A DNA stretch of 64,000 bases, taken from contig NZ_JAFBBD010000003.1 in assembly GCF_016906995.1 (NCBI RefSeq), forward strand, positions 248,001-312,000, read 5' to 3'. This DNA is from Spongiibacter marinus. Its GTDB lineage: Bacteria > Pseudomonadota > Gammaproteobacteria > Pseudomonadales > Spongiibacteraceae. Below the pieces are notes generated by a model, which saw only the letters and a list, made by a program, of their open reading frames with translations, made no database searches and was not told the DNA's origin. The position numbers and the translations under genes are program-made. Shown piece after piece: positions 1 to 64,000 of the stretch. The number at the start of each line of letters is the position of its first letter. Within the stretch, counting starts at the first letter, position 1.

Positions 1-531
1 AAGGATTAAAAAAAGCTCTACGGCCAGTAACGGCGCCAACTAATGCGATTGGAATGGCTGGAACATACCTTGCAGCAAAAGCTCTGAATGGCTTTTCTAC
101 CAACGTCTGCAAACTGATTAGTCGGTCTCGACGGCTGAGGCGTCGAACTGGTCGCTTTTCAAAGCCGACAACGATACACAGCTAAAGGCCGACACACAAG
201 CCTACTAAGGTCGAAGACCGCCCTGTTACTACACGACAGCCCCACCCTTAGGTAACCGTCGATCTCTGAGCGGCAAGCTAGCGCCTCACTCATTGAATTG
301 CACCTGTGGCAGGCAAAATGGCATCAGCCATTGCGGCTGTGGCTAAAAATCCACCACTCGTCGCCATTCGTCGCGCATTTGAAATAAGCAAACGCCTCTT
401 CTCATTCCTGTATTGGCGAATTTATAGCTGCAACAGGCGTGACGCAATTAGTGTGAACAGGCCCTAGGCAAGTCCCCAAGCTACGTACTAGTATCAGAGT
501 GTGAATACTCTGCGATGACAGGAACTGGCAA
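1..531. other. No convincing gene in the left edge
   Basis: I see no open frame longer than about 55 codons with a ribosome binding site, no RNA gene and no clear repeat here. A short frame at about 307-471 starting with GTG is basic and featureless and I do not call it. The segment probably carries the promoter of the gene at 532 plus intergenic DNA, or remnants of a gene lying to the left. Confidence 0.5.
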
Positions 532-867
532 ATGAAAGTACGGGATTTGTTATCACTCTGGGAACAAACCGCCAGCAGCGGCTTAACCGAGGATTGCTAC
601 AAAATACGGCTGCCACTGGAGGACGCCGCCAAGCTGAAAGCGCTGGCAGAGCTCTATCCCAGGCGCCACGTTGAAGAGCTAATCACCGACCTGCTTAGCG
701 CGTCATTGAACGAACTCGAAAGCGCCATGCCCTATGTCCGCGGCAAAAAAGTTGTTACCACCGATGAACTCGGCGACCCCATCTATGAGGACGTTGGCCC
801 TACGCCTCGCTACTTAAGCCTGACTGAAAAGCACATGTCAGCCCTGAGAAACCGCAACAAGCACTGA
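532..867 (+). CDS. Conserved small protein, pseudomonad 'pilin assembly protein' family
   Basis: 111-residue soluble protein with no signal peptide or membrane segment. The middle (YPRR..EELI..LL) and C-terminal part (PYVRG...GDPIYEDVGPTPRYLSL) strongly resemble a family annotated in Pseudomonas as pilin assembly protein or type 1 pili tip component. That name rests on weak evidence and no pilus genes are nearby, so I would not infer a pilus role. An acidic helical region (about 30-65) precedes the conserved GPTPR motif. It converges with mazG, leaving 11 bp between the two stops. The family identity is fairly sure; the function is unknown. Confidence 0.75.
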   Translation: MKVRDLLSLWEQTASSGLTEDCYKIRLPLEDAAKLKALAELYPRRHVEELITDLLSASLNELESAMPYVRGKKVVTTDELGDPIYEDVGPTPRYLSLTEKHMSALRNRNKH

Positions 868-878
868 CCACAAGTGGG

Positions 879-1694
879 CTACAGGCCCGCTTGTTTCGCA
901 TCTTGCCAATACTGCTCCAGTACGGCTCTCGGTGTCGCGGCAGTGCCTTCCTGCCCCCCGGCCTGTTGTTCTACATAGCGAAAGCGTCGCTCGAATTTCT
1001 GGCCCGCCGCTCGCAGTGCACCCTCGGCGTCGTGCTTAAGATGGCGACTCAGGTTCACCACAGAGAAGAAAACATCGCCGAGCTCATCGGCTATTTCCTC
1101 TCTTTGGCCGCCGTCTATCGCTTCTTTGAGCTCGGCCAGCTCATCTTCCAAGGCAGCCAATACACCTGCCACATCGTCCCAATCAAAGCCAAGACGACTC
1201 GCCCGCTTTTGCAGTTTTTCTGCACGATTAGTCGCTGGCAGCGCTAATGGAATATCATCTAGGGCACTCAACTGGGCCTTTCCCCGGCGCTCCTCTGCCT
1301 TGATTTCCTCCCAGCGCTGCTTGATTGCGGGTTCATCAGGCGGCGCTTCTCCACGCCGACTTTCCAAGGTTCCATCGGGAAAAACATGGGGATGACGGCG
1401 CAGAAGTTTGCGAGTGATGTCATCGACAACGTCGTTAAAGGTAAAGTCGCCCTGCTCCTGCGCCAGCTGGCTGTAAAAAATTAACTGGAACAATACGTCG
1501 CCCATTTCCTGGCGAATCTGATCCGGGTCAGCGCTCTCGATCGCATCGACGAGCTCATAGACCTCTTCGAGTGTATGAGGGACGATGCTTTTAAAGTCCT
1601 GCTTTTGATCCCAGGGACAACCATCTTGAGGGTCGCGCAAACGCGACATCAGTTCGCGCAAGTCATCGATGCTATATTGCTTTGCCACCATCAT
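879..1694 (-). CDS. mazG: Nucleoside triphosphate pyrophosphohydrolase MazG
   Basis: Hydrolyses (d)NTPs to NMP and pyrophosphate in the cytoplasm; in E. coli MazG limits ppGpp effects and cleans aberrant nucleotides. The 271 residues match the usual two-domain form. The first MazG domain (about 10-120) has CPWDQ and the metal-binding EEVYELVDAIE...EMGDVLFQL helices, and the second (about 160-260) has ELAELKEAI...ELGDVFFSVVN. The start overlaps the relA stop (ATGA), so the two are translationally coupled, as in other gammaproteobacteria. Two adjacent ATG codons (1694 and 1691) follow an AAGGAAGG ribosome binding site, so the start is ambiguous by one residue. Confidence 0.96.
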   Translation of the reverse strand: MMVAKQYSIDDLRELMSRLRDPQDGCPWDQKQDFKSIVPHTLEEVYELVDAIESADPDQIRQEMGDVLFQLIFYSQLAQEQGDFTFNDVVDDITRKLLRRHPHVFPDGTLESRRGEAPPDEPAIKQRWEEIKAEERRGKAQLSALDDIPLALPATNRAEKLQKRASRLGFDWDDVAGVLAALEDELAELKEAIDGGQREEIADELGDVFFSVVNLSRHLKHDAEGALRAAGQKFERRFRYVEQQAGGQEGTAATPRAVLEQYWQDAKQAGL

Positions 1695-3925
1695 CCTTCC
1701 TTAACACGTTTCACCGCTACGACATTCGGCAAGCCATTTAGGCGGCTCAACAGGCCCGACAAAGCGCCGACATCACTAATTTCCAGGCGAATACGCATCG
1801 TGGCCATGTGGCTATTCGTGTCGGTAACCGTATTCAGGGAGATTACATTCACCTTTTCTGTGGCCAACTGCAGGGTGATATCGCGAAGCAGGCCTTGTCG
1901 GTCGAAAGCCTGCAATTCGATATCAACAGGATAAGTATCGGTTTGCTCAACTTCCCAGTCGACGGCAATAATTCGGTGCGGCTCCACGCTCTGAAGTTGC
2001 AGAAGCTTACTGCAATCTTGGCGGTGAACGCTCACGCCACGCCCCACGGTGATGTATCCCGTAATAGCCTCCCCAGGCAGAGGTTTACAGCACCTGGCGA
2101 AGTGCGTTAACAAGTTGCCAACGCCGCTGATCCGCACCTTACTGCTATCTTTGGAGGTTTTGCTCGGCGCCTTCAGGCGTGGCAGCACTTCTTCAGCCGC
2201 ATTTTCATCTTGCCCGATCAGCTGGTTCGCCAGACGAACAATTTGTAGCATGCTGATTTCGCCGACCCCCACCGCAGCGTACATATCCTCTACGCTGGCA
2301 CAATGGGTTTGATCGGCGATGTACTTATAGTCAACGCTATTGAGCGCAAGGCGGCGAAATTCTTTTTCCAGCAACGCGCGACCGGCAGCAATATTGTCTT
2401 CCTTAGCCTGCTGTCGAAACCAATGTTGCACTTTAGTGCGAGCCCGGCTGGTTTTTAAATAGCCCAGGTTACTCTGCAGCCAATCGCGGCGAGGCTTGCT
2501 CTCTTTACCGGTGAGAATTTCAACGCGCTCGCCGGTATTCAGAGTGTATGTCAGCGGTACGATGCGGCCGTTCACTTTAGCGCCGCGGCAGCGATTACCC
2601 ACCTCAGTATGGATGTGATACGCAAAATCCAATGGCGTCGCGCCGTTTTGCAAATTCACAACATGGCCATCTGGGGTAAACACGTAGACCCTGTCCTGGG
2701 CGCGGGTGAACTGCTCCGCGACGTCACTGCTGCTGCCACTTTCCTCATGCCAGTCCAATACCTGCCGCAGCCATGCAATTTTTTCGTCGTAGCTGTTATT
2801 ACTCTTGGCGGTTTTGTCTGCCCCTTTGTACATCCAGTGAGAGCACACACCAAACTCTGCTTCCTCGTGCATGCTTCGGGTGCGAATTTGCACTTCCAGA
2901 ACCTTGCCCTGGGGGCCTATCACCGCGGTATGGAGTGAGCGGTAGCCATTTTCTTTGGGGCTGGCGATGTAATCATCGAACTCGTTGGGAATATTTCGCC
3001 ACAGGCCGTGGACCAGGCCAAGCACGGCATAGCAAGCTTTTACATCCGGCACTAGCACGCGCACTGCGCGAATATCGTAGACTTGGGAAAAACCAATCCC
3101 CTTGCGCTGCATTTTCCGCCAGATGCTGTAAATGTGCTTCGCTCTGCCGGCGATATCGGCGTCAATGCCATCGGCCTTGATCGCCGCGGTAAGCGTGTGA
3201 ATGACCTCGTCGATATAGTGCTGGCGGTCTAGTCGCTTCTCATCCAACAGTTTGGCAATTTTTTTGTATGCCGATGGCTGCAAGTAGCGAAAGCTAAGAT
3301 CCTCTAACTCCCACTTTATGTGGCCAATACCCAGGCGATGAGCCAGAGGCGCGTAGATGTCGAAAACTTCTCTCGCAACACGATAGCGCTTCTCTGGGCG
3401 GTTCTTCACCGCGCGAATCGCCGAGGTTCTCTCTGCCAACTTAATCAGTGCAACGCGAACATCGTCGACCAACGCCACCAACATTTTCCGAATGGTTTCG
3501 CTTTGTGCCTCGGACTGCCCCAGCACCGGAACATCCAACTCTGCGTTAACTTTGGAAATGGCCGCCATTCCCAACACGCCATCGACCAACTTCGCCACAG
3601 AGCCGCCAAATTGCTGCTCCAGGTCACTCAGCGATAACCTCACTTCTCGAACTGCGCGAAACAAGGTCGCGGCAACCAGGCTGTCTTGGTCCAAATGCAG
3701 GTCGGCAAGAATTTCCACCATTTCCAGGGCGGTGAAAAAGCTATCCCCACTGACATCGGGCGCTGTGCCCGCACTGCCGCTGGCGCACTGTTCGGCGAGC
3801 TCAAAGGCACGGAGCAACTCACTGCGCTCTACGACGCTGTCATCTATCGACAGGCGCTCCATCCAGCGCGGGATATCAACACGCCCGTCGGCTAACTGTG
3901 GGTAATCCTCTCGGACCTTTACCAT
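1691..3925 (-). CDS. relA: GTP pyrophosphokinase RelA, (p)ppGpp synthetase I
   Basis: Ribosome-associated synthetase that transfers pyrophosphate from ATP to GTP/GDP in the stringent response. The 744 residues are the normal length. Order: degenerate HD domain (about 50-200) lacking the hydrolase His-Asp pair, consistent with a monofunctional RelA; synthetase domain (about 240-400) with EFDDYIASPKENGYRSLHT and EVQIRT; TGS domain (about 410-470, VYVFTPDGHVVNL); helical and zinc-finger-like region with HFARCCKPLPG; C-terminal ACT domain (about 670-740). It is followed by overlapping mazG. The usual pseudomonad neighbour rlmD is absent between it and cysM. Confidence 0.97.
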   Translation of the reverse strand: MVKVREDYPQLADGRVDIPRWMERLSIDDSVVERSELLRAFELAEQCASGSAGTAPDVSGDSFFTALEMVEILADLHLDQDSLVAATLFRAVREVRLSLSDLEQQFGGSVAKLVDGVLGMAAISKVNAELDVPVLGQSEAQSETIRKMLVALVDDVRVALIKLAERTSAIRAVKNRPEKRYRVAREVFDIYAPLAHRLGIGHIKWELEDLSFRYLQPSAYKKIAKLLDEKRLDRQHYIDEVIHTLTAAIKADGIDADIAGRAKHIYSIWRKMQRKGIGFSQVYDIRAVRVLVPDVKACYAVLGLVHGLWRNIPNEFDDYIASPKENGYRSLHTAVIGPQGKVLEVQIRTRSMHEEAEFGVCSHWMYKGADKTAKSNNSYDEKIAWLRQVLDWHEESGSSSDVAEQFTRAQDRVYVFTPDGHVVNLQNGATPLDFAYHIHTEVGNRCRGAKVNGRIVPLTYTLNTGERVEILTGKESKPRRDWLQSNLGYLKTSRARTKVQHWFRQQAKEDNIAAGRALLEKEFRRLALNSVDYKYIADQTHCASVEDMYAAVGVGEISMLQIVRLANQLIGQDENAAEEVLPRLKAPSKTSKDSSKVRISGVGNLLTHFARCCKPLPGEAITGYITVGRGVSVHRQDCSKLLQLQSVEPHRIIAVDWEVEQTDTYPVDIELQAFDRQGLLRDITLQLATEKVNVISLNTVTDTNSHMATMRIRLEISDVGALSGLLSRLNGLPNVVAVKRVKEG

Positions 3926-3980
3926 GGTATTAACTCAATCATTTTCCGACTGGTTTCAAACAAGGCGGCAATACCGCCGC

Positions 3981-4868
3981 CTAGAAAACGCCGGTGGACA
4001 AATAGCGGTCACCGCGGTCACAAATAATGGCAACAATTACGGCGTTTTCCACCTGTTCGCTAAGACGAAGCGCTCCGGCGACTGCACCGCCGGAGGACAC
4101 ACCACAAAATATCCCTTCCTGCTCAGCAAGTGCTCGCATGGTTTTTTCAGCCAGTTGCTGATCAATATCCATCACCTGATCGACCCTTGGGGCCTGATAT
4201 ATTTTTGGCAGGTAAGCCTCAGGCCAGCGACGAATACCGGGAATGCTAGAGCCATCTTCAGGCTGCAGTCCAACGATCTGTACACTGGGGTTTTGCTCCT
4301 TAAGGAACCGGGAGACGCCCATAATGGTACCGGTGGTTCCCATCGAGCTGACAAAGTGGGTAATACGTCCATCGGTCTGACGCCAGATCTCAGGGCCAGT
4401 TCCCTCATAGTGAGCCAGGGGGTTATCGGGGTTTGCAAATTGATCCAGTACCTTCCCCTCGCCTCTTGCCTGCATCGCCAGGGCCAAGTCTCGCGCCCCT
4501 TCCATTCCCTCTTCTTGACTCACCTCCACAAGGGTGGCGCCATAGGCAGACATTGCCAATTTGCGCTCACTGCTCATATGGCTTGGCATGATCAGCACCA
4601 TCTTATAGCCGCGAATGGCAGCGGCCATCGCCAGCGCGATCCCCGTGTTACCGCTCGTCGCTTCAATAAGCGTGTCACCAGGTTGTATATCGCCCCGAGC
4701 CTCCGCGCGCGCTATCATACTCATAGCCGGACGGTCTTTAACGGAACCAGCGGGGTTATTTCCCTCTAGCTTCAGCAAAATCGTATTACTGCTGTCGCGA
4801 TTAAGGCGTTGCAACCTCACTAAGGGTGTATTGCCAATACATTGCTCAATGGTAGGAAAATCTGTCAT
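3981..4868 (-). CDS. cysM: Cysteine synthase B (O-acetylserine sulfhydrylase)
   Basis: PLP enzyme making cysteine from O-acetylserine and sulfide or thiosulfate. The 295 residues are typical of CysM, shorter than CysK. Visible motifs: NTPLVRL at the N terminus; the PLP lysine in NPAGSVKDRPA; the substrate loop EATSGNTGIALA; and the glycine-rich phosphate loop MGTTGTIMGVSR, where CysM type differs from CysK. Its start faces the divergent sensor kinase gene, so the region 4869-5023 probably holds both promoters. Gene order cysM-relA-mazG next to gacS matches pseudomonads. Confidence 0.96.
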   Translation of the reverse strand: MTDFPTIEQCIGNTPLVRLQRLNRDSSNTILLKLEGNNPAGSVKDRPAMSMIARAEARGDIQPGDTLIEATSGNTGIALAMAAAIRGYKMVLIMPSHMSSERKLAMSAYGATLVEVSQEEGMEGARDLALAMQARGEGKVLDQFANPDNPLAHYEGTGPEIWRQTDGRITHFVSSMGTTGTIMGVSRFLKEQNPSVQIVGLQPEDGSSIPGIRRWPEAYLPKIYQAPRVDQVMDIDQQLAEKTMRALAEQEGIFCGVSSGGAVAGALRLSEQVENAVIVAIICDRGDRYLSTGVF

Positions 4869-5023
4869 TGCAGTAGAGACCTCAAGCCGACTTCAGCAGC
4901 GCAGCAGGGGAAATCGTTGCCCCAGCTGCTATAGGCTTCAGTGATAAAGCGGCCACAGGATGGCAACCGCGTAAACTTTTGGCAGTGATAATACCACTGC
5001 CCTAGTCATAGGCTCCAGTTCAC

Positions 5024-7711
5024 ATGCGCAGGCGATACGGATTTAAACGGCTTATCTTGATCATGGGGCTACTGCCCGTACTTCTCATTTCGGTGGGTTT
5101 CAGTGCCTACCTGACTCAACAGCAACTGGCAGACAGCAGAGAGCTGCTTACTCAGCGTGCCAAATCCGCCGCCCAGCAGCTGAGTGTTGTCTCTAGCCAT
5201 ATGATGCAGGACCACCACGAAGATACGCTGGCCTATATTCTACATACGGCGCTTGAGGAGCCCGGTGTACGCGCGGTGAGTATCTACAATAGCGACCTCG
5301 AACTCATCTCGCACGCAGGCCCCGGAACGCCACCGCCCAATGTCGAGGGATTGAGCCGGTTTATGCCCTTTAAGGTCATGGATCAAGCCGATGATCTCCA
5401 AATTACGTGGGCGATTCATGCACCGCTATCTGCAGAGGGCCATCAGACCGATGCAGATGGCCACCTCGGCTGGGTGCAAATGAGCTATGGCTGGCACCAA
5501 TACGAGCTAATGAAGTACCAGAGCTACCTCGCCGCGGCGATTTTTCTGGGCCTCAGCGTCCTCGTTTGTATCTTGTTTTTTAGTTATATCAATCACAACA
5601 TCGGCCGCGACTTACAAATTCTGCGGATGGCAACTCACCGCCTCACCAGCGGCCAGAGAGACTTGCACATTCATGTTCCCGGTGGCGACGAATTCAGTGA
5701 GCTAGCCGAGGATCTCAATGAACTGAACGCGGCGCAGGTAAGGGAGCTAAAGGAGCTGCAACTCAACCTCGAACAATCCAACAGCGACTTACGTGAAACC
5801 TTAGAAACGCTTGAAATACAGAATATCGAGCTTGACCTAGCGAGGCGCGAAGCCGTCACTGCAAGCCGAGTTAAATCGGAATTTCTCGCCAACACCAGCC
5901 ATGAAATTCGCACACCTCTGAACAGTATTCTGGGTTTCAGTAATATTCTTCTCAAGGCGGATATTCGCGGGCGACAGCGCGAAGCGGTAGAGACCATCCG
6001 CAACAGCGCCGTTAACCTGCTCACCATCATCAACGATATTCTCGACTTCTCCAAGCTTGAGGCTGGGAAGCTGGTGTTCGATAAAGCCCCAGTGCAACTC
6101 CGCGAACTTGCTGAAGATACCTTGATCATGCTCGCTCCCGGCGCAGCGGAGAAGCGTCTCGACCTTGCACTGTTTGTCGAGAAAGACACCCCTGAGGCAA
6201 TCCTCAGCGACTCCCTCCGACTCCGGCAAATGCTGACGAACTTAGTTAGCAATGCGATTAAATTCACCCCAACCGGAACCGTTCGCGTCGATATCTCCTG
6301 TAGCGAGCGGGACGACGATTACGCAACACTGACCTTCAAGGTCACTGACAGCGGCATTGGTATGAGCGCAGAGCAGCGCAAGCATATCTTCCGAGACTTT
6401 GGCCAAGGCGATGCATCTGTCACTCGTCAATATGGCGGCACCGGGCTGGGACTGGTCATTGTTCAAGGCCTGGTTAAGGAGATGGGCGGCGAAATCGGCG
6501 TAGAAAGCGAGCTCGGACACGGCTCTACCTTTTGGTTTAGTCTGCGCTTGGCAATTGATCACAATGCGATGCAAATGCGTGACTTCCAATCCCTACAGGG
6601 TAGTACTGTTGCCTTGTATGACAGCAGCCCATTATACGGCCTCGCCATTTGCGACCTGCTCGAAGGCTGGGGCATGAACGTGCAGCTCTGCCAGGGAATT
6701 GATGATATTAATACCCAGGCAGACCACTGCATTCTGAGCTTGGATGCAGAGGAGAGCTGCCAACCGCTACCCACGATTCATCGCGACGGCGCCTGCGTGG
6801 TTTTGAGCTACCACAGCGAGGAACACCCACAAGACAATAATGTCTGGCTCAGCAAGCCGGTTTCTCATGTTCGTCTTTTTGACGCGCTGAATACGGGCCT
6901 GAGCGATGATAACCAACTCAACAACCGACATTTTCGCAATAGCCAAGTGCTCATCGTTGATGACAACCCGTCTAACCTGCTCATACTCTCCACCTTTCTG
7001 GAAGATGCCGGCATCAGCCCCGTCAGCGCTCAAAATGGCGTGGAAGCAGTCAGCCATTGCCAGGAGCAGTGTTTCGACTTGATATTTATCGACATCCAGA
7101 TGCCACAGCTGGACGGCATTGCCGCAAGCCGCCAGATACGCCAGCGCGGAAAGAACCAACACACCCCAATTGTGGCGCTGTCGGCCTACCTCGCACCGGA
7201 AAACCCCTCACAGCTGCGCGATGCCGGCATCGATAAATACCTGAGCAAACCGGTAAATGAGCAGCAGCTCACCAATATTTTGCAACACTACCTGGCCCCT
7301 TCCTGTGACCTGCCGCCAACCGACGAACACGCGCCTGAGGCAGACACCGACGCCGAGGAGCAACCCAGGCCCGTGGACCTTAAACAGTGCCTATTACTGT
7401 CCAAACAGCGCCCTACGCTGGCAAAAAACATGCTCTCAATGCTGCTCGATGAACTGCCAGGTTTGCGTAGTCAGCTCACACAGGCCTTCGATAGCAAGGA
7501 GTGGGATACGCTGACCGAACTCAATCACGGTTTGAAAGGGAATTGTTGCTACACCGGCGTCCCACTTCTCAAGCAAGCCGTCTGTGAATTAGAGGCCGAT
7601 TTATCTGCCCAGAAGCCACCTCAGCAACCGCTCTTCACCGCAGTGATTACGCGAATAGACGAATTGCTGGCATGGCGCGAAGAACACGAGCTGGATGCCC
7701 TATTCGACTAA
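5024..7711 (+). CDS. barA: Hybrid sensor histidine kinase, GacS/BarA family
   Basis: Tripartite membrane kinase of the Gac/Csr cascade, which in relatives phosphorylates GacA/UvrY and so controls small RNAs that titrate CsrA. The 895 residues give the full architecture: membrane segments at about 11-30 and 167-190 flanking a periplasmic sensor; HAMP (about 190-245); HisKA with phospho-acceptor His293 in [14 protein letters not shown]; HATPase with N and G boxes ([13 protein letters not shown], about 485); a receiver with Asp690 in [11 protein letters not shown]; and HPt with His835 in LNHGLKGNC. All three phosphotransfer residues are present. csrA lies in the same window at 50.4 kb; gacA is not seen. 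Confidence 0.93.
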
Positions 7712-7724
7712 CAGCGCCGGCGAT

Positions 7725-8432
7725 TTAGTCTGAGTACTGCCGGAGAAACAGTTTTCGACTGTTCAGTGGCCGGTCCCCCAACAGGGGCGCAAGGATAAGC
7801 CGGTTGAGGCGCTTCGCTACTTTAAGCGTGTCGGCGTCCCACTCGGCACGTGCTAACTGCTGCAATAGATGGCCGGAAAACGCTTTCTGGTGAGCGTCCA
7901 TCGACGCCGATACCTGGCAAAAGCCGTGCTCCGGGTCGTAGATAAAATAGGCCTCGGGGGCGCTTTCAATGGGCGAGAAGTCGACACCGTAGCCCAGCTC
8001 GGTAAGTAAAGTTAGCTCAAAGCTGCGCAGTATGGGTTCAACACGGCTCCCTGAGGACAGCTCCAGCAAAGAGCGGCCGTACAACTTGAAAACTTCCGCC
8101 TGGGGGTCAAAGGGTTGCAGCAATCTTCCCAATAACTCGTTGATGTAGAAAGCGCAGTACAGCGCGTTGCCGCGCAGTGGAAACGTGCTGTTCAGCTGCG
8201 CATCAACTAAGGTCTTTAACTCACTGCGCCCCTGCCAGGAGACCTGAATGAGATTGCCAGGCTGCAAGGCCGCGCGCCATTGCTGGCGGCTCTTGCTCGA
8301 CGATTTAAGTCCCTTGGCTACGACGCTTAGATAGCCATAGTCGCGGCTGAATAGATCGATGATCGCACTGCTATCACGATAGGCGCGAAGATGTAACACG
8401 TATGCGGGCTGACCCTCTATACGCGCAGTCAT
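7725..8432 (-). CDS. recO: DNA repair protein RecO
   Basis: RecFOR-pathway mediator that binds ssDNA and RecR and helps load RecA. The 235 residues are of normal size. The N-terminal OB fold (about 1-80: AYVLHLRAYRDSSAIIDLFSRDYG) is followed by the helical C-terminal domain. Gammaproteobacterial RecO often lacks the zinc cysteines, and they are missing here too. It is the last gene of the lepA-lepB-rnc-era-recO run, 3 bp after era, and converges with the sensor kinase gene with 13 bp between stops. Confidence 0.95.
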   Translation of the reverse strand: MTARIEGQPAYVLHLRAYRDSSAIIDLFSRDYGYLSVVAKGLKSSSKSRQQWRAALQPGNLIQVSWQGRSELKTLVDAQLNSTFPLRGNALYCAFYINELLGRLLQPFDPQAEVFKLYGRSLLELSSGSRVEPILRSFELTLLTELGYGVDFSPIESAPEAYFIYDPEHGFCQVSASMDAHQKAFSGHLLQQLARAEWDADTLKVAKRLNRLILAPLLGDRPLNSRKLFLRQYSD

Positions 8433-8435
8433 GGT

Positions 8436-9347
8436 CTACTCGAAATCGTTATAACCGAGGCTTCGCAGGGCGCGCTCATCGTCGGACCAGCCAGATTTCA
8501 CTTTCACCCACAAGCGCAACATGACCTTGCTGTCGAACGCGCGCTCCATATCCTTGCGCGCCTCTGTACCAATCTGCCTGAGGCGACTCCCCTTCTCACC
8601 GATCAGTATTTTCTTTTGCCCTTGGCGCTCTACCAGTATCAGTGCGCTGATCTCTATCAGGCGCGGCGATACCTTGAATTCCTCAATTTCGACCGTCATC
8701 GCATAGGGCACTTCCTCCCCGAGCTGACGCATAATCTTTTCGCGAACAAGCTCCGCCGCAAGAAAACGCTCACTGCGATCGGTTACCTGATCCTCGGGGA
8801 AGAGGTGTATCCCCTCTGGAAGATAGCGTTCAATAACGGCCTCAAGATCATCGCGGTTGTGGCCGCGCAATGCCGAGACAGGCACAATTTCAGTGAAACT
8901 GTGCTTTTCAGCAAGCTGTTCTAGCAGTGGCAGTAATTCCGATTTGTCGTTAAGCCGATCGATCTTGTTTACCACCAGCAAGACCGGGCAGTCGACCTGC
9001 TTCACCTTCTCCAAAACAAGGTCGTCTTCATCGGTCCAGCGATCGCGATCTACCAGAAAAAGCACCAGATCAACATCTTTCAGAGCAGAGCTGGCAGCCC
9101 GATTCATGTAGCGGTTAATCGCCTTTTCGTCGCGCAAATGCAGTCCGGGGGTGTCGACATAGATCGCCTGCGTATCACCCTCAGTTTTAATCCCCAGCAG
9201 CTGGTGGCGCGTCGTTTGGGGCTTTCTTGACGTGATACTCAGTTTTTGACCGAGAATATGGTTAAGTAGCGTGGATTTACCCACATTCGGGCGGCCAACA
9301 ATTGCCACATAACCACAGCGTGTGCCGCTCTCATTCTGGTGTTTCAT
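8436..9347 (-). CDS. era: GTPase Era
   Basis: Essential GTPase that binds 16S rRNA near its 3' end and takes part in 30S maturation. The 303 residues show all G motifs: G1 GRPNVGKST (about 17), G2 region PQTTRHQ, G3 DTPGL, G4 NKID and G5 SAL. The C-terminal KH domain has [11 protein letters not shown] (about 250). Its start overlaps the rnc stop by four bases (ATGA), so it is coupled to RNase III as in E. coli. Confidence 0.98.
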
Positions 9348-10012
9348 GCTTGCTTCTCCAGCTGCGCCAGCACTTGCTCTGCTGCAGCTTGCTCTGCCTT
9401 GCGTCGACTACTTGCCGTTGCCACAACTTCCCCGTTCAGCAGCGTTACCTTGCATGCGACAGTAAAGGCCTGCTGATGAGACTTACCCTCTGTCGAGCAA
9501 AGGCGGTATTGCGGCAAGGGCTGCTTTCTCGCCTGCAAATATTCTTGTAGCCGCGTTTTAGCGTCTTTGTGACTCGCGGTGGGATCAATACTCTCCAGTC
9601 GGCCGGCAAACCAACGATGGACACAGGCCTGACACGACGCCATGCCCCCATCGAGATAGATCGCACCGAGAATGGCCTCAACAGCATCTGCAAGGATGGA
9701 GCTGCGCCGCTTACCGCCGCTGTTGCGCTCGCCGCTTCCCAACAGAAGGTGCTCTCCGAGATTCAGTTCAGCAGCGACAGCCGCCAGGGCCTTTCCACTC
9801 ACTAACGAGGCGCGAATTCTACTCAACTCGCCCTCATCCAAATTTGGAAAACGACGGTACAAAAAATCACTAACGATCATATTCAGCAACGAATCACCAA
9901 GAAACTCCAGTCGCTCGTTGTGATCAGCGCTGAGGCTTCGGTGAGTCAGCGCCTGCGTTAACAAGGCGTCGTCATTAAAAGCGTATCCCAGCACATCGGA
10001 AAGTGTCGGCAT
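9344..10012 (-). CDS. rnc: Ribonuclease III
   Basis: Double-strand-specific endoribonuclease processing rRNA precursors and mRNAs. The 222 residues are the usual length. The catalytic domain carries the signature [15 protein letters not shown] (about 33-47) and the second acidic site in [16 protein letters not shown] (about 107-122). A C-terminal dsRNA-binding domain (about 150-220) ends in [11 protein letters not shown]. It sits between the DUF4845 gene and era, with a 5-bp gap upstream and a coupled start downstream. Confidence 0.98.
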
Positions 10013-10017
10013 ACCAG

Positions 10018-10383
10018 TTAGCGTTCAACCTGAAAAAGCGCGTCTTCAAACTTAACGACAGCGTCAATATTGATGAATAGCGGAACGCGTTTCTCGTAGG
10101 TGGCATCAATCAGCACACCCTCGTCGTTATTTTTGATCTTAATATCGCGCAAAGATATCGATTCGATCCGGTTTGTAATAAACCTGCGCGACAGTTTTTG
10201 ACGAATCTGTGCAGGCGTCACTTCGGCACCTTTACTCTCTTCGGCCACGTCACTGATAACACGACTGAGCGACCAGTAATCAACGTATAAGGGGGCGAGA
10301 CGAATTGCCATCGTTCCCAAAACCATGGCAACACCGACGATGATGACAAAGGATAGTAGGCCAATGCCCTGCTGATTTTTCAT
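10018..10383 (-). CDS. DUF4845 membrane-anchored protein between lepB and rnc
   Basis: 121-residue protein with one N-terminal membrane segment (about 6-27: GIGLLSFVIIVGVAMVLGTMAI) that looks like a type IV pilin-like N terminus, and a small periplasmic domain. DUF4845 proteins sit at this lepB-rnc position in pseudomonads; their role is unknown. I chose the ATG at 10383 because AGGAGATA precedes it, rather than an upstream in-frame extension that would overlap lepB. It is probably co-transcribed with lepB and rnc. Confidence 0.85.
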   Translation of the reverse strand: MKNQQGIGLLSFVIIVGVAMVLGTMAIRLAPLYVDYWSLSRVISDVAEESKGAEVTPAQIRQKLSRRFITNRIESISLRDIKIKNNDEGVLIDATYEKRVPLFINIDAVVKFEDALFQVER

Positions 10384-10402
10384 TATTATCTCCTGTGCAC
10401 CG

Positions 10403-11458
10403 TTAACGTATTTGGCCAACGCGATCAAAGCTGGGTAGCTGAGAGAAGGATTGCCAGTGCATCCAGATTGCAAACGCCTGACCGACGATATTCTTCTCAG
10501 GAACCTGTCCCCAAACTCGGCTATCACTGCTATTGTCGCGATTATCACCCATCATAAAGTAATGACCGGGTTTTACCGTTGTTTCAAAATCACCGCGATA
10601 AATGCGTTTATCGTGATGAATCAGGTGCTCTACACTACCGAGCTGCTCGCGAACCACCTGGGTAACAGGCTGCAAGGGCGGAACTTCAGCCACCAGGGTA
10701 TGGGGCACTAACTCGTCATTCACATAGAGCTTTTTATTAACATAACGCAGTTTATCGCCAGGCAAACCCACGACGCGCTTGATAAAGTAGCGGCTGTCAC
10801 CAGGAGGGAAGAAAACCATAACATCGCCGCGCTCGGGCTCGCCCACTTCTAAAATTTTTGTGCCGACAACCGGCAGGCGCAACCCATAGTTAAACTTATT
10901 GACCAGGATGTAATCGCCAACTTCGAGACTGGGAACCATCGACGCGGAGGGAATTTGAAACGGCTCAACGACAAACGAGCGCAATACCAATACCACGAGC
11001 AGCACGGGGAAAAATGACCGCGCATTCTCGGCGATCGGCAACATCCCGCCAAATTCCCGCTTTAGGTTCTCCTGCTCCTGCTTAACAAAGTAGGTAATGT
11101 AAACGGCGATTTTGCCGGCGTTAACATAGGCCTGACGGCCCTTTTCAAAAACAAAGCGATCAAGGCCAGCAATCACTCCTGCCAGCGCGGTGAGCACCAC
11201 CAAGGCCAGTGCAAAATCGCCATCTTTAATCAGCACAACACTGGCAACCCAAAGCAGCCACAGTGCCGATACCAACCGATAGCTCCACTCGACCCAAGCG
11301 GGCACAACCTGACGGCGCAGCGCCACCGCATCGCTAGCGGTTTTTTTCTCGGCACACCACTGCAATGCGGTTTGCATCTGCCGACGCCCTTTGATTTCCT
11401 GAAGTAGCCACACACACAGCGACGTCGCCGCGACGAACAGTAAGATCAAATTAACCAT
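10403..11458 (-). CDS. lepB: Signal peptidase I
   Basis: Inner-membrane serine protease that removes signal peptides from exported proteins. The 351 residues are slightly longer than E. coli LepB. The catalytic Ser173 is in IPSASMVPSLEVGDY and general-base Lys227 in SRYFIKRVVGLPGD; box E is GDNRDNSSDSR. Hydrophobic segments lie at about 2-19, 62-78, 83-99 and 149-166, so the N-terminal membrane region has more segments than the two of E. coli. It follows lepA by 15 bp in the usual lepA-lepB order. Confidence 0.97.
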   Translation of the reverse strand: MVNLILLFVAATSLCVWLLQEIKGRRQMQTALQWCAEKKTASDAVALRRQVVPAWVEWSYRLVSALWLLWVASVVLIKDGDFALALVVLTALAGVIAGLDRFVFEKGRQAYVNAGKIAVYITYFVKQEQENLKREFGGMLPIAENARSFFPVLLVVLVLRSFVVEPFQIPSASMVPSLEVGDYILVNKFNYGLRLPVVGTKILEVGEPERGDVMVFFPPGDSRYFIKRVVGLPGDKLRYVNKKLYVNDELVPHTLVAEVPPLQPVTQVVREQLGSVEHLIHHDKRIYRGDFETTVKPGHYFMMGDNRDNSSDSRVWGQVPEKNIVGQAFAIWMHWQSFSQLPSFDRVGQIR

Positions 11459-11473
11459 GTGGCCATATACCCC

Positions 11474-13273
11474 TTATCCATCTACCTTTAAGACGGCAAG
11501 AAATGCCGACTGCGGAATCTCTACATTCCCAACTTGCTTCATCCGCTTTTTACCTGCTTTTTGCTTCTCAAGCAGTTTACGCTTTCGCGATACGTCGCCA
11601 CCATAACACTTGGCAGTTACGTTCTTACGCAGCGCCTTTACCGTCTGGCGCGCAATAACATGCCCACCAATTGCCGCCTGAATTGCCACGTCAAACATCT
11701 GTCGTGGAATAAGCTCTTTCATCTTTTCCACTAACAGCCGCCCGCGGGACTGCGCGAAATCGCGATGGACAATCATCGCCAGCGCATCAACACGGTCACC
11801 ATTTATCAGCACATCGAGCTTGACCAGATTCGCCGCTTCGAAGCGTTCAAAACTGTAGTCAAGCGAGGCAAAGCCACGGCTCACCGACTTCAACCGGTCG
11901 AAGAAGTCCAGCACCACTTCGCTCATTGGGATGTCCCATGTCAGCGATACTTGCTGCCCCAAAAACTGCATATCAATCTGAACGCCGCGCTTCTCCGAAC
12001 ACAGGCTCATCACATTGCCGAGGTGTTCCTGCGGGACCAGGATATTCACCCTGGCGATCGGTTCGCGGGTTTCCTCAACTTCGCCGGGGTCAGGCATTGC
12101 GGAAGGGTTATCAACCATAACCTCTTCGCCGTTTTTCTTGAGCACTTGATAAATTACGGTGGGCGCTGTCGTTATCAGATCAATATCGTATTCACGCTCC
12201 AGGCGCTCTTGAATGATCTCCATATGCAGCGTGCCGAGGAAGCCGCAGCGAAAGCCAAAACCCAGGGCATCTGATGTTTCAGGCTCGTAAAACAAAGAAG
12301 CATCATTCAATGTCAGCTTCCCTAAGGCCTCCCGAAAGTCTTCGTAGTCTTCGGTAGATACCGTGAACATCCCGGCATAGACCTGCGGCTTTACTTTCTG
12401 AAAACCGGGCAGCGCGTCCACATCAGGTGTACTGGCGTGCGTGAAGGTATCCCCCACTGGCGCGCCGTGAATATCTTTAATGCCGGCGATAAGGAAGCCA
12501 ACTTCTCCGGCTTTGAGCACACCGGTATTGGTTTGCTTGGGCGTGAATATCCCCACTACATCCACGGAATGCGTTTTACCCAGCGACTTACTGATGACCT
12601 TATCGCCTTTACGCAGGGTGCCGTTCTTCACTCGCACCAAGGAGACAACCCCTTGGTAGTTGTCGAACCAGGAATCGATGATCAGGGCTTGCAAGGGGGC
12701 ATCAGGGTCCCCCTCGGGCGCGGGAATGGCGGCAACTAAGTGCTCTAAGGCATCCTCTATGCCCATTCCGGATTTCGCACTGACCGGCACTGCCTCGCTG
12801 GCATCCACGCCGATAATTTCTTCGATTTCCTGTTTTACCCGGTCAGGGTCGGCCTGCGGAAGATCCATTTTGTTCAAAATCGGCAGTACTTCGAGCCCCT
12901 GCTCTATCGCGGTATAGCAATTTGCCACCGACTGCGCCTCAACACCCTGCGCGGCGTCCACCACCAAGAGCGCGCCTTCACATGCCGCTAACGAGCGCGA
13001 TACCTCGTAGGAGAAGTCAACGTGTCCCGGAGTGTCGATAAAATTGAGCTGATAGGTATTCCCATCCTTCGCGGTGTAATCGAGCGTCACGCTCTGCGCT
13101 TTGATAGTGATACCCCGCTCGCGCTCAATATCCATTGAGTCGAGCACTTGCTCGGCCATTTCACGGTCAGCAAGGCCACCACAATACTGGATAAAACGAT
13201 CCGCCAGGGTCGATTTTCCGTGGTCGATATGGGCAATAATAGAAAAGTTACGAATTAGGTCGAGACTAGGCAC
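11474..13273 (-). CDS. lepA: Elongation factor 4 (LepA) GTPase
   Basis: Ribosome-binding translational GTPase implicated in back-translocation and initiation or 30S biogenesis. The 599 residues are normal. GTP-binding motifs: [13 protein letters not shown] (about 14-26), the switch region with [16 protein letters not shown] and NKMDLP. The C-terminal domain typical of LepA includes [17 protein letters not shown] near residue 558. The upstream 13274-13383 gap to rseC probably has its promoter. Confidence 0.98.
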
Positions 13274-13383
13274 GTTTGGCAGAACCCCGGGACAAAGCCA
13301 TTGAGGAAAATAAAGGCGCGATTGTATCGCAAAGCCCGCTACCTAAGCTATGTGTATTGTCACAGGAGGCGGCTAAATGCCTA

Positions 13384-13863
13384 TTAATGCTCGAAAAACT
13401 GCAGTGGCTCGGCGGACCCTCGGCCATGATGCCCGACTAAACGGGGCTGAAAACGCTCGCTGTTTCGGCTCAATAGTGCGTGGGCCCGTACACCGCCCAG
13501 CCCCAGCAAAAATCCCACCAGTGCCGACACTGCAGCAACGCTCTCACTACCCGACAAACTATTCCCAGCAAGCATACCGAGGATCATACTCAGCAAAGGC
13601 AGCAGGTAGACAATAAAAGCACCACCCACTAACGCTGCTTCGGGAATGGCGATATCCACATCGCTACCCACGGGGTAGTCACTCGCGGGGAGCCCATTTA
13701 GCGCGATACGCAACTGATTGCGGCGACCATCGTGCAAACTGTTCATCAGCCCCTGCCCGCAGCCTTTCTTCGCAGAGCAGCTGGCGCAGCTACTTTGGGA
13801 CACGGTCTCTACCCACAGAGCCGACGTCTCCACAGCCACAACACGCCCGCGCTCACAAATCAT
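13384..13863 (-). CDS. rseC: RseC/MucC family regulator of sigma-E, SoxR-reducing type
   Basis: 159-residue inner-membrane protein with an N-terminal cytoplasmic cysteine cluster (SCASCSAKKGCGQG, about 25-38) and two membrane helices (about 77-97 and 104-124). The family positively modulates sigma-E and resembles the SoxR-reducing RsxC partner. It is the last gene of rpoE-rseA-rseB-rseC, and its start overlaps the rseB stop. A mucD/degP gene, next in pseudomonads, is missing here; lepA follows as in enterics. Confidence 0.92.
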   Translation of the reverse strand: MICERGRVVAVETSALWVETVSQSSCASCSAKKGCGQGLMNSLHDGRRNQLRIALNGLPASDYPVGSDVDIAIPEAALVGGAFIVYLLPLLSMILGMLAGNSLSGSESVAAVSALVGFLLGLGGVRAHALLSRNSERFQPRLVGHHGRGSAEPLQFFEH

Positions 13864-14756
13864 TATTCAGGCCACTCCACGCCGAGTGCTACCTGTCTCG
13901 CGGTCAGCATGGGAATCTCACCCACCACTGACACGCGTACGCCACGCGATTTGTGGGTAGTGCTGTAACTTACTGACGCGCCTCGCCGCATATGGCTATC
14001 ACTCTGCGACGCGGCACTCTGGGTGGACTCAACAAAAACCGTGAATACCGCCAAACCGTCTGTGTAACTGATGCTCGGCGCCTGATCACGAACGGCCAAG
14101 GGCGTAAAGCCATCAGGCAACCAGGATACGCGCCAGTTAACCTCCGGGACGCTGCCTTGCTCGCCAACGGGGGGGTGTGCGATGAGCTGTGACTCATCGC
14201 GCTCAAGCGCTGCCTCATCAAAACTGAGATCAAGCACAACATACTCAAAGCGCTCAAGAACCTTGCCGCGCTTATTAACGATTTCAGAGCGCAACAACAA
14301 CCCCGTTTCTTTATCCAGAGCGAGCCGGTATCCAAGGCGGTATACGTCTTTAGGCTGAATCGACAACCCTATTGCTGCGCGACCAGCAACGCTGCCCGAT
14401 TCTCGGAGGGACAAATGGTAAAGCTTCTGCAATTGCTTCGCTTCTGGCGAGTCACCGGCAAGAAGATGCAATAATTCAGGGCCGGGGTGCACACAGCTAA
14501 TATCGTGCCCCTGACGAATCACCTCATGCTCGCCGTGACTTAGCGCTTCGAGTGACTCGTACTCGCGACCGTCTTTGACAACATGACTGACCTTAAAACT
14601 GCTAAGTCGGTCGTCGACTTGGTAAGTCACTACACCCTGATAGTTGAGGGTCCGATGGCTGTCGGTCATTCGCTTCAGCCACGTTTCCGGACCATTCGCC
14701 CAACTGGCTTGACTAAACGCCAGCGCAGCGACCGCCAATATCACACGACAACGCAC
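13863..14756 (-). CDS. rseB: Periplasmic sigma-E regulatory protein RseB/MucB
   Basis: Secreted 297-residue protein that binds the periplasmic part of RseA and protects it from DegS cleavage until lipids or LPS displace it. There is a signal peptide (about 1-20, ending ASWA), an N-terminal LolA-like domain (YQGVVTYQ...SFKVSHVVKDGREYESLEAL, about 35-190) and a smaller C-terminal domain. It begins one base after the rseA stop. Length and order are standard. Confidence 0.94.
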   Translation of the reverse strand: MRCRVILAVAALAFSQASWANGPETWLKRMTDSHRTLNYQGVVTYQVDDRLSSFKVSHVVKDGREYESLEALSHGEHEVIRQGHDISCVHPGPELLHLLAGDSPEAKQLQKLYHLSLRESGSVAGRAAIGLSIQPKDVYRLGYRLALDKETGLLLRSEIVNKRGKVLERFEYVVLDLSFDEAALERDESQLIAHPPVGEQGSVPEVNWRVSWLPDGFTPLAVRDQAPSISYTDGLAVFTVFVESTQSAASQSDSHMRRGASVSYSTTHKSRGVRVSVVGEIPMLTARQVALGVEWPE

Positions 14757-15335
14757 TTATTCTGACTCCTGAGACACCACCCGCGCATACGAAACGAAGC
14801 CTTGGCCATTATTCAGCGACGCCCGCTCGGTATGCTTGCGAAGCAATACGTCGAAACGCTTGTCGGCTTCGCTCTTCACTGCTGGGCTCATGCTGGGCGT
14901 GCCCCCTGCTATGGCACTTACAGGAACACCGCCATTGGCAGGTGACATTTGAGCGGGGTAAACACGGCCGCTGCTCACCGACGTCTCCGACGCCGCCAGC
15001 ATTGAGGTGCCACCGCCGAGCATACGTTCACTGCCGGCGAACACGACGACGGCCGCAACACTGGCAGCGACGGCCATACCGGTTAGCGCTTGACGCCAGG
15101 ACGAGCCGCGTTTCACTGCACTTGGCTCATCGTCAATCGCGGCCATCACTCGGCTCGAAATATCGAGACCGGCAAACGGCAGCTCACCGTCATGCATCAC
15201 CTGTTGGTTGCGGTGGAGCGACGCCCACTCCGCGCGCAAGGCCGCATCTTCTGAGCGCAGAACTCGGCGCAACTCAAGCTCACTGGCTTCACCATCCATC
15301 ATTGCCGACAGAGATTCTCTGATGCCATCTTTCAT
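14757..15335 (-). CDS. rseA: Anti-sigma-E factor RseA/MucA
   Basis: 192-residue single-pass inner-membrane protein. The N-terminal cytoplasmic domain (about 1-75, ESLSAMMDGEASELELRRVL) binds RpoE. The membrane helix is at about 86-103 (ALTGMAVAASVAAVVVFAG), followed by a low-complexity periplasmic tail that RseB would contact. It lies 2 bp downstream of rpoE, giving stoichiometric co-expression. Confidence 0.94.
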   Translation of the reverse strand: MKDGIRESLSAMMDGEASELELRRVLRSEDAALRAEWASLHRNQQVMHDGELPFAGLDISSRVMAAIDDEPSAVKRGSSWRQALTGMAVAASVAAVVVFAGSERMLGGGTSMLAASETSVSSGRVYPAQMSPANGGVPVSAIAGGTPSMSPAVKSEADKRFDVLLRKHTERASLNNGQGFVSYARVVSQESE

Positions 15336-15337
15336 AT

Positions 15338-15928
15338 TTACACCTCTTCGCCACTCACTTGGGCTCTTACTCGACTATCCACCGCCTCGCGAGCCCTGAA
15401 AATTCGCGACCGCACTGTTCCAACAGGGCAATCCATCACCGCTGCAATATCCTCATAACTGAGACCATCAAATTCACGCAGAGTTAGCGCTGCGCGCAAA
15501 TCTTCAGGCAAAGTTTTGATCGCGTCCTGAACCACATTTTTTAGCTCTTCGCCATACAAGCGGTTCTCTGGCGTCTCGACTTCTTTTAAAGCAGACGGCC
15601 CCTCAAAATATTCGGCATCAGCCACATCCACGTCACTGCCCGGCGGGCGACGGTTGCGAGCGACCAGATAGTTTTTCGCCGTGTTGATCGCAATGCGATA
15701 CAACCAAGTATAAAAGGCACTGTCCCCACGGAACTTGGGCAAAGCCCGATAGGCTTTAACAAAGGCTTCCTGGGCAACATCCTGCACTTCGTCACTATCT
15801 TTGATATAGCGGGATATCAGACCAAATATTTTGTGTTGATACTTAAGTACCAGCAGATCAAAGGCACGCTTATCCCCCTGCTGGACTCGCTCAACGAGCT
15901 GCTGGTCTGCCTGTTTAGCTTGGCTCAT
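15338..15928 (-). CDS. rpoE: RNA polymerase sigma-E factor (AlgU/RpoE)
   Basis: ECF sigma factor for envelope stress. The 196 residues carry region 2 (RAFDLLVLKYQHKIFGLISRY...DVAQEAFVKAYRAL) and region 4 (LPEDLRAALTLREFDGLSYEDIAAVMDCPVGTVRSRI). I prefer the ATG at 15928 because a GGTGA sits seven bases upstream and the N terminus MSQAKQ matches relatives; an ATG two codons earlier (15934) is possible. A sigma-E-type promoter lies just upstream, indicating autoregulation, and nadB is divergent as in Pseudomonas. Confidence 0.96.
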   Translation of the reverse strand: MSQAKQADQQLVERVQQGDKRAFDLLVLKYQHKIFGLISRYIKDSDEVQDVAQEAFVKAYRALPKFRGDSAFYTWLYRIAINTAKNYLVARNRRPPGSDVDVADAEYFEGPSALKEVETPENRLYGEELKNVVQDAIKTLPEDLRAALTLREFDGLSYEDIAAVMDCPVGTVRSRIFRAREAVDSRVRAQVSGEEV

Positions 15929-15965
15929 GTACATTCACCAATGGTCGATCAGCAGCGCTTGCCAA

Positions 15966-15992
15966 ATAGACCAGCGAATTTTGAAGAAGTTC
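15966..15992 (-). promoter_or_regulatory. Sigma-E/AlgU-type promoter upstream of rpoE
   Basis: Reading the minus strand, GAACTT (15992-15987) is followed after exactly 16 bases by TCTAT (15970-15966). This agrees with the AlgU/RpoE consensus of GAACTT and a TCTGA-like -10 with 16-17 bp spacing. It would start transcription near 15960, about 30 bases before the rpoE ATG. The site implies positive autoregulation of rpoE-rseABC. Confidence 0.75.
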
Positions 15993-16127
15993 TAACATTA
16001 CTGTCCTTAAACTACCGCGTGAGAACACCACGCGTGTTGGTCTGCGGCGCAGCTACCAGTATACTTTGCGCCTCTTAAACTCCGACGGCATAGTATCGCC
16101 GGACCGCCTCGGGAGCAAACATCCGCA

Positions 16128-17723
16128 ATGAGCCATTTCCATGCCCACGATGTGCTAGTTATCGGCAGCGGCGCTGCTGGCCTATCACTGGCGCTACAGC
16201 TTGCCAGCCACGCCAAAGTCGCCGTGCTTTGCAAGAGCGAGCTCAACGAGGGCGCAACCTATTGGGCTCAAGGCGGTATTGCCGCTGTCCTCCATAAAAA
16301 TGACAGTATCGATGCCCATGTCAGCGACACCCTGAACGCCGGCGCACAACTTTGCCACGAAGACGCCGTCCGCTTCACCGTTGAGCACAGCAGCGCCAGC
16401 ATCGACTGGCTGCTCGCTCAAGGTGTCCAATTCAGCCGTTTTGACAACGACAGCAACGAACTACACCTCACCCGGGAGGGCGGCCATAGCCAGCGCAGAA
16501 TTATTCACGCGGCTGACGCCACGGGCCGCGCGGTGTCGACAACGCTGAGCACCAAAGCCAAAGAGCACCACAATATCGAGATATTTAACCGTCACGTCGC
16601 AATAGACCTCGTCGTCCGCGACGGACGCTGTCATGGCGCCTACGTGCTTAACAGAGACAGCGGCCATGTGGAATTGTTCCACGCCCGCGCCAGCGTTTTG
16701 GCAACCGGGGGCGCAAACAAGGCCTACCTTTATACCAGCAACCCTGACGGCGCTACCGGCGACGGTATTGCGATGGCGTGGCGTGCGGGCTGTCGGGTCG
16801 CGAATATGGAATTCAATCAATTCCACCCCACGTGCCTGTATCACCCCAAGGCGAAGTCCTTCCTTATCACCGAAGCCATACGAGGGGAAGGTGGGAAATT
16901 GCTCAACGCCAAAGGCGAGCGCTTTATGCAGCGCTATGATGAGCGCGGAGAACTCGCCCCTCGCGATGTTGTTGCGCGCGCCATCGACCATGAAATGAAG
17001 CGGCTCGGCAGCGACTGCGTCTACCTAGACATTAGCCATAAAAGCTCAGAATTCCTGCTTGAGCACTTTCCCACTATTAAAGCGCGCTGCCTTGAGCTCG
17101 GTATCGACATCAGCCGCGAAGCGATCCCGGTCGTTCCCGCCGCTCACTATACCTGCGGTGGCGTGATGGTCGACCAACGCGGCCGCAGCGATGTTGAGGG
17201 ACTGTACGCCATCGGTGAAACCGCCTTTACCGGACTGCACGGCGCAAATCGCCTGGCGAGTAACTCATTGCTCGAATGCCTTGTTTATGGCGGCGCGGCC
17301 GCAGCAGATATCAACAGCCGCCTCGACGACCTCAGCGCACCGCTTATTGCGCCACCCTGGGATGAGTCAATGGTGACTGACTCTGATGAAGATGTGATCA
17401 TTTCGCACAACTGGGACGAATTACGGCGCTTTATGTGGGACTACGTCGGCATTGTACGCACCGACAAGCGCCTGCAGCGGGCACTGAACCGCGCCGCCCT
17501 ATTACAGCAGGAAATTGCTGAATATTATTCCAATTATAAAGTCAGTAATGATTTATTGGAGCTGCGCAATCTCGCCATGGTTGCTGAACTGATTATTCGC
17601 AGCGCCATGCAACGGAAAGAGAGCCGAGGCCTCCACTACACGCTGGACTACCCCGCCACGCTGCCCACGGCGCAAGACACTGTATTGGTACCTGACAATT
17701 ACGGTCATCAGAGCACAAGCTAA
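16128..17723 (+). CDS. nadB: L-aspartate oxidase
   Basis: FAD flavoprotein that oxidises L-aspartate to iminoaspartate, the first step of de novo NAD synthesis with NadA. The 531 residues are the normal length. FAD-binding dinucleotide motif [13 protein letters not shown] (about 11-23); substrate and active-site regions [17 protein letters not shown] and FHPTCLY; family motif [12 protein letters not shown]; and [18 protein letters not shown] near 365. It is divergent from rpoE, an arrangement shared with pseudomonads. Confidence 0.97.
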
Positions 17724-17757
17724 AATTCAGCGCTTGGGTAATGACAGACAGTGATAG

Positions 17758-18216
17758 TTACCAACGGCCATGTAGCAGAGCGCGCCGTAAGGCGCGAAAG
17801 TCTTCCCGGCTTAGTTGATCCGCTAGTATCGGTAGCGACCAACACCGACCATCGGCGCAAAGCTGTAATACCAGTAAATGACGGGAGAAATACTGGCAGC
17901 TGAGATCCAGGCCCACGACTTTGCCCTCAATGTCTGCTCGCCAACCGCTGCCGTCTGCGTGCAACACCAAACCGTTGCCGAAAATAACTGACCGCGTTTT
18001 TCGCCACATCCGCCATACGTAGGCCAGGACGATACATTGAAGCAGCAACACGGCGCTCGCTGCCACGAAGGCGCCCCCCGCCCAACGCTCAACCGACGGA
18101 GCGATGGTGGGTGCCAGCACTAGCGCCAACGCAGCGAGCAGGCAAAATACGCAAAAGCCGATACGCGAAGCGCGCAGCTCAAGCCTTAGCGGCGCGGGAG
18201 AATGCGTTGATATCAT
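17758..18216 (-). CDS. ygfX: YgfX/CptA family membrane protein
   Basis: 152 residues with two membrane helices (about 20-37 and 47-68) and a cytoplasmic C-terminal half (DGSGWRADIEGKVVGLDLS...SLPILADQLSREDFRALRR), characteristic of the YgfX (PF07254) family. In E. coli it is encoded after sdhE and has been linked both to succinate dehydrogenase function and, as CptA, to a proposed toxin acting on cytoskeletal proteins. Its first 38 bases overlap the end of sdhE in another frame, similar to the E. coli arrangement. It converges with nadB. Confidence 0.8.
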   Translation of the reverse strand: MISTHSPAPLRLELRASRIGFCVFCLLAALALVLAPTIAPSVERWAGGAFVAASAVLLLQCIVLAYVWRMWRKTRSVIFGNGLVLHADGSGWRADIEGKVVGLDLSCQYFSRHLLVLQLCADGRCWSLPILADQLSREDFRALRRALLHGRW

Positions 18217-18439
18217 TCACAATACTGGCCAACTCAGGGTCTTCCGGGCTGGTGGTTCCCAGAAACCACTGGAATAACTCAGTATCCTCACTCTCAAGCA
18301 GCCGAATGAAACGCTGCTGATCGCGCTCGTCGAGGGACCGGAAGCGCTGCTCAAAAAAAGGCACCATAACTAAGTCTAATTCGAGCATGCCACGCCGGCA
18401 GGCCCAGTAAATTCGCTTGATCTCGTTTTCCGAAAGCAT
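18179..18439 (-). CDS. sdhE: FAD assembly factor SdhE (YgfY/CptB)
   Basis: Small helical protein promoting covalent FAD attachment to succinate dehydrogenase. From the ATG at 18439 it has 86 residues; an ATG at 18454 would add five. It carries the invariant RGMLELD motif (about residues 14-20), which contains the RGxxE signature, and the W-rich SEDTELFQWFLG region. It overlaps ygfX, and ygfZ is divergent, which is the classical sdhE-ygfX-ygfZ grouping. Confidence 0.93.
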   Translation of the reverse strand: MLSENEIKRIYWACRRGMLELDLVMVPFFEQRFRSLDERDQQRFIRLLESEDTELFQWFLGTTSPEDPELASIVNDINAFSRAAKA

Positions 18440-18654
18440 TATTTTCCACTGCATAAAGGGAGAGCCACCAACATTGGCGACATTTACTTGTATAGTATAC
18501 CGTGATCCTGAGCCAGTATTGCAGTCAAAGCTCCCCCGCCACTGGCAATTCACGCCGCGAAGCGGTTAGCGTCTAACCGAAAGGCGTGAAAGTCACACCA
18601 GAATACTATCCCTCATTCACCACACGGTACCGACGAAACGGTAGCACAGGACCC

Positions 18655-19680
18655 ATGAGCACATTTGAAGCGCTACTTTCTAAGCAATTCCCCCAGAGCC
18701 AAATCAAATCGAGCGGCTTCTGGGCCAGCGGCGAGCAACAACACGGCGCGGCCGACTGGGTATCGCCGCTCTTTCAGTACGACTTTTTACACGTAGATGG
18801 ACCTGACAGCAGCACTTTTTTGCAGGGGCAAACCAGCTGCGACTGGCGCGCGATCACCCCGACCCAGGCCAGCCGCGGCGCTTACTGTAATATCAAAGGC
18901 CGCGTGCTGAGCAGCTTTATCGGCGCTCAGCCTTCCGAAACGCTGGCCCTGTTGCGTATGCGTGCCGATATTTGTGAAAACACCCGCAGCCTGCTGAAAA
19001 AATATATTGTGTTCTCAAAAGCCGAAATTGGTGATCAGCCCCGAACGCGCTTTGCCATTGGTGTGGCTGGCCCCGGCGCCAGGCAGCGTTTGCGCACCCT
19101 CTTCGGCGCCGCCCCCAGCGCGGCGCTGGAGAGCCTCACCGTAGACCCTGACACGACCATCGTTCAACTGGACGACGACGGCCTGCGCTATGAATGCTGG
19201 CTCACCGACACGCGCGCCGCCGAACTTTGGCCCGCGCTCTGTGACGGCGTCGCCGTATGCGATAGCGCTGACTGGGAGAGAGATAACATCCTGCAAGGGG
19301 TCGGCGAGGTGCACGCCGCAACACAGGACCTTTTCCTGCCCCAACAATTGAACTACCAGTTGGTGGGCGCGGTAAATTTCAAAAAGGGCTGCTACACCGG
19401 CCAGGAAGTGGTCGCTCGCATTCAATATCGAGGCAAACTCAAACGCCGCCTCTACGCCGCGAAAGTGGACGCCTTGATAAATGAAAGCGATGCTACGGAG
19501 CTGTTTGGCGGCGGTGACACGCAGAGTATCGGCAAGCTCGTTTCGCTATATAACGCCGATGACCACAGCATACTGCTGGCGGTACTCGCGGTTGATGCGG
19601 TGAACTCGCCTATCTTTACCGCCCACGGCAAGCACCGCGTCACACTGCTGCCGCTTCCCTATGAGCTACCGGACCTGTAA
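18655..19680 (+). CDS. ygfZ: Folate-binding Fe-S/tRNA-modification protein YgfZ
   Basis: GcvT-related tetrahydrofolate-binding protein that supports Fe-S enzymes, including MiaB. The diagnostic motif KKGCYTGQEVVARIQYRGK with its reactive cysteine is at about 266. I start it at the ATG at 18655 (341 residues, AGGA just upstream) rather than an ATG 23 codons earlier; the longer N terminus is possible. It is divergent from sdhE, consistent with shared work on flavin and Fe-S assembly. Confidence 0.92.
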   Translation: MSTFEALLSKQFPQSQIKSSGFWASGEQQHGAADWVSPLFQYDFLHVDGPDSSTFLQGQTSCDWRAITPTQASRGAYCNIKGRVLSSFIGAQPSETLALLRMRADICENTRSLLKKYIVFSKAEIGDQPRTRFAIGVAGPGARQRLRTLFGAAPSAALESLTVDPDTTIVQLDDDGLRYECWLTDTRAAELWPALCDGVAVCDSADWERDNILQGVGEVHAATQDLFLPQQLNYQLVGAVNFKKGCYTGQEVVARIQYRGKLKRRLYAAKVDALINESDATELFGGGDTQSIGKLVSLYNADDHSILLAVLAVDAVNSPIFTAHGKHRVTLLPLPYELPDL

Positions 19681-19684
19681 ATCG

Positions 19685-20371
19685 TTACGCAGAAGGTAGG
19701 CGCCAATCGACAGGCGTCTGCCCTCGCGCCTGTAAATAGGCGTTGGCTTGAGAAAAATGCTTGCAGCCGAAGAAACCTCGGTAGGCCGACAGCGGCGACG
19801 GGTGAGGCGCCTTCAGGACGCAGTGCCTGCTCGAATCAATCGCAGCGCCCTTCTTTTGTGCGTGAGAACCCCACAGTAAAAACACCAAACCGTCGCGATG
19901 TTGATTTAGCGAAGACACGATTGCATCGGTGAACCGTTCCCAGCCCTTCCCCTGATGAGCACCCGCCTGTCCTTGTTCGACCGTGAGAACACTGTTGAGT
20001 AATAGCACACCCTGCTCAGCCCATGACTGCAGATAACCATGCTGCGCAGGTTGGATCGCCAAATCACTCTGCAGCTCTTGAAAAATATTGACCAGCGACG
20101 GCGGCGGTTTTATCCCCGGTTGCACAGAAAAGCACAAGCCGTGCGCTTGGCCAGGGCCGTGATAAGGGTCCTGCCCTAAGATCACTACCTTCACCTGTTT
20201 GAAAGGTGTACTGTCTAACGCGGCGAACCATTGAGACGGGCGAGGATAAATCTGTGCCCCCTGCTCGCGACGCTGCTGCAAGAATTGCCGCAGCGTATGC
20301 ATATACTCCTGCTCGAACTCTCCACGCAATTCCTCAAGCCAGGACGGCTCTAGCTGTATCGTAGCGCTCAC
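19685..20371 (-). CDS. ung: Uracil-DNA glycosylase
   Basis: Removes uracil from DNA in base-excision repair. From a GTG at 20371, preceded by GGAGG at the right spacing, the protein has 228 residues, the normal length. Motif [18 protein letters not shown] holds the catalytic aspartate; [17 protein letters not shown] and the C-terminal [17 protein letters not shown] loop with the catalytic His are intact. An open upstream extension of 31 codons is not needed. Confidence 0.97.
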
Positions 20372-20467
20372 CTGCACTCCTCCGCTATTTACAAGCCGGC
20401 AAGCATAACAGCAGCGCCCTCGCTCAGGTAGTAAGAAAAAAGGGCTGAGGGCAGCCCAAAGCAAACG

Positions 20468-21277
20468 TTACGACAAACGTATTAGTGGCGCCAACCAGCT
20501 ATCGTAATTGGCGGGAAATAAACGTTGAACCCAATCCAGAAAAACGGCGTCGCTGCCAATTAGCAAACGTCGACGGCGGCGGCGCATGGCATGAATAATT
20601 TTCGCTGCAGCCCGCTCGGGGCTGGTGCGCGCCACCTTGTCGAAGTTTGCCGCTGTGGCGTCTAAATCACTCTCCTTGCCGTGAAGGTCATGAAAATGTC
20701 GCCCGTTTCGCGCAATATTCGTTTTTATGCCGCCGGGGTGGACGGTCAGCACCGCAACGCCACTGCCCTTTAAATCCTGACGGAGAGACTCTGAGTAGCC
20801 ACGTACAGCGAATTTTGCCGCGTTGTAGGCCGACTGCGACGGCACCGCCAGCAGGCCAAACAAGCTGGATATATTGACGATACAGCCGCCCGCGTCCTTT
20901 ACGTAAGGCAAAAACGCTTCGCAACCGTTGACGACACCCCAAAAATTGATATTCATCAGCCAGCTAAAGTGCTCTCGGGGCTGCTCCGCGGCGTGACAAC
21001 TCAGCGACACACCCGCATTGTTTATCACCGCATCAATCCGTCCGAAATGTTCTTTCACCTCTGCGGCCCAGAGGGCAACAGCCGTCTGCTCAGCAGCGTC
21101 AACGCAACTAAGCAGCAAGTGTTGTTCATCCGCGAGCGGGCGCAAGGCGGCCAAATTTTTTACTGATATATCCGAGGCTGCAACTGCGCAGCCCTCCCCA
21201 AGAAGCTGCTTTACCAACGCTAAACCAATTCCCGACGCCGCACCCGATACGGCAACAACCTGTTTTACCTGAGTCAT
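20468..21277 (-). CDS. Short-chain dehydrogenase/reductase, last gene of the monooxygenase operon
   Basis: 269 residues from the ATG at 21277, which follows AGAGGT. NAD(P)-binding motif VSGAASGIGLAL (about 9-20), NNAG at about 85, catalytic Ser in VNISSLFG and Tyr-x-x-x-Lys in SAYNAAKFAVRGY. The C terminus (RRRRRRLLIGSDAVFLDWVQRLFP) resembles SDRs found beside flavin-containing monooxygenases. It starts 20 bp after the monooxygenase stop and is probably in the same operon, oxidising an alcohol substrate to the ketone the monooxygenase uses. That role is inferred from context. Confidence 0.85.
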   Translation of the reverse strand: MTQVKQVVAVSGAASGIGLALVKQLLGEGCAVAASDISVKNLAALRPLADEQHLLLSCVDAAEQTAVALWAAEVKEHFGRIDAVINNAGVSLSCHAAEQPREHFSWLMNINFWGVVNGCEAFLPYVKDAGGCIVNISSLFGLLAVPSQSAYNAAKFAVRGYSESLRQDLKGSGVAVLTVHPGGIKTNIARNGRHFHDLHGKESDLDATAANFDKVARTSPERAAAKIIHAMRRRRRRLLIGSDAVFLDWVQRLFPANYDSWLAPLIRLS

Positions 21278-21297
21278 CAATAGACCTCTTTGAACAC

Positions 21298-22848
21298 TTA
21301 GGGAAGCTCTGCACAATCCAGTGCAAGGGGTTCGTGAGCGGATAATGCCGGTTTGGCGCTATCCGCTGCGACAACACGATAGTCCGACAAGGCAAAGCGG
21401 CGCGTCATCAGGCGGTAGCGCCACGAAAACCCCGGCCATAGCGTCGTGTTGCGGCCATCTTGGGTCAGATACCAGCTGTTACAGCCCGACATCCAGGTCG
21501 TTCCACGAAACATGTTTTGAATGCGCTTGTTGTACTGTTCCTGCACATCCGCTTTGATGTCCAGACCACAATCTGGCCGTTCGCGCAGCGCCTGCAAGTA
21601 TTGCAGCACATAGCGAATCTGCGACTCGATGTAGAAGATAACGGAGGTATTACCGGGGCCGGTATTAGGGCCCATCAGGTAAAGCAAGTTCGGGTAGCCA
21701 GACACAGTAATGCCCTTGTACGCCTCGGCCCCCTCAGCCCAATCCTCTTCAAGAGACCGGCCACCCAAGCCGCGAACAGGCATTGGCGCACCTGCAGAAG
21801 GAACCTTGAAACCAGTAGCGAGAATCACCGCATCGACTTCGTGCCGTTCACCATCACTGCTATAAATCGCCGATTCATCCATACGCGCTACCCCGTCGGC
21901 CACCACATTTACATTGTCCTGGCAGAGCGCGGGGTAATAATCATCAGACAACAATACGCGCTTGCAGCCCATCGAGTACTGCGGTGTCAGGGCGTTTCTG
22001 AGCGCTTCATCTTTAACAACGCTGCGCAGGTATTTGCGCCCGGCCCACTCGCCCAAGCGAGTGAATAGACTGTCCCAGATAAATGCTGGCAAGACGCTTT
22101 CCATCTTCACATACTGAAGGCGCCTAACTATCCGCTGCAACAGCGGCCACCGGCGAAAACGCGTGTGTTCATCCGCGGTTAGGCGACGATCGTGTTTGGG
22201 TAGCACCCAGGGCGGCGTACGCTGAAATACCGTGAGTGAACCGACTTCTGGCTGAATAGCGGGAATCACCTGAATAGCGCTTGCGCCAGTACCCACCACC
22301 GCAACACGCTTGCCGCGTAAGTTAGTATCGCGCTGCCACTGTGCGGTGTGCATCACCACCCCTTTAAAGCGCTCAATACCCTCGATATTGGGGTATTGAG
22401 GAATGTTCAGAGCGCCGATGGCAACCACAACAGCACGCGCAAATACGGGGTGCCCGCCTGCCAATTCCAAACGCCACTGAGCGCTGCTTTCACAGTAGTC
22501 GGCCGCGGTTACCCGCGTGGAGAAGCGAATTTTTGGCCGCAACTGATATTTATCCGCGCAGTGGCGCAGGTAGCGATAAATCTCTTGCTGTGGGCTGAAC
22601 AAGCGCCCCCACCGAGGATTGGGCTCAAAGGAAAATGAGTAGAGATGCGATGGCACGTCACAGGCCGCTCCCGGGTAGAGATTGTCGCGCCAAACCCCGC
22701 CAACGTCCTCCGCTTGTTCGAAGAGCTGAAAGTTATTGATGCCCTGCTTCTGCAACTGAATAGCCAGGCCTAGCCCACCAAAACCCGCACCGATAATCGC
22801 CACGTCCAACACAGTGTCCTGCGCTCGCTGATGGATATTCGCATTCAT
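21298..22848 (-). CDS. Flavin-containing monooxygenase, Baeyer-Villiger type
   Basis: 516 residues from the ATG at 22848, which overlaps the hydrolase stop (ATGA). FAD motif IIGAGFGGLGLA (about 18-29), second Rossmann motif VVGTGASAIQV (NADPH) and, just before it, FKGVVMHTAQW, an exact fit to the Baeyer-Villiger fingerprint FxGxxxHTxxW. Such enzymes insert oxygen into ketones to give esters or lactones. Coupling to an alpha/beta hydrolase, which could open the ester, and an SDR, which could form the ketone, gives a coherent pathway. The substrate cannot be read from sequence. Confidence 0.9.
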   Translation of the reverse strand: MNANIHQRAQDTVLDVAIIGAGFGGLGLAIQLQKQGINNFQLFEQAEDVGGVWRDNLYPGAACDVPSHLYSFSFEPNPRWGRLFSPQQEIYRYLRHCADKYQLRPKIRFSTRVTAADYCESSAQWRLELAGGHPVFARAVVVAIGALNIPQYPNIEGIERFKGVVMHTAQWQRDTNLRGKRVAVVGTGASAIQVIPAIQPEVGSLTVFQRTPPWVLPKHDRRLTADEHTRFRRWPLLQRIVRRLQYVKMESVLPAFIWDSLFTRLGEWAGRKYLRSVVKDEALRNALTPQYSMGCKRVLLSDDYYPALCQDNVNVVADGVARMDESAIYSSDGERHEVDAVILATGFKVPSAGAPMPVRGLGGRSLEEDWAEGAEAYKGITVSGYPNLLYLMGPNTGPGNTSVIFYIESQIRYVLQYLQALRERPDCGLDIKADVQEQYNKRIQNMFRGTTWMSGCNSWYLTQDGRNTTLWPGFSWRYRLMTRRFALSDYRVVAADSAKPALSAHEPLALDCAELP

Positions 22849-23843
22849 AGTGATAGTTCCATTTTGCCGACCCAAAAATCACGAAGCACATTCGCCGTCG
22901 CCGCGGGTTCCTCCAACATCGGTAGGTGACCAACGCCCGGCATCACCATCACGTGGCTCTGGGGAATTTGCTGCCGAAAAGCGTCACTGCAACTCACATC
23001 AAGTACCCGGTCGCTATCGCCCCACAACACCAGCGTTGGTGCTGATATCCCCTGCAGACAACACCATGTATCGTGCAATGACGTCACGAGAGACTCGAAA
23101 AGATACTGATTCACGGGGTGGCGATGACACATTTCTCCGGCCATTGCCCAGGCTAACCCCATCCCCATTAGCCGGTGACGGCGGTGTAGGCAAATCGCCA
23201 TTACCTTGGCGGTGTCGCTGTGTTGTTTTGGCGCAAGGTAGTTGCGCCCGGCGGCCAAGCCACTTTCCAGCACGCTCATTCTGCTACCGGGGGCACCGGC
23301 TGCATTCATTAGGCACAGCGCCGCCACGGATTCTGCATGGCGAGCCGCCAGTTGCGCGGCGATTGCCCCACCCATTGAACTGCCTACCACGTAGGCAGGG
23401 CCGCCCCCTTGTTTAGCCAGGAATGCCGCCATTCTGTCCGCTTGAGCACTCAGTGCATACTCAGCACCGTAGCGAAATTCGCTGACACCAAAACCCGGTA
23501 AATCGGGCACCAATAAGCGAAACGTCTGCGCCAGTCTCGGCAATAAAAACGCCCAATTTTCGCGACTGGCACCAAAGCCATGCAGTAACAGCATGGTAGG
23601 CCCTTCCGCCTGTCCGCCTACCCAGTAATGAACACGGTGACCATCAATGATCGAGACCGCCTGACGCATCTCTGCTCGCAGCGCCATAATTGGCTGCAAA
23701 TAGCGCCACAGCGAACGCGACTTTGGCTGCCAGGCAGAAAGCACTGCCGCATCGTGCTGAGCAAGCGGGCCAGCCAAAAACTGCTGCTGCATTTGCAGCA
23801 GCGCATCCGCCTCGTCGGAAATTGGCACCGCTAGGGTGTTCAC
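22845..23843 (-). CDS. Alpha/beta-fold hydrolase
   Basis: 332 residues starting at GTG (23843), overlapping the upstream stop (GTGA). The oxyanion region LLLHGFGASRENW (about 83) and the nucleophile elbow VVGSSMGGAIAA (about 153, Ser in GSSMGG) are clear; the Asp is likely in LWGDSDRVLD and the catalytic His in GVGHLPMLEEP. No signal peptide is visible. Tight overlap with genes on both sides suggests a fixed stoichiometry in one pathway; hydrolysis of the ester or lactone made by the monooxygenase is the simplest inference. Confidence 0.88.
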   Translation of the reverse strand: MNTLAVPISDEADALLQMQQQFLAGPLAQHDAAVLSAWQPKSRSLWRYLQPIMALRAEMRQAVSIIDGHRVHYWVGGQAEGPTMLLLHGFGASRENWAFLLPRLAQTFRLLVPDLPGFGVSEFRYGAEYALSAQADRMAAFLAKQGGGPAYVVGSSMGGAIAAQLAARHAESVAALCLMNAAGAPGSRMSVLESGLAAGRNYLAPKQHSDTAKVMAICLHRRHRLMGMGLAWAMAGEMCHRHPVNQYLFESLVTSLHDTWCCLQGISAPTLVLWGDSDRVLDVSCSDAFRQQIPQSHVMVMPGVGHLPMLEEPAATANVLRDFWVGKMELSL

Positions 23844-24694
23844 GCGGCCGCTCCGGCTGCTTTGTCATAGCCTTCGACTTCAGCGACCAGTTCGTCAACG
23901 GTCTCTAGATAACGGCGATTATCGTGATCCCAGGGGTGAAAGCCGGGCTTAAAGAAATCGAGCCAATCTGGAATAACCCGGCGCAATGTACCCGGCGAGC
24001 CCCACAGAAAATTAAATGCACCCAGCCAGCCCGTCAGGCTAAATAGCTTACCCTCTCGGGCTACCATGCCAATATGGATGGGTATCACCATCACCCAGAA
24101 CACCAGCGTGGCAATGATCAAGGCGAGGCAGCGACGAAAATACGCCAACGGCCCCTTGCCGACCACTTGCTGGTAAACATCGAAGGCAACGGCCTTGTGC
24201 TCGGTTTCTTCCAGGGCGTGCCAGCGCCACATAGCGGCAAAGCGCGGCTCTGAACCCGCCAGTGTGCGCGGCTCACGTAATACAATATCGGCTAAGATCG
24301 CGGTTAGGTGTTCCAGGGCAATTGTGATTGCCAACTGCCCTGCGCGACCTTCAATCTTTCGGGTAATGTTTAGCAGGCCAAGCACAATCCGTGAGTTGCG
24401 CTTTGCCGGCATGCCCCGCTGTTCCAGGGCATCGTTATAGTCTTCATGTTCGCGGCCGTGCATCGCTTCCTGGCCAATAAAGCCGCGCACCGCCTCTTTC
24501 AGTTCCGGGTCGGTCACCTCATCACGATACGCGCGCACGCTGTCGATGAAGAAGCGCTCACCGTCGGGAAAAAACAGCGACATCGCATTGAAGAAATGAC
24601 TGACATGAACCCCTTTTGCATGCCAATCGCCAACCCGGTCTGCGGGGAGATTAAACTCTAAATTACGTCTTACGGGCATCACTGTTGTTTTCAT
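23840..24694 (-). CDS. PF10118-type predicted metal-dependent hydrolase
   Basis: 284 residues from the ATG at 24694, preceded by AGGAGG. The pattern of helices with conserved Glu/His (IGQEAMHGREHEDYND at about 85-100, and HALEETEHKAVAFDVY at about 175-190) looks like a ferritin-like diiron or related metal site. A hydrophobic stretch at about 202-222 suggests membrane association. The family is often next to monooxygenase and lipid or steroid genes, but its reaction is unknown. It is the first gene of a four-gene operon and is preceded by the ATGTTACA operator motif. Confidence 0.82.
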   Translation of the reverse strand: MKTTVMPVRRNLEFNLPADRVGDWHAKGVHVSHFFNAMSLFFPDGERFFIDSVRAYRDEVTDPELKEAVRGFIGQEAMHGREHEDYNDALEQRGMPAKRNSRIVLGLLNITRKIEGRAGQLAITIALEHLTAILADIVLREPRTLAGSEPRFAAMWRWHALEETEHKAVAFDVYQQVVGKGPLAYFRRCLALIIATLVFWVMVIPIHIGMVAREGKLFSLTGWLGAFNFLWGSPGTLRRVIPDWLDFFKPGFHPWDHDNRRYLETVDELVAEVEGYDKAAGAAA

Positions 24695-24722
24695 AGCTTG
24701 CGCCTCCTGATGAGCCATCAAT

Positions 24723-24758
24723 TTATGTTACACCATTTGATGTATAATTAATGTTACA
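24723..24758. promoter_or_regulatory. Putative operator: two ATGTTACA sites before the hydrolase-monooxygenase operon
   Basis: The AT-rich leader contains TTATGTTACA (24723-24732) and ATGTTACA again (24751-24758), with a partial inverted partner TGATGTATAA (24738-24747) between them. The same ten bases TTATGTTACA recur 28 bp upstream of the TonB-dependent receptor start (28024-28033). A shared motif before two neighbouring operons suggests one regulator, most simply the MerR-type protein encoded at 28.2 kb; TetR control from elsewhere is also possible. Confidence 0.55.
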
Positions 24759-24806
24759 TCAATCTATGTCAAATTAATTTTGACTTATTTTTTTGGGCCC
24801 GCTGGG

Positions 24807-25487
24807 CTAGAACGGATTGAAATTCTGGTATTGCGGTTGCTGAACGACAACGCGTAATTGCTTTAAGGTCTCGAACGGATTATCCACAATCAGGCTATTA
24901 ACCAGGCCAGAGGGCAAGCCGCCGGCAGGATCCAGATGCAGCTGAAACACCACGTTTGTTGTGCCATCTTCTTGCGGCGTTAACTCAAAGTACCCACGCA
25001 ACGCGGTAACCCGCTTAACACTTTTGGCCTTTGGAACAGCGTCCCGACTGCTCGCCGGCAGCTCATCCTCGGCGACACTTTCCAGGCTAATTCGTGTCAC
25101 TCTGGTTGCCGGGTCCTGACTAATTTGATTGCGAATCAGCATTTCGCGATCAGCGGCAGGCCAAGGGAAATCATTTAACAAGTACTGATAGCGGTCCAAA
25201 AGCGACGACTTGTGGAGCAATACCGCCTGCCGACAGTTGTACATCCACTTGGTAAAGGCCTCGGTGTCATCCAGCACTGCCATAATCTGGTTAATCTCCG
25301 CGTCCACCCTTGCCTCACCGCGAAATTCCCTGAAAGCGGAGTTCTCAACTTCACGGGTGAATACCGCTATTCCCTGCTCGCGCTTCTCTTCGCGCCACTC
25401 TGCGGCGTGGCTGAATGTAGCCAGCATCATCAAACACACTGCGGCCAGCCACTCGGCGCCGGTAAACTGCTTCATCAACGTCATCAT
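24807..25487 (-). CDS. Secreted START-domain protein
   Basis: 226 residues from the ATG at 25487, which follows AGAGGA. A signal peptide (about 1-30, ending FSHAA) precedes a START-like lipid-binding domain (WREEKREQGIAVFTREVENSAFREFRGEA...FTKWMYNCRQA...). START domains enclose hydrophobic ligands such as sterols or phospholipids. It lies 34 bp downstream of the TonB-dependent receptor in the same direction, so it may carry a hydrophobic substrate across the periplasm after uptake. The ligand is unknown. Confidence 0.82.
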   Translation of the reverse strand: MMTLMKQFTGAEWLAAVCLMMLATFSHAAEWREEKREQGIAVFTREVENSAFREFRGEARVDAEINQIMAVLDDTEAFTKWMYNCRQAVLLHKSSLLDRYQYLLNDFPWPAADREMLIRNQISQDPATRVTRISLESVAEDELPASSRDAVPKAKSVKRVTALRGYFELTPQEDGTTNVVFQLHLDPAGGLPSGLVNSLIVDNPFETLKQLRVVVQQPQYQNFNPF

Positions 25488-25521
25488 TATCTGTCCTCTT
25501 TCAGCGTACGCCGCTCGGCGC

Positions 25522-27996
25522 TCACAGGCGGTAACTGAATTGCAGGGCAACTGAACGCGGAGCCTCAATAAACCCTGTGTGACTGGTCGTGCCAAACAGT
25601 GTCTTGGCAAGTGGGGTATCGGCGGCATAGACGACAATCACTTCATCCGTCAGGTTTTTACCGACCAGCGCCAACTCCCAGCTTTGGTCAATGGCCCCCA
25701 CGCCTAAACGGCCATTGAATTTGTAGAAACCCTCTTGCTCAACGCGCGGGTCAAGGTTGCTGGAGGGGTTGTATTTATCGGTGAAAATGACATCCAGCGA
25801 TGCGCCAATGCCGATGGTGGGACTGATAGGCCGCACGTAACCCACAATAAAGGTACCCGACCAATCCGCCACATACTGATTCGACCACCCGGTATAATCG
25901 CAGTCGCGGCCATTGGGCGCATCCGGAACTTGGTCCTGGCGACACTGACCATTTTGGAAATCTTTGAATTCAAAATCGAGCAAGGCCAGCGCCCCCCCGA
26001 GAGTGAGATAGTCTGTAACCTGCCAGCGACCGTCCATCTCGATACCCATGGTCACAGCCTCCTTGGCATTCCCCACTTGGAAGCCGATGCTGCCATCAAA
26101 AATACTGATCTGCAGGTCGCTGTATTCGGTGTAGAACGCGGCAATATTAAACTCTGCGGCACCGTCAAACAGGCCGGTTTTCAGGCCCAACTCATAACTC
26201 AGGGCCTCCTCTTCATCGTATTCGAAGGTGCCCTCGAGAATGGTTTGATTCGGTGCAAGTGCGTTGGGGTTGCGATAGGTCAATTCAGCTTCTGGCGTTT
26301 GGTTAGAGCGCGCATCAAAGCCCCCTGCCTTGAAGCCTTTTGTCGCCGTGAAATATGCCATGCCCTCATCGGAATAGTCCCACTGCACATTTATCAGCGG
26401 CGAAAACTGGCTTTCGCTGCGCTCGCCCTGTAAGTCATGGCGCTCCATCGCAAAGGTGATTGCTGCCACCGTGTCTACCTCACCCTGCGGCAATTCATTG
26501 CCATCAAGATCCGTAATTGTCAGCTTTCTGCTTCCCTTCTTGTTTTCATAGGTATAACGGCCACCCAGGGTTAGCCGCAAGGTATCGTGCAGATTGACGG
26601 TTGCCTGCAGGAATGCCGAGGCAATTTTGGATTTACTGGTAAATTCCCGGGGGCCTTTAATATCTCTAATGGCATTACCCGCATCACCAAAACCCAGAAT
26701 TTCGTAGGGGTCTGCAGCCAGTGTTAAGGGGTCAAGATCGCCCCTGGCTCCGCCCTCTATGAAGTCGGCAGCATTTAACAGCTCTACCACCAGATTCGAG
26801 TCTTGAATTAACTCATCATTGAACAGCAAGTCATTCTGCTGAAAGTACACCCCGGCGATATAGTCAATAAACTCACCACCGGGAGAGACCCAGCGAAACT
26901 CTTGGCTATACTGTCGATAGTCCTCTCGAAGCTCAAACTTGAAAAGCTCAGCGGCAGTGGCATCGCAGTCACACAAGTCATCGTACTGATAGTCGAGAAT
27001 ACCTGTGATAGAACGAAACTCATGGCCACCTGGACTAACCCAGCTAACATTCAACGTCAGGTTGTTGGTGTCGTTGTTGCTGTAATTGCCGTTGGAGTGC
27101 GTCTTGTAATCGAGGTAGTTATTTCGAACCGAGTCGTCGGTATCAACGTCCAAAAAAGGAGGATAAAAGCTGCGATCAAGGATTTCTGATTGTGTCCGCC
27201 CCGCCAATACAAAATTGCTCGACGTCGAAGGCTCATCGTTGATGATCTCTGCGTGGCGCCCCACAGTGTCAAACTTGCCCCGCTCGTATTTTAACTCGGC
27301 GCGCAGCTGGTCTGTCACATCCCAGGTGCCCTTCAAGCGAAACGTGGCTTGGTCGTACTGAGGCCCCTCAATATCTAAATTGAGGTCTTCCATGTAGCCA
27401 CCAAACTCCCGCAAGCGCGCAGAAAACCGCAAACCAAAATTGTCGGTAATTGGCCCCGACAACATCACATCGACCACTTTCTCATCAAATTCTGGTTCGT
27501 AAAGCGCGGAAAACAGCCCCTCAAGCTCATCGCCAGGCGACGCTGTAATAATATTGATCGCCCCGGCAATACTGTTCTTGCCCTGCAGAATATTTTGCGG
27601 GCCGCGCAACACCTCAACGCGCGCAAGATCGAGAAAAGGCGCGCGGGCTAACTGGGCGCGCCCATAATAAATACCGTCTACATACATCCCAACCGACTGC
27701 TCGAACCCCTGGTTCATGCCGGTGCCGATACCACGCACGTAGATATCGGTGCTGATACCACTTTCAGTGACAGTGAGATTGGGTACGTAGGCCTGCAGGT
27801 CTTCCATGCGGTTGATGCCCGCCTCGAGCATTTTTTCGCCGCCGATGGCGCTCACGGAAACGGGTACATCTTGCAAACTTTGCTCGCGGTGCTGGGCAGT
27901 GACTAGCACCTCCTCAAGTTTCGCTGCGAAGGAAGACACCGGAACGGCGCAGGCCAGCGCTATGCCGCCCGCGCGTAATATGCTAAAACTACCCAT
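25522..27996 (-). CDS. TonB-dependent outer-membrane receptor
   Basis: 824 residues: signal peptide (about 1-24), TonB-box-like LEEVLVTAQ (about 27-35), plug domain with YVRGIG and VEVLRGPQNILQGKNSIAGAINI (about 130-150), and a 22-strand barrel ending in an aromatic residue pattern (VALQFSYRL). The family includes receptors for siderophores, but marine proteobacteria also use this type for hydrophobic organics. Co-transcription with the START protein and the shared operator with the monooxygenase operon favour an organic substrate over iron. No Fur box was recognised. Confidence 0.92.
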   Translation of the reverse strand: MGSFSILRAGGIALACAVPVSSFAAKLEEVLVTAQHREQSLQDVPVSVSAIGGEKMLEAGINRMEDLQAYVPNLTVTESGISTDIYVRGIGTGMNQGFEQSVGMYVDGIYYGRAQLARAPFLDLARVEVLRGPQNILQGKNSIAGAINIITASPGDELEGLFSALYEPEFDEKVVDVMLSGPITDNFGLRFSARLREFGGYMEDLNLDIEGPQYDQATFRLKGTWDVTDQLRAELKYERGKFDTVGRHAEIINDEPSTSSNFVLAGRTQSEILDRSFYPPFLDVDTDDSVRNNYLDYKTHSNGNYSNNDTNNLTLNVSWVSPGGHEFRSITGILDYQYDDLCDCDATAAELFKFELREDYRQYSQEFRWVSPGGEFIDYIAGVYFQQNDLLFNDELIQDSNLVVELLNAADFIEGGARGDLDPLTLAADPYEILGFGDAGNAIRDIKGPREFTSKSKIASAFLQATVNLHDTLRLTLGGRYTYENKKGSRKLTITDLDGNELPQGEVDTVAAITFAMERHDLQGERSESQFSPLINVQWDYSDEGMAYFTATKGFKAGGFDARSNQTPEAELTYRNPNALAPNQTILEGTFEYDEEEALSYELGLKTGLFDGAAEFNIAAFYTEYSDLQISIFDGSIGFQVGNAKEAVTMGIEMDGRWQVTDYLTLGGALALLDFEFKDFQNGQCRQDQVPDAPNGRDCDYTGWSNQYVADWSGTFIVGYVRPISPTIGIGASLDVIFTDKYNPSSNLDPRVEQEGFYKFNGRLGVGAIDQSWELALVGKNLTDEVIVVYAADTPLAKTLFGTTSHTGFIEAPRSVALQFSYRL

Positions 27997-28023
27997 TATG
28001 ACATGCCCTTATGTTGCAATTTA

Positions 28024-28051
28024 TTATGTTACATTATTCGATGAAACATAA
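28024..28051. promoter_or_regulatory. Inverted-repeat operator upstream of the TonB-dependent receptor
   Basis: TTATGTTACA (28024-28033) and TGAAACATAA (28042-28051) form an inverted repeat matching at 9 of 10 positions with an 8-bp spacer. It is 28 bp upstream of the receptor ATG and between it and the divergent MerR-type gene, a good place to control both. The left arm is identical to a site before the monooxygenase operon at 24723. Confidence 0.6.
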
Positions 28052-28231
28052 ATGGCGACAGTCGCCTTGTCAACACAGTGACAGTATTTTTGTGCAGTAC
28101 CGACACGCAAACGAGGCTGCAATTACTCAAGCCTTTGATTAGAATAGATTTTCACGGCAGCTCATGTGCGCCTGCCAAGCATTCAACCCAGTCCGAGCAG
28201 CAAAAAGCCAATGCATTTCCCCGAAGACACC

Positions 28232-29041
28232 ATGAACAACATCGCTCAATACCTACCCCAAGGGGCGGAGGCCAATGCCACGAGCGACTGTGAGCAACGT
28301 GAATACAGTGTTGAGGAGCTGGCTTTGGCGGCGAACACCACGGTTCGAAACATCCGCGCCTATCAGGACCGCGGTGTACTGCCACCACCCGCGCTGCGCG
28401 GTCGCAAAGGTATTTACAACAACCAGCACCTCTCGCGACTGCGACTAATTAGTAACCTGTTGGAGCGTGGCTATACACTCTCCTCAATCAGGGAACTGCT
28501 CTCGGCAATGGAGCAAGGCATTGGCCTGAGCGAAGTACTGGGAATGGAGTCGGCGATAAATTCGCCCTGGGGAAAGGAAGACCCAATCAACCTGCCAATG
28601 ACCGAAATGGTAAAAATGTTTGGCACCAAACTGACGCCCACAGCAATAAAAAAAGCGGCTGAGTTAGACTTATTCTCGGTCAACGGTGCGCAGCTGCGGG
28701 TGACCAGTATGAACACCCTCAAGGTCGCCCGGGAGTTGTGTAAAACCGGTATTCCACTCGAAGATCTGCTGGAGATCCTCACGCTAATGCGGGGCAAGGT
28801 GCAGCCCGTCGCGGACTCCTTTGTAAAACTGGTCACCCAACATGTGCTCGAGCCCTACGGTGAACAGCCCCTTCCGCCCAAAGAGGAGTTTCCGCAAATT
28901 GCCGAGTTAGTATGGCGCCTGCGCCCTCTGGCTCAAATTGTAGTAGATGCGGAATTAGGTCGGGCAATGGACTACGCGGCAAGCCGCTTTTTGGCAGACA
29001 AGCTCGAGTCCATCTTAAAGCAGTTACCCAAAGAAGATTGA
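28232..29041 (+). CDS. MerR family transcriptional regulator with long C-terminal domain
   Basis: The N-terminal winged helix (about 20-90: YSVEELALAANTTVRNIRAYQDRGVLPPP...NQHLSRLRLISNLLERGYTLSSIRELL) is a typical MerR DNA-binding domain. The remaining 170 residues are helical and lack metal-binding cysteines, so an organic or protein signal is more likely than a metal. I start it at the ATG at 28232 (269 residues); ATG 28211 or GTG 28166 in frame are possible and none has a strong ribosome binding site. It is divergent from the TonB receptor with the palindromic operator between them, so it is the likely local regulator. Confidence 0.83.
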   Translation: MNNIAQYLPQGAEANATSDCEQREYSVEELALAANTTVRNIRAYQDRGVLPPPALRGRKGIYNNQHLSRLRLISNLLERGYTLSSIRELLSAMEQGIGLSEVLGMESAINSPWGKEDPINLPMTEMVKMFGTKLTPTAIKKAAELDLFSVNGAQLRVTSMNTLKVARELCKTGIPLEDLLEILTLMRGKVQPVADSFVKLVTQHVLEPYGEQPLPPKEEFPQIAELVWRLRPLAQIVVDAELGRAMDYAASRFLADKLESILKQLPKED

Positions 29042-29060
29042 GCCGCGACCACGGCTTGCG

Positions 29061-29756
29061 CTAAAAGCAGTACTCACTGGTGGGTTGAACATCGATTTCG
29101 TTAAAGTCGATGAACTTCGCGCAGCTCTCCAACATGGTTTGCATACGCTGCTGGCAGAGCTCAGGCTGGCCATCTGCATTGTAGAATGCCTCTGCACTGG
29201 TCATTGCTTCAGCGGGAAAGCACTCTTCGACAATCGCCTGATAGGCGCCACCGTCCTCGTTCAGTCCCGACACCACACGATTTTGCACGTAGCGAAAGGT
29301 GGACTGTGTGTCGATGGCGATTTGGGTGTGGGTATTTTTCCAATAGCCCAGCCACTGCTCGTATGTCAGAAATTCGGGACAACGCAGCAGTGCCACCTGA
29401 CTAAAACCTGGGGTGCGCTGCCCAGCTGCGACCGAACACCGAGTATTTTGCAGAGGCTCTTCTGCCTCTACCTGATACACCGCAACCTTAGCCGCAACGT
29501 TCGCGAGCACTGCTATAGCTTGATCAAGCGTTTCATCCGCCTCGCAATAAAAACTGCACATTGCATCAAATAATGCCACGCCGTCGCTGGCGATACGCTT
29601 TTCAGCCGCCGCCGCAACATCACCATCGGCAAGGTTTAGCTGCAGGCGGCTAAGCCCCTCCAGCGCCAGCAGCGCGGGCGGAACCTCCGCCAATACACGG
29701 TTAAAAAAGTCCTCAGCGGGCCCAGAAGCCCACAAAAAAATTTGTATCTTGCGCAT
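29061..29756 (-). CDS. EthD-domain protein
   Basis: 231 residues, cytoplasmic, built of two dimeric alpha/beta-barrel-like halves; the second (about 115-215: ALLRCPEFLTYEQWLGYWKNTHTQIAIDTQSTFRYVQNRVV) fits EthD (PF07110). EthD proteins accompany oxidative degradation pathways such as ethyl tert-butyl ether and some act as small isomerases or dehydratases. It sits 22 bp downstream of an SDR on the same strand, so the two are probably one transcript. The specific reaction is unknown. Confidence 0.75.
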   Translation of the reverse strand: MRKIQIFLWASGPAEDFFNRVLAEVPPALLALEGLSRLQLNLADGDVAAAAEKRIASDGVALFDAMCSFYCEADETLDQAIAVLANVAAKVAVYQVEAEEPLQNTRCSVAAGQRTPGFSQVALLRCPEFLTYEQWLGYWKNTHTQIAIDTQSTFRYVQNRVVSGLNEDGGAYQAIVEECFPAEAMTSAEAFYNADGQPELCQQRMQTMLESCAKFIDFNEIDVQPTSEYCF

Positions 29757-29778
29757 TGGCAGAGAACCCCTTGCTAAA

Positions 29779-30555
29779 TTAAATACCGATGGGAGGCGTT
29801 GCCGTAGCGGCGTTGTCGATCAGCATCTCTGCGGCATTGACAAAACGAGACTCATCCGAGGCCAAGTAAGTTACCAACGCGGCAATATCCTCGGGCTCAC
29901 ACATTGGGTTTGCCTCGGTAGACAGGGACTCAATCTCCTCACGGCTAGCGGTCTCAGCACCGGTGGCAACTTTGAATACCATTGGGGTTTTCACGCCATC
30001 GGGATGAATGGAGTTACAACGAATACCATTGCGTTTTTCTCGGCAATACAGCGCCACTGCCTTCGTCAATGCAGCCACAGCGCCTTTACTGGCACTGTAG
30101 GCAGCAACGAAAGACATACCGTGCAGTGCCGCCACTGAAGACATGTTAATAATCGAACCGCCATTGCCACTGGCTTCCATAGCGGGAATCGCCGTTTTAC
30201 AACCGAGGAAGACCCCTTCGCTATTTACCGAGTTTACCCGGCGATAGTCTTCCAAGCTGCATTCTACAATGTTGCCCAGCGCCATCATGCCAGCGTTATT
30301 TACCAACACGTCCAAGCGGCCGAACGTCTCCACAGCGGTATTCACAACATTTTGCCAATCCGCTTCACTACTCACGTCGTGCTTAATAAATATGGCTTTC
30401 TCACCGATCTGTTCGGCCACTGCTTGGCCATCTTTCTCATTGAGATCGGTCAGCACGACATTCGCGCCCTCAGCGGCCAGCATGATTGCGTCAGCTTTAC
30501 CCATTCCACTCGCAGCACCTGTCACAATGCAGACTTTCCCGGCGACTCTACCCAT
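29779..30555 (-). CDS. Short-chain dehydrogenase/reductase upstream of the EthD gene
   Basis: 258 residues, classical SDR: VTGAASGMGKADAI (about 12-25), NNAGMMALG (about 87), catalytic Ser in INMSSVAALHG and Tyr/Lys in AAYSASKGAVAAL. The Asp after the second strand (VVLTDLNEKD) suggests NAD rather than NADP. It heads a two-gene unit with the EthD gene and has a perfect inverted repeat in its leader. Its place beside the monooxygenase regulon suggests alcohol or ketone chemistry in the same pathway. Confidence 0.87.
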   Translation of the reverse strand: MGRVAGKVCIVTGAASGMGKADAIMLAAEGANVVLTDLNEKDGQAVAEQIGEKAIFIKHDVSSEADWQNVVNTAVETFGRLDVLVNNAGMMALGNIVECSLEDYRRVNSVNSEGVFLGCKTAIPAMEASGNGGSIINMSSVAALHGMSFVAAYSASKGAVAALTKAVALYCREKRNGIRCNSIHPDGVKTPMVFKVATGAETASREEIESLSTEANPMCEPEDIAALVTYLASDESRFVNAAEMLIDNAATATPPIGI

Positions 30556-30585
30556 CGTAAAAACCTCTTTCTTCTTAAATTAGTC

Positions 30586-30611
30586 TCGCCAGTGGATCGG
30601 CCCACTGGCGA
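30586..30611. promoter_or_regulatory. Perfect 10-bp inverted repeat in the SDR leader
   Basis: TCGCCAGTGG (30586-30595) and CCACTGGCGA (30602-30611) are exact reverse complements separated by six bases. The element is 31 bp upstream of the SDR start. It has no T-run after it, so an operator (TetR-like dyad) or an mRNA 5' hairpin is more likely than a terminator. It does not resemble the ATGTTACA operator. Confidence 0.5.
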
Positions 30612-30791
30612 TGAGTTACACATCTATAACCAGAACAGTAAATCACGCTATCGTGAAAAAACATAGCGCGACGCAATTACGCTTTGGTAAGAATTCAGTG
30701 GCAAAAACACCGCCTGCAAGTCATTTTAATTATCCTTTGTATCGACTACGCTCAGCGTGCTAGCCACCTATTCTGCGACACGGGAGACACA

Positions 30792-31514
30792 ATGCGCATC
30801 GTCTATCTGGCCGAGAGGCTCGCCTATTTATCACTGATCATGCTGGTAGCAAGCGCCGTTACCGTACGAGCCGACCTCGCCCATTTTAGAGTGGGGCTAC
30901 TGATTTTTGCCGCTTCGGCACTTTTCTCGCTAAGCGCCATCACACTATCCGCCCTATTTAGCCGTCGCTGCAAAGATGCAAATGATAAAAAAAGGCTCAG
31001 CCGCGCCGCCGTTATCGCGCTGCCCGCCATCAGTTTTATGGCCTTCAATATCCTTTCCGGCAGTAATCGCCCACTGATCCACAATATCAGTACTGACCTG
31101 GTGTCACCGCCGAGCTTTATTGCAGCGCCGTCATTGCGCAAGCCTGGCGACAACCCGCTGCGCTACACCAAAGAGATCGCTGACATACAGCGCGCGGCCT
31201 ACCCAGATCTCGCTGGTATTACCACTACCTTACCGCTGAATCGCGCTCAGCAGCTCTGCATCATCACCGCGCAGGACATGGGCTGGGAAATACACTACCA
31301 ACAACCCGGCCACATAGAGGCGACAAGCCGAAGTTTCTGGTTTGGCTTTACCGACGACATCGTCATCCGGCTGCAAGAAACCGAGGATGGCAGCAAAATC
31401 GACCTGCGCTCCGTATCACGCGTTGGCAAGGGTGATCTCGGCGCGAACGCCGAGAGAATCATGCGCTTCAATGCACAGCTGGCCCAGCGCTTACACACCA
31501 TGCAACAACCGTAG
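30792..31514 (+). CDS. DUF1499 membrane protein
   Basis: 240 residues from the ATG at 30792, which follows GGAG; a longer in-frame start at 30684 lacks such a site. Three hydrophobic helices (about 11-27, 33-56 and 72-88) precede a soluble DUF1499 domain (about 125-235: NPLRYTKEIADIQRAAYPDLAGITTTLP...FWFGFTDDIVIRLQETEDGSKIDLRSVSRVGKGDLGANAERI). Function is unknown. It is transcribed away from the SDR-EthD pair and is alone. Confidence 0.8.
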   Translation: MRIVYLAERLAYLSLIMLVASAVTVRADLAHFRVGLLIFAASALFSLSAITLSALFSRRCKDANDKKRLSRAAVIALPAISFMAFNILSGSNRPLIHNISTDLVSPPSFIAAPSLRKPGDNPLRYTKEIADIQRAAYPDLAGITTTLPLNRAQQLCIITAQDMGWEIHYQQPGHIEATSRSFWFGFTDDIVIRLQETEDGSKIDLRSVSRVGKGDLGANAERIMRFNAQLAQRLHTMQQP

Positions 31515-31681
31515 TTGCGGTCTATAGTAGGTGGACGAAGGACGTTTATTTCGGTTTACCCTAACAGACATCTTCGCGAGGATGAGTAACCATCTCCGAC
31601 TTATGAGTACTAGCGCATGAAGCCAGTGGTCAATGATCCTTCTCGTTTCATTGGCCTTAACTAATACGGAGACACATAACT

Positions 31682-32152
31682 GTGGGCATAGAGCTTGTGA
31701 ACCGCCCCCGTTTGTTCATCGCAATGTTGCTCCTGTGGCCCATCCTCGCCTCCAACTCATCGGCCGCTAGCACCACAGATCTACCCGTTACCCTCATTGC
31801 GCACGAAAGCGTTAATCTCGACAAGCTCAACACCAGCACCCTGCGGGCGATATTTTCCTTGCGAAAGCGCAGTTGGGAGAACCAAACCCCCATCAAGGTT
31901 TTTGTCTTGCCCGACAACCACCCTCTGCACAAGCACTTCTGCAAAACGGTGCTAAAAATCTATCCCTATGTTCTCCGGGACCAGTGGGATCGGGTTATTT
32001 TCAGCGGCGTTGGAACACCCCCAACAATTGTGAAAGACATTGAGGAGCTGCGGCGAACTGTTAGATCTACTCCTGGCGCCATTGGTTATGCGCCTGCCGA
32101 AATATCAGTAAGCATTCAGCAATACTACGCCACCACGCCCACCGGACTATAA
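31682..32152 (+). CDS. Small PstS-like periplasmic phosphate-binding-fold protein
   Basis: 156 residues from a GTG after GGAG; a signal peptide (about 1-28) is followed by a single-domain fragment of the PBP-like fold seen in PstS-type proteins (NTSTLRAIFSLRKRSWENQTPIKVFVLPDNHPLHKHFCKTVL, then TPGAIGYAPAE). It is about half the size of PstS and no pst transporter genes follow, so a sensory or accessory role is more likely than transport. It is 2 bp before an outer-membrane protein gene and forms a three-gene unit with a GGDEF/EAL protein. Confidence 0.78.
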   Translation: MGIELVNRPRLFIAMLLLWPILASNSSAASTTDLPVTLIAHESVNLDKLNTSTLRAIFSLRKRSWENQTPIKVFVLPDNHPLHKHFCKTVLKIYPYVLRDQWDRVIFSGVGTPPTIVKDIEELRRTVRSTPGAIGYAPAEISVSIQQYYATTPTGL

Positions 32153-32154
32153 GC

Positions 32155-33288
32155 ATGAAAAAATTTACGTCCATCATACTATTCATCTTTGTTTCCTCAG
32201 CAGTACAGGCGCTGGGAATACCAAATGGGCAAATCCACGGCTTCGCCTCACAGGGCTACTTACTCAGTGATGGCAATAACTTTTATGGCGATAGCCAGCG
32301 CGGCTCTGCGGAACTCAGAGAGATTGGTGTAAACGCAAATTGGCGGCTGAATAACTCTCTAAATTTTGCCGGGCAATTACTTAGCAGAGATGCCGGCGCC
32401 ACCGACAACGGCAGCCTGCGCGTGGACTTTCTTTTTGCTGACTATAAAGCAATAGAAAATGATGTCACGGGACTGGGTATCCGTGTTGGGCGCGTTCGCA
32501 ATGCCTACGGCTTTTACAATGAAACGAGGGATGTTTTATTTACACGGCCCGGCGTTCTCATGCCTCAGGCGATCTACTACGAGGGCAACGGCCTGAGAGA
32601 GCTATTATTTTCATCTGACGGGGCACAGTTATATAGTTATTGGGACGACGAAAACTCTACAACCAGCTTTTCACTGACCGCGGGAAGAAACAAGCGTTTG
32701 TCGAAAGACGTTATCCAAAACTTGCTCGGCACCTCCACTTCACAAATTATCGCTCGAGGCAACCTTAACCATCCGGTATTTGCTCAGCTTTCTCACTCTA
32801 TGTCTGGCGGACGCAGTCGACTTGCGATCTCAATGTATAACGTTGGCCTCGATTTCGACACCAACTTCTTGGGCGCTGACGGCATCAATCTCTATGCCAG
32901 TGGCTATGTATTATCAGCACAACACAATCTGCGGGATTGGTCGTTTACCGCCGAATACAGCTTGACGACGATCAAATATGAAGCCGGTTTGCTCGGGAAC
33001 GCCAAGAACGACATTGAGGCGACCTACTTACAAACTGAATACCGACTATCACCAAAAATTAGCTTATATAGCCGCATCGAGTACAGCGCGAACGACCGAG
33101 ACAACCGCAACGCGACGGATACACAACACCTCGTCGTCGGCACTAAATGGTCTCCATCGCGAAACTGGACTATCGCTGCAGACCTGTTGGGCATGCGCGG
33201 CACTGGAGGAATTCCCGACATAGACAACCCAAATGGTACCCGTGAGCGAACCGAGATACTCGCGGTTATGGTCGGTTACCGCTTCTAA
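32155..33288 (+). CDS. Outer-membrane beta-barrel (porin-like) protein
   Basis: 377 residues with a signal peptide (about 1-20, ending AVQA), alternating amphipathic strands throughout and a C-terminal strand ending VMVGYRF, the aromatic end typical of Bam-inserted barrels. Motifs such as IHGFASQGYL and FLFADYKAIENDVTGLGIRVGRVRNAYGFYNETRDV resemble uncharacterised porin-like proteins encoded next to c-di-GMP proteins. It is between the PstS-like and GGDEF/EAL genes; its TAA is read through the junction so that the last base is the A of the next ATG. Confidence 0.8.
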   Translation: MKKFTSIILFIFVSSAVQALGIPNGQIHGFASQGYLLSDGNNFYGDSQRGSAELREIGVNANWRLNNSLNFAGQLLSRDAGATDNGSLRVDFLFADYKAIENDVTGLGIRVGRVRNAYGFYNETRDVLFTRPGVLMPQAIYYEGNGLRELLFSSDGAQLYSYWDDENSTTSFSLTAGRNKRLSKDVIQNLLGTSTSQIIARGNLNHPVFAQLSHSMSGGRSRLAISMYNVGLDFDTNFLGADGINLYASGYVLSAQHNLRDWSFTAEYSLTTIKYEAGLLGNAKNDIEATYLQTEYRLSPKISLYSRIEYSANDRDNRNATDTQHLVVGTKWSPSRNWTIAADLLGMRGTGGIPDIDNPNGTRERTEILAVMVGYRF

Positions 33289-36080
33289 TGAACTTAGAGC
33301 TGCCGCAATCCGCGCAACTGCGAGAGACTGTGAGGGGACTGAGCCTATTCCAAAAACTGTGCGCCATCATTTTCGTTATGATCACGCTGATCATGTTTGG
33401 CCGGGGGGCTCTCACCTACTACACCACGCTAAACGATTATGAAGCCGGTGTGCACAAGCGCTTGGAGCGGCTGGAATCCACCTTTAAAACCCTTGTAGAC
33501 CGCTCAAGCCGCGAGCTATTTCGCAGCGCCGATCACTACCAGTTCCCCAGTATCGAAGCGATTAGCAACAATAACGTACCCCCGCCGTCGTTGATGTCGG
33601 GCATCGACTCCGTGGTATTCATATCGACAAAGGGGATCATTTTAGCTTCGGCACACCTTGAAGGCACACGTACCCAGCCCAACGAGCAAGACATTCAGCT
33701 TGCAGTAGCGAGTATCACTGAGAACCAGCGACCGCACGCCTCGATAATCTGCAACCCGACCTGTACGCAAAGCGTTTTTATTCCACTAATAAACGATGAT
33801 GGCAACGAATTAATTGTAAACATCAATCGCTCAGCATCGCTGTTGGTTGAAGATTTTTTCGATATTACTGGCGCAGAACTGGTTATTTTCTCATCGGCAA
33901 AGAGCGGCGATGTAGCCCAACAAACACTACTCTCAAGTCACGGCAACAAAAGCGCCCAGATGTTGGCGGGCATACTGGCAACGAGCGGCTCTACCCTCCT
34001 CTCGAACGGCACATTCTTTGGGTCGACAAATGGAGCCTACCTTGGGGCACGCTACTTTGAAATGCCGAGAAGCAACCTGCATCTGGCCATTATCTCTGAC
34101 GAATCAAATATTTCCTCTCTGGCGAGGGAAACGCTGCGCGAGATACTCATTGCCGCCCTCTCTACGTCGGTACTCGTTATTCTCGTCGTCTACTTAACGC
34201 TGCGGCCTCCGCTGAGCAAGCTCAATACGATTACTGAAACCCTGCCTCTTCTATCTGTTTCGCGATTTGACGAGGCACGCCAGGCCCTGAGCACCGTCCC
34301 GCGACACAGCCACTATGCCGACGAAATTGACCTTCTACACGACACGGCGGAACAGGTAACCGATGCGCTGGAACTGCTCAACAAGGATATCGCCCGCCAC
34401 CAGTGTGAACTTCAAGACAAGGTTCACGCCCTAACAGAAGCCAAGCAGTTTAATGAAATGCTGCTGGAAAACTCGCCGATGGTCGTCGTTACACACCGCT
34501 TAGATGGCACGATTCAGAACATCAACGCGATGGGACGCATGCTCAGCGGTTTAAACAGCAACCTACCCGTCAATGCCAATATCAATCAGTGGGTTCGCGA
34601 CCCGGAGCGCGATGTCACGCTCAGCAATTCGCTGCGAAATATGGCCGATAAAAATCAGCGGAAATTTCAAAATGAACTGCCCTTCCTCGCGGCTGATGGG
34701 CAAATTCACGACTTCCTTTGGACTCACTCAATTGTTGAGTTAGACAGTACAAAGCTGATCCTGTCGCTAGGCGTAGACATTACCGAAACACGACGTGCCG
34801 AGGAAAGCCTGCGCTGGTTAGGCGAACACGACCGAGTCACCGGACTGCTCAATCGAAGTACCTTTATTGAAGAAGCCGATCGTCGAATTCACCTGCTTGA
34901 GGACGAGCAAGCCATAAGCCTGATCATGGTCGATATCGACAACTTCTCCGAGTTCAACGACCGCTTCGGCTTCGACTGCGGTGATGACCTGCTGCGCAAA
35001 TTTGCTAACCATATTAGTCAGACCTTAGATCACTCCTGCTTGCTCGCGCGCACCGGTTCGGGGGAGTACTGTGTATTGCTTGCCTCCCAGCCTCCTGCAT
35101 CATCGCAGCAGCTCGACGCCATCAGTCGCTATGAAATAACCCTCGGCAATCATACCGAGTCTATTAACGCGACGGTCATCGTCGACAAGTACGAACGCGA
35201 TGCCTGCACTGTGGACGAATTACTCTCCAATGCCACGTCCTTGATGCAAAGAATGAAAAATAAGGCCAAGGGTCATGTCTACTATGCTGATGAAGAGGAC
35301 AGCCGTGAAAACCGGCAGGAAAAATACTTACTGAAAGAGCAGCTTGTACAAGCACTGAACAATAACCGCCTCGTCCTTTTTTACCAGCCGATCATCGATC
35401 TCAAAAGCCAGCGCATTAGTCATTGTGAGAGCTTAGTCAGAATGCTCGATGACGAAGGCAGCTTTATCGCCCCTGCGAAATTCCTGGGCATTGCTACTGA
35501 GTCAGGCTTGATGCCACAAATCGACTACTTGGTTATCGAGAAAGCCCTGCGCCAGCTGGCAGCGTGGCAACAAGCGGGGGTAAGTATTCAACTGAGCATC
35601 AATATAACGGCGCCAACGCTGGAACAGCCCGACTTTTCAGAGCGGCTCACGCAAATTATTGATGACACAGGCGTCACACCTGATGCCGTGATTTTCGAGC
35701 TCGTTGAGACTGATGCACTGGAAAACATCGACAATGCTCGCACCCTGCTCGAGCAGATCAAGTCGAGCGGTGCACAAATCGCTCTGGACGACTTCGGGGT
35801 CGGCTTCACCTCGTTCGAATATGTAAGGGAGTTGCCGGTGGACTACATCAAAATTGATCAGGCGTTTATTCGGTTTATCCATGAGCGGGAAAACGATCAG
35901 GCGCTGGTACGGTCCATCATCGAAATGAGCCACAGCCTCGGTAAGAAAGTCATCGCTGAGGGCGTTGAAGAAAAAGCCGCCATGGACGTGTTAAGCAGCA
36001 TGCAAGTGGATTACATCCAAGGCTACTACATCAGCCGCCCTGTGCCGATAAGCGCCTTGGATCTGAGTATCCGCGTTTAA
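33288..36080 (+). CDS. Membrane c-di-GMP phosphodiesterase with degenerate GGDEF and EAL domains
   Basis: 930 residues. Membrane helices at about 25-45 and 280-300 enclose a periplasmic sensor domain; then a linker, a PAS domain (about 395-505), GGDEF (about 520-670) and EAL (about 685-925). The GGDEF active site reads GSGEY (590-594), so the catalytic Asp is lost and cyclase activity is unlikely. In EAL the signature is Glu714-Ser-Leu, and [14 protein letters not shown] and EGVEE are kept, so phosphodiesterase activity is plausible. It shares one base with the barrel gene and is likely controlled by a signal sensed with the PstS-like protein. Its stop overlaps the convergent glpK stop. Confidence 0.9.
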
Positions 36081-37555
36081 CTGCGAACCCGAGCGACGGC
36101 TTTCTTCCAACCGTGATAACGAGTCTCTCGGTCGATCTCGCTCATGGCCGGCATAAAGCTGCGTTCCTCGCGCCACATATCCGCAATTTCATCCAATGAG
36201 GCGTACAAGCCTAGCTGTAAGCCAGCCAGGTATGCCGCGCCGAGGGCGGTTGTCTCTGTCACGGCAGGGCGCTGGCAATGACAGGCCAAGGTATCGGATA
36301 AGCGCTGCACCAACCAATCATTCACAACCATGCCGCCATCCACACGCAGGTGCTGAATATCGGCGCCGTCGCCTGCCATTGCCTCAAGTAAGTCGCGCGT
36401 TTGATAGCAGACGGACTCGAGCGTCGCTCTGGCAATATGAGCAATACCCGTGTCCCTGGTCAGTCCGAGAATAGCCCCGCGTGCATCGGGGTCCCAATAC
36501 GGTGCGCCCAGCCCGGTAAATGCCGGCACCATAAACACGCCATTCGCGCTGTCAACGCTCTCAGCAAGCGCCTGGGTTTCAGCTGCCGAACCGATTAATT
36601 TCAGGCCGTCGCGCAACCACTGCACTGCCGCGCCAGCCATAAATATACTGCCTTCGAGGGCGTAGCAAACTTCATTGTTAATGCGGTATGCCACCGTCGT
36701 CAGCAGGCGGTTTGTCGAGGTTAATGCGCGGTTGCCTGTATTGAGCATGACAAAGCACCCCGTACCATAGGTGCTTTTTGCCATACCCGGTTTAAAGCAA
36801 GCCTGCCCCACGGTCGCGGCCTGTTGATCACCGATCAACGCCGCAATGGGAAGTTCAGCACCGAGCAGTGAGGCATCGGCAACACCAAAGTCGTCACAGC
36901 TGTTTTTCACCGCAGGCAACAGCGACGCTGGAATATTGAACATTTCCAGAAGGTCTTCATCCCAGCACTGACGGTGGATATTAAACAGCAGGGTCCGCGA
37001 GGCATTGCTGGCATCGGTTGCGTGCTCTCGCCCACCGGTCAGACGCCACAGCAGATAGCAGTCAACCGTGCCAAAGGCGAGTTCGCCAGCGTCGGCACGC
37101 TGGCGCGTCCCCGGAACATTATCAAGTATCCAGGCAAGCTTACTGCCAGAAAAATAAGGGTCTAACAGCAAGCCTGTGCGCTTGTTCACAGTTCCCTCTA
37201 GGCCCTGCTCCTTAAGCTGAGAAATCCAGTCGGCGGTTCGCCGGTCCTGCCAAACGATTGCTGGATAAACGGGTTCACCCGTTTTTCGATCCCATACCAG
37301 CGTCGTTTCGCGCTGATTAGTAATACCAATACCGGCAATTTGATCAGCCGTGATTGCCGCTGCGGTGATCGCCGCTTTACAGCTGGCCAGCGTGGTTTGC
37401 CAGATTTCCTCGGGATCGTGCTCTACCCAGCCATCCTTGGGATAATGTTGGGTAAACTCTTGCTGCCCAACACCGCAGATCTTGCCACGATTATCAAAAA
37501 CAATAGCCCGGGAACTGGTCGTCCCTTGATCAATGGCAAGAAGGTAGGTCGCCAT
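36077..37555 (-). CDS. glpK: Glycerol kinase
   Basis: Phosphorylates glycerol to sn-glycerol 3-phosphate with ATP. The 492 residues are typical. N-terminal ATP motif [15 protein letters not shown] (about 7-21), FGGY-family regions QFDRRTADW-like [21 protein letters not shown] and the C-terminal [15 protein letters not shown] (about 400). No glpF or glpD is beside it, so it is an isolated copy here. It converges with the c-di-GMP gene with overlapping stop codons. Confidence 0.97.
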
Positions 37556-37638
37556 ACGTCACTCCGCTGAAGTCATCTACTAAACGCAGCAAGACTAAAC
37601 AGCAGCGGCCCACCACACAAGGCGATTTGTCGGCAAAA

Positions 37639-38388
37639 TCACGCAAGAATACCGCCATCTACCCGTATTTCTTCACCGGTAATATGAATACCGTCGTCAC
37701 TGGCCAACAATGCGATAGCGCCAGCCACCACTTCCGGCCCCTTCGCGCCACTCAGCGAGGTAATTCGGTTCAGGAGGTCAAAGTCGGCATCCTCGGGGAA
37801 GCTCAGGCCTTCCACCATCCCGGTGTTAATGTCACCCGGGCACACACAGTTCGCCCTGACGCCGCGCTTTGCATACTCCACAGCAATACTGCGGGTCATC
37901 GCCAGCACGCCGCCTTTGCTCGCACCGTAGGCAACGCCCCAAGGCAGCCCCTGCAGCGACGCCGTTGAGGCGGCATTCACAATCGCCCCCTTCGTTTTGA
38001 GCAACTCAGGCAATACCGCTTTGCACAGCATAAAGGTCCCGGTCAGATTTACCGCGATGATCTTCTGCCACACCTCCAGCGGCGTCTCGTGGGCATTACA
38101 AAAACGCAAAATACCGGCCATATTAACCAGTGCATCCAGCCTTCCCCATTGCGCGATTAAACTGGCGAGGCAGTCCTCGGCGGCGCCCTCGGCGGAAATA
38201 TCAAACCGCTGTGCGATGGCCTCCCCGCCCTGCTGCTGAATTTCGGCGACCAGTTCGTGCAAGGCTTCTTCGTTAATATCTGTACAAAAGACCTTCCCGC
38301 CTTCTGATGCCACCCTCAGGGCTGCCGCGCGGCCAATCCCCGATGCCGCACCTGTCACCATTACCACCTTGTTCTCAAATCGAGTCAT
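37639..38388 (-). CDS. Short-chain dehydrogenase/reductase (FabG-like)
   Basis: 249 residues: VTGAASGIGRAAAL (about 11-24), Asp after strand 2 (CTDINEEAL) suggesting NAD, NMAGIL (about 88), catalytic Ser in VNAASTASLQG and Tyr/Lys in VAYGASKGGVLAM, then the C-terminal GEEIRVDGGIL ending. It is downstream of nothing on its strand and divergent from the acyl-CoA dehydrogenase pair with 262 bp between them. It probably supplies a beta-hydroxy or alcohol oxidation step, but FabG-like SDRs are too diverse to assign a substrate. Confidence 0.86.
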   Translation of the reverse strand: MTRFENKVVMVTGAASGIGRAAALRVASEGGKVFCTDINEEALHELVAEIQQQGGEAIAQRFDISAEGAAEDCLASLIAQWGRLDALVNMAGILRFCNAHETPLEVWQKIIAVNLTGTFMLCKAVLPELLKTKGAIVNAASTASLQGLPWGVAYGASKGGVLAMTRSIAVEYAKRGVRANCVCPGDINTGMVEGLSFPEDADFDLLNRITSLSGAKGPEVVAGAIALLASDDGIHITGEEIRVDGGILA

Positions 38389-38650
38389 AGCGATTCCTAA
38401 TTATTTTCAATGAACTCGCCGCGCAGTATCGCTGCGCCAACGGCTAACCGACAAGGATCGGCAACTGTCGCGTTGGCGTAAACACCCAAAAGTAGGAGAA
38501 GCAAATAAAATTAGTGACCCAATATGTCAGTCGGCATGACGCGTTTGGCTCTTGCCTTGCGCCTGCCTTTCGCTAAGCTGAGCAACCATTGAAACCGCCC
38601 GGCACGGCTGCCGCGGCACTGCCATATTTCCAATAAAATAGGAGAGCGAC

Positions 38651-39844
38651 GTGGCCGATCTCGACCAATTCCGCCTCGAAGTCAGACAGTGGCTGGAGGA
38701 CAATTGCCCTGCCTCACAGCGCCTGCCAATCACCCGTGAAGAACAAGTGTGGGCGGGCAAAAACAAACAGTTCCCCAGCGACGATGCAAAGCTGTGGTTT
38801 GAGCGCATGCGCGACAAAGGCTGGACAGTACCCGAATGGCCCAGCGAATTAGGCGGTGGCGGGCTCGATGAGCGCCAAGCCAAAGTACTGAAAGAAGAAA
38901 TGAAGGCGCTGGGTTGCCGCACCCCACTTTTTGACCTTGGCATTTGGATGCTTGGGCCCGCCGTACTTGAGTTTGGTAACGACGAGCAAAAGCAGGAGCA
39001 CATTCCCAAAATCGCGCGCGGTGACGTGCGTTGGTGCCAGGGCTACTCAGAACCCGGTGCTGGCTCCGATTTGGCCAGCCTGCAAACCCGCGCCGAAGAT
39101 ATGGGCGACCATTTTTTGGTCAACGGCTCAAAAATCTGGACGACCAATGCCGACAAAGCAGACTGGATCTTCTGCTTGGTCCGCACAGACCCAGACGCAA
39201 AAAAACAAGAAGGCATCAGCTTCCTACTCATCGACATGGATGATCCCGGTGTAACCACAACACCAATTGAGTTGATCAGCGGCGAATCAGAGTTTTGCCA
39301 AACCTTCTTTGACAATGTGAAAGTGCCCAAGGCCAATTTGATTGGCGAACTGAACAAAGGCTGGTCGGTTGCCAAAGCACTGCTCAAGCATGAACGCAAG
39401 CTGATGTCAGAAATCGGTGGCGATACCCCTGGCCCCAGCTTTGGCCCCGTTCAAGCGGCACTGGAATATGTCGGCACAGATGGAAACGGCAAGCTCAAAG
39501 ATGCGGCGCTACGCGACCAGTTGGTGCGCCATGAAATGGCTTATCGCGCCATTGGCCTGACACATTTCCGCACCTTTGAAGAGCGTATGAGCGGCCAGGC
39601 AGACAGCAACGTACCGCTCATTATGAAGTACGTGGGTACGGAAGAAGGTAAGCGCAAAGAAGAACTGTTACTCGCGCTGCTAGGTCACCAGGCGCTCGGT
39701 TGGGACGGCGACGGCTTTAACGAAGACGAAAAGCTGACGACACGCGGCTGGCTGTTCTCAAAAGCACTCTCTATTGCCGGTGGCACATCAGAAGTGCAAC
39801 TCAATATTATTGCCAAGCGTGTCCTTGGCTTGCCTCAGCAGTAA
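38651..39844 (+). CDS. Acyl-CoA dehydrogenase, first subunit of a likely pair
   Basis: 397 residues, preceded by AGGAGA and starting at GTG. FAD/substrate motifs WCQGYSEPGAGSDLASLQT (about 123-141) and KIWTTNADKADWIFCLVRTD are clear. The C-terminal helix GGTSEVQLNIIAKRVLGLP is present. The long lead sequence and the ISGESEFCQTFFDNVKVP region resemble the subunit type that forms alpha2beta2 enzymes acting on sterol or other bulky acyl-CoAs. It is 15 bp before a second dehydrogenase gene, supporting a heteromer. Substrate is not known. Confidence 0.92.
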   Translation: MADLDQFRLEVRQWLEDNCPASQRLPITREEQVWAGKNKQFPSDDAKLWFERMRDKGWTVPEWPSELGGGGLDERQAKVLKEEMKALGCRTPLFDLGIWMLGPAVLEFGNDEQKQEHIPKIARGDVRWCQGYSEPGAGSDLASLQTRAEDMGDHFLVNGSKIWTTNADKADWIFCLVRTDPDAKKQEGISFLLIDMDDPGVTTTPIELISGESEFCQTFFDNVKVPKANLIGELNKGWSVAKALLKHERKLMSEIGGDTPGPSFGPVQAALEYVGTDGNGKLKDAALRDQLVRHEMAYRAIGLTHFRTFEERMSGQADSNVPLIMKYVGTEEGKRKEELLLALLGHQALGWDGDGFNEDEKLTTRGWLFSKALSIAGGTSEVQLNIIAKRVLGLPQQ

Positions 39845-39859
39845 TTAAGGGAGCCCAAC

Positions 39860-40999
39860 ATGGCACTGGTACTTAATGAAGAACAACGCCTGCTCAAGGA
39901 CACCGCCAAGGATTTTTTGAGCGAAAATATGCCGGTAGAAGCGCTGCGCACGTTGCGCGACAGTGACGACCCAACCGGCTACTCCCAGCAACAATGGCAG
40001 CAAATGTGTGAACTCGGCTGGGCCAGCATTGTCCTACCCGAGGAGTACGATGGCCTAGATTTTGGCTTTATGGGCCTGGGCGCAATCATCGAAGAAAGTG
40101 GCCGTACGCTGGCCGCATCCCCCCTGCTGAGCACCGTTGTGCTCGGCGCGTCGGCAATTCTGCTGGGCGGCAATGAAGAGCAAAAATCCTCGTTGCTTCC
40201 CAAGGTTGCCAGCGGCGAGCTCACCCTCGCTCTCGCCCTCGAAGAGGGGCACCACCACGCACCACTCGATACCGCAATGGCCGCAGAAGCCCACGACGGC
40301 GGTTTCCGCCTGAATGGCAATAAAAGTTTCGTTGTCGACGGGCACAGTGCAGATAAGCTGGTCGTGGTTGCGCGCACCAGCGGAACAGCAGGTAGCGCTG
40401 ATGGCTTGAGCCTGTTTCTCGTAGACGGCGATGCCAACGGGCTAACTCGTCAGCGCCGTAAAATGGTCGATAGCCGCGGCGCTGCTGCCCTCAGTTTCGA
40501 TAACGTGGACGTCTCAGCCGATGCGCTTATCGGCGAGCTGGGCCAGGCCTGGCCAGTTCTCGAAGCGGTACTTGATCGCGGCCGCGTTTGCCTGGCAGCA
40601 GAGATGCTCGGTGGCGCGCTCGAATGCTTTGAGCGCACCGTGGAATATTTAAAAGAGCGTGACCAGTTCGGCGTAAAAATTGGTAGTTTTCAAGCCCTGC
40701 AGCATCGCGCATCGCTGATGTATATCGAGCTTGAATTGGCAAAATCGGTGCTCTTTGATGCCTTCTCGGCTATTGATGATAAGCGTGCGGACTTGCCTCA
40801 GCTTGCCAGCTTAGCCAAAGCGCGTATGAATGACGTTTTCGAGCTGGTAACAAACGAGGCTGTACAGATGCACGGTGGCATCGGTGTGACGGACGAACTC
40901 GAAATTGGCTTTTTCCTAAAACGCTCTCGCGTAGCGACTCAACTATTGGGGCACAGCGGCTTCCATCGCGACCGCTATGCCTCATTGTGCGGCTACTAG
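39860..40999 (+). CDS. Acyl-CoA dehydrogenase, second subunit of a likely pair
   Basis: 379 residues. It has the N-terminal helical domain (about 1-115), middle beta domain and C-terminal helices with EAVQMHGGIGVTDELEIGFFLKRSR (about 333-357). The usual mid-domain TEPxxGSD motif is degenerate (ALEEGHHHAPLDTAMAAEA), as in subunits of heteromeric dehydrogenases that have lost part of the FAD site. With the preceding gene it probably forms one enzyme of beta-oxidation of a bulky side chain. A hairpin follows the stop. Confidence 0.9.
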   Translation: MALVLNEEQRLLKDTAKDFLSENMPVEALRTLRDSDDPTGYSQQQWQQMCELGWASIVLPEEYDGLDFGFMGLGAIIEESGRTLAASPLLSTVVLGASAILLGGNEEQKSSLLPKVASGELTLALALEEGHHHAPLDTAMAAEAHDGGFRLNGNKSFVVDGHSADKLVVVARTSGTAGSADGLSLFLVDGDANGLTRQRRKMVDSRGAAALSFDNVDVSADALIGELGQAWPVLEAVLDRGRVCLAAEMLGGALECFERTVEYLKERDQFGVKIGSFQALQHRASLMYIELELAKSVLFDAFSAIDDKRADLPQLASLAKARMNDVFELVTNEAVQMHGGIGVTDELEIGFFLKRSRVATQLLGHSGFHRDRYASLCGY

Positions 41000-41012
41000 G
41001 GCGCGAAGCAAA

Positions 41013-41034
41013 AAGGGCATCGAGAGATGCCCTT
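41013..41034 (-). terminator. Hairpin terminator between converging genes
   Basis: AAGGGCATC (41013-41021) and GATGCCCTT (41026-41034) are perfect reverse complements around a GAGA loop. Read on the minus strand the stem is followed by a short T-run (CCCTTTTTGC), so it should terminate the ATP-grasp gene; it may also reduce read-through from the dehydrogenase pair. Confidence 0.7.
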
Positions 41035-41038
41035 ATCA

Positions 41039-42508
41039 CTACTTAGTCGCCGCAAGCCCTCGCCTTTCCATTCGCCGTAAAAACACCTCAATAACTGCCG
41101 CGTAAAGCGAGTCGCCTAGTAGCTTATCCTCTACCCCGCTGTCTATGCTGGGATTATCATTGACCTCAATGACCACCACCCGACTTCCCTGCTGTTTGAT
41201 ATCCACACCATAAAAACTGTTGCCGATAAGCTGACAGGCACTGACCGCTGCACGCAATACGTCGGCTGGGACATCACTGATCGGCACCGCATCAAATCCA
41301 CCTGACTGGCTTCGCTTGCCGTGACGGTAAATCTGCCAGTGTTTTTTCACCATGTAATAACGACAAGCAAATAACGGTTGGCCGTCCAATACTCCAATAC
41401 GCCAATCGTATTCGGTATACATAAACTCCTGCGCAAGAAGCAACGCCGACTTATCCAGTAGCCGCTGCGCTTCCGCACACAGCACTGCCAGGCTGTCGAC
41501 TTTAACCACCCCTTTAGAGAACGCCCCATCGGGCACCTTTAACACCAGGGGTAGGCCAAGTGAATCTATCAGACGCCGCGCTTCCGACTCACTCCCACTT
41601 CGCAAATACTCCGTCTTCGGCACAGCAACCGCATTCCGCCTTAGTAAATCAGCAAGATAGATTTTGTTTGTGCACCGTAAGATCGACTGGGAGTCATCGA
41701 TAACCACCAGGCCTTCCGCTTCCGCGCGTTTGGCAAAGCGGTAACTGATGTTCGCTACCGACGTTGTCGTGCGGATAAACAAACCGTCGTACTCTGCCAG
41801 CCGCGAATAATCCGCTCTTCCAATCAGCTCCGCACAGATACCGTATTTTTCCGCGACGCGGATAAATTTCCGCAGGGCGGCGCCGTCGCTAGGCGGCATC
41901 GCCTCCTCGGTATCGACCAGAATCGCCAGGTCATAGCGGAAACGCTTTTGCGCGGGTGCCGGCCGCCATAGTTTTTGACTAAAGCGCTCAAAGCACGCCG
42001 CGAAGCTGTCTTGCTCAGTGCTCGACGACAAGGCCCGCAGCGACGCGGCCTGTAATTTATCCATACGCCAGCCCTGGCGATACACCATGCGCAGCTCAAG
42101 AATCGGGCAGGGAAAATGTTGGAATGCCGAGCGCGCAAGGTCGGCATATTCTGGCTCCAAAGTCTCGCCGAACCAGCATCGCAACTGTTTCACCTCGCCC
42201 GGCTGCCCCGGTGCAAGCTCAGCAAGCCTCGGCGACATGCCCTGCCACTGAATAGACGACAGCGGCTTTGCCGACAATTCAGTCAGGGTTTTCAGCGAGG
42301 GAATAACATGATGCCCGCGGGCTTCAGCCAACAGCGAGCAATAGTAGCCGCTACCGAGATAGCGGTAGTTCCGGCACAGATTAACGACCCTGACGCGCTC
42401 GCGAGTCGTTCCAAGACAAAGATAATCATCAAAACTGATGACCGAATGGCTGGGATAATAAGGCCCCCAGTCGCGCACATCATCGACAACAATAACTAAA
42501 CGGGACAT
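41039..42508 (-). CDS. RimK-like ATP-grasp ligase with RLAN N-terminal domain
   Basis: 489 residues from the ATG at 42508. The N-terminal half (about 1-190, IVVDDVRDWGPYYPSHSVISFDDYL...) fits the RimK-like ATP-grasp N-terminal domain; the C-terminal half (about 285-480) is an ATP-grasp ligase with LPLVLKVPDGAFSKGVVKV, DWRIGVLDGQPLFACRYYM and metal-binding IEVNDNPSIDSGVED. Such enzymes join amino acids or peptides to carboxylates; RimK itself adds glutamates to ribosomal protein S6. It is divergent from a GNAT/C39 peptidase fusion and a DUF1704 peptidase, suggesting a ligation and processing system rather than plain RimK function. Confidence 0.88.
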   Translation of the reverse strand: MSRLVIVVDDVRDWGPYYPSHSVISFDDYLCLGTTRERVRVVNLCRNYRYLGSGYYCSLLAEARGHHVIPSLKTLTELSAKPLSSIQWQGMSPRLAELAPGQPGEVKQLRCWFGETLEPEYADLARSAFQHFPCPILELRMVYRQGWRMDKLQAASLRALSSSTEQDSFAACFERFSQKLWRPAPAQKRFRYDLAILVDTEEAMPPSDGAALRKFIRVAEKYGICAELIGRADYSRLAEYDGLFIRTTTSVANISYRFAKRAEAEGLVVIDDSQSILRCTNKIYLADLLRRNAVAVPKTEYLRSGSESEARRLIDSLGLPLVLKVPDGAFSKGVVKVDSLAVLCAEAQRLLDKSALLLAQEFMYTEYDWRIGVLDGQPLFACRYYMVKKHWQIYRHGKRSQSGGFDAVPISDVPADVLRAAVSACQLIGNSFYGVDIKQQGSRVVVIEVNDNPSIDSGVEDKLLGDSLYAAVIEVFLRRMERRGLAATK

Positions 42509-42695
42509 CGGCTCCATGCTCCCAAAATGCTCTCCCCATGCGGGATCAGCGACCGTCTATGCGGTGGCAAAAGCTGCGGCATTCTGCGACCAGTGCAACA
42601 GCGAAACAAGCACTATTTTATGTTGTAGACGGCAAATAATGCGCAGTATGATCCGCACATGCGCCGCCATCTGCGGTATTTGTCGAGTCTGCCCC

Positions 42696-43823
42696 ATGTC
42701 GCCGTGTATTCGCCCCGCTAGCCCCATAGATTTGCCGGCACTGGTTGAGCTGGAACGACACTGCTTTAGTAGTGACCGGATCTCCCAGCGCAGCTTTAAA
42801 GCGTTTATCCGCCACGGCGCCCACCAATTGCTCGTCTGTCGTGAAGCTGACAAACTGCTGGGCTATGCATTGCTACTGTTTCGCCGTGGCACCCTGCTGT
42901 CCCGGCTTTACTCACTCGCCGTCGCCCCCGACCAACGCGGTAAAGGCGTCGCGATGTTATTACTCGACGCAGCAGAACAACTCGCCCGCGACAGGCAAAG
43001 CGTTTTCCTTCGCCTTGAAGTCAGAGAGGACAATGCCGCCGCAATTTCCCTGTACAACCGCCGTGGCTACCGCACTTTTGGCCGTGTCAGTGACTACTAC
43101 GCCGATGGTTGCAATGCCGTACGTATGGAAAAGCGACTGCTAACACCCGCGCAGCGCGGCGCGCACTCACCCCACTACTACCGGCAGACCACGGGTTTTA
43201 CCTGCGGCCCCGCCAGCTTGATGATGGCCATGCGAGACCTGGATCCGGCATCGCCCTTTTCCCGGCGCGAGGAGCTGCAAATCTGGCGGGAAGCCACCAG
43301 CATCTATATGGGTAGCGGTCACGGTGGCTGCACACCACAAGGCTTAATGTTGGCGGCGCTGCGCCGAAAATTTAACGCCACGCTCTTTATTAGCGATACG
43401 GCCCCCGCCTTCATCGACAGCGTTCGCTCGCCCTCCAAGCGCCAGCTTATGCAGCTGGTTCACGACGATTTTATGGCGCAGTTGACGGACTATAAGGCGG
43501 ATATTCGGGTCAATAAGCTCGACACACCCGCCCTGCAGTCGCTATTGATTGAAAAACGTCACGTTGTCGCACTGATCAGCACGTGGGCACTCGACCGCCA
43601 ACGCATGCCTCACTGGGTATATGTGTACCGAGGAGAGGAAAATACGGTGTATATCAATGACCCCGACAGCAACACCTGTCGGGGCGAATCGTTAGACAGC
43701 AGCAAGGGCCACTGGCAGTCTGAGATTGAATACCACCGCGTGCCAATATCACTTGAACAATTCAGCAACATGGCAAGCTTTGGCAAACGTCGTCTACGCT
43801 GCATATTAACGCTACAAAAATGA
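42696..43823 (+). CDS. GNAT acetyltransferase fused to a C39-like cysteine peptidase
   Basis: I start it at the ATG at 42696 (375 residues), where the GNAT fold begins (CIRPASPIDLPALVELE); the open frame extends upstream without a ribosome binding site. GNAT domain about 1-145 with acetyl-CoA motif DQRGKGVAMLLLD; C39-like peptidase about 155-370 with Cys170 in TGFTCGPASL, His306 in MPHWVYVY and Asp322 in INDPD, a complete triad. Unlike bacteriocin-processing C39 domains there is no ABC transporter. It is 4 bp before the DUF1704 gene and divergent from the ATP-grasp gene. Confidence 0.88.
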   Translation: MSPCIRPASPIDLPALVELERHCFSSDRISQRSFKAFIRHGAHQLLVCREADKLLGYALLLFRRGTLLSRLYSLAVAPDQRGKGVAMLLLDAAEQLARDRQSVFLRLEVREDNAAAISLYNRRGYRTFGRVSDYYADGCNAVRMEKRLLTPAQRGAHSPHYYRQTTGFTCGPASLMMAMRDLDPASPFSRREELQIWREATSIYMGSGHGGCTPQGLMLAALRRKFNATLFISDTAPAFIDSVRSPSKRQLMQLVHDDFMAQLTDYKADIRVNKLDTPALQSLLIEKRHVVALISTWALDRQRMPHWVYVYRGEENTVYINDPDSNTCRGESLDSSKGHWQSEIEYHRVPISLEQFSNMASFGKRRLRCILTLQK

Positions 43824-43827
43824 GGCT

Positions 43828-45171
43828 GTGATGACATCAGACGCCACAAGTTATAAAACAGCGCTGCGCGCGCTCTCGGATGAGCTGATCCGCATTCAAA
43901 AGCCGATATTGATACTCGACGCGATCAAGTGGCCCCATGATGTGGAGAAACGTTTTTTTGAGAACGGCGCCAACGCGCTGCCAACCGTGTGCCGTGAAGA
44001 CTACCTGCGCAACAACCCTCTCAGTTTTAACGCGGCAGAGATTGATGCACAACTGAAAAACTTCCAACAACGGCTCGATAGCGCTCTGGGACACGGCGAC
44101 GCCCTCGGCCAAATTCTTTGGCAAACCGCCGAACAGTACCGCAGCGTGGTTGACCTACTGGAGCACCGTGGCCAAAAGGCATTCCTGACCGCCAGCCGGC
44201 GGCTCTATGGCTCTGCACGCGATCGTCTGCGGGGTGACAGCCTGCCGCTTATCGACATGGGTAAGCGCTTGTGCAGCATTTTTTCCCTTCCCGCTGCCCA
44301 CCATCTTGCATCCCCCTACCCCAAGGTCATCGATGCGGCTGGCGCAGTGGAAATGCTCTCCCAACGACTCAAGCCCTTTTTTCCGGATACCGCTTTCACC
44401 GTTCGGGAAACAGATGGCATCGTGTCTGATGCCTCAGCCGGGGGCGACTGCATCAAAATTAATCGCCACGCGCAATTCTCCCTTCTCGATATACAAGTTT
44501 TGGAGGTTCACGAAGGTTGGGTGCATGTCGGCACCACGTTAAATGGTCGCCGCCAGCCATGGGCCAGCTGGCTCAGCGTCGGCTCTCCCCGTATTACTGC
44601 CCTCCAAGAGGGCTTAGCAGTGCTTATCGAGACACTGACGTTTAGCTCTTTTCCCGGGCGCGCGCGGAAAATCAGCGACCGTGTAGTGGCTATCGATATC
44701 GCAGAACAAGGGGGCGACTTTCTCGATGTATATCGGCACTTTGTTAGCCAGGGCCTCAGCAACAAGGAAAGCTACAAAATTGCCCAGCGGGTATTCCGCG
44801 GTGGAATGGTGGAAGGCGGCGCCTGTTTCACCAAAGATTTGAGCTACGTCAGGGGCTTTGTCGAAACGGTAAACTTTATTCGCAGCGCGATCCTCAGCGA
44901 CGTGCCGGAAATACTACCAATGCTGTTTGTAGGCAAGGTGTCCCTGGAGGACGTCCCCCATCTCTACCCCTATTGCCAGGAAGGCATCATTGAAGCGCCG
45001 CATTATCTGCCGCCTATGATGTTTCGAGACCTAAATGGCTTGTACGTGTGGTTTGGCTTATCTAGCGGGCTGGCGGATATAAATATTCACAGTGTCCAGG
45101 AGCACTTTCAAACACTTTTCGAGCACTTGAAAGCCGCTCCGGACGCCATACATAGCACCAAGTGCGATTAG
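43828..45171 (+). CDS. DUF1704 (QEGLA-motif) metallopeptidase-like protein
   Basis: 447 residues. The family (PF08014) was named flavohemoglobin-expression modulating QEGLA protein, and eukaryotic members include the tubulin detyrosinase MATCAP. Here the HExxxH zinc motif is HEGWVH (228-233) and the further Glu is in QEGLAVLIETL (260-270), so the catalytic set looks complete. The N-terminal 160 residues are helical. It overlaps the 3' end of the convergent ppnP gene by 4 bp. In context it may remove residues that the ATP-grasp ligase adds; that is inference. Confidence 0.88.
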   Translation: MMTSDATSYKTALRALSDELIRIQKPILILDAIKWPHDVEKRFFENGANALPTVCREDYLRNNPLSFNAAEIDAQLKNFQQRLDSALGHGDALGQILWQTAEQYRSVVDLLEHRGQKAFLTASRRLYGSARDRLRGDSLPLIDMGKRLCSIFSLPAAHHLASPYPKVIDAAGAVEMLSQRLKPFFPDTAFTVRETDGIVSDASAGGDCIKINRHAQFSLLDIQVLEVHEGWVHVGTTLNGRRQPWASWLSVGSPRITALQEGLAVLIETLTFSSFPGRARKISDRVVAIDIAEQGGDFLDVYRHFVSQGLSNKESYKIAQRVFRGGMVEGGACFTKDLSYVRGFVETVNFIRSAILSDVPEILPMLFVGKVSLEDVPHLYPYCQEGIIEAPHYLPPMMFRDLNGLYVWFGLSSGLADINIHSVQEHFQTLFEHLKAAPDAIHSTKCD

Positions 45172-45449
45172 CCATAAAAACACGCGTAGGCACTGGTCTC
45201 TTCCACTTTCAAATCAAACGCGCTGTTGGCCGGTACATCGAAAGATTGTCCGGCGCTAAAGCGCTGCCAATCGCTGGAACCCGGTAGCAATACAACCAGC
45301 GCGCCAGTAATAACTTGCATGCGCTCCGCCGCTTCGGTGCCAAAGCGGTATTCACCGGCTTCCATAACGCCCACCGAGACCGGCTGGGTTTTGCCTTCAA
45401 AACCCAATGACTGAACTTTTTCGTCAAAATAGCTGTTGTGCTTGATCAC
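45168..45449 (-). CDS. ppnP: Pyrimidine/purine nucleoside phosphorylase
   Basis: 93-residue single-cupin enzyme that phosphorolyses diverse nucleosides. The family pattern KTQPVSVGVMEAGEYRFGTEAAERMQVITGALVVLLPG and GQSFDVPANSAFDLKV fits PpnP (DUF1255) along its length. It starts with GTG at 45449 and overlaps the RND transporter stop (GTGA), so its translation is coupled to an efflux pump, an unusual association. Confidence 0.93.
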   Translation of the reverse strand: MIKHNSYFDEKVQSLGFEGKTQPVSVGVMEAGEYRFGTEAAERMQVITGALVVLLPGSSDWQRFSAGQSFDVPANSAFDLKVEETSAYACFYG

Positions 45450-48400
45450 GACACACCCTCTTTTTCAGTTAAGGCGCGATCATACCCGTCGCGCCCCGCT
45501 TCGGCCAGTACGCCACCCTCAGCGGAAGACGTGGCGCGGTGGTCTCGCCCTATGTAGTGGTACATGGCCGGCACAACGAACAAGGTAAACAGCGTGCCGA
45601 TGCTCATTCCCGAGGCGATAACCATACCTAGCGAGAAACGCGATGCCGCACCTGCACCACTGGCAACCAGCAGTGGCAACATCGCCATCACCAGCGCCGC
45701 CGTGGTCATCAAAATAGGACGCAAACGAATCGACGCGGCCTCTTCTATGGCTTCGCGCTTGGAAACGCCCTGCTCCTGCAACCGGTTTGCAAAATCCACC
45801 ATCAAGATACCGTGTTTGGAGATCACCCCAATCAGGGTGACCAGGCCAACCTGGGTATAGATATTCAGGGTCATACCGGGGAACGTTGTCAGCTGCATAC
45901 CGTTAGTCAGTGCAAAAATATTAATGCACAGCAACGCGCCACATACCGACATAGGCACGGTCACCAGAATGATCAGCGGGTCCCGGAAAGACTCGAATTG
46001 CGCCGCCAAGACGAGGTAAATAATCAGCAGGGCAAAGGCAAAAGTTCCCACCAATGCTCCGCCCTCTTGCTTGAACTGCCGAGAGCTACCCGCGTAGTCC
46101 AGTTGAAAGTTGGCGGGCATAATGTCGTTGGCAATACCTTCAAGCAAGGCCAGCGCTTCGCCCTGGGAAACATCGGGGCGCGGTACCGCAATAATCGTAT
46201 TCGCATTTAATTGCTGGGCGTGGGGTATTGATCTTGGCTTGGTTCGCTGCACAACCTCGACGAGTGTGGAGATTGGAATCAGGTCGCCGCTTGCCGCACG
46301 CGTGTAGTACCCGGTCAGTTGCTGAGGATTCAGGCGCTCCTCCCGCTCAACCTGGGCGATGACTTTGTACGAGCGCCCCATATACGAAAAACGATTCACC
46401 TCAGCACCAGCCATCATCGCACTCAGATCTAAGCTCAGGCTTTGCATGTCAACGCCGAGTAGACCGGCCTTATCTCTGTCGACGATAATTTCGGCCTCGG
46501 GGCGATCGAAATTTAACTGCGAGGCCACGTAGAAAAAGCGCTTACTGGCCATCGCACGTTTAACCAGCTCATCGCCCACTTCCGCCATCAGCTGCGGCTC
46601 AGCCGTCGACTTGAGAATAAACTCCACCGGATAGCCCTGCCCTGGAGTTGGCAGCGGCGGCGGCTGGAATGTCGCCAGGCGCAGCGGCGCCACTGACTCC
46701 ATGCTCATACTCAAGTCGTTAGCGACATCCCCCATTGTCTTGGTCCGAGCGTCCCAGGGGGTGCCAATTAAGCCGATAAAGCCTTTATTGCTTTCACCAC
46801 TTTCTGAGATAGTGAAGGCAAACGTATGATCCACATTGGAGTGCTCCAACGCCAAATTCTGAGCGGCCAAAAAGGCATTGGTAAAGTACTCTGGCGATGC
46901 ATAACCGTCGCCCTCGGCAATGACACCAGCAAAGCCCAGGTCTTCGGCCGGCGCCAATTCGTTATCACTGCTCTGGTAGAGAAAGTAACACGATACCAGC
47001 ACTATCAAACCGAATACGCCAATCACATTGACCTGATCCATCGCGGAGTGGAGTCGTTGTTTATAGCCCTGGCGCCAGTATTCGAACTTCTCATCCAGGA
47101 AACGCTCCAGACGACTGCTACCCGATTCATCGTGCGACTGCAGTATTTTTGCGCACATCATCGGTGTTAACGTCAGTGCAATAACGCCCGAAATCAATAC
47201 CGCGCCCGCCAGGGTAAAGGCAAACTCGGTAAACAGCTTGCCCGTCATTCCGGTTAAGAAACCAATCGGCGCATACACCGCCACCAGGGTAATTGTCATC
47301 GCAATCACCGGCCCCAGAAGCTCGCGCGCGCCCACCAATGCGGCCTCAGATGGCGCCATGCCCTCTTCAATGTGCCGATGGATGTTCTCCAGCACAATAA
47401 TCGCATCATCGACCACCATGCCGATCGCCAAGACCATCGCCAATAGCGTTAGCAGATTGATCGAGAAACCCATCGAGTACATCAGAAACAGGGCGCCAAC
47501 CAACGACAGCGGCACCGTCACCGCCGGGATCATTGAGCTGCGCAGTGAACCTAGGAACAAGAAGATAACCAGAATAACGATAATGACCGCTTCGATCAGT
47601 GTTGCTTGTACATCGCTAATTGCCGCGTTGACATAAACCGTGCTGTCATAGGAAATATTCGCCTCAATACTCTCCGGCAACGCGCGGTGAATACGCGGCC
47701 ACATTTCGCGGATCTCCGCAGTGACGTCGAGCAAGTTAGCATCCGGGCGCACTTCAATACCGATAAACAGGCCTGGCTCGGCATCCCAGTGCGCCACATA
47801 GTCGTAGCTCTCATCGCCGAACACCACATCGGCAACATCGCGCAAGCGCACTAGCTGCGTTCCTTCACTGCGCAGCACGAGGTCTCTAAATGCCTCTACT
47901 GTGCTCAAATCTGTATCTGCAGAAATGCCGACTTTAACGTACTGCCCTTTCGTTTCTCCCACGGCTGATAGAACGTTTTGCCGCTTAACTGCTGAAAAGG
48001 CCTCGCCCGCTGTCATGTTGTGCGCCGCGAGACGTTCCGGGTCAAACCAGATCCGCATGGCGTAATTCCTGCCACCGAGTATCACCGCGCGCTCTACACC
48101 GCTAAGAGCAGATAACTCCGGTTCAACAACCCGTGCCACATAATCCGTAATTTGCGCTTTGCTCAGCGTCTTGGAATAAAACGACAGGTACATCGCCGCG
48201 TTGTCACCGGCACCCGCTAACTGAATAACAGGGTCCTCACTGCCTTCCGGTAGCTGGCTGCGCAGCTTGTTCACTTTTGCGGATATTTCGGTCAGCGCCT
48301 CATTGGGGTCCTTATCAATTTTCAGGTTCGCCGAGATGCTCGACAATCCCTGAGCGGAATTGGAGGTAAGAAAATCAATACCATCTGCTGACGCTATCTC

Positions 48401-48607
48401 ACGCTCCAGCGGCGTGGTGATAAAACCTTCGACAAGTTCTGGGTCTGCCCCCGGATAAACCACCGAGATACTGATCCGCGCATTTTGAATCTCAGGGTAT
48501 TCACGCACGGTCAAATCCTGTGCCGCGCGCAAGCCCAGTAGAAAGATCACCAAGCTGACCACAATGGCCAACACGGGGCGTTTAACAAATATATCTGTGA
48601 AATGCAT
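45446..48607 (-). CDS. RND efflux transporter, inner-membrane pump
   Basis: 1053 residues with twelve membrane helices and two large periplasmic loops, the AcrB/HAE1 plan. It starts FVKRPVLAIVVSLVIFLLGL; the proton-relay Asp pair is in MVLAIGMVVDDAIIVLENIHRHIEEG (about 400-425). The substrate range cannot be read. It forms an operon with the adaptor gene upstream and ppnP downstream; no outer-membrane channel gene is present, so a TolC-like protein is presumably encoded elsewhere. Confidence 0.95.
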   Translation of the reverse strand: MHFTDIFVKRPVLAIVVSLVIFLLGLRAAQDLTVREYPEIQNARISISVVYPGADPELVEGFITTPLEREIASADGIDFLTSNSAQGLSSISANLKIDKDPNEALTEISAKVNKLRSQLPEGSEDPVIQLAGAGDNAAMYLSFYSKTLSKAQITDYVARVVEPELSALSGVERAVILGGRNYAMRIWFDPERLAAHNMTAGEAFSAVKRQNVLSAVGETKGQYVKVGISADTDLSTVEAFRDLVLRSEGTQLVRLRDVADVVFGDESYDYVAHWDAEPGLFIGIEVRPDANLLDVTAEIREMWPRIHRALPESIEANISYDSTVYVNAAISDVQATLIEAVIIVILVIFLFLGSLRSSMIPAVTVPLSLVGALFLMYSMGFSINLLTLLAMVLAIGMVVDDAIIVLENIHRHIEEGMAPSEAALVGARELLGPVIAMTITLVAVYAPIGFLTGMTGKLFTEFAFTLAGAVLISGVIALTLTPMMCAKILQSHDESGSSRLERFLDEKFEYWRQGYKQRLHSAMDQVNVIGVFGLIVLVSCYFLYQSSDNELAPAEDLGFAGVIAEGDGYASPEYFTNAFLAAQNLALEHSNVDHTFAFTISESGESNKGFIGLIGTPWDARTKTMGDVANDLSMSMESVAPLRLATFQPPPLPTPGQGYPVEFILKSTAEPQLMAEVGDELVKRAMASKRFFYVASQLNFDRPEAEIIVDRDKAGLLGVDMQSLSLDLSAMMAGAEVNRFSYMGRSYKVIAQVEREERLNPQQLTGYYTRAASGDLIPISTLVEVVQRTKPRSIPHAQQLNANTIIAVPRPDVSQGEALALLEGIANDIMPANFQLDYAGSSRQFKQEGGALVGTFAFALLIIYLVLAAQFESFRDPLIILVTVPMSVCGALLCINIFALTNGMQLTTFPGMTLNIYTQVGLVTLIGVISKHGILMVDFANRLQEQGVSKREAIEEAASIRLRPILMTTAALVMAMLPLLVASGAGAASRFSLGMVIASGMSIGTLFTLFVVPAMYHYIGRDHRATSSAEGGVLAEAGRDGYDRALTEKEGVS

Positions 48608-48642
48608 GACGCCTGTCCTTGTTAGTGGCGTGGGAGAGTCAT

Positions 48643-48718
48643 CAACCTAATTAATGGCCATTAACCTTTTTAGAGGCCATCAGCTTATTCAATGGCCATC
48701 TAACTATTTATCGCCGAT
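48643..48718. repeat. Degenerate tandem 19-bp repeats between adaptor and RND genes
   Basis: Three consecutive 19-bp units end in GGCCAT at exact 19-bp spacing (GGCCAT at 48656, 48675 and 48694), with AT-rich first halves of the form YAnCYTnnTTnA. A fourth, more diverged unit (48700-48718) runs up to the adaptor stop codon. The region is otherwise a plain 110-bp intergenic gap inside an operon. Confidence 0.7.
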
Positions 48719-49842
48719 CACCCCTGCGGGGGGGCCGGCGTCAAGCTAGGCTCGGGACGGAGCGTGTTATCGATCGCGACCGGTTGACCACTGCGCAGCT
48801 TCAGCAAGCCTGTACTGGCGACTTCGTCGCCTTCTTTAACGCCTGAAATGACTTCAATAAAATCACCGCGAGCCTCTCCCAAGGTAACGAAGCGTTGAAT
48901 GACATCCAGGGCCTCGGCGTCGCCACCTTCCTGTTGACGAATAACGAAAACGGAATCGCCGTAAGAGCTGTACTGAATAGCTGTTCTTGGCAAAACTAGC
49001 ACCTGCGTCGGCTCTCCCAGGTCTACCGTAACTTTTGCAAACAAGCCCGGTTTCAGCACTTTCTCAGGATTGGCGAATCGCGCACGCACATCAAAGTTAC
49101 GCGTTTGTGCATCAATCTTGGGTTCAACGGCGATAATCTCGCCACTGAACTGGCGCCCACCCAGCGCGTCGACAACGATTTCGATCGATCTGCCGGGGTT
49201 CACCTTGCCCAGCTGCTTTTCAGGCAGTGAAAAATCCAGCTCGATGGGGTCTAAAGATTGCAGGGTAACGATCTTGTCGCCAGCGCGGAGGTATTGACCC
49301 AAGGTAACTCGACGAATCCCCAGCTCACCACCAAAAGGCGCCCGCAAAGTTTTTAAATTCAAACGTCCGCGCTGCGCCTCGACTGCCGCCTTGGCCACGT
49401 TCGTTTCTGCCAGCGCGGTATCGTATTCAGACTTAGAAATCGTTCCGCGCTTGTAGAGCTTTTCACGCCGGCGCTGCTCAATCTCGGCGAGCTTCGCCTG
49501 CGCTTCCAAGCGAGCGAGCTCACCGCGCTCGGCGACCGACTCCAAACTCAGTAGTTCGGTGCCCGCCTCAACGCTTTGCCCCGATTCAAAACTAATTTTG
49601 GTGATCGTACCGTCGACTTCAGCCGTTAGGTCGGCGCCCTTCACCGCCACCAAACTACCCACCGCGTTCAGACGAGCAGCCCACTGCTGCGGGGTAACCG
49701 TAGTGCTTGAAATCGTCACCGGCGGAGTCGGCATATTATCGATGAAGTCATTCATCATCTGGTTGCCAAACCACTTCATACCAAACACGCCACCAAAAAC
49801 AACGCCGCTGATTGCCAGCATTACGACCATACGCTTAGTCAT
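48718..49842 (-). CDS. RND efflux periplasmic adaptor
   Basis: 374 residues from the ATG at 49842, preceded by AAGGAA. An N-terminal membrane anchor (about 5-22) is followed by lipoyl/barrel-sandwich (about 65-95 and 165-200), alpha-hairpin (about 96-160, rich in ERGELARLEAQAKLAEIEQRR) and beta-barrel domains (FSLPEKQLGKVNPG...), as in MexA/AcrA relatives. It is transcribed before the RND pump and separated from it by tandem repeats. The C terminus is proline-rich (PEPSLTPAPPQG). Confidence 0.93.
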   Translation of the reverse strand: MTKRMVVMLAISGVVFGGVFGMKWFGNQMMNDFIDNMPTPPVTISSTTVTPQQWAARLNAVGSLVAVKGADLTAEVDGTITKISFESGQSVEAGTELLSLESVAERGELARLEAQAKLAEIEQRRREKLYKRGTISKSEYDTALAETNVAKAAVEAQRGRLNLKTLRAPFGGELGIRRVTLGQYLRAGDKIVTLQSLDPIELDFSLPEKQLGKVNPGRSIEIVVDALGGRQFSGEIIAVEPKIDAQTRNFDVRARFANPEKVLKPGLFAKVTVDLGEPTQVLVLPRTAIQYSSYGDSVFVIRQQEGGDAEALDVIQRFVTLGEARGDFIEVISGVKEGDEVASTGLLKLRSGQPVAIDNTLRPEPSLTPAPPQG

Positions 49843-50157
49843 TTGTATTCCTTGTCGACCATCCAGTAGCTGCGAATCGATATAGCAATGTGCCGAACTC
49901 GACAAATGTGCCAAGCTCAACAGCTTCCCTATCGCGAGATCACCGCTGTTACCCCTAGAAACAGTAGTACGAATTTTACACAGAGATAGTAACAGGGATG
50001 AGAATGAGAATGCATCAACAATTTAACTGTTTACATTGCGTAAACCATTAATTTTAAAGGGGTTATTGGGAATAACTTTGCTCACAAACTAACGCATAAG
50101 TAAAGTCTTAGCGCGGCCAACCACTACGGAGTGAGCAAAATCCCAAAATACGAGCAT

Positions 50158-50190
50158 AAAAAAAGCCCCAGTCGTTAGACTGGGGCTTTT
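50158..50190 (-). terminator. Rho-independent terminator of tRNA-Ser
   Basis: The stem AGCCCCAG / CTGGGGCT around an 8-base loop is flanked on the plus strand by A-rich and T-rich runs. Read on the minus strand it directly follows the tRNA and ends in a long T-run, an ideal intrinsic terminator; it could work in both directions. Confidence 0.85.
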
Positions 50191-50195
50191 ATGTA

Positions 50196-50288
50196 TGGCG
50201 GAGAAGGAGGGATTCGAACCCTCGATGAAGCTATTAACCCCATACTCCCTTAGCAGGGGAGCGCCTTCAGCCACTCGGCCACCTCTCC
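50196..50288 (-). tRNA. tRNA-Ser (anticodon GCU)
   Basis: On the minus strand the sequence starts GGAGAGGTGGCCGAGTGG, pairs its seven-base acceptor stem with CTTCTCC and ends in an encoded CCA. The anticodon arm CTCCC-CTGCTAA-GGGAG gives GCU, reading AGC/AGU serine codons; the long variable arm is as expected for a type II tRNA. The T-loop TTCGAAT is present. Location downstream of csrA matches pseudomonad order. Confidence 0.97.
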
Positions 50289-50415
50289 GAATTGTTCCAA
50301 CTTTCTGTTGGAAATTCGTTGCTAAGGCCTTGTTTTCAAAAGCGTGTTAGCAACGAAACGCGCGGCATAATACCATACTGAGCGAAGAATCAAAGGCCTT
50401 TAGGCTAATTTCCCG

Positions 50416-50598
50416 CTATTCTTTATTACCGTCTTTCTCGCCTTGAATGCGGTCATAAATTTCTTCCCGGTGAACGGCGATATGCTTGGGCGCATTCACA
50501 CCCAGACGCACTTGATTCCCCTTCACTCCCAATACAGTGACAGTCACTTCGTCACCGACCATGAGCGTCTCACCAATACGACGAGTCAGTATTAACAT
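50416..50598 (-). CDS. csrA: Carbon storage regulator CsrA/RsmA
   Basis: 60-residue RNA-binding protein that blocks translation by binding GGA motifs. The sequence [20 protein letters not shown]...[19 protein letters not shown] matches CsrA throughout, with the RNA-contacting Arg44-type residue in VHREEIY. It is downstream of lysC with a good AGGAGA-type site. With the GacS-type kinase at 5.0 kb it belongs to the Gac/Rsm cascade; the small RNAs are not in this window. Confidence 0.98.
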
Positions 50599-50675
50599 GT
50601 TGCTTTCTCCTATCCAGAGCCAGTATCCGTACCCCGTGCGTATCCGTATGCGCGCAGCAGTTCACGTCTCTGTTT

Positions 50676-51905
50676 CTACGATGTAGGCGCTTTATCTAGA
50701 TCAAAAGCTGTATGGAGGGCCCTCACCGCCAGCTCTAGATATTTTTCATCAACGACCACCGAAATCTTAATTTCTGAAGTGGTGATCAGCTGAATGTTGA
50801 TCGACTCTTCCGCCAAAGTTTTAAACATTTTACTTGCGATGCCAGCGTGTGAGCGCATTCCTACACCCACGAGCGACACCTTGGCAATTTTATTGTCGGT
50901 TTTCACCTCTCGCGCACCCGTCTCTTCGACCAGCTTGCGAACAATTGCCTCTGTTTTCGCGACGTCATTTCGACCGACAGTAAAGGTCAGGTCAGTCGTA
51001 TTGTCCTCGGCGACGTTTTGAACAATGACGTCTACCTCAATATTTGCATCGCTAACTGGCCCAAGTATCTGGTAGGCCAAGCCCGGTGTATCGGGTACAC
51101 CGAGTACCGTAATCTTTGCTTCATCGCGCGTGAACGCGATACCCGAAATCGCCGGGTTTTCCATATCTGATTCTTCCTCAAGACTGATCAACGTACCCGG
51201 GCCGTCTTCAAAGGCGTGCAATACGCGCAACGGCACATTGTACTTACCTGCAAACTCAACGGCGCGAATTTGCAACACCTTCGAGCCCAAGCTAGCCATT
51301 TCCAGCATCTCTTCGAAGGTGATGCGTTCAAGCCGACGCGCTTGGCTCTCTACCCTCGGGTCCGTGGTATAAACACCATCCACATCGGTATATATCTGGC
51401 ATTCATCCGCCTTTAGCGCCGCCGCCAAGGCGACACCCGTGGTATCTGAGCCCCCTCTGCCGAGGGTGGTGATATTACCGCTCTCATCCACGCCCTGAAA
51501 GCCAGCCACCACAACAACATTGCCACCCGCCAGGTCTTCGCGAATACGGTGATCATCAATTTCCCTGATCCGCGCCTTGGTGTGGGCCTCGTCGGTGAGA
51601 ATACGCACTTGGCTGCCCGTGTAGGACTTCGCCCCAACACCGAGCTCATGCAGCGCCATACACAACAATGAAATCGTGACTTGCTCGCCGGTTGCGACGA
51701 GAACATCCAACTCCCTTGGGGTGGGGTGCTCCTGCATGGCCTTGGCCATTTCAATCAAGCGGTTAGTCTCGCCACTCATGGCCGACACGACTACCACAAC
51801 ATCATCACCGCGACGCCGAAAGCCTGCTACCTTCTCTGCGACCGCCTTTATCCGGTCAACGGTGCCGACCGACGTACCGCCAAATTTTTGAACAATCAGA
51901 CTCAT
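50676..51905 (-). CDS. lysC: Aspartate kinase
   Basis: First enzyme of the lysine, threonine and methionine pathway, 409 residues from the ATG at 51905 (an upstream TTG is less likely). Kinase motif VQKFGGTSVGTVDRIKAVA (about 4-22), VVVVSAMSGETNRLIEMA and GRGGSDTTGVALAAAL with two C-terminal ACT domains (about 265-405), the feedback-sensing part. The position alaS-lysC-csrA is conserved in gammaproteobacteria. No lysine riboswitch was recognised in the short gap upstream. Confidence 0.96.
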   Translation of the reverse strand: MSLIVQKFGGTSVGTVDRIKAVAEKVAGFRRRGDDVVVVVSAMSGETNRLIEMAKAMQEHPTPRELDVLVATGEQVTISLLCMALHELGVGAKSYTGSQVRILTDEAHTKARIREIDDHRIREDLAGGNVVVVAGFQGVDESGNITTLGRGGSDTTGVALAAALKADECQIYTDVDGVYTTDPRVESQARRLERITFEEMLEMASLGSKVLQIRAVEFAGKYNVPLRVLHAFEDGPGTLISLEEESDMENPAISGIAFTRDEAKITVLGVPDTPGLAYQILGPVSDANIEVDVIVQNVAEDNTTDLTFTVGRNDVAKTEAIVRKLVEETGAREVKTDNKIAKVSLVGVGMRSHAGIASKMFKTLAEESINIQLITTSEIKISVVVDEKYLELAVRALHTAFDLDKAPTS

Positions 51906-51989
51906 GTTTTCTATCTGCAAATGAACGCCCTGAGCGGAGGGCGCTCATTAAACACCAACTCAAGATTAAAGGAAACGGCAACTATGTCT

Positions 51990-54611
51990 CTATACGTGAT
52001 TCACGTAATCTTTGACCGACTGCAAGGCAGCGGGGATCGCGGCAACATCGCTGCCGCCACCCTGCGCCATGTCTGGACGACCGCCGCCCTTGCCTCCGAC
52101 TGCCGCCGCAGCTTGCTTCATAATATCGCCCGCTTTGCAGCGACCCGTGAGGTCTTTCGTTACGCCGGCGACCAGCGATACTTTTTCGCCCTCGCCACTG
52201 GCCAGCAGCACCACACCTGAGCCCAACTTATTCTTCAGCTGGTCCATGCTATCGCGCAAGGTCTTCGCATCAGCGCCTTCCATATTAACGGCGAGGACGC
52301 TAATACCGTTGATCTCTTCCACCTCAGACAATAGATCGCGACTGCCCGCGGTTGCCAGCTTGGCCTTTAGACGCTCAAGTTCCTTTTGCTGTTCCCGGTG
52401 GCTACTCAGCAGCTGCGCAAGTTTGGCATCAAAATTTTCAGGCGTACTTTTCAATGCCGCACAAGCAGACTGCAGACGGCTGCGATCGCGCCCCGCTTCA
52501 TTTAGCGCTTCGGCTCCGGTTACCGCCTCAATTCGGCGCACACCGGCAGCAATGCCAGATTCCGCAACGATACGCATCACGCCAATATCGCCGGTGCGAC
52601 GAACATGGGTGCCGCCACACAACTCAACAGAGAAGTCGCCGCCCATGCTCAATACGCGCACGGTATCGCCATACTTCTCGCCAAACAACATCACCGCGCC
52701 CCGCTCTTTGGCGGAGTCGATATCGGTTTCCACAGTTTCAACCGCGGTATTTCGGCGAATTTCGTCATTCACCATCGCCTCTATTTTCTGCAACTGTTCC
52801 GCAGTTACCGCCTCACCGTGGGCAAAGTCAAAACGCAGGCGCTCGGCGGTTACCAGCGAGCCCTTTTGCGCTACGTGCTCACCCAGTACCTTGCGCAATG
52901 CGGCGTGAAGCAAATGGGTTGCCGAGTGATTCAGCGCGGTAGATTGGCGAATACTGGCATCTACTTCGGCATCTACAGCTTGGCCGGCAACCACTGCTCC
53001 CGTCGCAACCACGCCGATATGTACAAAGTGATCACCAGCCTTCTGGGTATCGCGCACTTCTATGCGTAAGCCTTCCGCGCGAATAACACCGCAGTCCCCT
53101 GCCTGGCCACCGGACTCAGCGTAGAAAGGCGTGCGATCCAGCACCACCAGAACATCATCACCCTCTTCCGCGCGTTCAGAGGGCTGACCATCACGCAGCA
53201 GTGCAATAATCTTGGCGTTGTCGCTCAGCGACTGATAGCCAGTGAAGGTGGTGGCGCCGTCCACGTCTAAACGCAGGTCGGCATCCATTTTGAAATTCGA
53301 TGCTGAGCGAGCACGCTGGCGCTGCGCCTCCATGGCCGCCTCAAACCCGTCCATATCCAACGTCAGGTCTTTCTCACGGGCGATATCGGCGGTAAGGTCC
53401 ACGGGGAAACCATAGGTATCGTATAAACGGAACACCGTTTCACCCGGGATTTGCTGCCCTTTAAGCTCACTCAGGTCTGCCTCGAGAATCTTCATCCCCT
53501 GGTTCAGTGTCTTCGCGAACTGCTCTTCTTCCTGGAGCAATGCTTTTTCAATCGCCCCCTGCAATTCACGTAGCTCGGGGTAGGCACTGCCCATTTCAAC
53601 AGCCAGGGCATCAACCAGTTTGTAAAAGAAGGGCTCGGTCGCCCCAAGCTTGTTGCCATGGCGCACTGCACGGCGAATTATCCGGCGCAACACATAGCCG
53701 CGCCCTTCGTTGGATGGCAGTACACCATCGGCAATCAAAAACGCGCAGGAGCGGATATGGTCAGCAATAACACGCAACGACGTGTGTTGACGGTCATCAA
53801 CACCCAGCACCCTGGCCGTCGCGGCAATGAGGTTGTCGAACAGGTCTATCTCGTAATTGCTGTGAACACCCTGCATCACCGCCGATATGCGTTCCAGCCC
53901 CATACCGGTGTCTACCGATGGCGCAGGCAGCTCAGTCATGGTGCCATCGGCATCGCGATTGAACTGCATGAATACGTTGTTCCAAATTTCGATGTAGCGG
54001 TCGCCGTCCTCATCCGGGCTCCCCGGAGGACCACCAGCTACATCTTCACCGTGGTCATAAAAAATTTCTGTACAGGGTCCACAAGGACCTGTGTCACCCA
54101 TCGACCAGAAGTTATCCGAGGCGTATTTGGCGCCCTTGTTGTCGCCGATACGCACCATGCGCTCAGCCGGAACACCAACTTCTTCATTCCATATTTTGTA
54201 GGCTTCATCATCGTCGGCATAAACCGTTACCCACAGGCGTGAGCTATCGATATTCAACCACTCTTTCGACGTTAAGAATTCCCACGCAAAGAGAATGGCA
54301 TCGCGCTTGAAATAGTCGCCAAAGCTAAAATTCCCCAGCATTTCGAAGAAGGTATGGTGGCGAGCGGTGTAGCCAACATTCTCCAAATCATTGTGCTTTC
54401 CCCCGGCGCGAACACAGCGCTGACTGCTGACCGCACGACTGTAATTGCGTTTATCGCGACCGAGGAACACGTCTTTAAATTGCACCATCCCCGCATTCGT
54501 AAAAAGCAACGTAGGGTCATTACCAGGTACCAGCGAACTACTGGCCACCGGGGTGTGTCCCTTGCTTTCAAAGTAGCGAATAAAGGCATCGCGGATAGCA
54601 GCGCTTTTCAT
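51990..54611 (-). CDS. alaS: Alanyl-tRNA synthetase
   Basis: 873 residues from the ATG at 54611; earlier in-frame codons are unnecessary. Class II core with [28 protein letters not shown] and motif 2 region [19 protein letters not shown] (about 85-105). The editing domain has [11 protein letters not shown] (about 555) and the zinc-site [13 protein letters not shown] (about 660). The C-terminal domain ends [12 protein letters not shown]. Full length and intact. Confidence 0.98.
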
Positions 54612-54648
54612 GAACACGGTCTCACTCTGGGGTCTATATAACGACAAA

Positions 54649-54670
54649 CGCCGGAAGACAGCTTCCGGCG
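54649..54670. terminator. GC-rich hairpin between the Trm112-like gene and alaS
   Basis: CGCCGGAAG (54649-54657) and CTTCCGGCG (54662-54670) are perfect reverse complements with a 4-base loop. On the minus strand the stem is followed by TTTGTC, a weak U-tract. It may terminate transcripts from the upstream minus-strand genes or shape the alaS leader. Confidence 0.5.
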
Positions 54671-54734
54671 GAAAGGAAAAGTATAGCGAAATCAGCAGGC
54701 GATGTATGCGCCAACGCCCGCGACAACGGGTGAA

Positions 54735-54920
54735 TTAGCCAAGTTTTTCATCAGCAGTCAGTGGTCGCGCCTCTGACTCCAGCATTACCGGAATACCGTC
54801 GCGCACCGGGTACGCCAAACCGCTGGCGCGGCACACCAGCTCATTGCGCTCAGCGTCGAACTCGACTGGCGCTTTACTCACCGGGCAAACCAAGATTTCC
54901 AACAACTTTTTATCAATCAT
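54735..54920 (-). CDS. Trm112 family zinc-binding-like protein (YcaR)
   Basis: 61 residues from the ATG at 54920. The sequence [21 protein letters not shown]...[20 protein letters not shown] is the Trm112/YcaR pattern; as in many proteobacterial members only part of the zinc cysteines remains (CPVSKAP, LVC). In E. coli it lies between lpxK and kdsB, genes absent here, so it is out of that context. Related proteins act as methyltransferase partners in eukaryotes; the bacterial role is uncertain. Confidence 0.9.
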
Positions 54921-54965
54921 TCTCAACACTCTAAATCAAAACAACAACGCAGCCCCGGGGTGCGC

Positions 54966-55787
54966 TCATTCACTGACGGGCGCCAGCTCACTGGGCATCG
55001 GCCCTACCAATAGCGCTGGATCTAAACGCTGACCATGCCAGTTCATGCGCCAGTCAAGATGCGGCCCTGTCGCCCGCCCCGTTGCACCTACTTCGGCGAT
55101 GGGCTGCCCAGTCTGCACCTCTTGACCAGGCGCAACCAAAATTTTACTCAGATGGATGAACGTGGAAGAGATGCCCTGGCCGTGGTCGATGATCAGGGTT
55201 CCCCCCGAGTAAAACATATCGTTGTGAACCAGCGTCACCACGCCGCTGTTGGGCGCGACAACCGTTGCCCCCACGGGCCTCGCCACGTCCACACCATAGT
55301 GTGGTCGACCGGGGGTGCCATTATAGACACGCTGACTCCCGAAAACACCAGTGATGGGGCCAATTAGCGGCCATTGATAGGTATTTAAAAAATCCTGCCG
55401 GTCTTCACTGCGCCGGCGCGCCTTACCCACCATGGCGGATTCCTGACGAATACGCGCCAGCACCTCTGCCGGCGGTGTAACGGTTTTCTGAGGGACCCCA
55501 TTTACCCGCTGCACGGCGTATTCGCGCTGCGCTATCGCAAGTTCCTGGCTGGCACAGTCGCCGTCGTGGCACACGCGCAACGTCATTGCTGCGGGCGCAT
55601 CGCGATCAAAACCGGCAACAAATACGCCATTTTCCGCCACTTTCACCGAGTGCTCTCCGAGCTCCACTCGGCTGCCAGGTGCCACTTTGCCGTGGATAAG
55701 CCCGCCCTGTATCAACTGCCCCTGCAGCTCAACAGCCCCGGCCTGCACCGACAATAGCGCGCCTATGAAGAGTATTAACGTGCGCAT
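54966..55787 (-). CDS. Secreted M23 family peptidase (LytM/EnvC-like)
   Basis: 273 residues from the ATG at 55787, which is preceded by AGGAGG. Signal peptide (about 1-18), an N-terminal immunoglobulin-like region, then the M23 domain (about 160-265): HYGVDVARPVGATVVAPNSGVV gives the first His/Asp ligands, but the usual HxH is HLD (TGPHLDWRM). I recall this HxD variant in pseudomonad relatives, so it is probably a subfamily trait; whether it stays catalytic is unclear. It is divergent from the truncated greB. Confidence 0.87.
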   Translation of the reverse strand: MRTLILFIGALLSVQAGAVELQGQLIQGGLIHGKVAPGSRVELGEHSVKVAENGVFVAGFDRDAPAAMTLRVCHDGDCASQELAIAQREYAVQRVNGVPQKTVTPPAEVLARIRQESAMVGKARRRSEDRQDFLNTYQWPLIGPITGVFGSQRVYNGTPGRPHYGVDVARPVGATVVAPNSGVVTLVHNDMFYSGGTLIIDHGQGISSTFIHLSKILVAPGQEVQTGQPIAEVGATGRATGPHLDWRMNWHGQRLDPALLVGPMPSELAPVSE

Positions 55788-55869
55788 ATTCCCTCCTAAC
55801 AATTCCTGCCTCACACCATATCGCGATATTATGAGCGATTCAGCACCTCGCTTAAGGTTTTGACAACAA

Positions 55870-56049
55870 ATGAGTCGCTATCGTCCGCCCCGTCAACGAG
55901 GCTCTCGGTACATCACGCCCGAGGGCGAGCGCGCCCTTCGTGAAGAGCTGCGTCAACTGTGGAAAGTGGAACGCCCACAAGTCACCCAAACCGTGCACGA
56001 GGCGGCAAAGAATGGCGATCGATCGGAAAACGGCGACGCCGGCCAATAA
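55870..56049 (+). pseudogene. greB: Chromosomal greB, 5' fragment interrupted by the island
   Basis: 59 codons starting MSRYRPPRQRGSRYITPEGE. Residues 1-54 align with the N-terminal coiled coil of pseudomonad-type GreB up to the conserved GDRSEN motif; then the reading continues GDAGQ and stops. No other frame continues the gene. GreB normally has about 160-170 residues, so two thirds are missing. The break marks the left end of an accessory region; the missing 3' part should lie beyond the right edge if this was a clean insertion. A protein of 59 residues would lack the C-terminal domain and is unlikely to rescue backtracked polymerase. Confidence 0.85.
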
Positions 56050-56131
56050 CCCCATATAGGCATACTATTTAATTTATAAAATTGATTATTAAGCATTTAT
56101 TTAATAGTACACATACTCAATAAATATACTA
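56050..56131. other. AT-rich left-end region of the island with short repeats
   Basis: The 80 bp between the two greB sequences are about 80 percent A+T, unlike the flanks. ATACTATT occurs at 56062-56069 and 56126-56133, with an inverted near-copy AATAGTAC at 56103-56110. Such spaced repeats near an element end could be recombinase or transposase binding sites, but no recombinase gene is in view, so the mechanism is open. Confidence 0.4.
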
Positions 56132-56602
56132 TTAGGCGTATTCGATGTCCGTGATACGCCATCGGACAGGTTCAGAATCAATTTGTATCTCTGCCCAATC
56201 ACCAACCTCCTTCTTCAACAAGGCTCTCGCCATCGGAGAATCTATAGAGATATAGTCAGGGTGCTTAAAAATTTCATCGTAACCCGCTATTCGAAATCGC
56301 AACTTTTCGCCCCGGTCGTTTTCCACACCGACCCAAGCACCGAAGAAAACCTTTCCGGCCTGCTCAGCCCTGTGCTCTACAACTTTGAGGTTCTCAAGTC
56401 TATGTTTAAGGTAGCGAATCCGCCGGTCGATCTCCCTGAGCCTCTTTTTATTGTATTGGTAGTCCGCGTTTTCACTACGATCACCTTGGCCGGCAGCCCA
56501 TGAAACCTTCTGGGTGACTTCGCGCCGTTCGACACGCCAAAGCTCATCAAGCTCACTTTTGAGCTCTTCGTATCCTTGTTTGGTGATAAGGGGGGTGTTC
56601 AA
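56132..56602 (-). CDS. greB: Transcript cleavage factor GreB, island-borne complete copy
   Basis: 156 residues, full length, of the enteric/marine type (starts MNTPLITKQGYEELKSELDELWRVERREVTQ). The coiled-coil tip has acidic GDRSENADYQYNKKRLREIDRR (about 40-62), and the C-terminal FKBP-like domain has VFFGAWVGVEN...YDEIF...YISIDSPMARALLKKEVGD. It differs in its N terminus from the interrupted chromosomal copy, so it is not a duplicate of it. It is on the opposite strand and tail-to-tail with the fragment. It likely supplies GreB function after the insertion; this is inference. Confidence 0.94.
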   Translation of the reverse strand: MNTPLITKQGYEELKSELDELWRVERREVTQKVSWAAGQGDRSENADYQYNKKRLREIDRRIRYLKHRLENLKVVEHRAEQAGKVFFGAWVGVENDRGEKLRFRIAGYDEIFKHPDYISIDSPMARALLKKEVGDWAEIQIDSEPVRWRITDIEYA

Positions 56603-56612
56603 AAATAAAACC

Positions 56613-59600
56613 TCATAAAATATACGGAGTTAAGATCCTACCCCCCTCCAGCATCTGACATCCAGGCCCTAATATGCTACTTCTTCCACCGGTTTGGGGG
56701 GACACCTGGATCTGCGTGCTGATCCGCTCCTTCAAGGCGGGCACGTGCGAAATGACGCCGATCAGCTTGCCGTCCTGCTGCAGGCCCGCGAGGGTTTCCA
56801 AGGCGGTATCGAGGGCTTCCTCGTCTAGGGTGCCGAAGCCTTCATCCAGGAAGAGCGAATCCACCCGGACGTTCTTGCTCGCCATATGGGACAAGCCCAG
56901 AGCCAAGGACAGGCTGACGATAAAGCTCTCGCCGCCGGAAAGGTTCTTCGTGGAGCGAATCTCCCCCGCCTGATAGTTGTCGACCACGTTGAGCTCCAGA
57001 GGCTGAGCGTCGTCACGGATCAGCAAGTAGCGGTCTGTCATTTTCTGCAGTTGCCCGTTGGCATGACCAATCATCATCTCGAAGGTCAGCCCCTGGGCAA
57101 AATTACGGTATTTCTTACCGTCGGCGGAGCCGATCAATTCGTGCAGGTTTTCCCACCTGCGACACTCTTTTTTCTGAGCCTCGATAGCTGCCTGCTTTTC
57201 CTTTATCCGCTCTTTTGCAGCTGTGTTTTCACTTAGCTTGTGCTTGAGTGCGGCAATGATCTCCCGCTGCTCTTTCAAAGCCTCCAATTGCTCCCTAAAT
57301 TGGGGCTCGAGCTCTTCCAACGACTTTTCAGTGATCTTGCTGGCCATTTCCGTAGCTAGGCGTTTTTCCCGATCCTTCTGTCTGATTTTCAGATCGGCTT
57401 GACGCTCGTCCAGATCCTTGGCCGCGGCCGTCAACTCAGCCCGACCTTCAGAAGGCAAGATCGCCGTAAGGAAGTGTTCTTCATTTGAAAAGCCTATGGG
57501 CGCGAGTGCTGCGGCAAATTCATTTTCCAGCCTTGTCAGCTCTGGTTCTCGTAGGTCGATGCGTTTCTTCAGAGATTGGACGTGGGCCTGCGCGGTATTC
57601 CATTTTTGTTGGAGTTCATTATGCCGTTCTCTGGCCTATTTTTCGCAACTTCGGCGTCAGAAATCGCCTTGTTTAAACGACGCTCCTCATTGTCGGGATT
57701 CTTGTCGCCGTACAGTGCAGCACGCTCTTCACTTCCGGTGGCTTGTTCCTTTTCAAGGTCGCCAGGCGTTCCAGCTTTCCGGTCAGGGCGGTGCTTTGAG
57801 TTTCGATAACCGCATCCAGCCGCTTCACCTCGCTGTCGATGTCGGCAATCTGTTTCTCAATGGCCACGTTTTTCTTTACCTGGGCCTGCCATACTTTCTG
57901 CCGCGCTCTGAGGGATTCGATCAGTGATGAAATGTCCGCTTCAGGGATGTCCGCAATACCAAGCGGCTGGAGTTTCGTAATAACGACCTGCCTGCGTTCG
58001 GCAAAATCGACACGCAGTTTCACCAGGCCATCCTTCACGTCGGCCAGAGCTTTCTCGGCAGCCTTCTTGTCATTAGCTGCCGCTGACTCCAGCTTTTCAG
58101 CCTCTGTCAGGTTTTTACGGGCCAGGATCTCAGCTCCTTCGAGTTTCTTGATGACAGCTTCCTGATCCTCGGCTTTGCCAATCAGCCTAGTCAGGGCGTC
58201 GATCTTCTGTTCGGTTTCATCGGGGGTGGGTACATTCCCTTCCGCGAAGGGGTGTGCGGTTGCGCCGCAAAGAGGACAAGGCTTGCCGTCTTCCAGTTTT
58301 ACCCAGTGATCTTCAAGCTCCGTAATTTTGGCTAGGAAGGCCATTTCACGAAGCAGAGTTTCCTTTTCGGTGCGATATTCCCGCAACAAGCGGTCTCCCA
58401 ACAACTGACTCAAAGCATCCTTGCCCTGCTGAAGCTGTTTTGAGGCGTCCTCCAGCTCCTGCGTCCAAGTGCCGGATTGCTTCTGACAGTCGTCGAGTGA
58501 CTTTGCCGCCAGTCCCAGAGCCGTCGTGGCCGTTTCTTGAGCGGCTTGCTTTTGAAGGATATCATTTTGTTTGGAGAGCAGGCCGCTCAACTGTTCCTCA
58601 ACACCAGCCAAGCCGCCGATCAGCCATTCGTCCTGCGCATGCCCTTTGAGGTAGCCATACACAAGATCCAATATATCATGAGCCTTGGATCGCTTATCCT
58701 GTTCTTCAAGTCGGGCTTTTTTGTCAGCGTTAATCCTGACCGCATCCTTCCTACAACCCTCATCTCCTTCCGAAACAGCTTTTTTCTGGTCAGCAAGTTT
58801 CTGATCCAGGGAGCGAACCTTCTGCAATGTAGGCGTAGCCGCTTTCAGCGCTTCTTTTGCCCGAGCGGTTTGTTGCTCAGCCGATTTCAGTACTTCGGCC
58901 TGTTCCTTGGCGGACGATTCCAGTCCAGGAAGAGCCTCTTCCTCAGCTTTCAAGCCCGCTCTGTCATCCGCCTGTTGTTTGCGGGTGGCGGTGAGCGTTG
59001 CGTATGCGCCGTCCAGTGAGGCGGCACTCAAAGCCCGGCCCAACTTTTCACGATCCGGTTTGGACGCCTCGATATCGCCCTGCAGCTTGCTCGCTTCATC
59101 GCCCAGGCTGATAATTTCCTTGTTCAGTCCGTCGATGGTGGTGAGCCAAGCAATGGCCTTCCCTGTTTCAGCGGATTTGGCGGCAAGGTCTGTCTCTTCC
59201 TTCTGCTTTGTCTCGAGCACCCGTCCAATCTCTTGCTCCTGCTCCGGGTCAAGAATCACAATGCCTACTGTTTCAGCCAAGAGCAGGTTCAGCTTGTCCC
59301 GGTGCTCGCGCTGTCGTTCATGGACACGGATGGATATCTGGCTGTATATCTCTGTTCCCGTGATCTGCTCCAGAATTGGAGCCCGATCATCCGGTGCCGC
59401 CTGAAGGAACACTGCGAAGCGCCCCTGGGCCAACAACATGGAGCGGGTGAAACGATCAAAGTCCATACCGGTAGCCGACTCGATCTGGTCGGCAACTCCT
59501 CTGAGTTTAGATTCGAAAATCTCGCCGGATTCGGCATTGGCGATTTCGTGCTTCGGAGCCTGGAGTTCGCCATCCGGCTTCCTGCGTGCCCGGTGTTGGC

Positions 59601-59889
59601 TCCAGTGACAACGGTAACGACCAGACTGGGTTTCGAAAGTCACCTCGGCAAAGCATTCGCCGGTCTGGCGGGATATGATTTCGTTTCCGCTCTTGGTGAC
59701 CTTATTCAGGCGAGGCGTCCGCCCGTAAAGAGCAAGACAAATAGCGTCGAGAATCGTGGTCGTCCCCGCTCCGGTGGGACCGGTGATGGCAAAGATGCCA
59801 TCAGATGCGAAGGCCGGGTGCTCCAGGTCGATTTTCCATTCGCCGACCAGCGAGTTCAGATTCTTGAAACGTACCTGCAGTATTCTCAT
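56613..59889 (-). pseudogene. sbcC: sbcC, exonuclease ATPase subunit, disrupted
   Basis: The coding sequence spans about 1,090 codons, normal for SbcC, in three frames. The N-terminal part (59889 down to about 57763) has the Rad50-type ATPase start but its Walker A reads GPTGAGTTT: codon 43 (59761-59763) is ACG Thr in place of the invariant Lys. A one-base deletion near 57763 moves the frame to EKEQATGSEERAALYGDKNPDNEE; a second shift near 57637-57643 in an A-rich run (GCGAAAAATAGG) moves it again to RHNELQQKWNTAQAHVQSLK. The rest has LSGGES and the Walker B SLFLDEGFGTLDEE. It follows sbcD by 11 bp. With three lesions the product cannot be functional unless the sequence is faulty. Confidence 0.85.
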
Positions 59890-59900
59890 CGACAGCCTTT

Positions 59901-61127
59901 CTATTCCGCCTGTAAGTCGTCTTCATAGAGAGACGAAACCGTTTCCTGGTAGGCTCGAATCAACTCCGGGCGCTGATCTTCAGGCACGTCATGAACGGCG
60001 AGGCATCGTTCGAATACGTCGTTCACGTTTAGATCGTCGAGTGTTTCCTCTTCGTGAATTTTCCCCAGAACACGGTCGATAATGCGATTGTTCTTGATTC
60101 TGAGAATTTCTATTTGGGTGCCGAACATCGCTGCCTCCAGGCGTTCACACAGGTCGCCAATAACCTCAGTGCCGTCGTAAATGACTTCGAGCCAGACTTG
60201 GGAGTCCGTTGCCGACAATTCGAGGATGCGGTTTGAGATGCCGTCCCAGTCTCCTTTGACGCGCTCGAGCTTTTGAAACACCGGTACGTCGATCAGCTGT
60301 ACAGATGCAGCCGTGCTGTGGAACTCAACCTCGCAAACGCTCTTCTGCTGTTTTGCCTCTCCGGACCCCATGGGCAGAGGAGAGCCGCTGTACCGAATGG
60401 TTTCGGAGCCGTTCACCTTTTGCGGGACGTGGAGGTGACCAAGCGCTAGATAGTTGAAGCAGGCTGGAAAAATCCCGGCCGTCACGTGAGCCAAGGAACC
60501 GACATAGAGTTCGCGCACGCCATCACCATCGACGGTTTGTCCGCCAGCGGTGAACAGATGCCCCGTGCCAACGATGGGAATATCGGCCCCGAGTTCCTCT
60601 CGCTTCTGCTCCGCCAAGGCGGCGACGGCGGCGTAATGAGTGCGGATGCCGTCAATCAGCTTTCGTTCCTCCTCAACACTCTCACCAACCTCCGCCACGC
60701 GGATATCCCTGTCGCGGAGGTAGGGTACGGCGCAAACAATGAGTTCCGGACCGTCCTGCTCATTACGGAGCACCAGCACTTCGTCTTCCCGGGATGCAGT
60801 GCTACTCCCGACCACGTGGACATCAAGGGCCTTGAGCAGCTCCTTGGGAGCATTGAGAAAGGACGGAGAATCGTGGTTGCCCGCTACAACGACAATATGC
60901 CGACAAGATGAGGCGGCCACCCGGCATAGGAAACGCTAATAGAGCTCCTGGGCGCGATTGCTCGGAGCACTGGTGTCAAAGACATCACCCGCCACCAGCA
61001 AGGCATCAATTTCATTCTGCTGAATCGTCTCAGCCAGCCAGGTTAGAAAAGCCTCGAACTCCTCTTAGCGCTTTCTGCCGTACAAAGTTCGACCGATGTG
61101 CCAGTCCGATGTATGGAGAATTTTCAC
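59901..61127 (-). pseudogene. sbcD: sbcD, exonuclease subunit, with two in-frame stop codons
   Basis: A GTG start at 61127 follows AAGGAG and gives a 408-codon frame of normal SbcD length: KILHTSDWHIGRTLYGRKR, then TAA at codon 21 (61067-61065), EEFEAFLTWLAE...VAGDVFDTSAPSNRAQELY, TAG at codon 64 (60938-60936), RFLCRVAASSCRHIVVVAGNHDSP onward. Both stops stand where related proteins have tyrosine. All metallophosphoesterase motifs (DWH, GDVFD, GNHDS, GTGHL, GHLH) are intact, so decay is recent or the stops are errors. The frame downstream of the second stop remains open to the end. Confidence 0.85.
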
Positions 61128-61145
61128 TCAATCTCCTTGAAGGTA

Positions 61146-61394
61146 TCAAACGTGTTCTTCATGAGGCTCTTCGTTCACCCCAACACTTTTGAGCAAAGCC
61201 GTATACTGCTCATTATCTTCTTTGAGTCTTTGTATTATTTGACGTGCCGCCGCCTGCATCTCTGGCACTTCAACAGGTGCCGAGCCACGTTCAAACAAAC
61301 CGCACAAATGCGAATATTCATTATTGATTCTATCCGTCAATACAGCAGGAATTCTTTCCTCACCAAAGAAAATACGTAAAGTTTCGTCAGTCAT
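61146..61394 (-). CDS. Hypothetical protein upstream of sbcD
   Basis: 82 residues from the ATG at 61394 (TDETLRIFFGEERIPAVLTDRINNEYSHL...), acidic and helical, with no membrane segment or known motif. It ends 18 bp before the sbcD start in the same direction, so it was likely in one transcript with sbcDC. The family is not recognised. The start is uncertain; a TTG eight codons earlier is possible. Confidence 0.5.
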   Translation of the reverse strand: MTDETLRIFFGEERIPAVLTDRINNEYSHLCGLFERGSAPVEVPEMQAAARQIIQRLKEDNEQYTALLKSVGVNEEPHEEHV

Positions 61395-61723
61395 ACCCTG
61401 GTCTGGATATCGCTTCAATGCAACGATTGATACGCTAAAACTGTTAAATTACTTTAGGAAGGGTGTTGGTGTCTCGTCAAAATTTTTCGACCCTACATAC
61501 GACGTGATTCCAGCTGGAAAATGGTCGTGGAGTTATATCGAACAGTGGCGAAAATCACTTGGTGTTGACGAGGAAGTAAAAGTCAAATCTTGATATGCAG
61601 AAGTCCAAACCTGATCTGACACATCCTTTTTAAAAGGAGAAAGTTACCCTTTTTGATAAAGGTGTCAAATCTTATATCAAAACAAAAGGTAACTCTCACG
61701 ATCCATGCTGACCTTAATCGACT
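61395..61723. other. Region without a confident gene; possible ORF remnant
   Basis: On the plus strand the stretch 61420-61593 reads as protein-like sequence (LKLLNYFRKGVGVSSKFFDPTYDV...KWSWSYIEQWRKSLG) ending in a stop at 61593, but its only starts lie antisense to the sbcD-upstream gene and have no ribosome binding site. It may be the 3' end of a truncated gene. The rest holds the promoter region of the small genes that follow. Confidence 0.3.
61642..61694. promoter_or_regulatory. Imperfect inverted repeat before the small-gene cluster
   Basis: AGTTACCCTTTTTGATA (61642-61658) is mirrored by a segment at 61675-61694 whose complement reads AGTTACCTTTTGTTTTGATA. The pair is 30 bp upstream of the first small gene. 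It may be an operator or a leader hairpin; without a strong T-run I do not call a terminator. Confidence 0.4.
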
Positions 61724-61897
61724 ATGGCAACAAATCCCCCTAAAGGTGACGGACGCCGGAATGGAGGAGTTCGTGGACGAACCCAAACGAAGACTCCATC
61801 CGGCAACTATGTCAAGCGAGACACAACGACTGGTCGATTTATGGATGCAAAAACCTCCAATAAAAGCCCCTTCAAGGGCGTACGGAAAGAAAAGTGA
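61724..61897 (+). CDS. Small basic protein of the MATNPPKGDG family
   Basis: 57 residues starting MATNPPKGDGRRNGGVRGRT and ending SPFKGVRKEK; rich in Lys, Arg, Gly and Thr, with a conserved-looking TKRDTTTGRFMDAK-like middle (YVKRDTTTGRFMD). I recognise this as a small uncharacterised protein found in accessory regions of many proteobacteria. It ends 15 bp before the next small gene on the same strand. No clear ribosome binding site is seen before the ATG. A nucleic-acid-related role is possible from composition only. Confidence 0.65.
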   Translation: MATNPPKGDGRRNGGVRGRTQTKTPSGNYVKRDTTTGRFMDAKTSNKSPFKGVRKEK

Positions 61898-61912
61898 CTG
61901 AGGAGACGACTA

Positions 61913-62161
61913 GTGATTGATATTTCGTTTGAAATAAACGGCAGAAAGGTATCGCCTCGAAATATTGGAAGCGCGCTGGAATCAGCTCTTTTAGAGTCAG
62001 TACAGCAGTCCATTACCAAGGCGGTAGGTTCAGCCCGATGCCCTGAACATGACCAGAAGCCAAAGATTAAGGTCAAGGGCCGCAACCTCGACTCCCTGAA
62101 TTTTGAGGTTTCGGGATGCTGCGAGCAACTGATTGAAAATGTGAAGAAGAAACTCAAATAA
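61913..62161 (+). CDS. Conserved hypothetical small protein
   Basis: 82 residues starting at GTG after GAGGAG with good spacing: IDISFEINGRKVSPRNIG...SITKAVGSARCPEHDQKPKIKVKG...FEVSGCCEQLIENV. It has a CPEH and a GCC motif that could bind a metal or form a redox pair. Similar proteins of unknown function occur next to the MATNPPKGDG protein. It lies between that gene and the YdjM-like pseudogene, probably in one operon. Confidence 0.7.
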   Translation: MIDISFEINGRKVSPRNIGSALESALLESVQQSITKAVGSARCPEHDQKPKIKVKGRNLDSLNFEVSGCCEQLIENVKKKLK

Positions 62162-62173
62162 TTAGGTGGAGTT

Positions 62174-62544
62174 ATGAACGGACCTACGCACCAATTTGCT
62201 GGCGCGGTTGCAGCTTTCGCGATCGCGCAGCATGACTCAAAAAAACAAGACAACACCTTTGCATCATCCGACCGTTGCAATACCCATTGGCACATACCTG
62301 GGCAAGCTACCCGACATGATCGAGCCCTCTCTGGGCAACCCTCACCATCGGCAGTTTTTCCACAGTTTAACAGTGCTGGGGTTATTGGGAGTAGGCATGC
62401 ACAAAGTTTATCGCTGGGATCCGCAGGATAACGTTAAACAGCTTTTGCGGGGCCTGCTTTTGCTAGGGCGCAGCTTATCTCAGCCATTTAGCCCTTGATG
62501 CATTGACGAGTCGATCGCTTCCCATCCTGGGAAAGATTCGCTGA
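62174..62544 (+). pseudogene. YdjM/DUF457-like membrane metal-dependent hydrolase, frameshifted
   Basis: The start NGPTHQFAGAVAAFAIAQHDSKK has the conserved THxxxG of YdjM-like (DUF457) proteins. After the A-rich run near 62240 the sequence continues in a second frame (LHHPTVAIPIGTYLGKLPDMIEPSLGNPHHRQFFHS, GLLGVGMHKVYRWDPQDNV), and near 62465 in a third (GAAYLSHLALDALTSRSLPI) up to a TGA at 62544. The His-rich PHHRQFFHS motif is intact. About 123 codons in total; two frameshifts make it a likely pseudogene or a sequence-error case. Confidence 0.75.
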
Positions 62545-62651
62545 CAAGCCGATACTCTCAGCGACTCAGGAACATATGATTACCGGGCGCACACCGCCCC
62601 CTTCCCGATGGCTTACCGCCATCCAACAAGAAAGTAGCATTTTAATATTCT

Positions 62652-62915
62652 CTAGCCGCGATGTTTGGTGGAAAGCGCCATTGAAGTCAGGACAAGTTCG
62701 AGCCCTTCATGCGGATCGACTCCTAAGGCCCGACAGTATTCCACATACTCAATGATGTCGATGCGGCGTCGATCCTGCTCCATTTTGCCTAGCACAGAAT
62801 GGTGCCGGCCTACCAACGTAGAAACAGCACGTAGCGACAAGCCTTGTTCTTCACGCTTGGCCCTGAGCCAAGTGCGAAGCTTGTCATAATGTTGTGAATA
62901 GGCAGATGGCTTCAT
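62652..62915 (-). CDS. XRE-family helix-turn-helix repressor
   Basis: 87 residues from the ATG at 62915. The HTH covers about 12-65 (LRTWLRAKREEQGLSLRAVSTLVGRHHSVLGKMEQDRRRIDIIEYVEYCRALG). The open frame upstream is an artefact of the operator region. It is divergent from the unknown gene at 62983 and from the helicase, and two 19-bp palindromes lie between the two starts, so autoregulation and control of the divergent genes are likely. A phage-type or restriction-control (C-protein-like) role fits the size. Confidence 0.85.
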   Translation of the reverse strand: MKPSAYSQHYDKLRTWLRAKREEQGLSLRAVSTLVGRHHSVLGKMEQDRRRIDIIEYVEYCRALGVDPHEGLELVLTSMALSTKHRG

Positions 62916-62963
62916 TGTCTCGATAGTAGAGACAATGAAGAATGTCGCGAAATTCGAGACATT
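62910..62963. promoter_or_regulatory. Tandem palindromic operators between the XRE gene and the helicase operon
   Basis: Operator 1: CTTCATTGTCTC (62910-62921) and GAGACAATGAAG (62929-62940) are perfect 12-bp arms around a 7-bp spacer. Operator 2: AATGTCGCGAA (62941-62951) and TTCGAGACATT (62953-62963) match at 10 of 11 positions. Both contain the same 19-bp core, TGTC-K-CGA-N3-T-M-GAGACA (62916-62934 and 62943-62961), 27 bp centre to centre. The XRE start codon lies in operator 1, so the repressor would block its own start region and the divergent promoter. Confidence 0.8.
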
Positions 62964-62982
62964 CAGCCTTCTACACGTGCCT

Positions 62983-63516
62983 ATGAAACCACTCCGCATC
63001 CACCCGGAGCTGCCCACCCTTTTGCAATCAGATCAGCTCGACACCTTTACAGTGCCGGAGTTGACAGCTGCCTATATGGCCTTACCCGCGCGGTCCCAGA
63101 AAACGGCGAAAGCCTGCCGTCAATTCGTGTACCGCAATGTATTGCGCCTTACAGAGATAGCGGTATTACAACGTGTTGAACGCAGCGACGGCAGGCCTCG
63201 TTATCGGTACGTTGGGGCTGAACAAGAAGGGCACCTGAAATTCGAGCACAATCAGCCACCCTCGGGTCATCACAATGCCAGGAACGAGACCGAGCTGCGT
63301 AGCCTCCACGACAAACTACACCGCTATAACCGGGAAATCCTGGCGGTCATCGGTGAAACCGAGGAATACGATGCCCTATGCAGCGAATTCCCGGAGCTAC
63401 GCAGTTCCGTTCAACAACGTTACAACGACGCGCGAGACCACTGCACCAAAATGCTCGGCAGGGTACGAGCACTGGAATTCGTGATCGCCGATCATCTTCC
63501 GGCCACCCAATCATGA
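62983..63516 (+). CDS. Unknown protein encoded before the helicase
   Basis: 177 residues from the ATG at 62983; an ATG at 62935 would add 16 codons, but that codon and the next nine lie inside the operators, so I prefer the later start. An N-terminal part (about 1-75, FTVPELTAAYMALPARSQKTAKACRQFVYRNVLRL) looks like a winged-helix DNA-binding fold, followed by a coiled-coil region (about 95-165). No family is recognised. Its stop overlaps the helicase start (ATGA), so the two are made together. Confidence 0.65.
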   Translation: MKPLRIHPELPTLLQSDQLDTFTVPELTAAYMALPARSQKTAKACRQFVYRNVLRLTEIAVLQRVERSDGRPRYRYVGAEQEGHLKFEHNQPPSGHHNARNETELRSLHDKLHRYNREILAVIGETEEYDALCSEFPELRSSVQQRYNDARDHCTKMLGRVRALEFVIADHLPATQS

Positions 63517-64000
63517 CTCTTCGACAGTGGCAGGCTGAGTGTATCACTCGGGCGTACCAAGCCTATTGTGGTGGCCAGCCGCACTTCCTGTGTCTAGCAA
63601 CGCCAGGGGCCGGTAAGACGTGGATGGCCTCCGCTTTGGCCAAGCGTTTGTTGGACGCAGGCTTGGTTGACCTGGTGGTTTGTTTCGCCCCCTCGGTCAT
63701 CGTGGCAGACGATTTTCGGACTGAGCTAGAAACCCAGTTTGAGGAATCCTTTGACAGCCTGCTGGGCTCACGCGGACGCACCCTGACGTACCAGGCGATG
63801 CTGAGTATCAACGACAGCTTCTGGGACCTGTTCCGACGCCAGCGGGTATTCGCGATATTTGACGAAATACACCACTGCGCCGGGCAAACGCCGGAGACAG
63901 CAAACGCCTGGGGCGAACGGGTCATTTCGCGAGTTCAGGGGCAGGCCGCCTATACGCTGGCGCTCACCGGAACACCCTGGCGTTCCGACGCCATCCCTAT
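63513..64000 (+). CDS. DExH-box (superfamily 2) helicase, cut by the window end
   Basis: The first 162 codons are in view, starting LRQWQAECITRAY (Q-motif-like), with Walker A CLATPGAGKTWMASALA (about 29-45), motif Ia-like VVCFAPSVIVADDF, DEIHH (motif II, about 117) and motif III-like LTGTPWRSD (about 153). This is the restriction-type SF2 helicase core of type I/III enzymes and several phage-defence systems. The remainder, including any nuclease or methylase partner, lies to the right. It is coupled to the unknown gene before it and is under the XRE operator. Confidence 0.85.
   Translation, partial: MTLRQWQAECITRAYQAYCGGQPHFLCLATPGAGKTWMASALAKRLLDAGLVDLVVCFAPSVIVADDFRTELETQFEESFDSLLGSRGRTLTYQAMLSINDSFWDLFRRQRVFAIFDEIHHCAGQTPETANAWGERVISRVQGQAAYTLALTGTPWRSDAIP

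Follow-up and report, generated by a model that had tools for sequence, protein, structure and literature searches.

Why does a genome carry a broken greB gene and, just beside it, a second greB that is complete and different? This question arose from a 64,000-nucleotide stretch of the 3.57-Mb Spongiibacter marinus genome (G000 in our collection; contig positions 248001-312000), hereafter called the window. The initial annotation, made from the letters of the window alone, proposed that a mobile island had cut the chromosomal greB and restored its function with an allele of its own. We followed this proposal into the sequence beyond the window, into relatives of S. marinus and into other genomes that carry an island at the same codon.

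An exact insertion in the greB gene of Spongiibacter marinus

The host greB starts at position 55870 and can be followed on the plus strand for 56 codons (55870..56037), ending with GDRSENGD. After the last host base, 56037, come three codons derived from the insert and a TAA stop codon at 56047-56049. We placed this boundary by alignment to the intact greB of a close relative, G011, whose M23 and esterase neighbours are 92% and 99% identical to those of S. marinus at the protein level. The break lies between codons 56 and 57. Codons 57 onwards are found at contig positions 314659-315000, starting 2.66 kb beyond the window end. Both flanks align without gaps to the single uninterrupted greB of G011, meeting between GGCGAC and TATATC. 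The island thus went in exactly: no host base is missing, and the same alignment rules out a target-site duplication, which we had considered. The insert measures 10,621 bp, from 56038 to 66658 in window numbering, and reaches past the window end to a right end at contig position 314658.

Two greB copies side by side might also go back to an old duplication of the gene that later underwent deletion or rearrangement, with no insertion at all. The initial annotation had favored insertion and had named the lack of a greB 3′ part on the far side as grounds for doubting it. That 3′ part is present, and the empty site in G011 is uninterrupted, making deletion within a duplication barely conceivable.

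The insert begins with six bases, GCCGGC (56038..56043), that fall between the host greB and the element end and are variable when left junctions are compared. The left island end follows, CAATAACCCC...ATACTATT (56044..56071); in inverted orientation it imperfectly matches the right end, TTATAACCCC...TACTATT. The left end of a mobile island had been predicted at 56.03-56.05 kb, in agreement with this start. The second greB (greB2) lies 83 bp on, tail to tail with the host fragment as originally described. It occupies 56132..56602 on the minus strand, encodes 156 amino acids, scores 225 bits against the NCBIfam greB model (cut-off 171) and, besides the GreA paralogue, is the only complete GreB found in the G000 genome. 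The sequence GCCGGCCAA, which occurs just after the break and again within greB2, had been offered as a possible trace of the recombination site. We discarded this idea: the copy within greB2 occupies 56486-56494 of the minus strand instead of 56489-56497, there is a third copy at 52980, and the first six bases are GCCGGC, the variable junction 6-mer.

The island greB is immediately preceded on its strand by sbcD and sbcC genes that are both broken (56613-60920). SbcD lacks approximately its first 70 residues (59901..60920, minus strand; 274 bits, model positions 73-378 of 380). The N-terminal part of SbcC (57673..59889, minus strand; 361 bits, model positions 1-654 of 1047) is out of frame with its C-terminal part (56613..57458, minus strand; 216 bits, positions 804-1031). 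No match to sbcD was found in the relatives G011 and G014. A 90-residue ORF (61146..61418, minus strand) resembles the C terminus of the candidate defence protein PDC-S06 (97.6 bits, positions 707-787 of 790); apart from this remnant, a PADLOC scan of the cargo returned just weak or generic matches. The cargo within the window ends with a helix-turn-helix regulator (62652..63017, minus strand), a protein of unassigned function (62935..63516, plus strand) and the start of a ResIII-type helicase of 515 residues in full (63378..64000, plus strand), which continues past the window end. The unassigned protein is paired with the helicase both here and on Pseudomonas plasmids. Its relatives (27% identity) and those of the helicase (41%), also behind a helix-turn-helix gene, adjoin gmtY on the plasmids pNY8896-DIM and pAFM-PA19-3158 (L005 7153-9426 and L111 11555-13833).

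Beyond the window, the insert contains the C-terminal half of gmtX (contig 312981-313271; 60.4 bits against the GmtX model, cut-off 40), followed by IS3-family ORFs (contig 313268-314481). GmtX belongs to the GmtY-GmtZ-GmtX trio, whose genes are adjacent in gamma-mobile-trio (GMT) islands (Mahata et al., 2024, Nat Microbiol 9:3268); as passages on these islands describe, they are found on plasmids as well as chromosomes and differ in their cargo. A search of the whole G000 genome gave no GmtY match at E 1e-30, and neither GmtY nor GmtZ matched above chance within the insert. The ends and the insertion site are those of islands with the full trio. The S. marinus insert is thus a decayed GMT island in which half of gmtX is left and gmtY and gmtZ are gone. 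The rightward search that had been suggested located the missing 3′ end of greB; the recombinase genes expected there have been lost from this copy.

Islands at the same greB codon in other genomes

We scanned a genome collection, which may leave out G000 itself, with a pattern that joins the element end (including ATAACCC) to the GDRSEN codons. As the pattern contains an in-frame stop at the G000 junction spacing, an intact greB cannot match it. We obtained 18 matches, where a rough estimate from the pattern length gives a chance expectation of about one. Seventeen of the matches have an identical 36-bp span and are split greB genes; 16 of these were also recognized as GreB by tblastn, and the 17th (L081), at a contig end, was recognized by eye from its bases. 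The remaining match, in Marinobacterium (L085), has a different spacing and no GreB match and was dropped as chance. The 17 loci comprise eight in Acinetobacter and one each in Pseudomonas, Pseudoalteromonas, Wohlfahrtiimonas, Ignatzschineria, Methyloprofundus and Aliiglaciecola; the others belong to a Moraxellaceae, a gammaproteobacterial MAG and a Prolixibacteraceae MAG contig. The split greB on this last contig (L072, G397) looks gammaproteobacterial, possibly reflecting assembly contamination.

The intact islands share one order: greB 3′ piece, approximately 110 bp, gmtY, gmtZ, gmtX, greB, cargo, left end, greB 5′ piece. In these islands, greB is the fourth and last gene of the trio operon. 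The gmtX gene precedes greB in all 14 fetched pattern loci with a visible gmtX, with a second gmtX-like piece ahead of greB in one of them, G407. At the 12 loci with both on the fetched stretch, the island greB is always opposite to the host greB pieces. In both trio islands that were tested, GmtY, GmtZ and GmtX scored above their curated NCBIfam cut-offs. Pseudomonas G401 is an exception to this layout: the fetched 28.6 kb showed only 51 residues of gmtY and neither gmtX nor gmtZ, and the island greB is placed elsewhere, in the same orientation as the host pieces.

A GreB search of the 17 genomes with pattern matches recovered the 3′ piece in 14, and a shorter C-terminal piece in G409. A complete extra GreB was present in 15, with G406 containing a second complete one, and in seven genomes the 5′, complete and 3′ genes lay on one contig.

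GmtY offered a second route to such islands. Of the 369 genomes surveyed from the class, 3 had a GmtY, as did 9 of the 390 from the order and, within Acinetobacter, 12 of the 99 species. This route yielded five further genomes (G520, G260, G079, G841 and G834), in each of which a complete GreB accompanies 5′ and 3′ pieces of a split greB. Together, the junction pattern (17) and GmtY (five) supplied 22 more split greB genes of the kind that the initial annotation had suggested looking for. A complete GreB, as counted by tblastn-type matches and not by function, was present in 21 of the 23 split-greB genomes (G000, 17 by pattern and five by GmtY); it was not found in G397 and G409, both of which look like incomplete or mixed assemblies. 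In G723, broken gmtY and gmtX genes lie beside a complete greB, and host greB pieces are not visible.

Genomes with other GMT islands had one uninterrupted greB and no split pieces in all seven cases tested. G772 has an additional weak partial GreB match (34%) inside another long frame. We also considered a viral origin and set it aside: no viral contig matched the junction pattern, and no phage record matched GmtY.

In a GmtY tree of 41 rows, the 18 rows from greB-bearing elements form one clade (100/100). The tree excludes broken or partial GmtY (L088/L089, L093, L101, L104 and L108) and duplicates. Two rows were classed as greB-inserted on other grounds, G406 (L096) only via the split greB L081 in its assembly, and G834 (L145) since the 3′ piece is 2.3 kb from gmtY. 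In the other 23 rows, greB was not seen beside gmtY, as judged for the 10 plasmid rows by the annotation of 6-9 kb around gmtY; among the 13 genome rows, GreBs were counted in 12, all except G148. Where gmtX is listed, the plasmid GMT islands outside the clade have genes other than greB after it.

One could still suppose that greB was hit by chance, by an ordinary accessory island that happened to have a greB among its cargo. Within the window alone, the two greB facts could indeed be unrelated, and greB2 falls outside the main operon lineage described below. Yet the split recurs at the same codon with a greB aboard: one pattern found it with identical spacing in 17 further greB genes, GmtY led to five more, and the GmtY proteins form a single clade. 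We consider a chance landing highly improbable. We instead regard it as very probable, from these sequence comparisons, that the S. marinus insert is a decayed member of a distinct GMT lineage that has greB as its preferred site and supplies a replacement greB.

The island greB genes have a history of their own. In a GreB tree calculated without G163, whose sequence had been extracted in a wrong frame, 13 of 17 operon GreBs and the host piece of G394 form one 14-row clade (98/87) that spans host families and contains 12 rows at 100/100. The four operon GreBs outside this clade are those of G407, G723 and the Halomonas and Pseudomonas plasmid copies. Host greB 3′ pieces mostly grouped by host. 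The greB of the G260 island (G260:C24:136713-137171, L052) groups with host-type GreB, as does that of G401, and the G000 island greB groups with host-type GreBs of other families and not with the operon lineage. With several operon and island greBs outside the main clade, greB appears to have been exchanged several times. The simplest account of the S. marinus island is that it lost the trio together with the operon greB and holds another greB instead. The earlier proposal that the element restores function with its own allele fits the presence of a complete greB; the allele in S. marinus is not of the main element lineage. Among pairs of island-type greB, 100 of 231 have a dS from 0.1 to 2; their median dN/dS is 0.044 and, by this measure, island-type greB is under strong purifying selection.

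Junction sequences and a circular record

The islands share their ends as well as their site. The right end, TTATAACCCC (once TTACAACCCC), abuts the native TAY codon in all 16 right junctions printed; in G260 and G079, the right end is TTAGAACC. On the left side, six bases separate the host GA[N] codon from the element end, and 18 junctions contain 17 different 6-mers. An ATACT motif, scored by eye, follows in 17 of the 18 left ends, the exception being G406. Only three of the 18 left 6-mers equal one of the 14 greB 6-mers that occupy this place in 91 intact genes. As the other 15 match none of these, most donors are unseen.

One island occurs in two forms. The plasmid pTHAF12_a (NZ_CP045400) of Halomonas sp. 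THAF12 contains an island of the greB lineage that lies away from greB. A second record from this strain, pTHAF12_b (NZ_CP045401.1, L114; 47,894 bp), consists of the same island plus the bases GGTGTA joining its ends. It has no listed replication or transfer gene and carries mercury and copper genes. The record NZ_CP045401 appears to be a GMT island in circular form, although assembly could also have collapsed a tandem copy into it. In pTHAF12_a, the left 6-mer reads TACACC, the reverse complement of the GGTGTA join; the same six bases come after the site in the greB of Pseudomonas G401.

In Tn554, the junction 6-mer is a stamp of the previous site. By analogy, we infer that the left 6-mer of the greB islands would record the previous insertion site. 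If so, TACACC suggests that the pTHAF12_a island came from a greB, and the many other 6-mers suggest that plasmids or other sites serve as vehicles.

The resemblance to the Tn554 family (Tn554 and Tn6188) extends to gene layout. In the passages on this family, its members have two tyrosine recombinases, one of them long, and a third protein, show six-base junction sequences and insert into a conserved gene, radC. A trio-bearing greB island likewise has integrase domains in GmtY and, weakly, in GmtZ, which the S. marinus copy lacks, and the greB islands have six-base junction sequences, with no target duplication at the S. marinus site. The site here is greB and not radC, however, and the passages on Tn554 do not mention a replacement radC. 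The likeness drawn here is one of layout and junctions.

Variable coupling sequences at the junction and a circular intermediate are also features of Tn916-type conjugative transposons. Variable junction bases and a circle are thus common to both, whereas Tn916-type elements have one integrase, use many sites and bring no replacement gene.

Inverted island-type greB genes at the native locus

To follow the fate of such islands, we took a census of greB in 99 Acinetobacter species, with one genome per species. Seventy-one species have an intact native greB, seven have a split native greB and an island greB, 16 have only an island-type greB, and five gave no hit. An intact native greB together with an island-type greB was found in none of the 99. 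All 16 displaced loci adjoin the tRNA-Ser gene or a neighbour gene of the native locus (both in eight), and in all 16 the island-type greB is inverted at that locus. Among the 78 native-type loci, we examined the best 30; all 30, including four that are split by islands, have the other orientation. The 16 displaced genes are 80-93% identical to the island greB of A. modestus. None of the 16 species has a GmtY of the greB lineage, and one of them (G808) has a GmtY of another lineage.

Two loci stand out. In G792, the C-terminal half of gmtX (E 1e-41) lies between a remnant of the native greB 3′ part (E 6e-8) and an island-type greB. In G394 (G394:C38:117025-132461), an inverted island-type greB at the native locus has itself been split by an island of the same lineage. 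We also built a tree of the neighbour gene from 42 species, which covers 11 of the 16 displaced species, as the neighbour gene was insufficiently long on the fetched stretch of the other five. In this tree, the state "displaced without island" requires six changes, of which four or more fall on supported branches, and G394 groups with two displaced species (100/99). Thus, GMT islands of the greB lineage appear to displace the host gene repeatedly.

We considered whether the inverted greB genes of Acinetobacter were acquired otherwise, by homologous exchange or through another element. Consistent with such an origin, no convincing island or native greB remnant was found at 15 of the 16 loci. 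Yet all 16 genes are inverted as an island greB would be, their identity to the A. modestus island greB is high, G792 retains remnants of gmtX and of the native greB, arranged as expected, and G394 shows an inverted copy split a second time. A separate origin is therefore quite unlikely, and the inverted genes may be read as scars of GMT islands.

A further alternative is that the operon greB serves transposition or the expression of the recombinase operon, with takeover of the host function a by-product. Its position as the last gene of the trio operon fits this reading, as does its presence on plasmid-borne copies, around which no split greB is seen. Nonetheless, islands with a broken trio retain a complete greB (G000, G401 and G723), in two cases a different one; the 16 displaced Acinetobacter species have an island-type greB without a GmtY of the greB lineage; and the 23 GmtY rows of other lineages have no adjoining greB. 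We consider a helper role unlikely as the main explanation.

Returning to greB as a replacement for the gene that the island breaks, we infer from sequence the excision and targeting, the catalytic roles of the trio proteins, the order of moves, complementation by the island greB and the cost of GreB loss. GmtY and GmtZ, predicted tyrosine recombinases, would act with GmtX to excise the island as a circle that carries six bases of its old site. The circle would then enter a greB immediately ahead of the Y codon that comes after GDRSEN[A/G][D/E]. The host gene would be broken, but the fourth gene of the operon would substitute for it, making the insertion cheap for the host. Sites on plasmids other than greB may serve as vehicles between cells. 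As an island decays, selection would retain its greB, which would be left inverted at the host locus as the host gene, open to being hit again by another such island. The S. marinus locus would be a halfway stage, with the trio broken, the native greB split and the replacement intact. The idea that the element maintains itself by supplying its own greB fits this scheme, to which we would add that an island-type greB can outlast its island as a host gene. In sum, this one GMT lineage probably acts as a recurrent engine of gene displacement, breaking greB, replacing it at once and, after decay, leaving an inverted copy available for the next round.

The greB islands differ from GMT islands as described in those passages in that they use one greB codon, have greB as the fourth gene of the operon and seem to leave inverted replacements. 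A passage from mSphere (2025) describes a Vibrio isolate whose two GMT islands are identical and occupy different syntenic regions. The text matches to "greb" that we examined were names of people or of an author group, and the main text of PMC7823893 contains no "greb". Within the literature searched, whose scope did not extend to Mahata et al. (2024), we found no description of an element that breaks, substitutes for and takes over a core transcription gene. The passages came from PMC12715929, PMC12259885, PMC12039261, PMC6381643, PMC7902594, PMC3788773, PMC3414803, PMC11368177 and PMC9652813.

If the proposed scheme is right, a mobile element is the source of a core transcription factor in approximately one-sixth of the Acinetobacter species sampled, and the displacement of conserved genes gains a concrete, stepwise mechanism. 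Such elements would provide a direct route for the foreign replacement of a conserved gene, with an empty site, a fresh island, a decayed island, an inverted replacement and re-invasion as visible stages. The genome signature, a six-base junction and an inverted greB, would allow events to be counted and perhaps the earlier place of each island to be traced. Elements that preserve the function of their target are well known, SCCmec in rlmH among them, which restores the end of its target gene. SCCmec does so by rebuilding part of the gene at the junction, whereas the greB islands supply a whole separate gene, usually in the opposite orientation.

Lastly, we surveyed 21 genomes of the family to which S. 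marinus belongs. The split greB is that of G000, and in 19 genomes the native greB is divergent from the M23 gene. In G014, of the same genus as G000, a greB of another type is inverted between the M23 and esterase genes (L034 8683-9561), at a locus that includes a ferredoxin gene, and no native greB was found in this genome. G014 looks like a finished greB displacement. In other families of the order, L048 (G030) and L064 (G074) contain a greB of the G014 type that, as in G014, has the same direction as M23.
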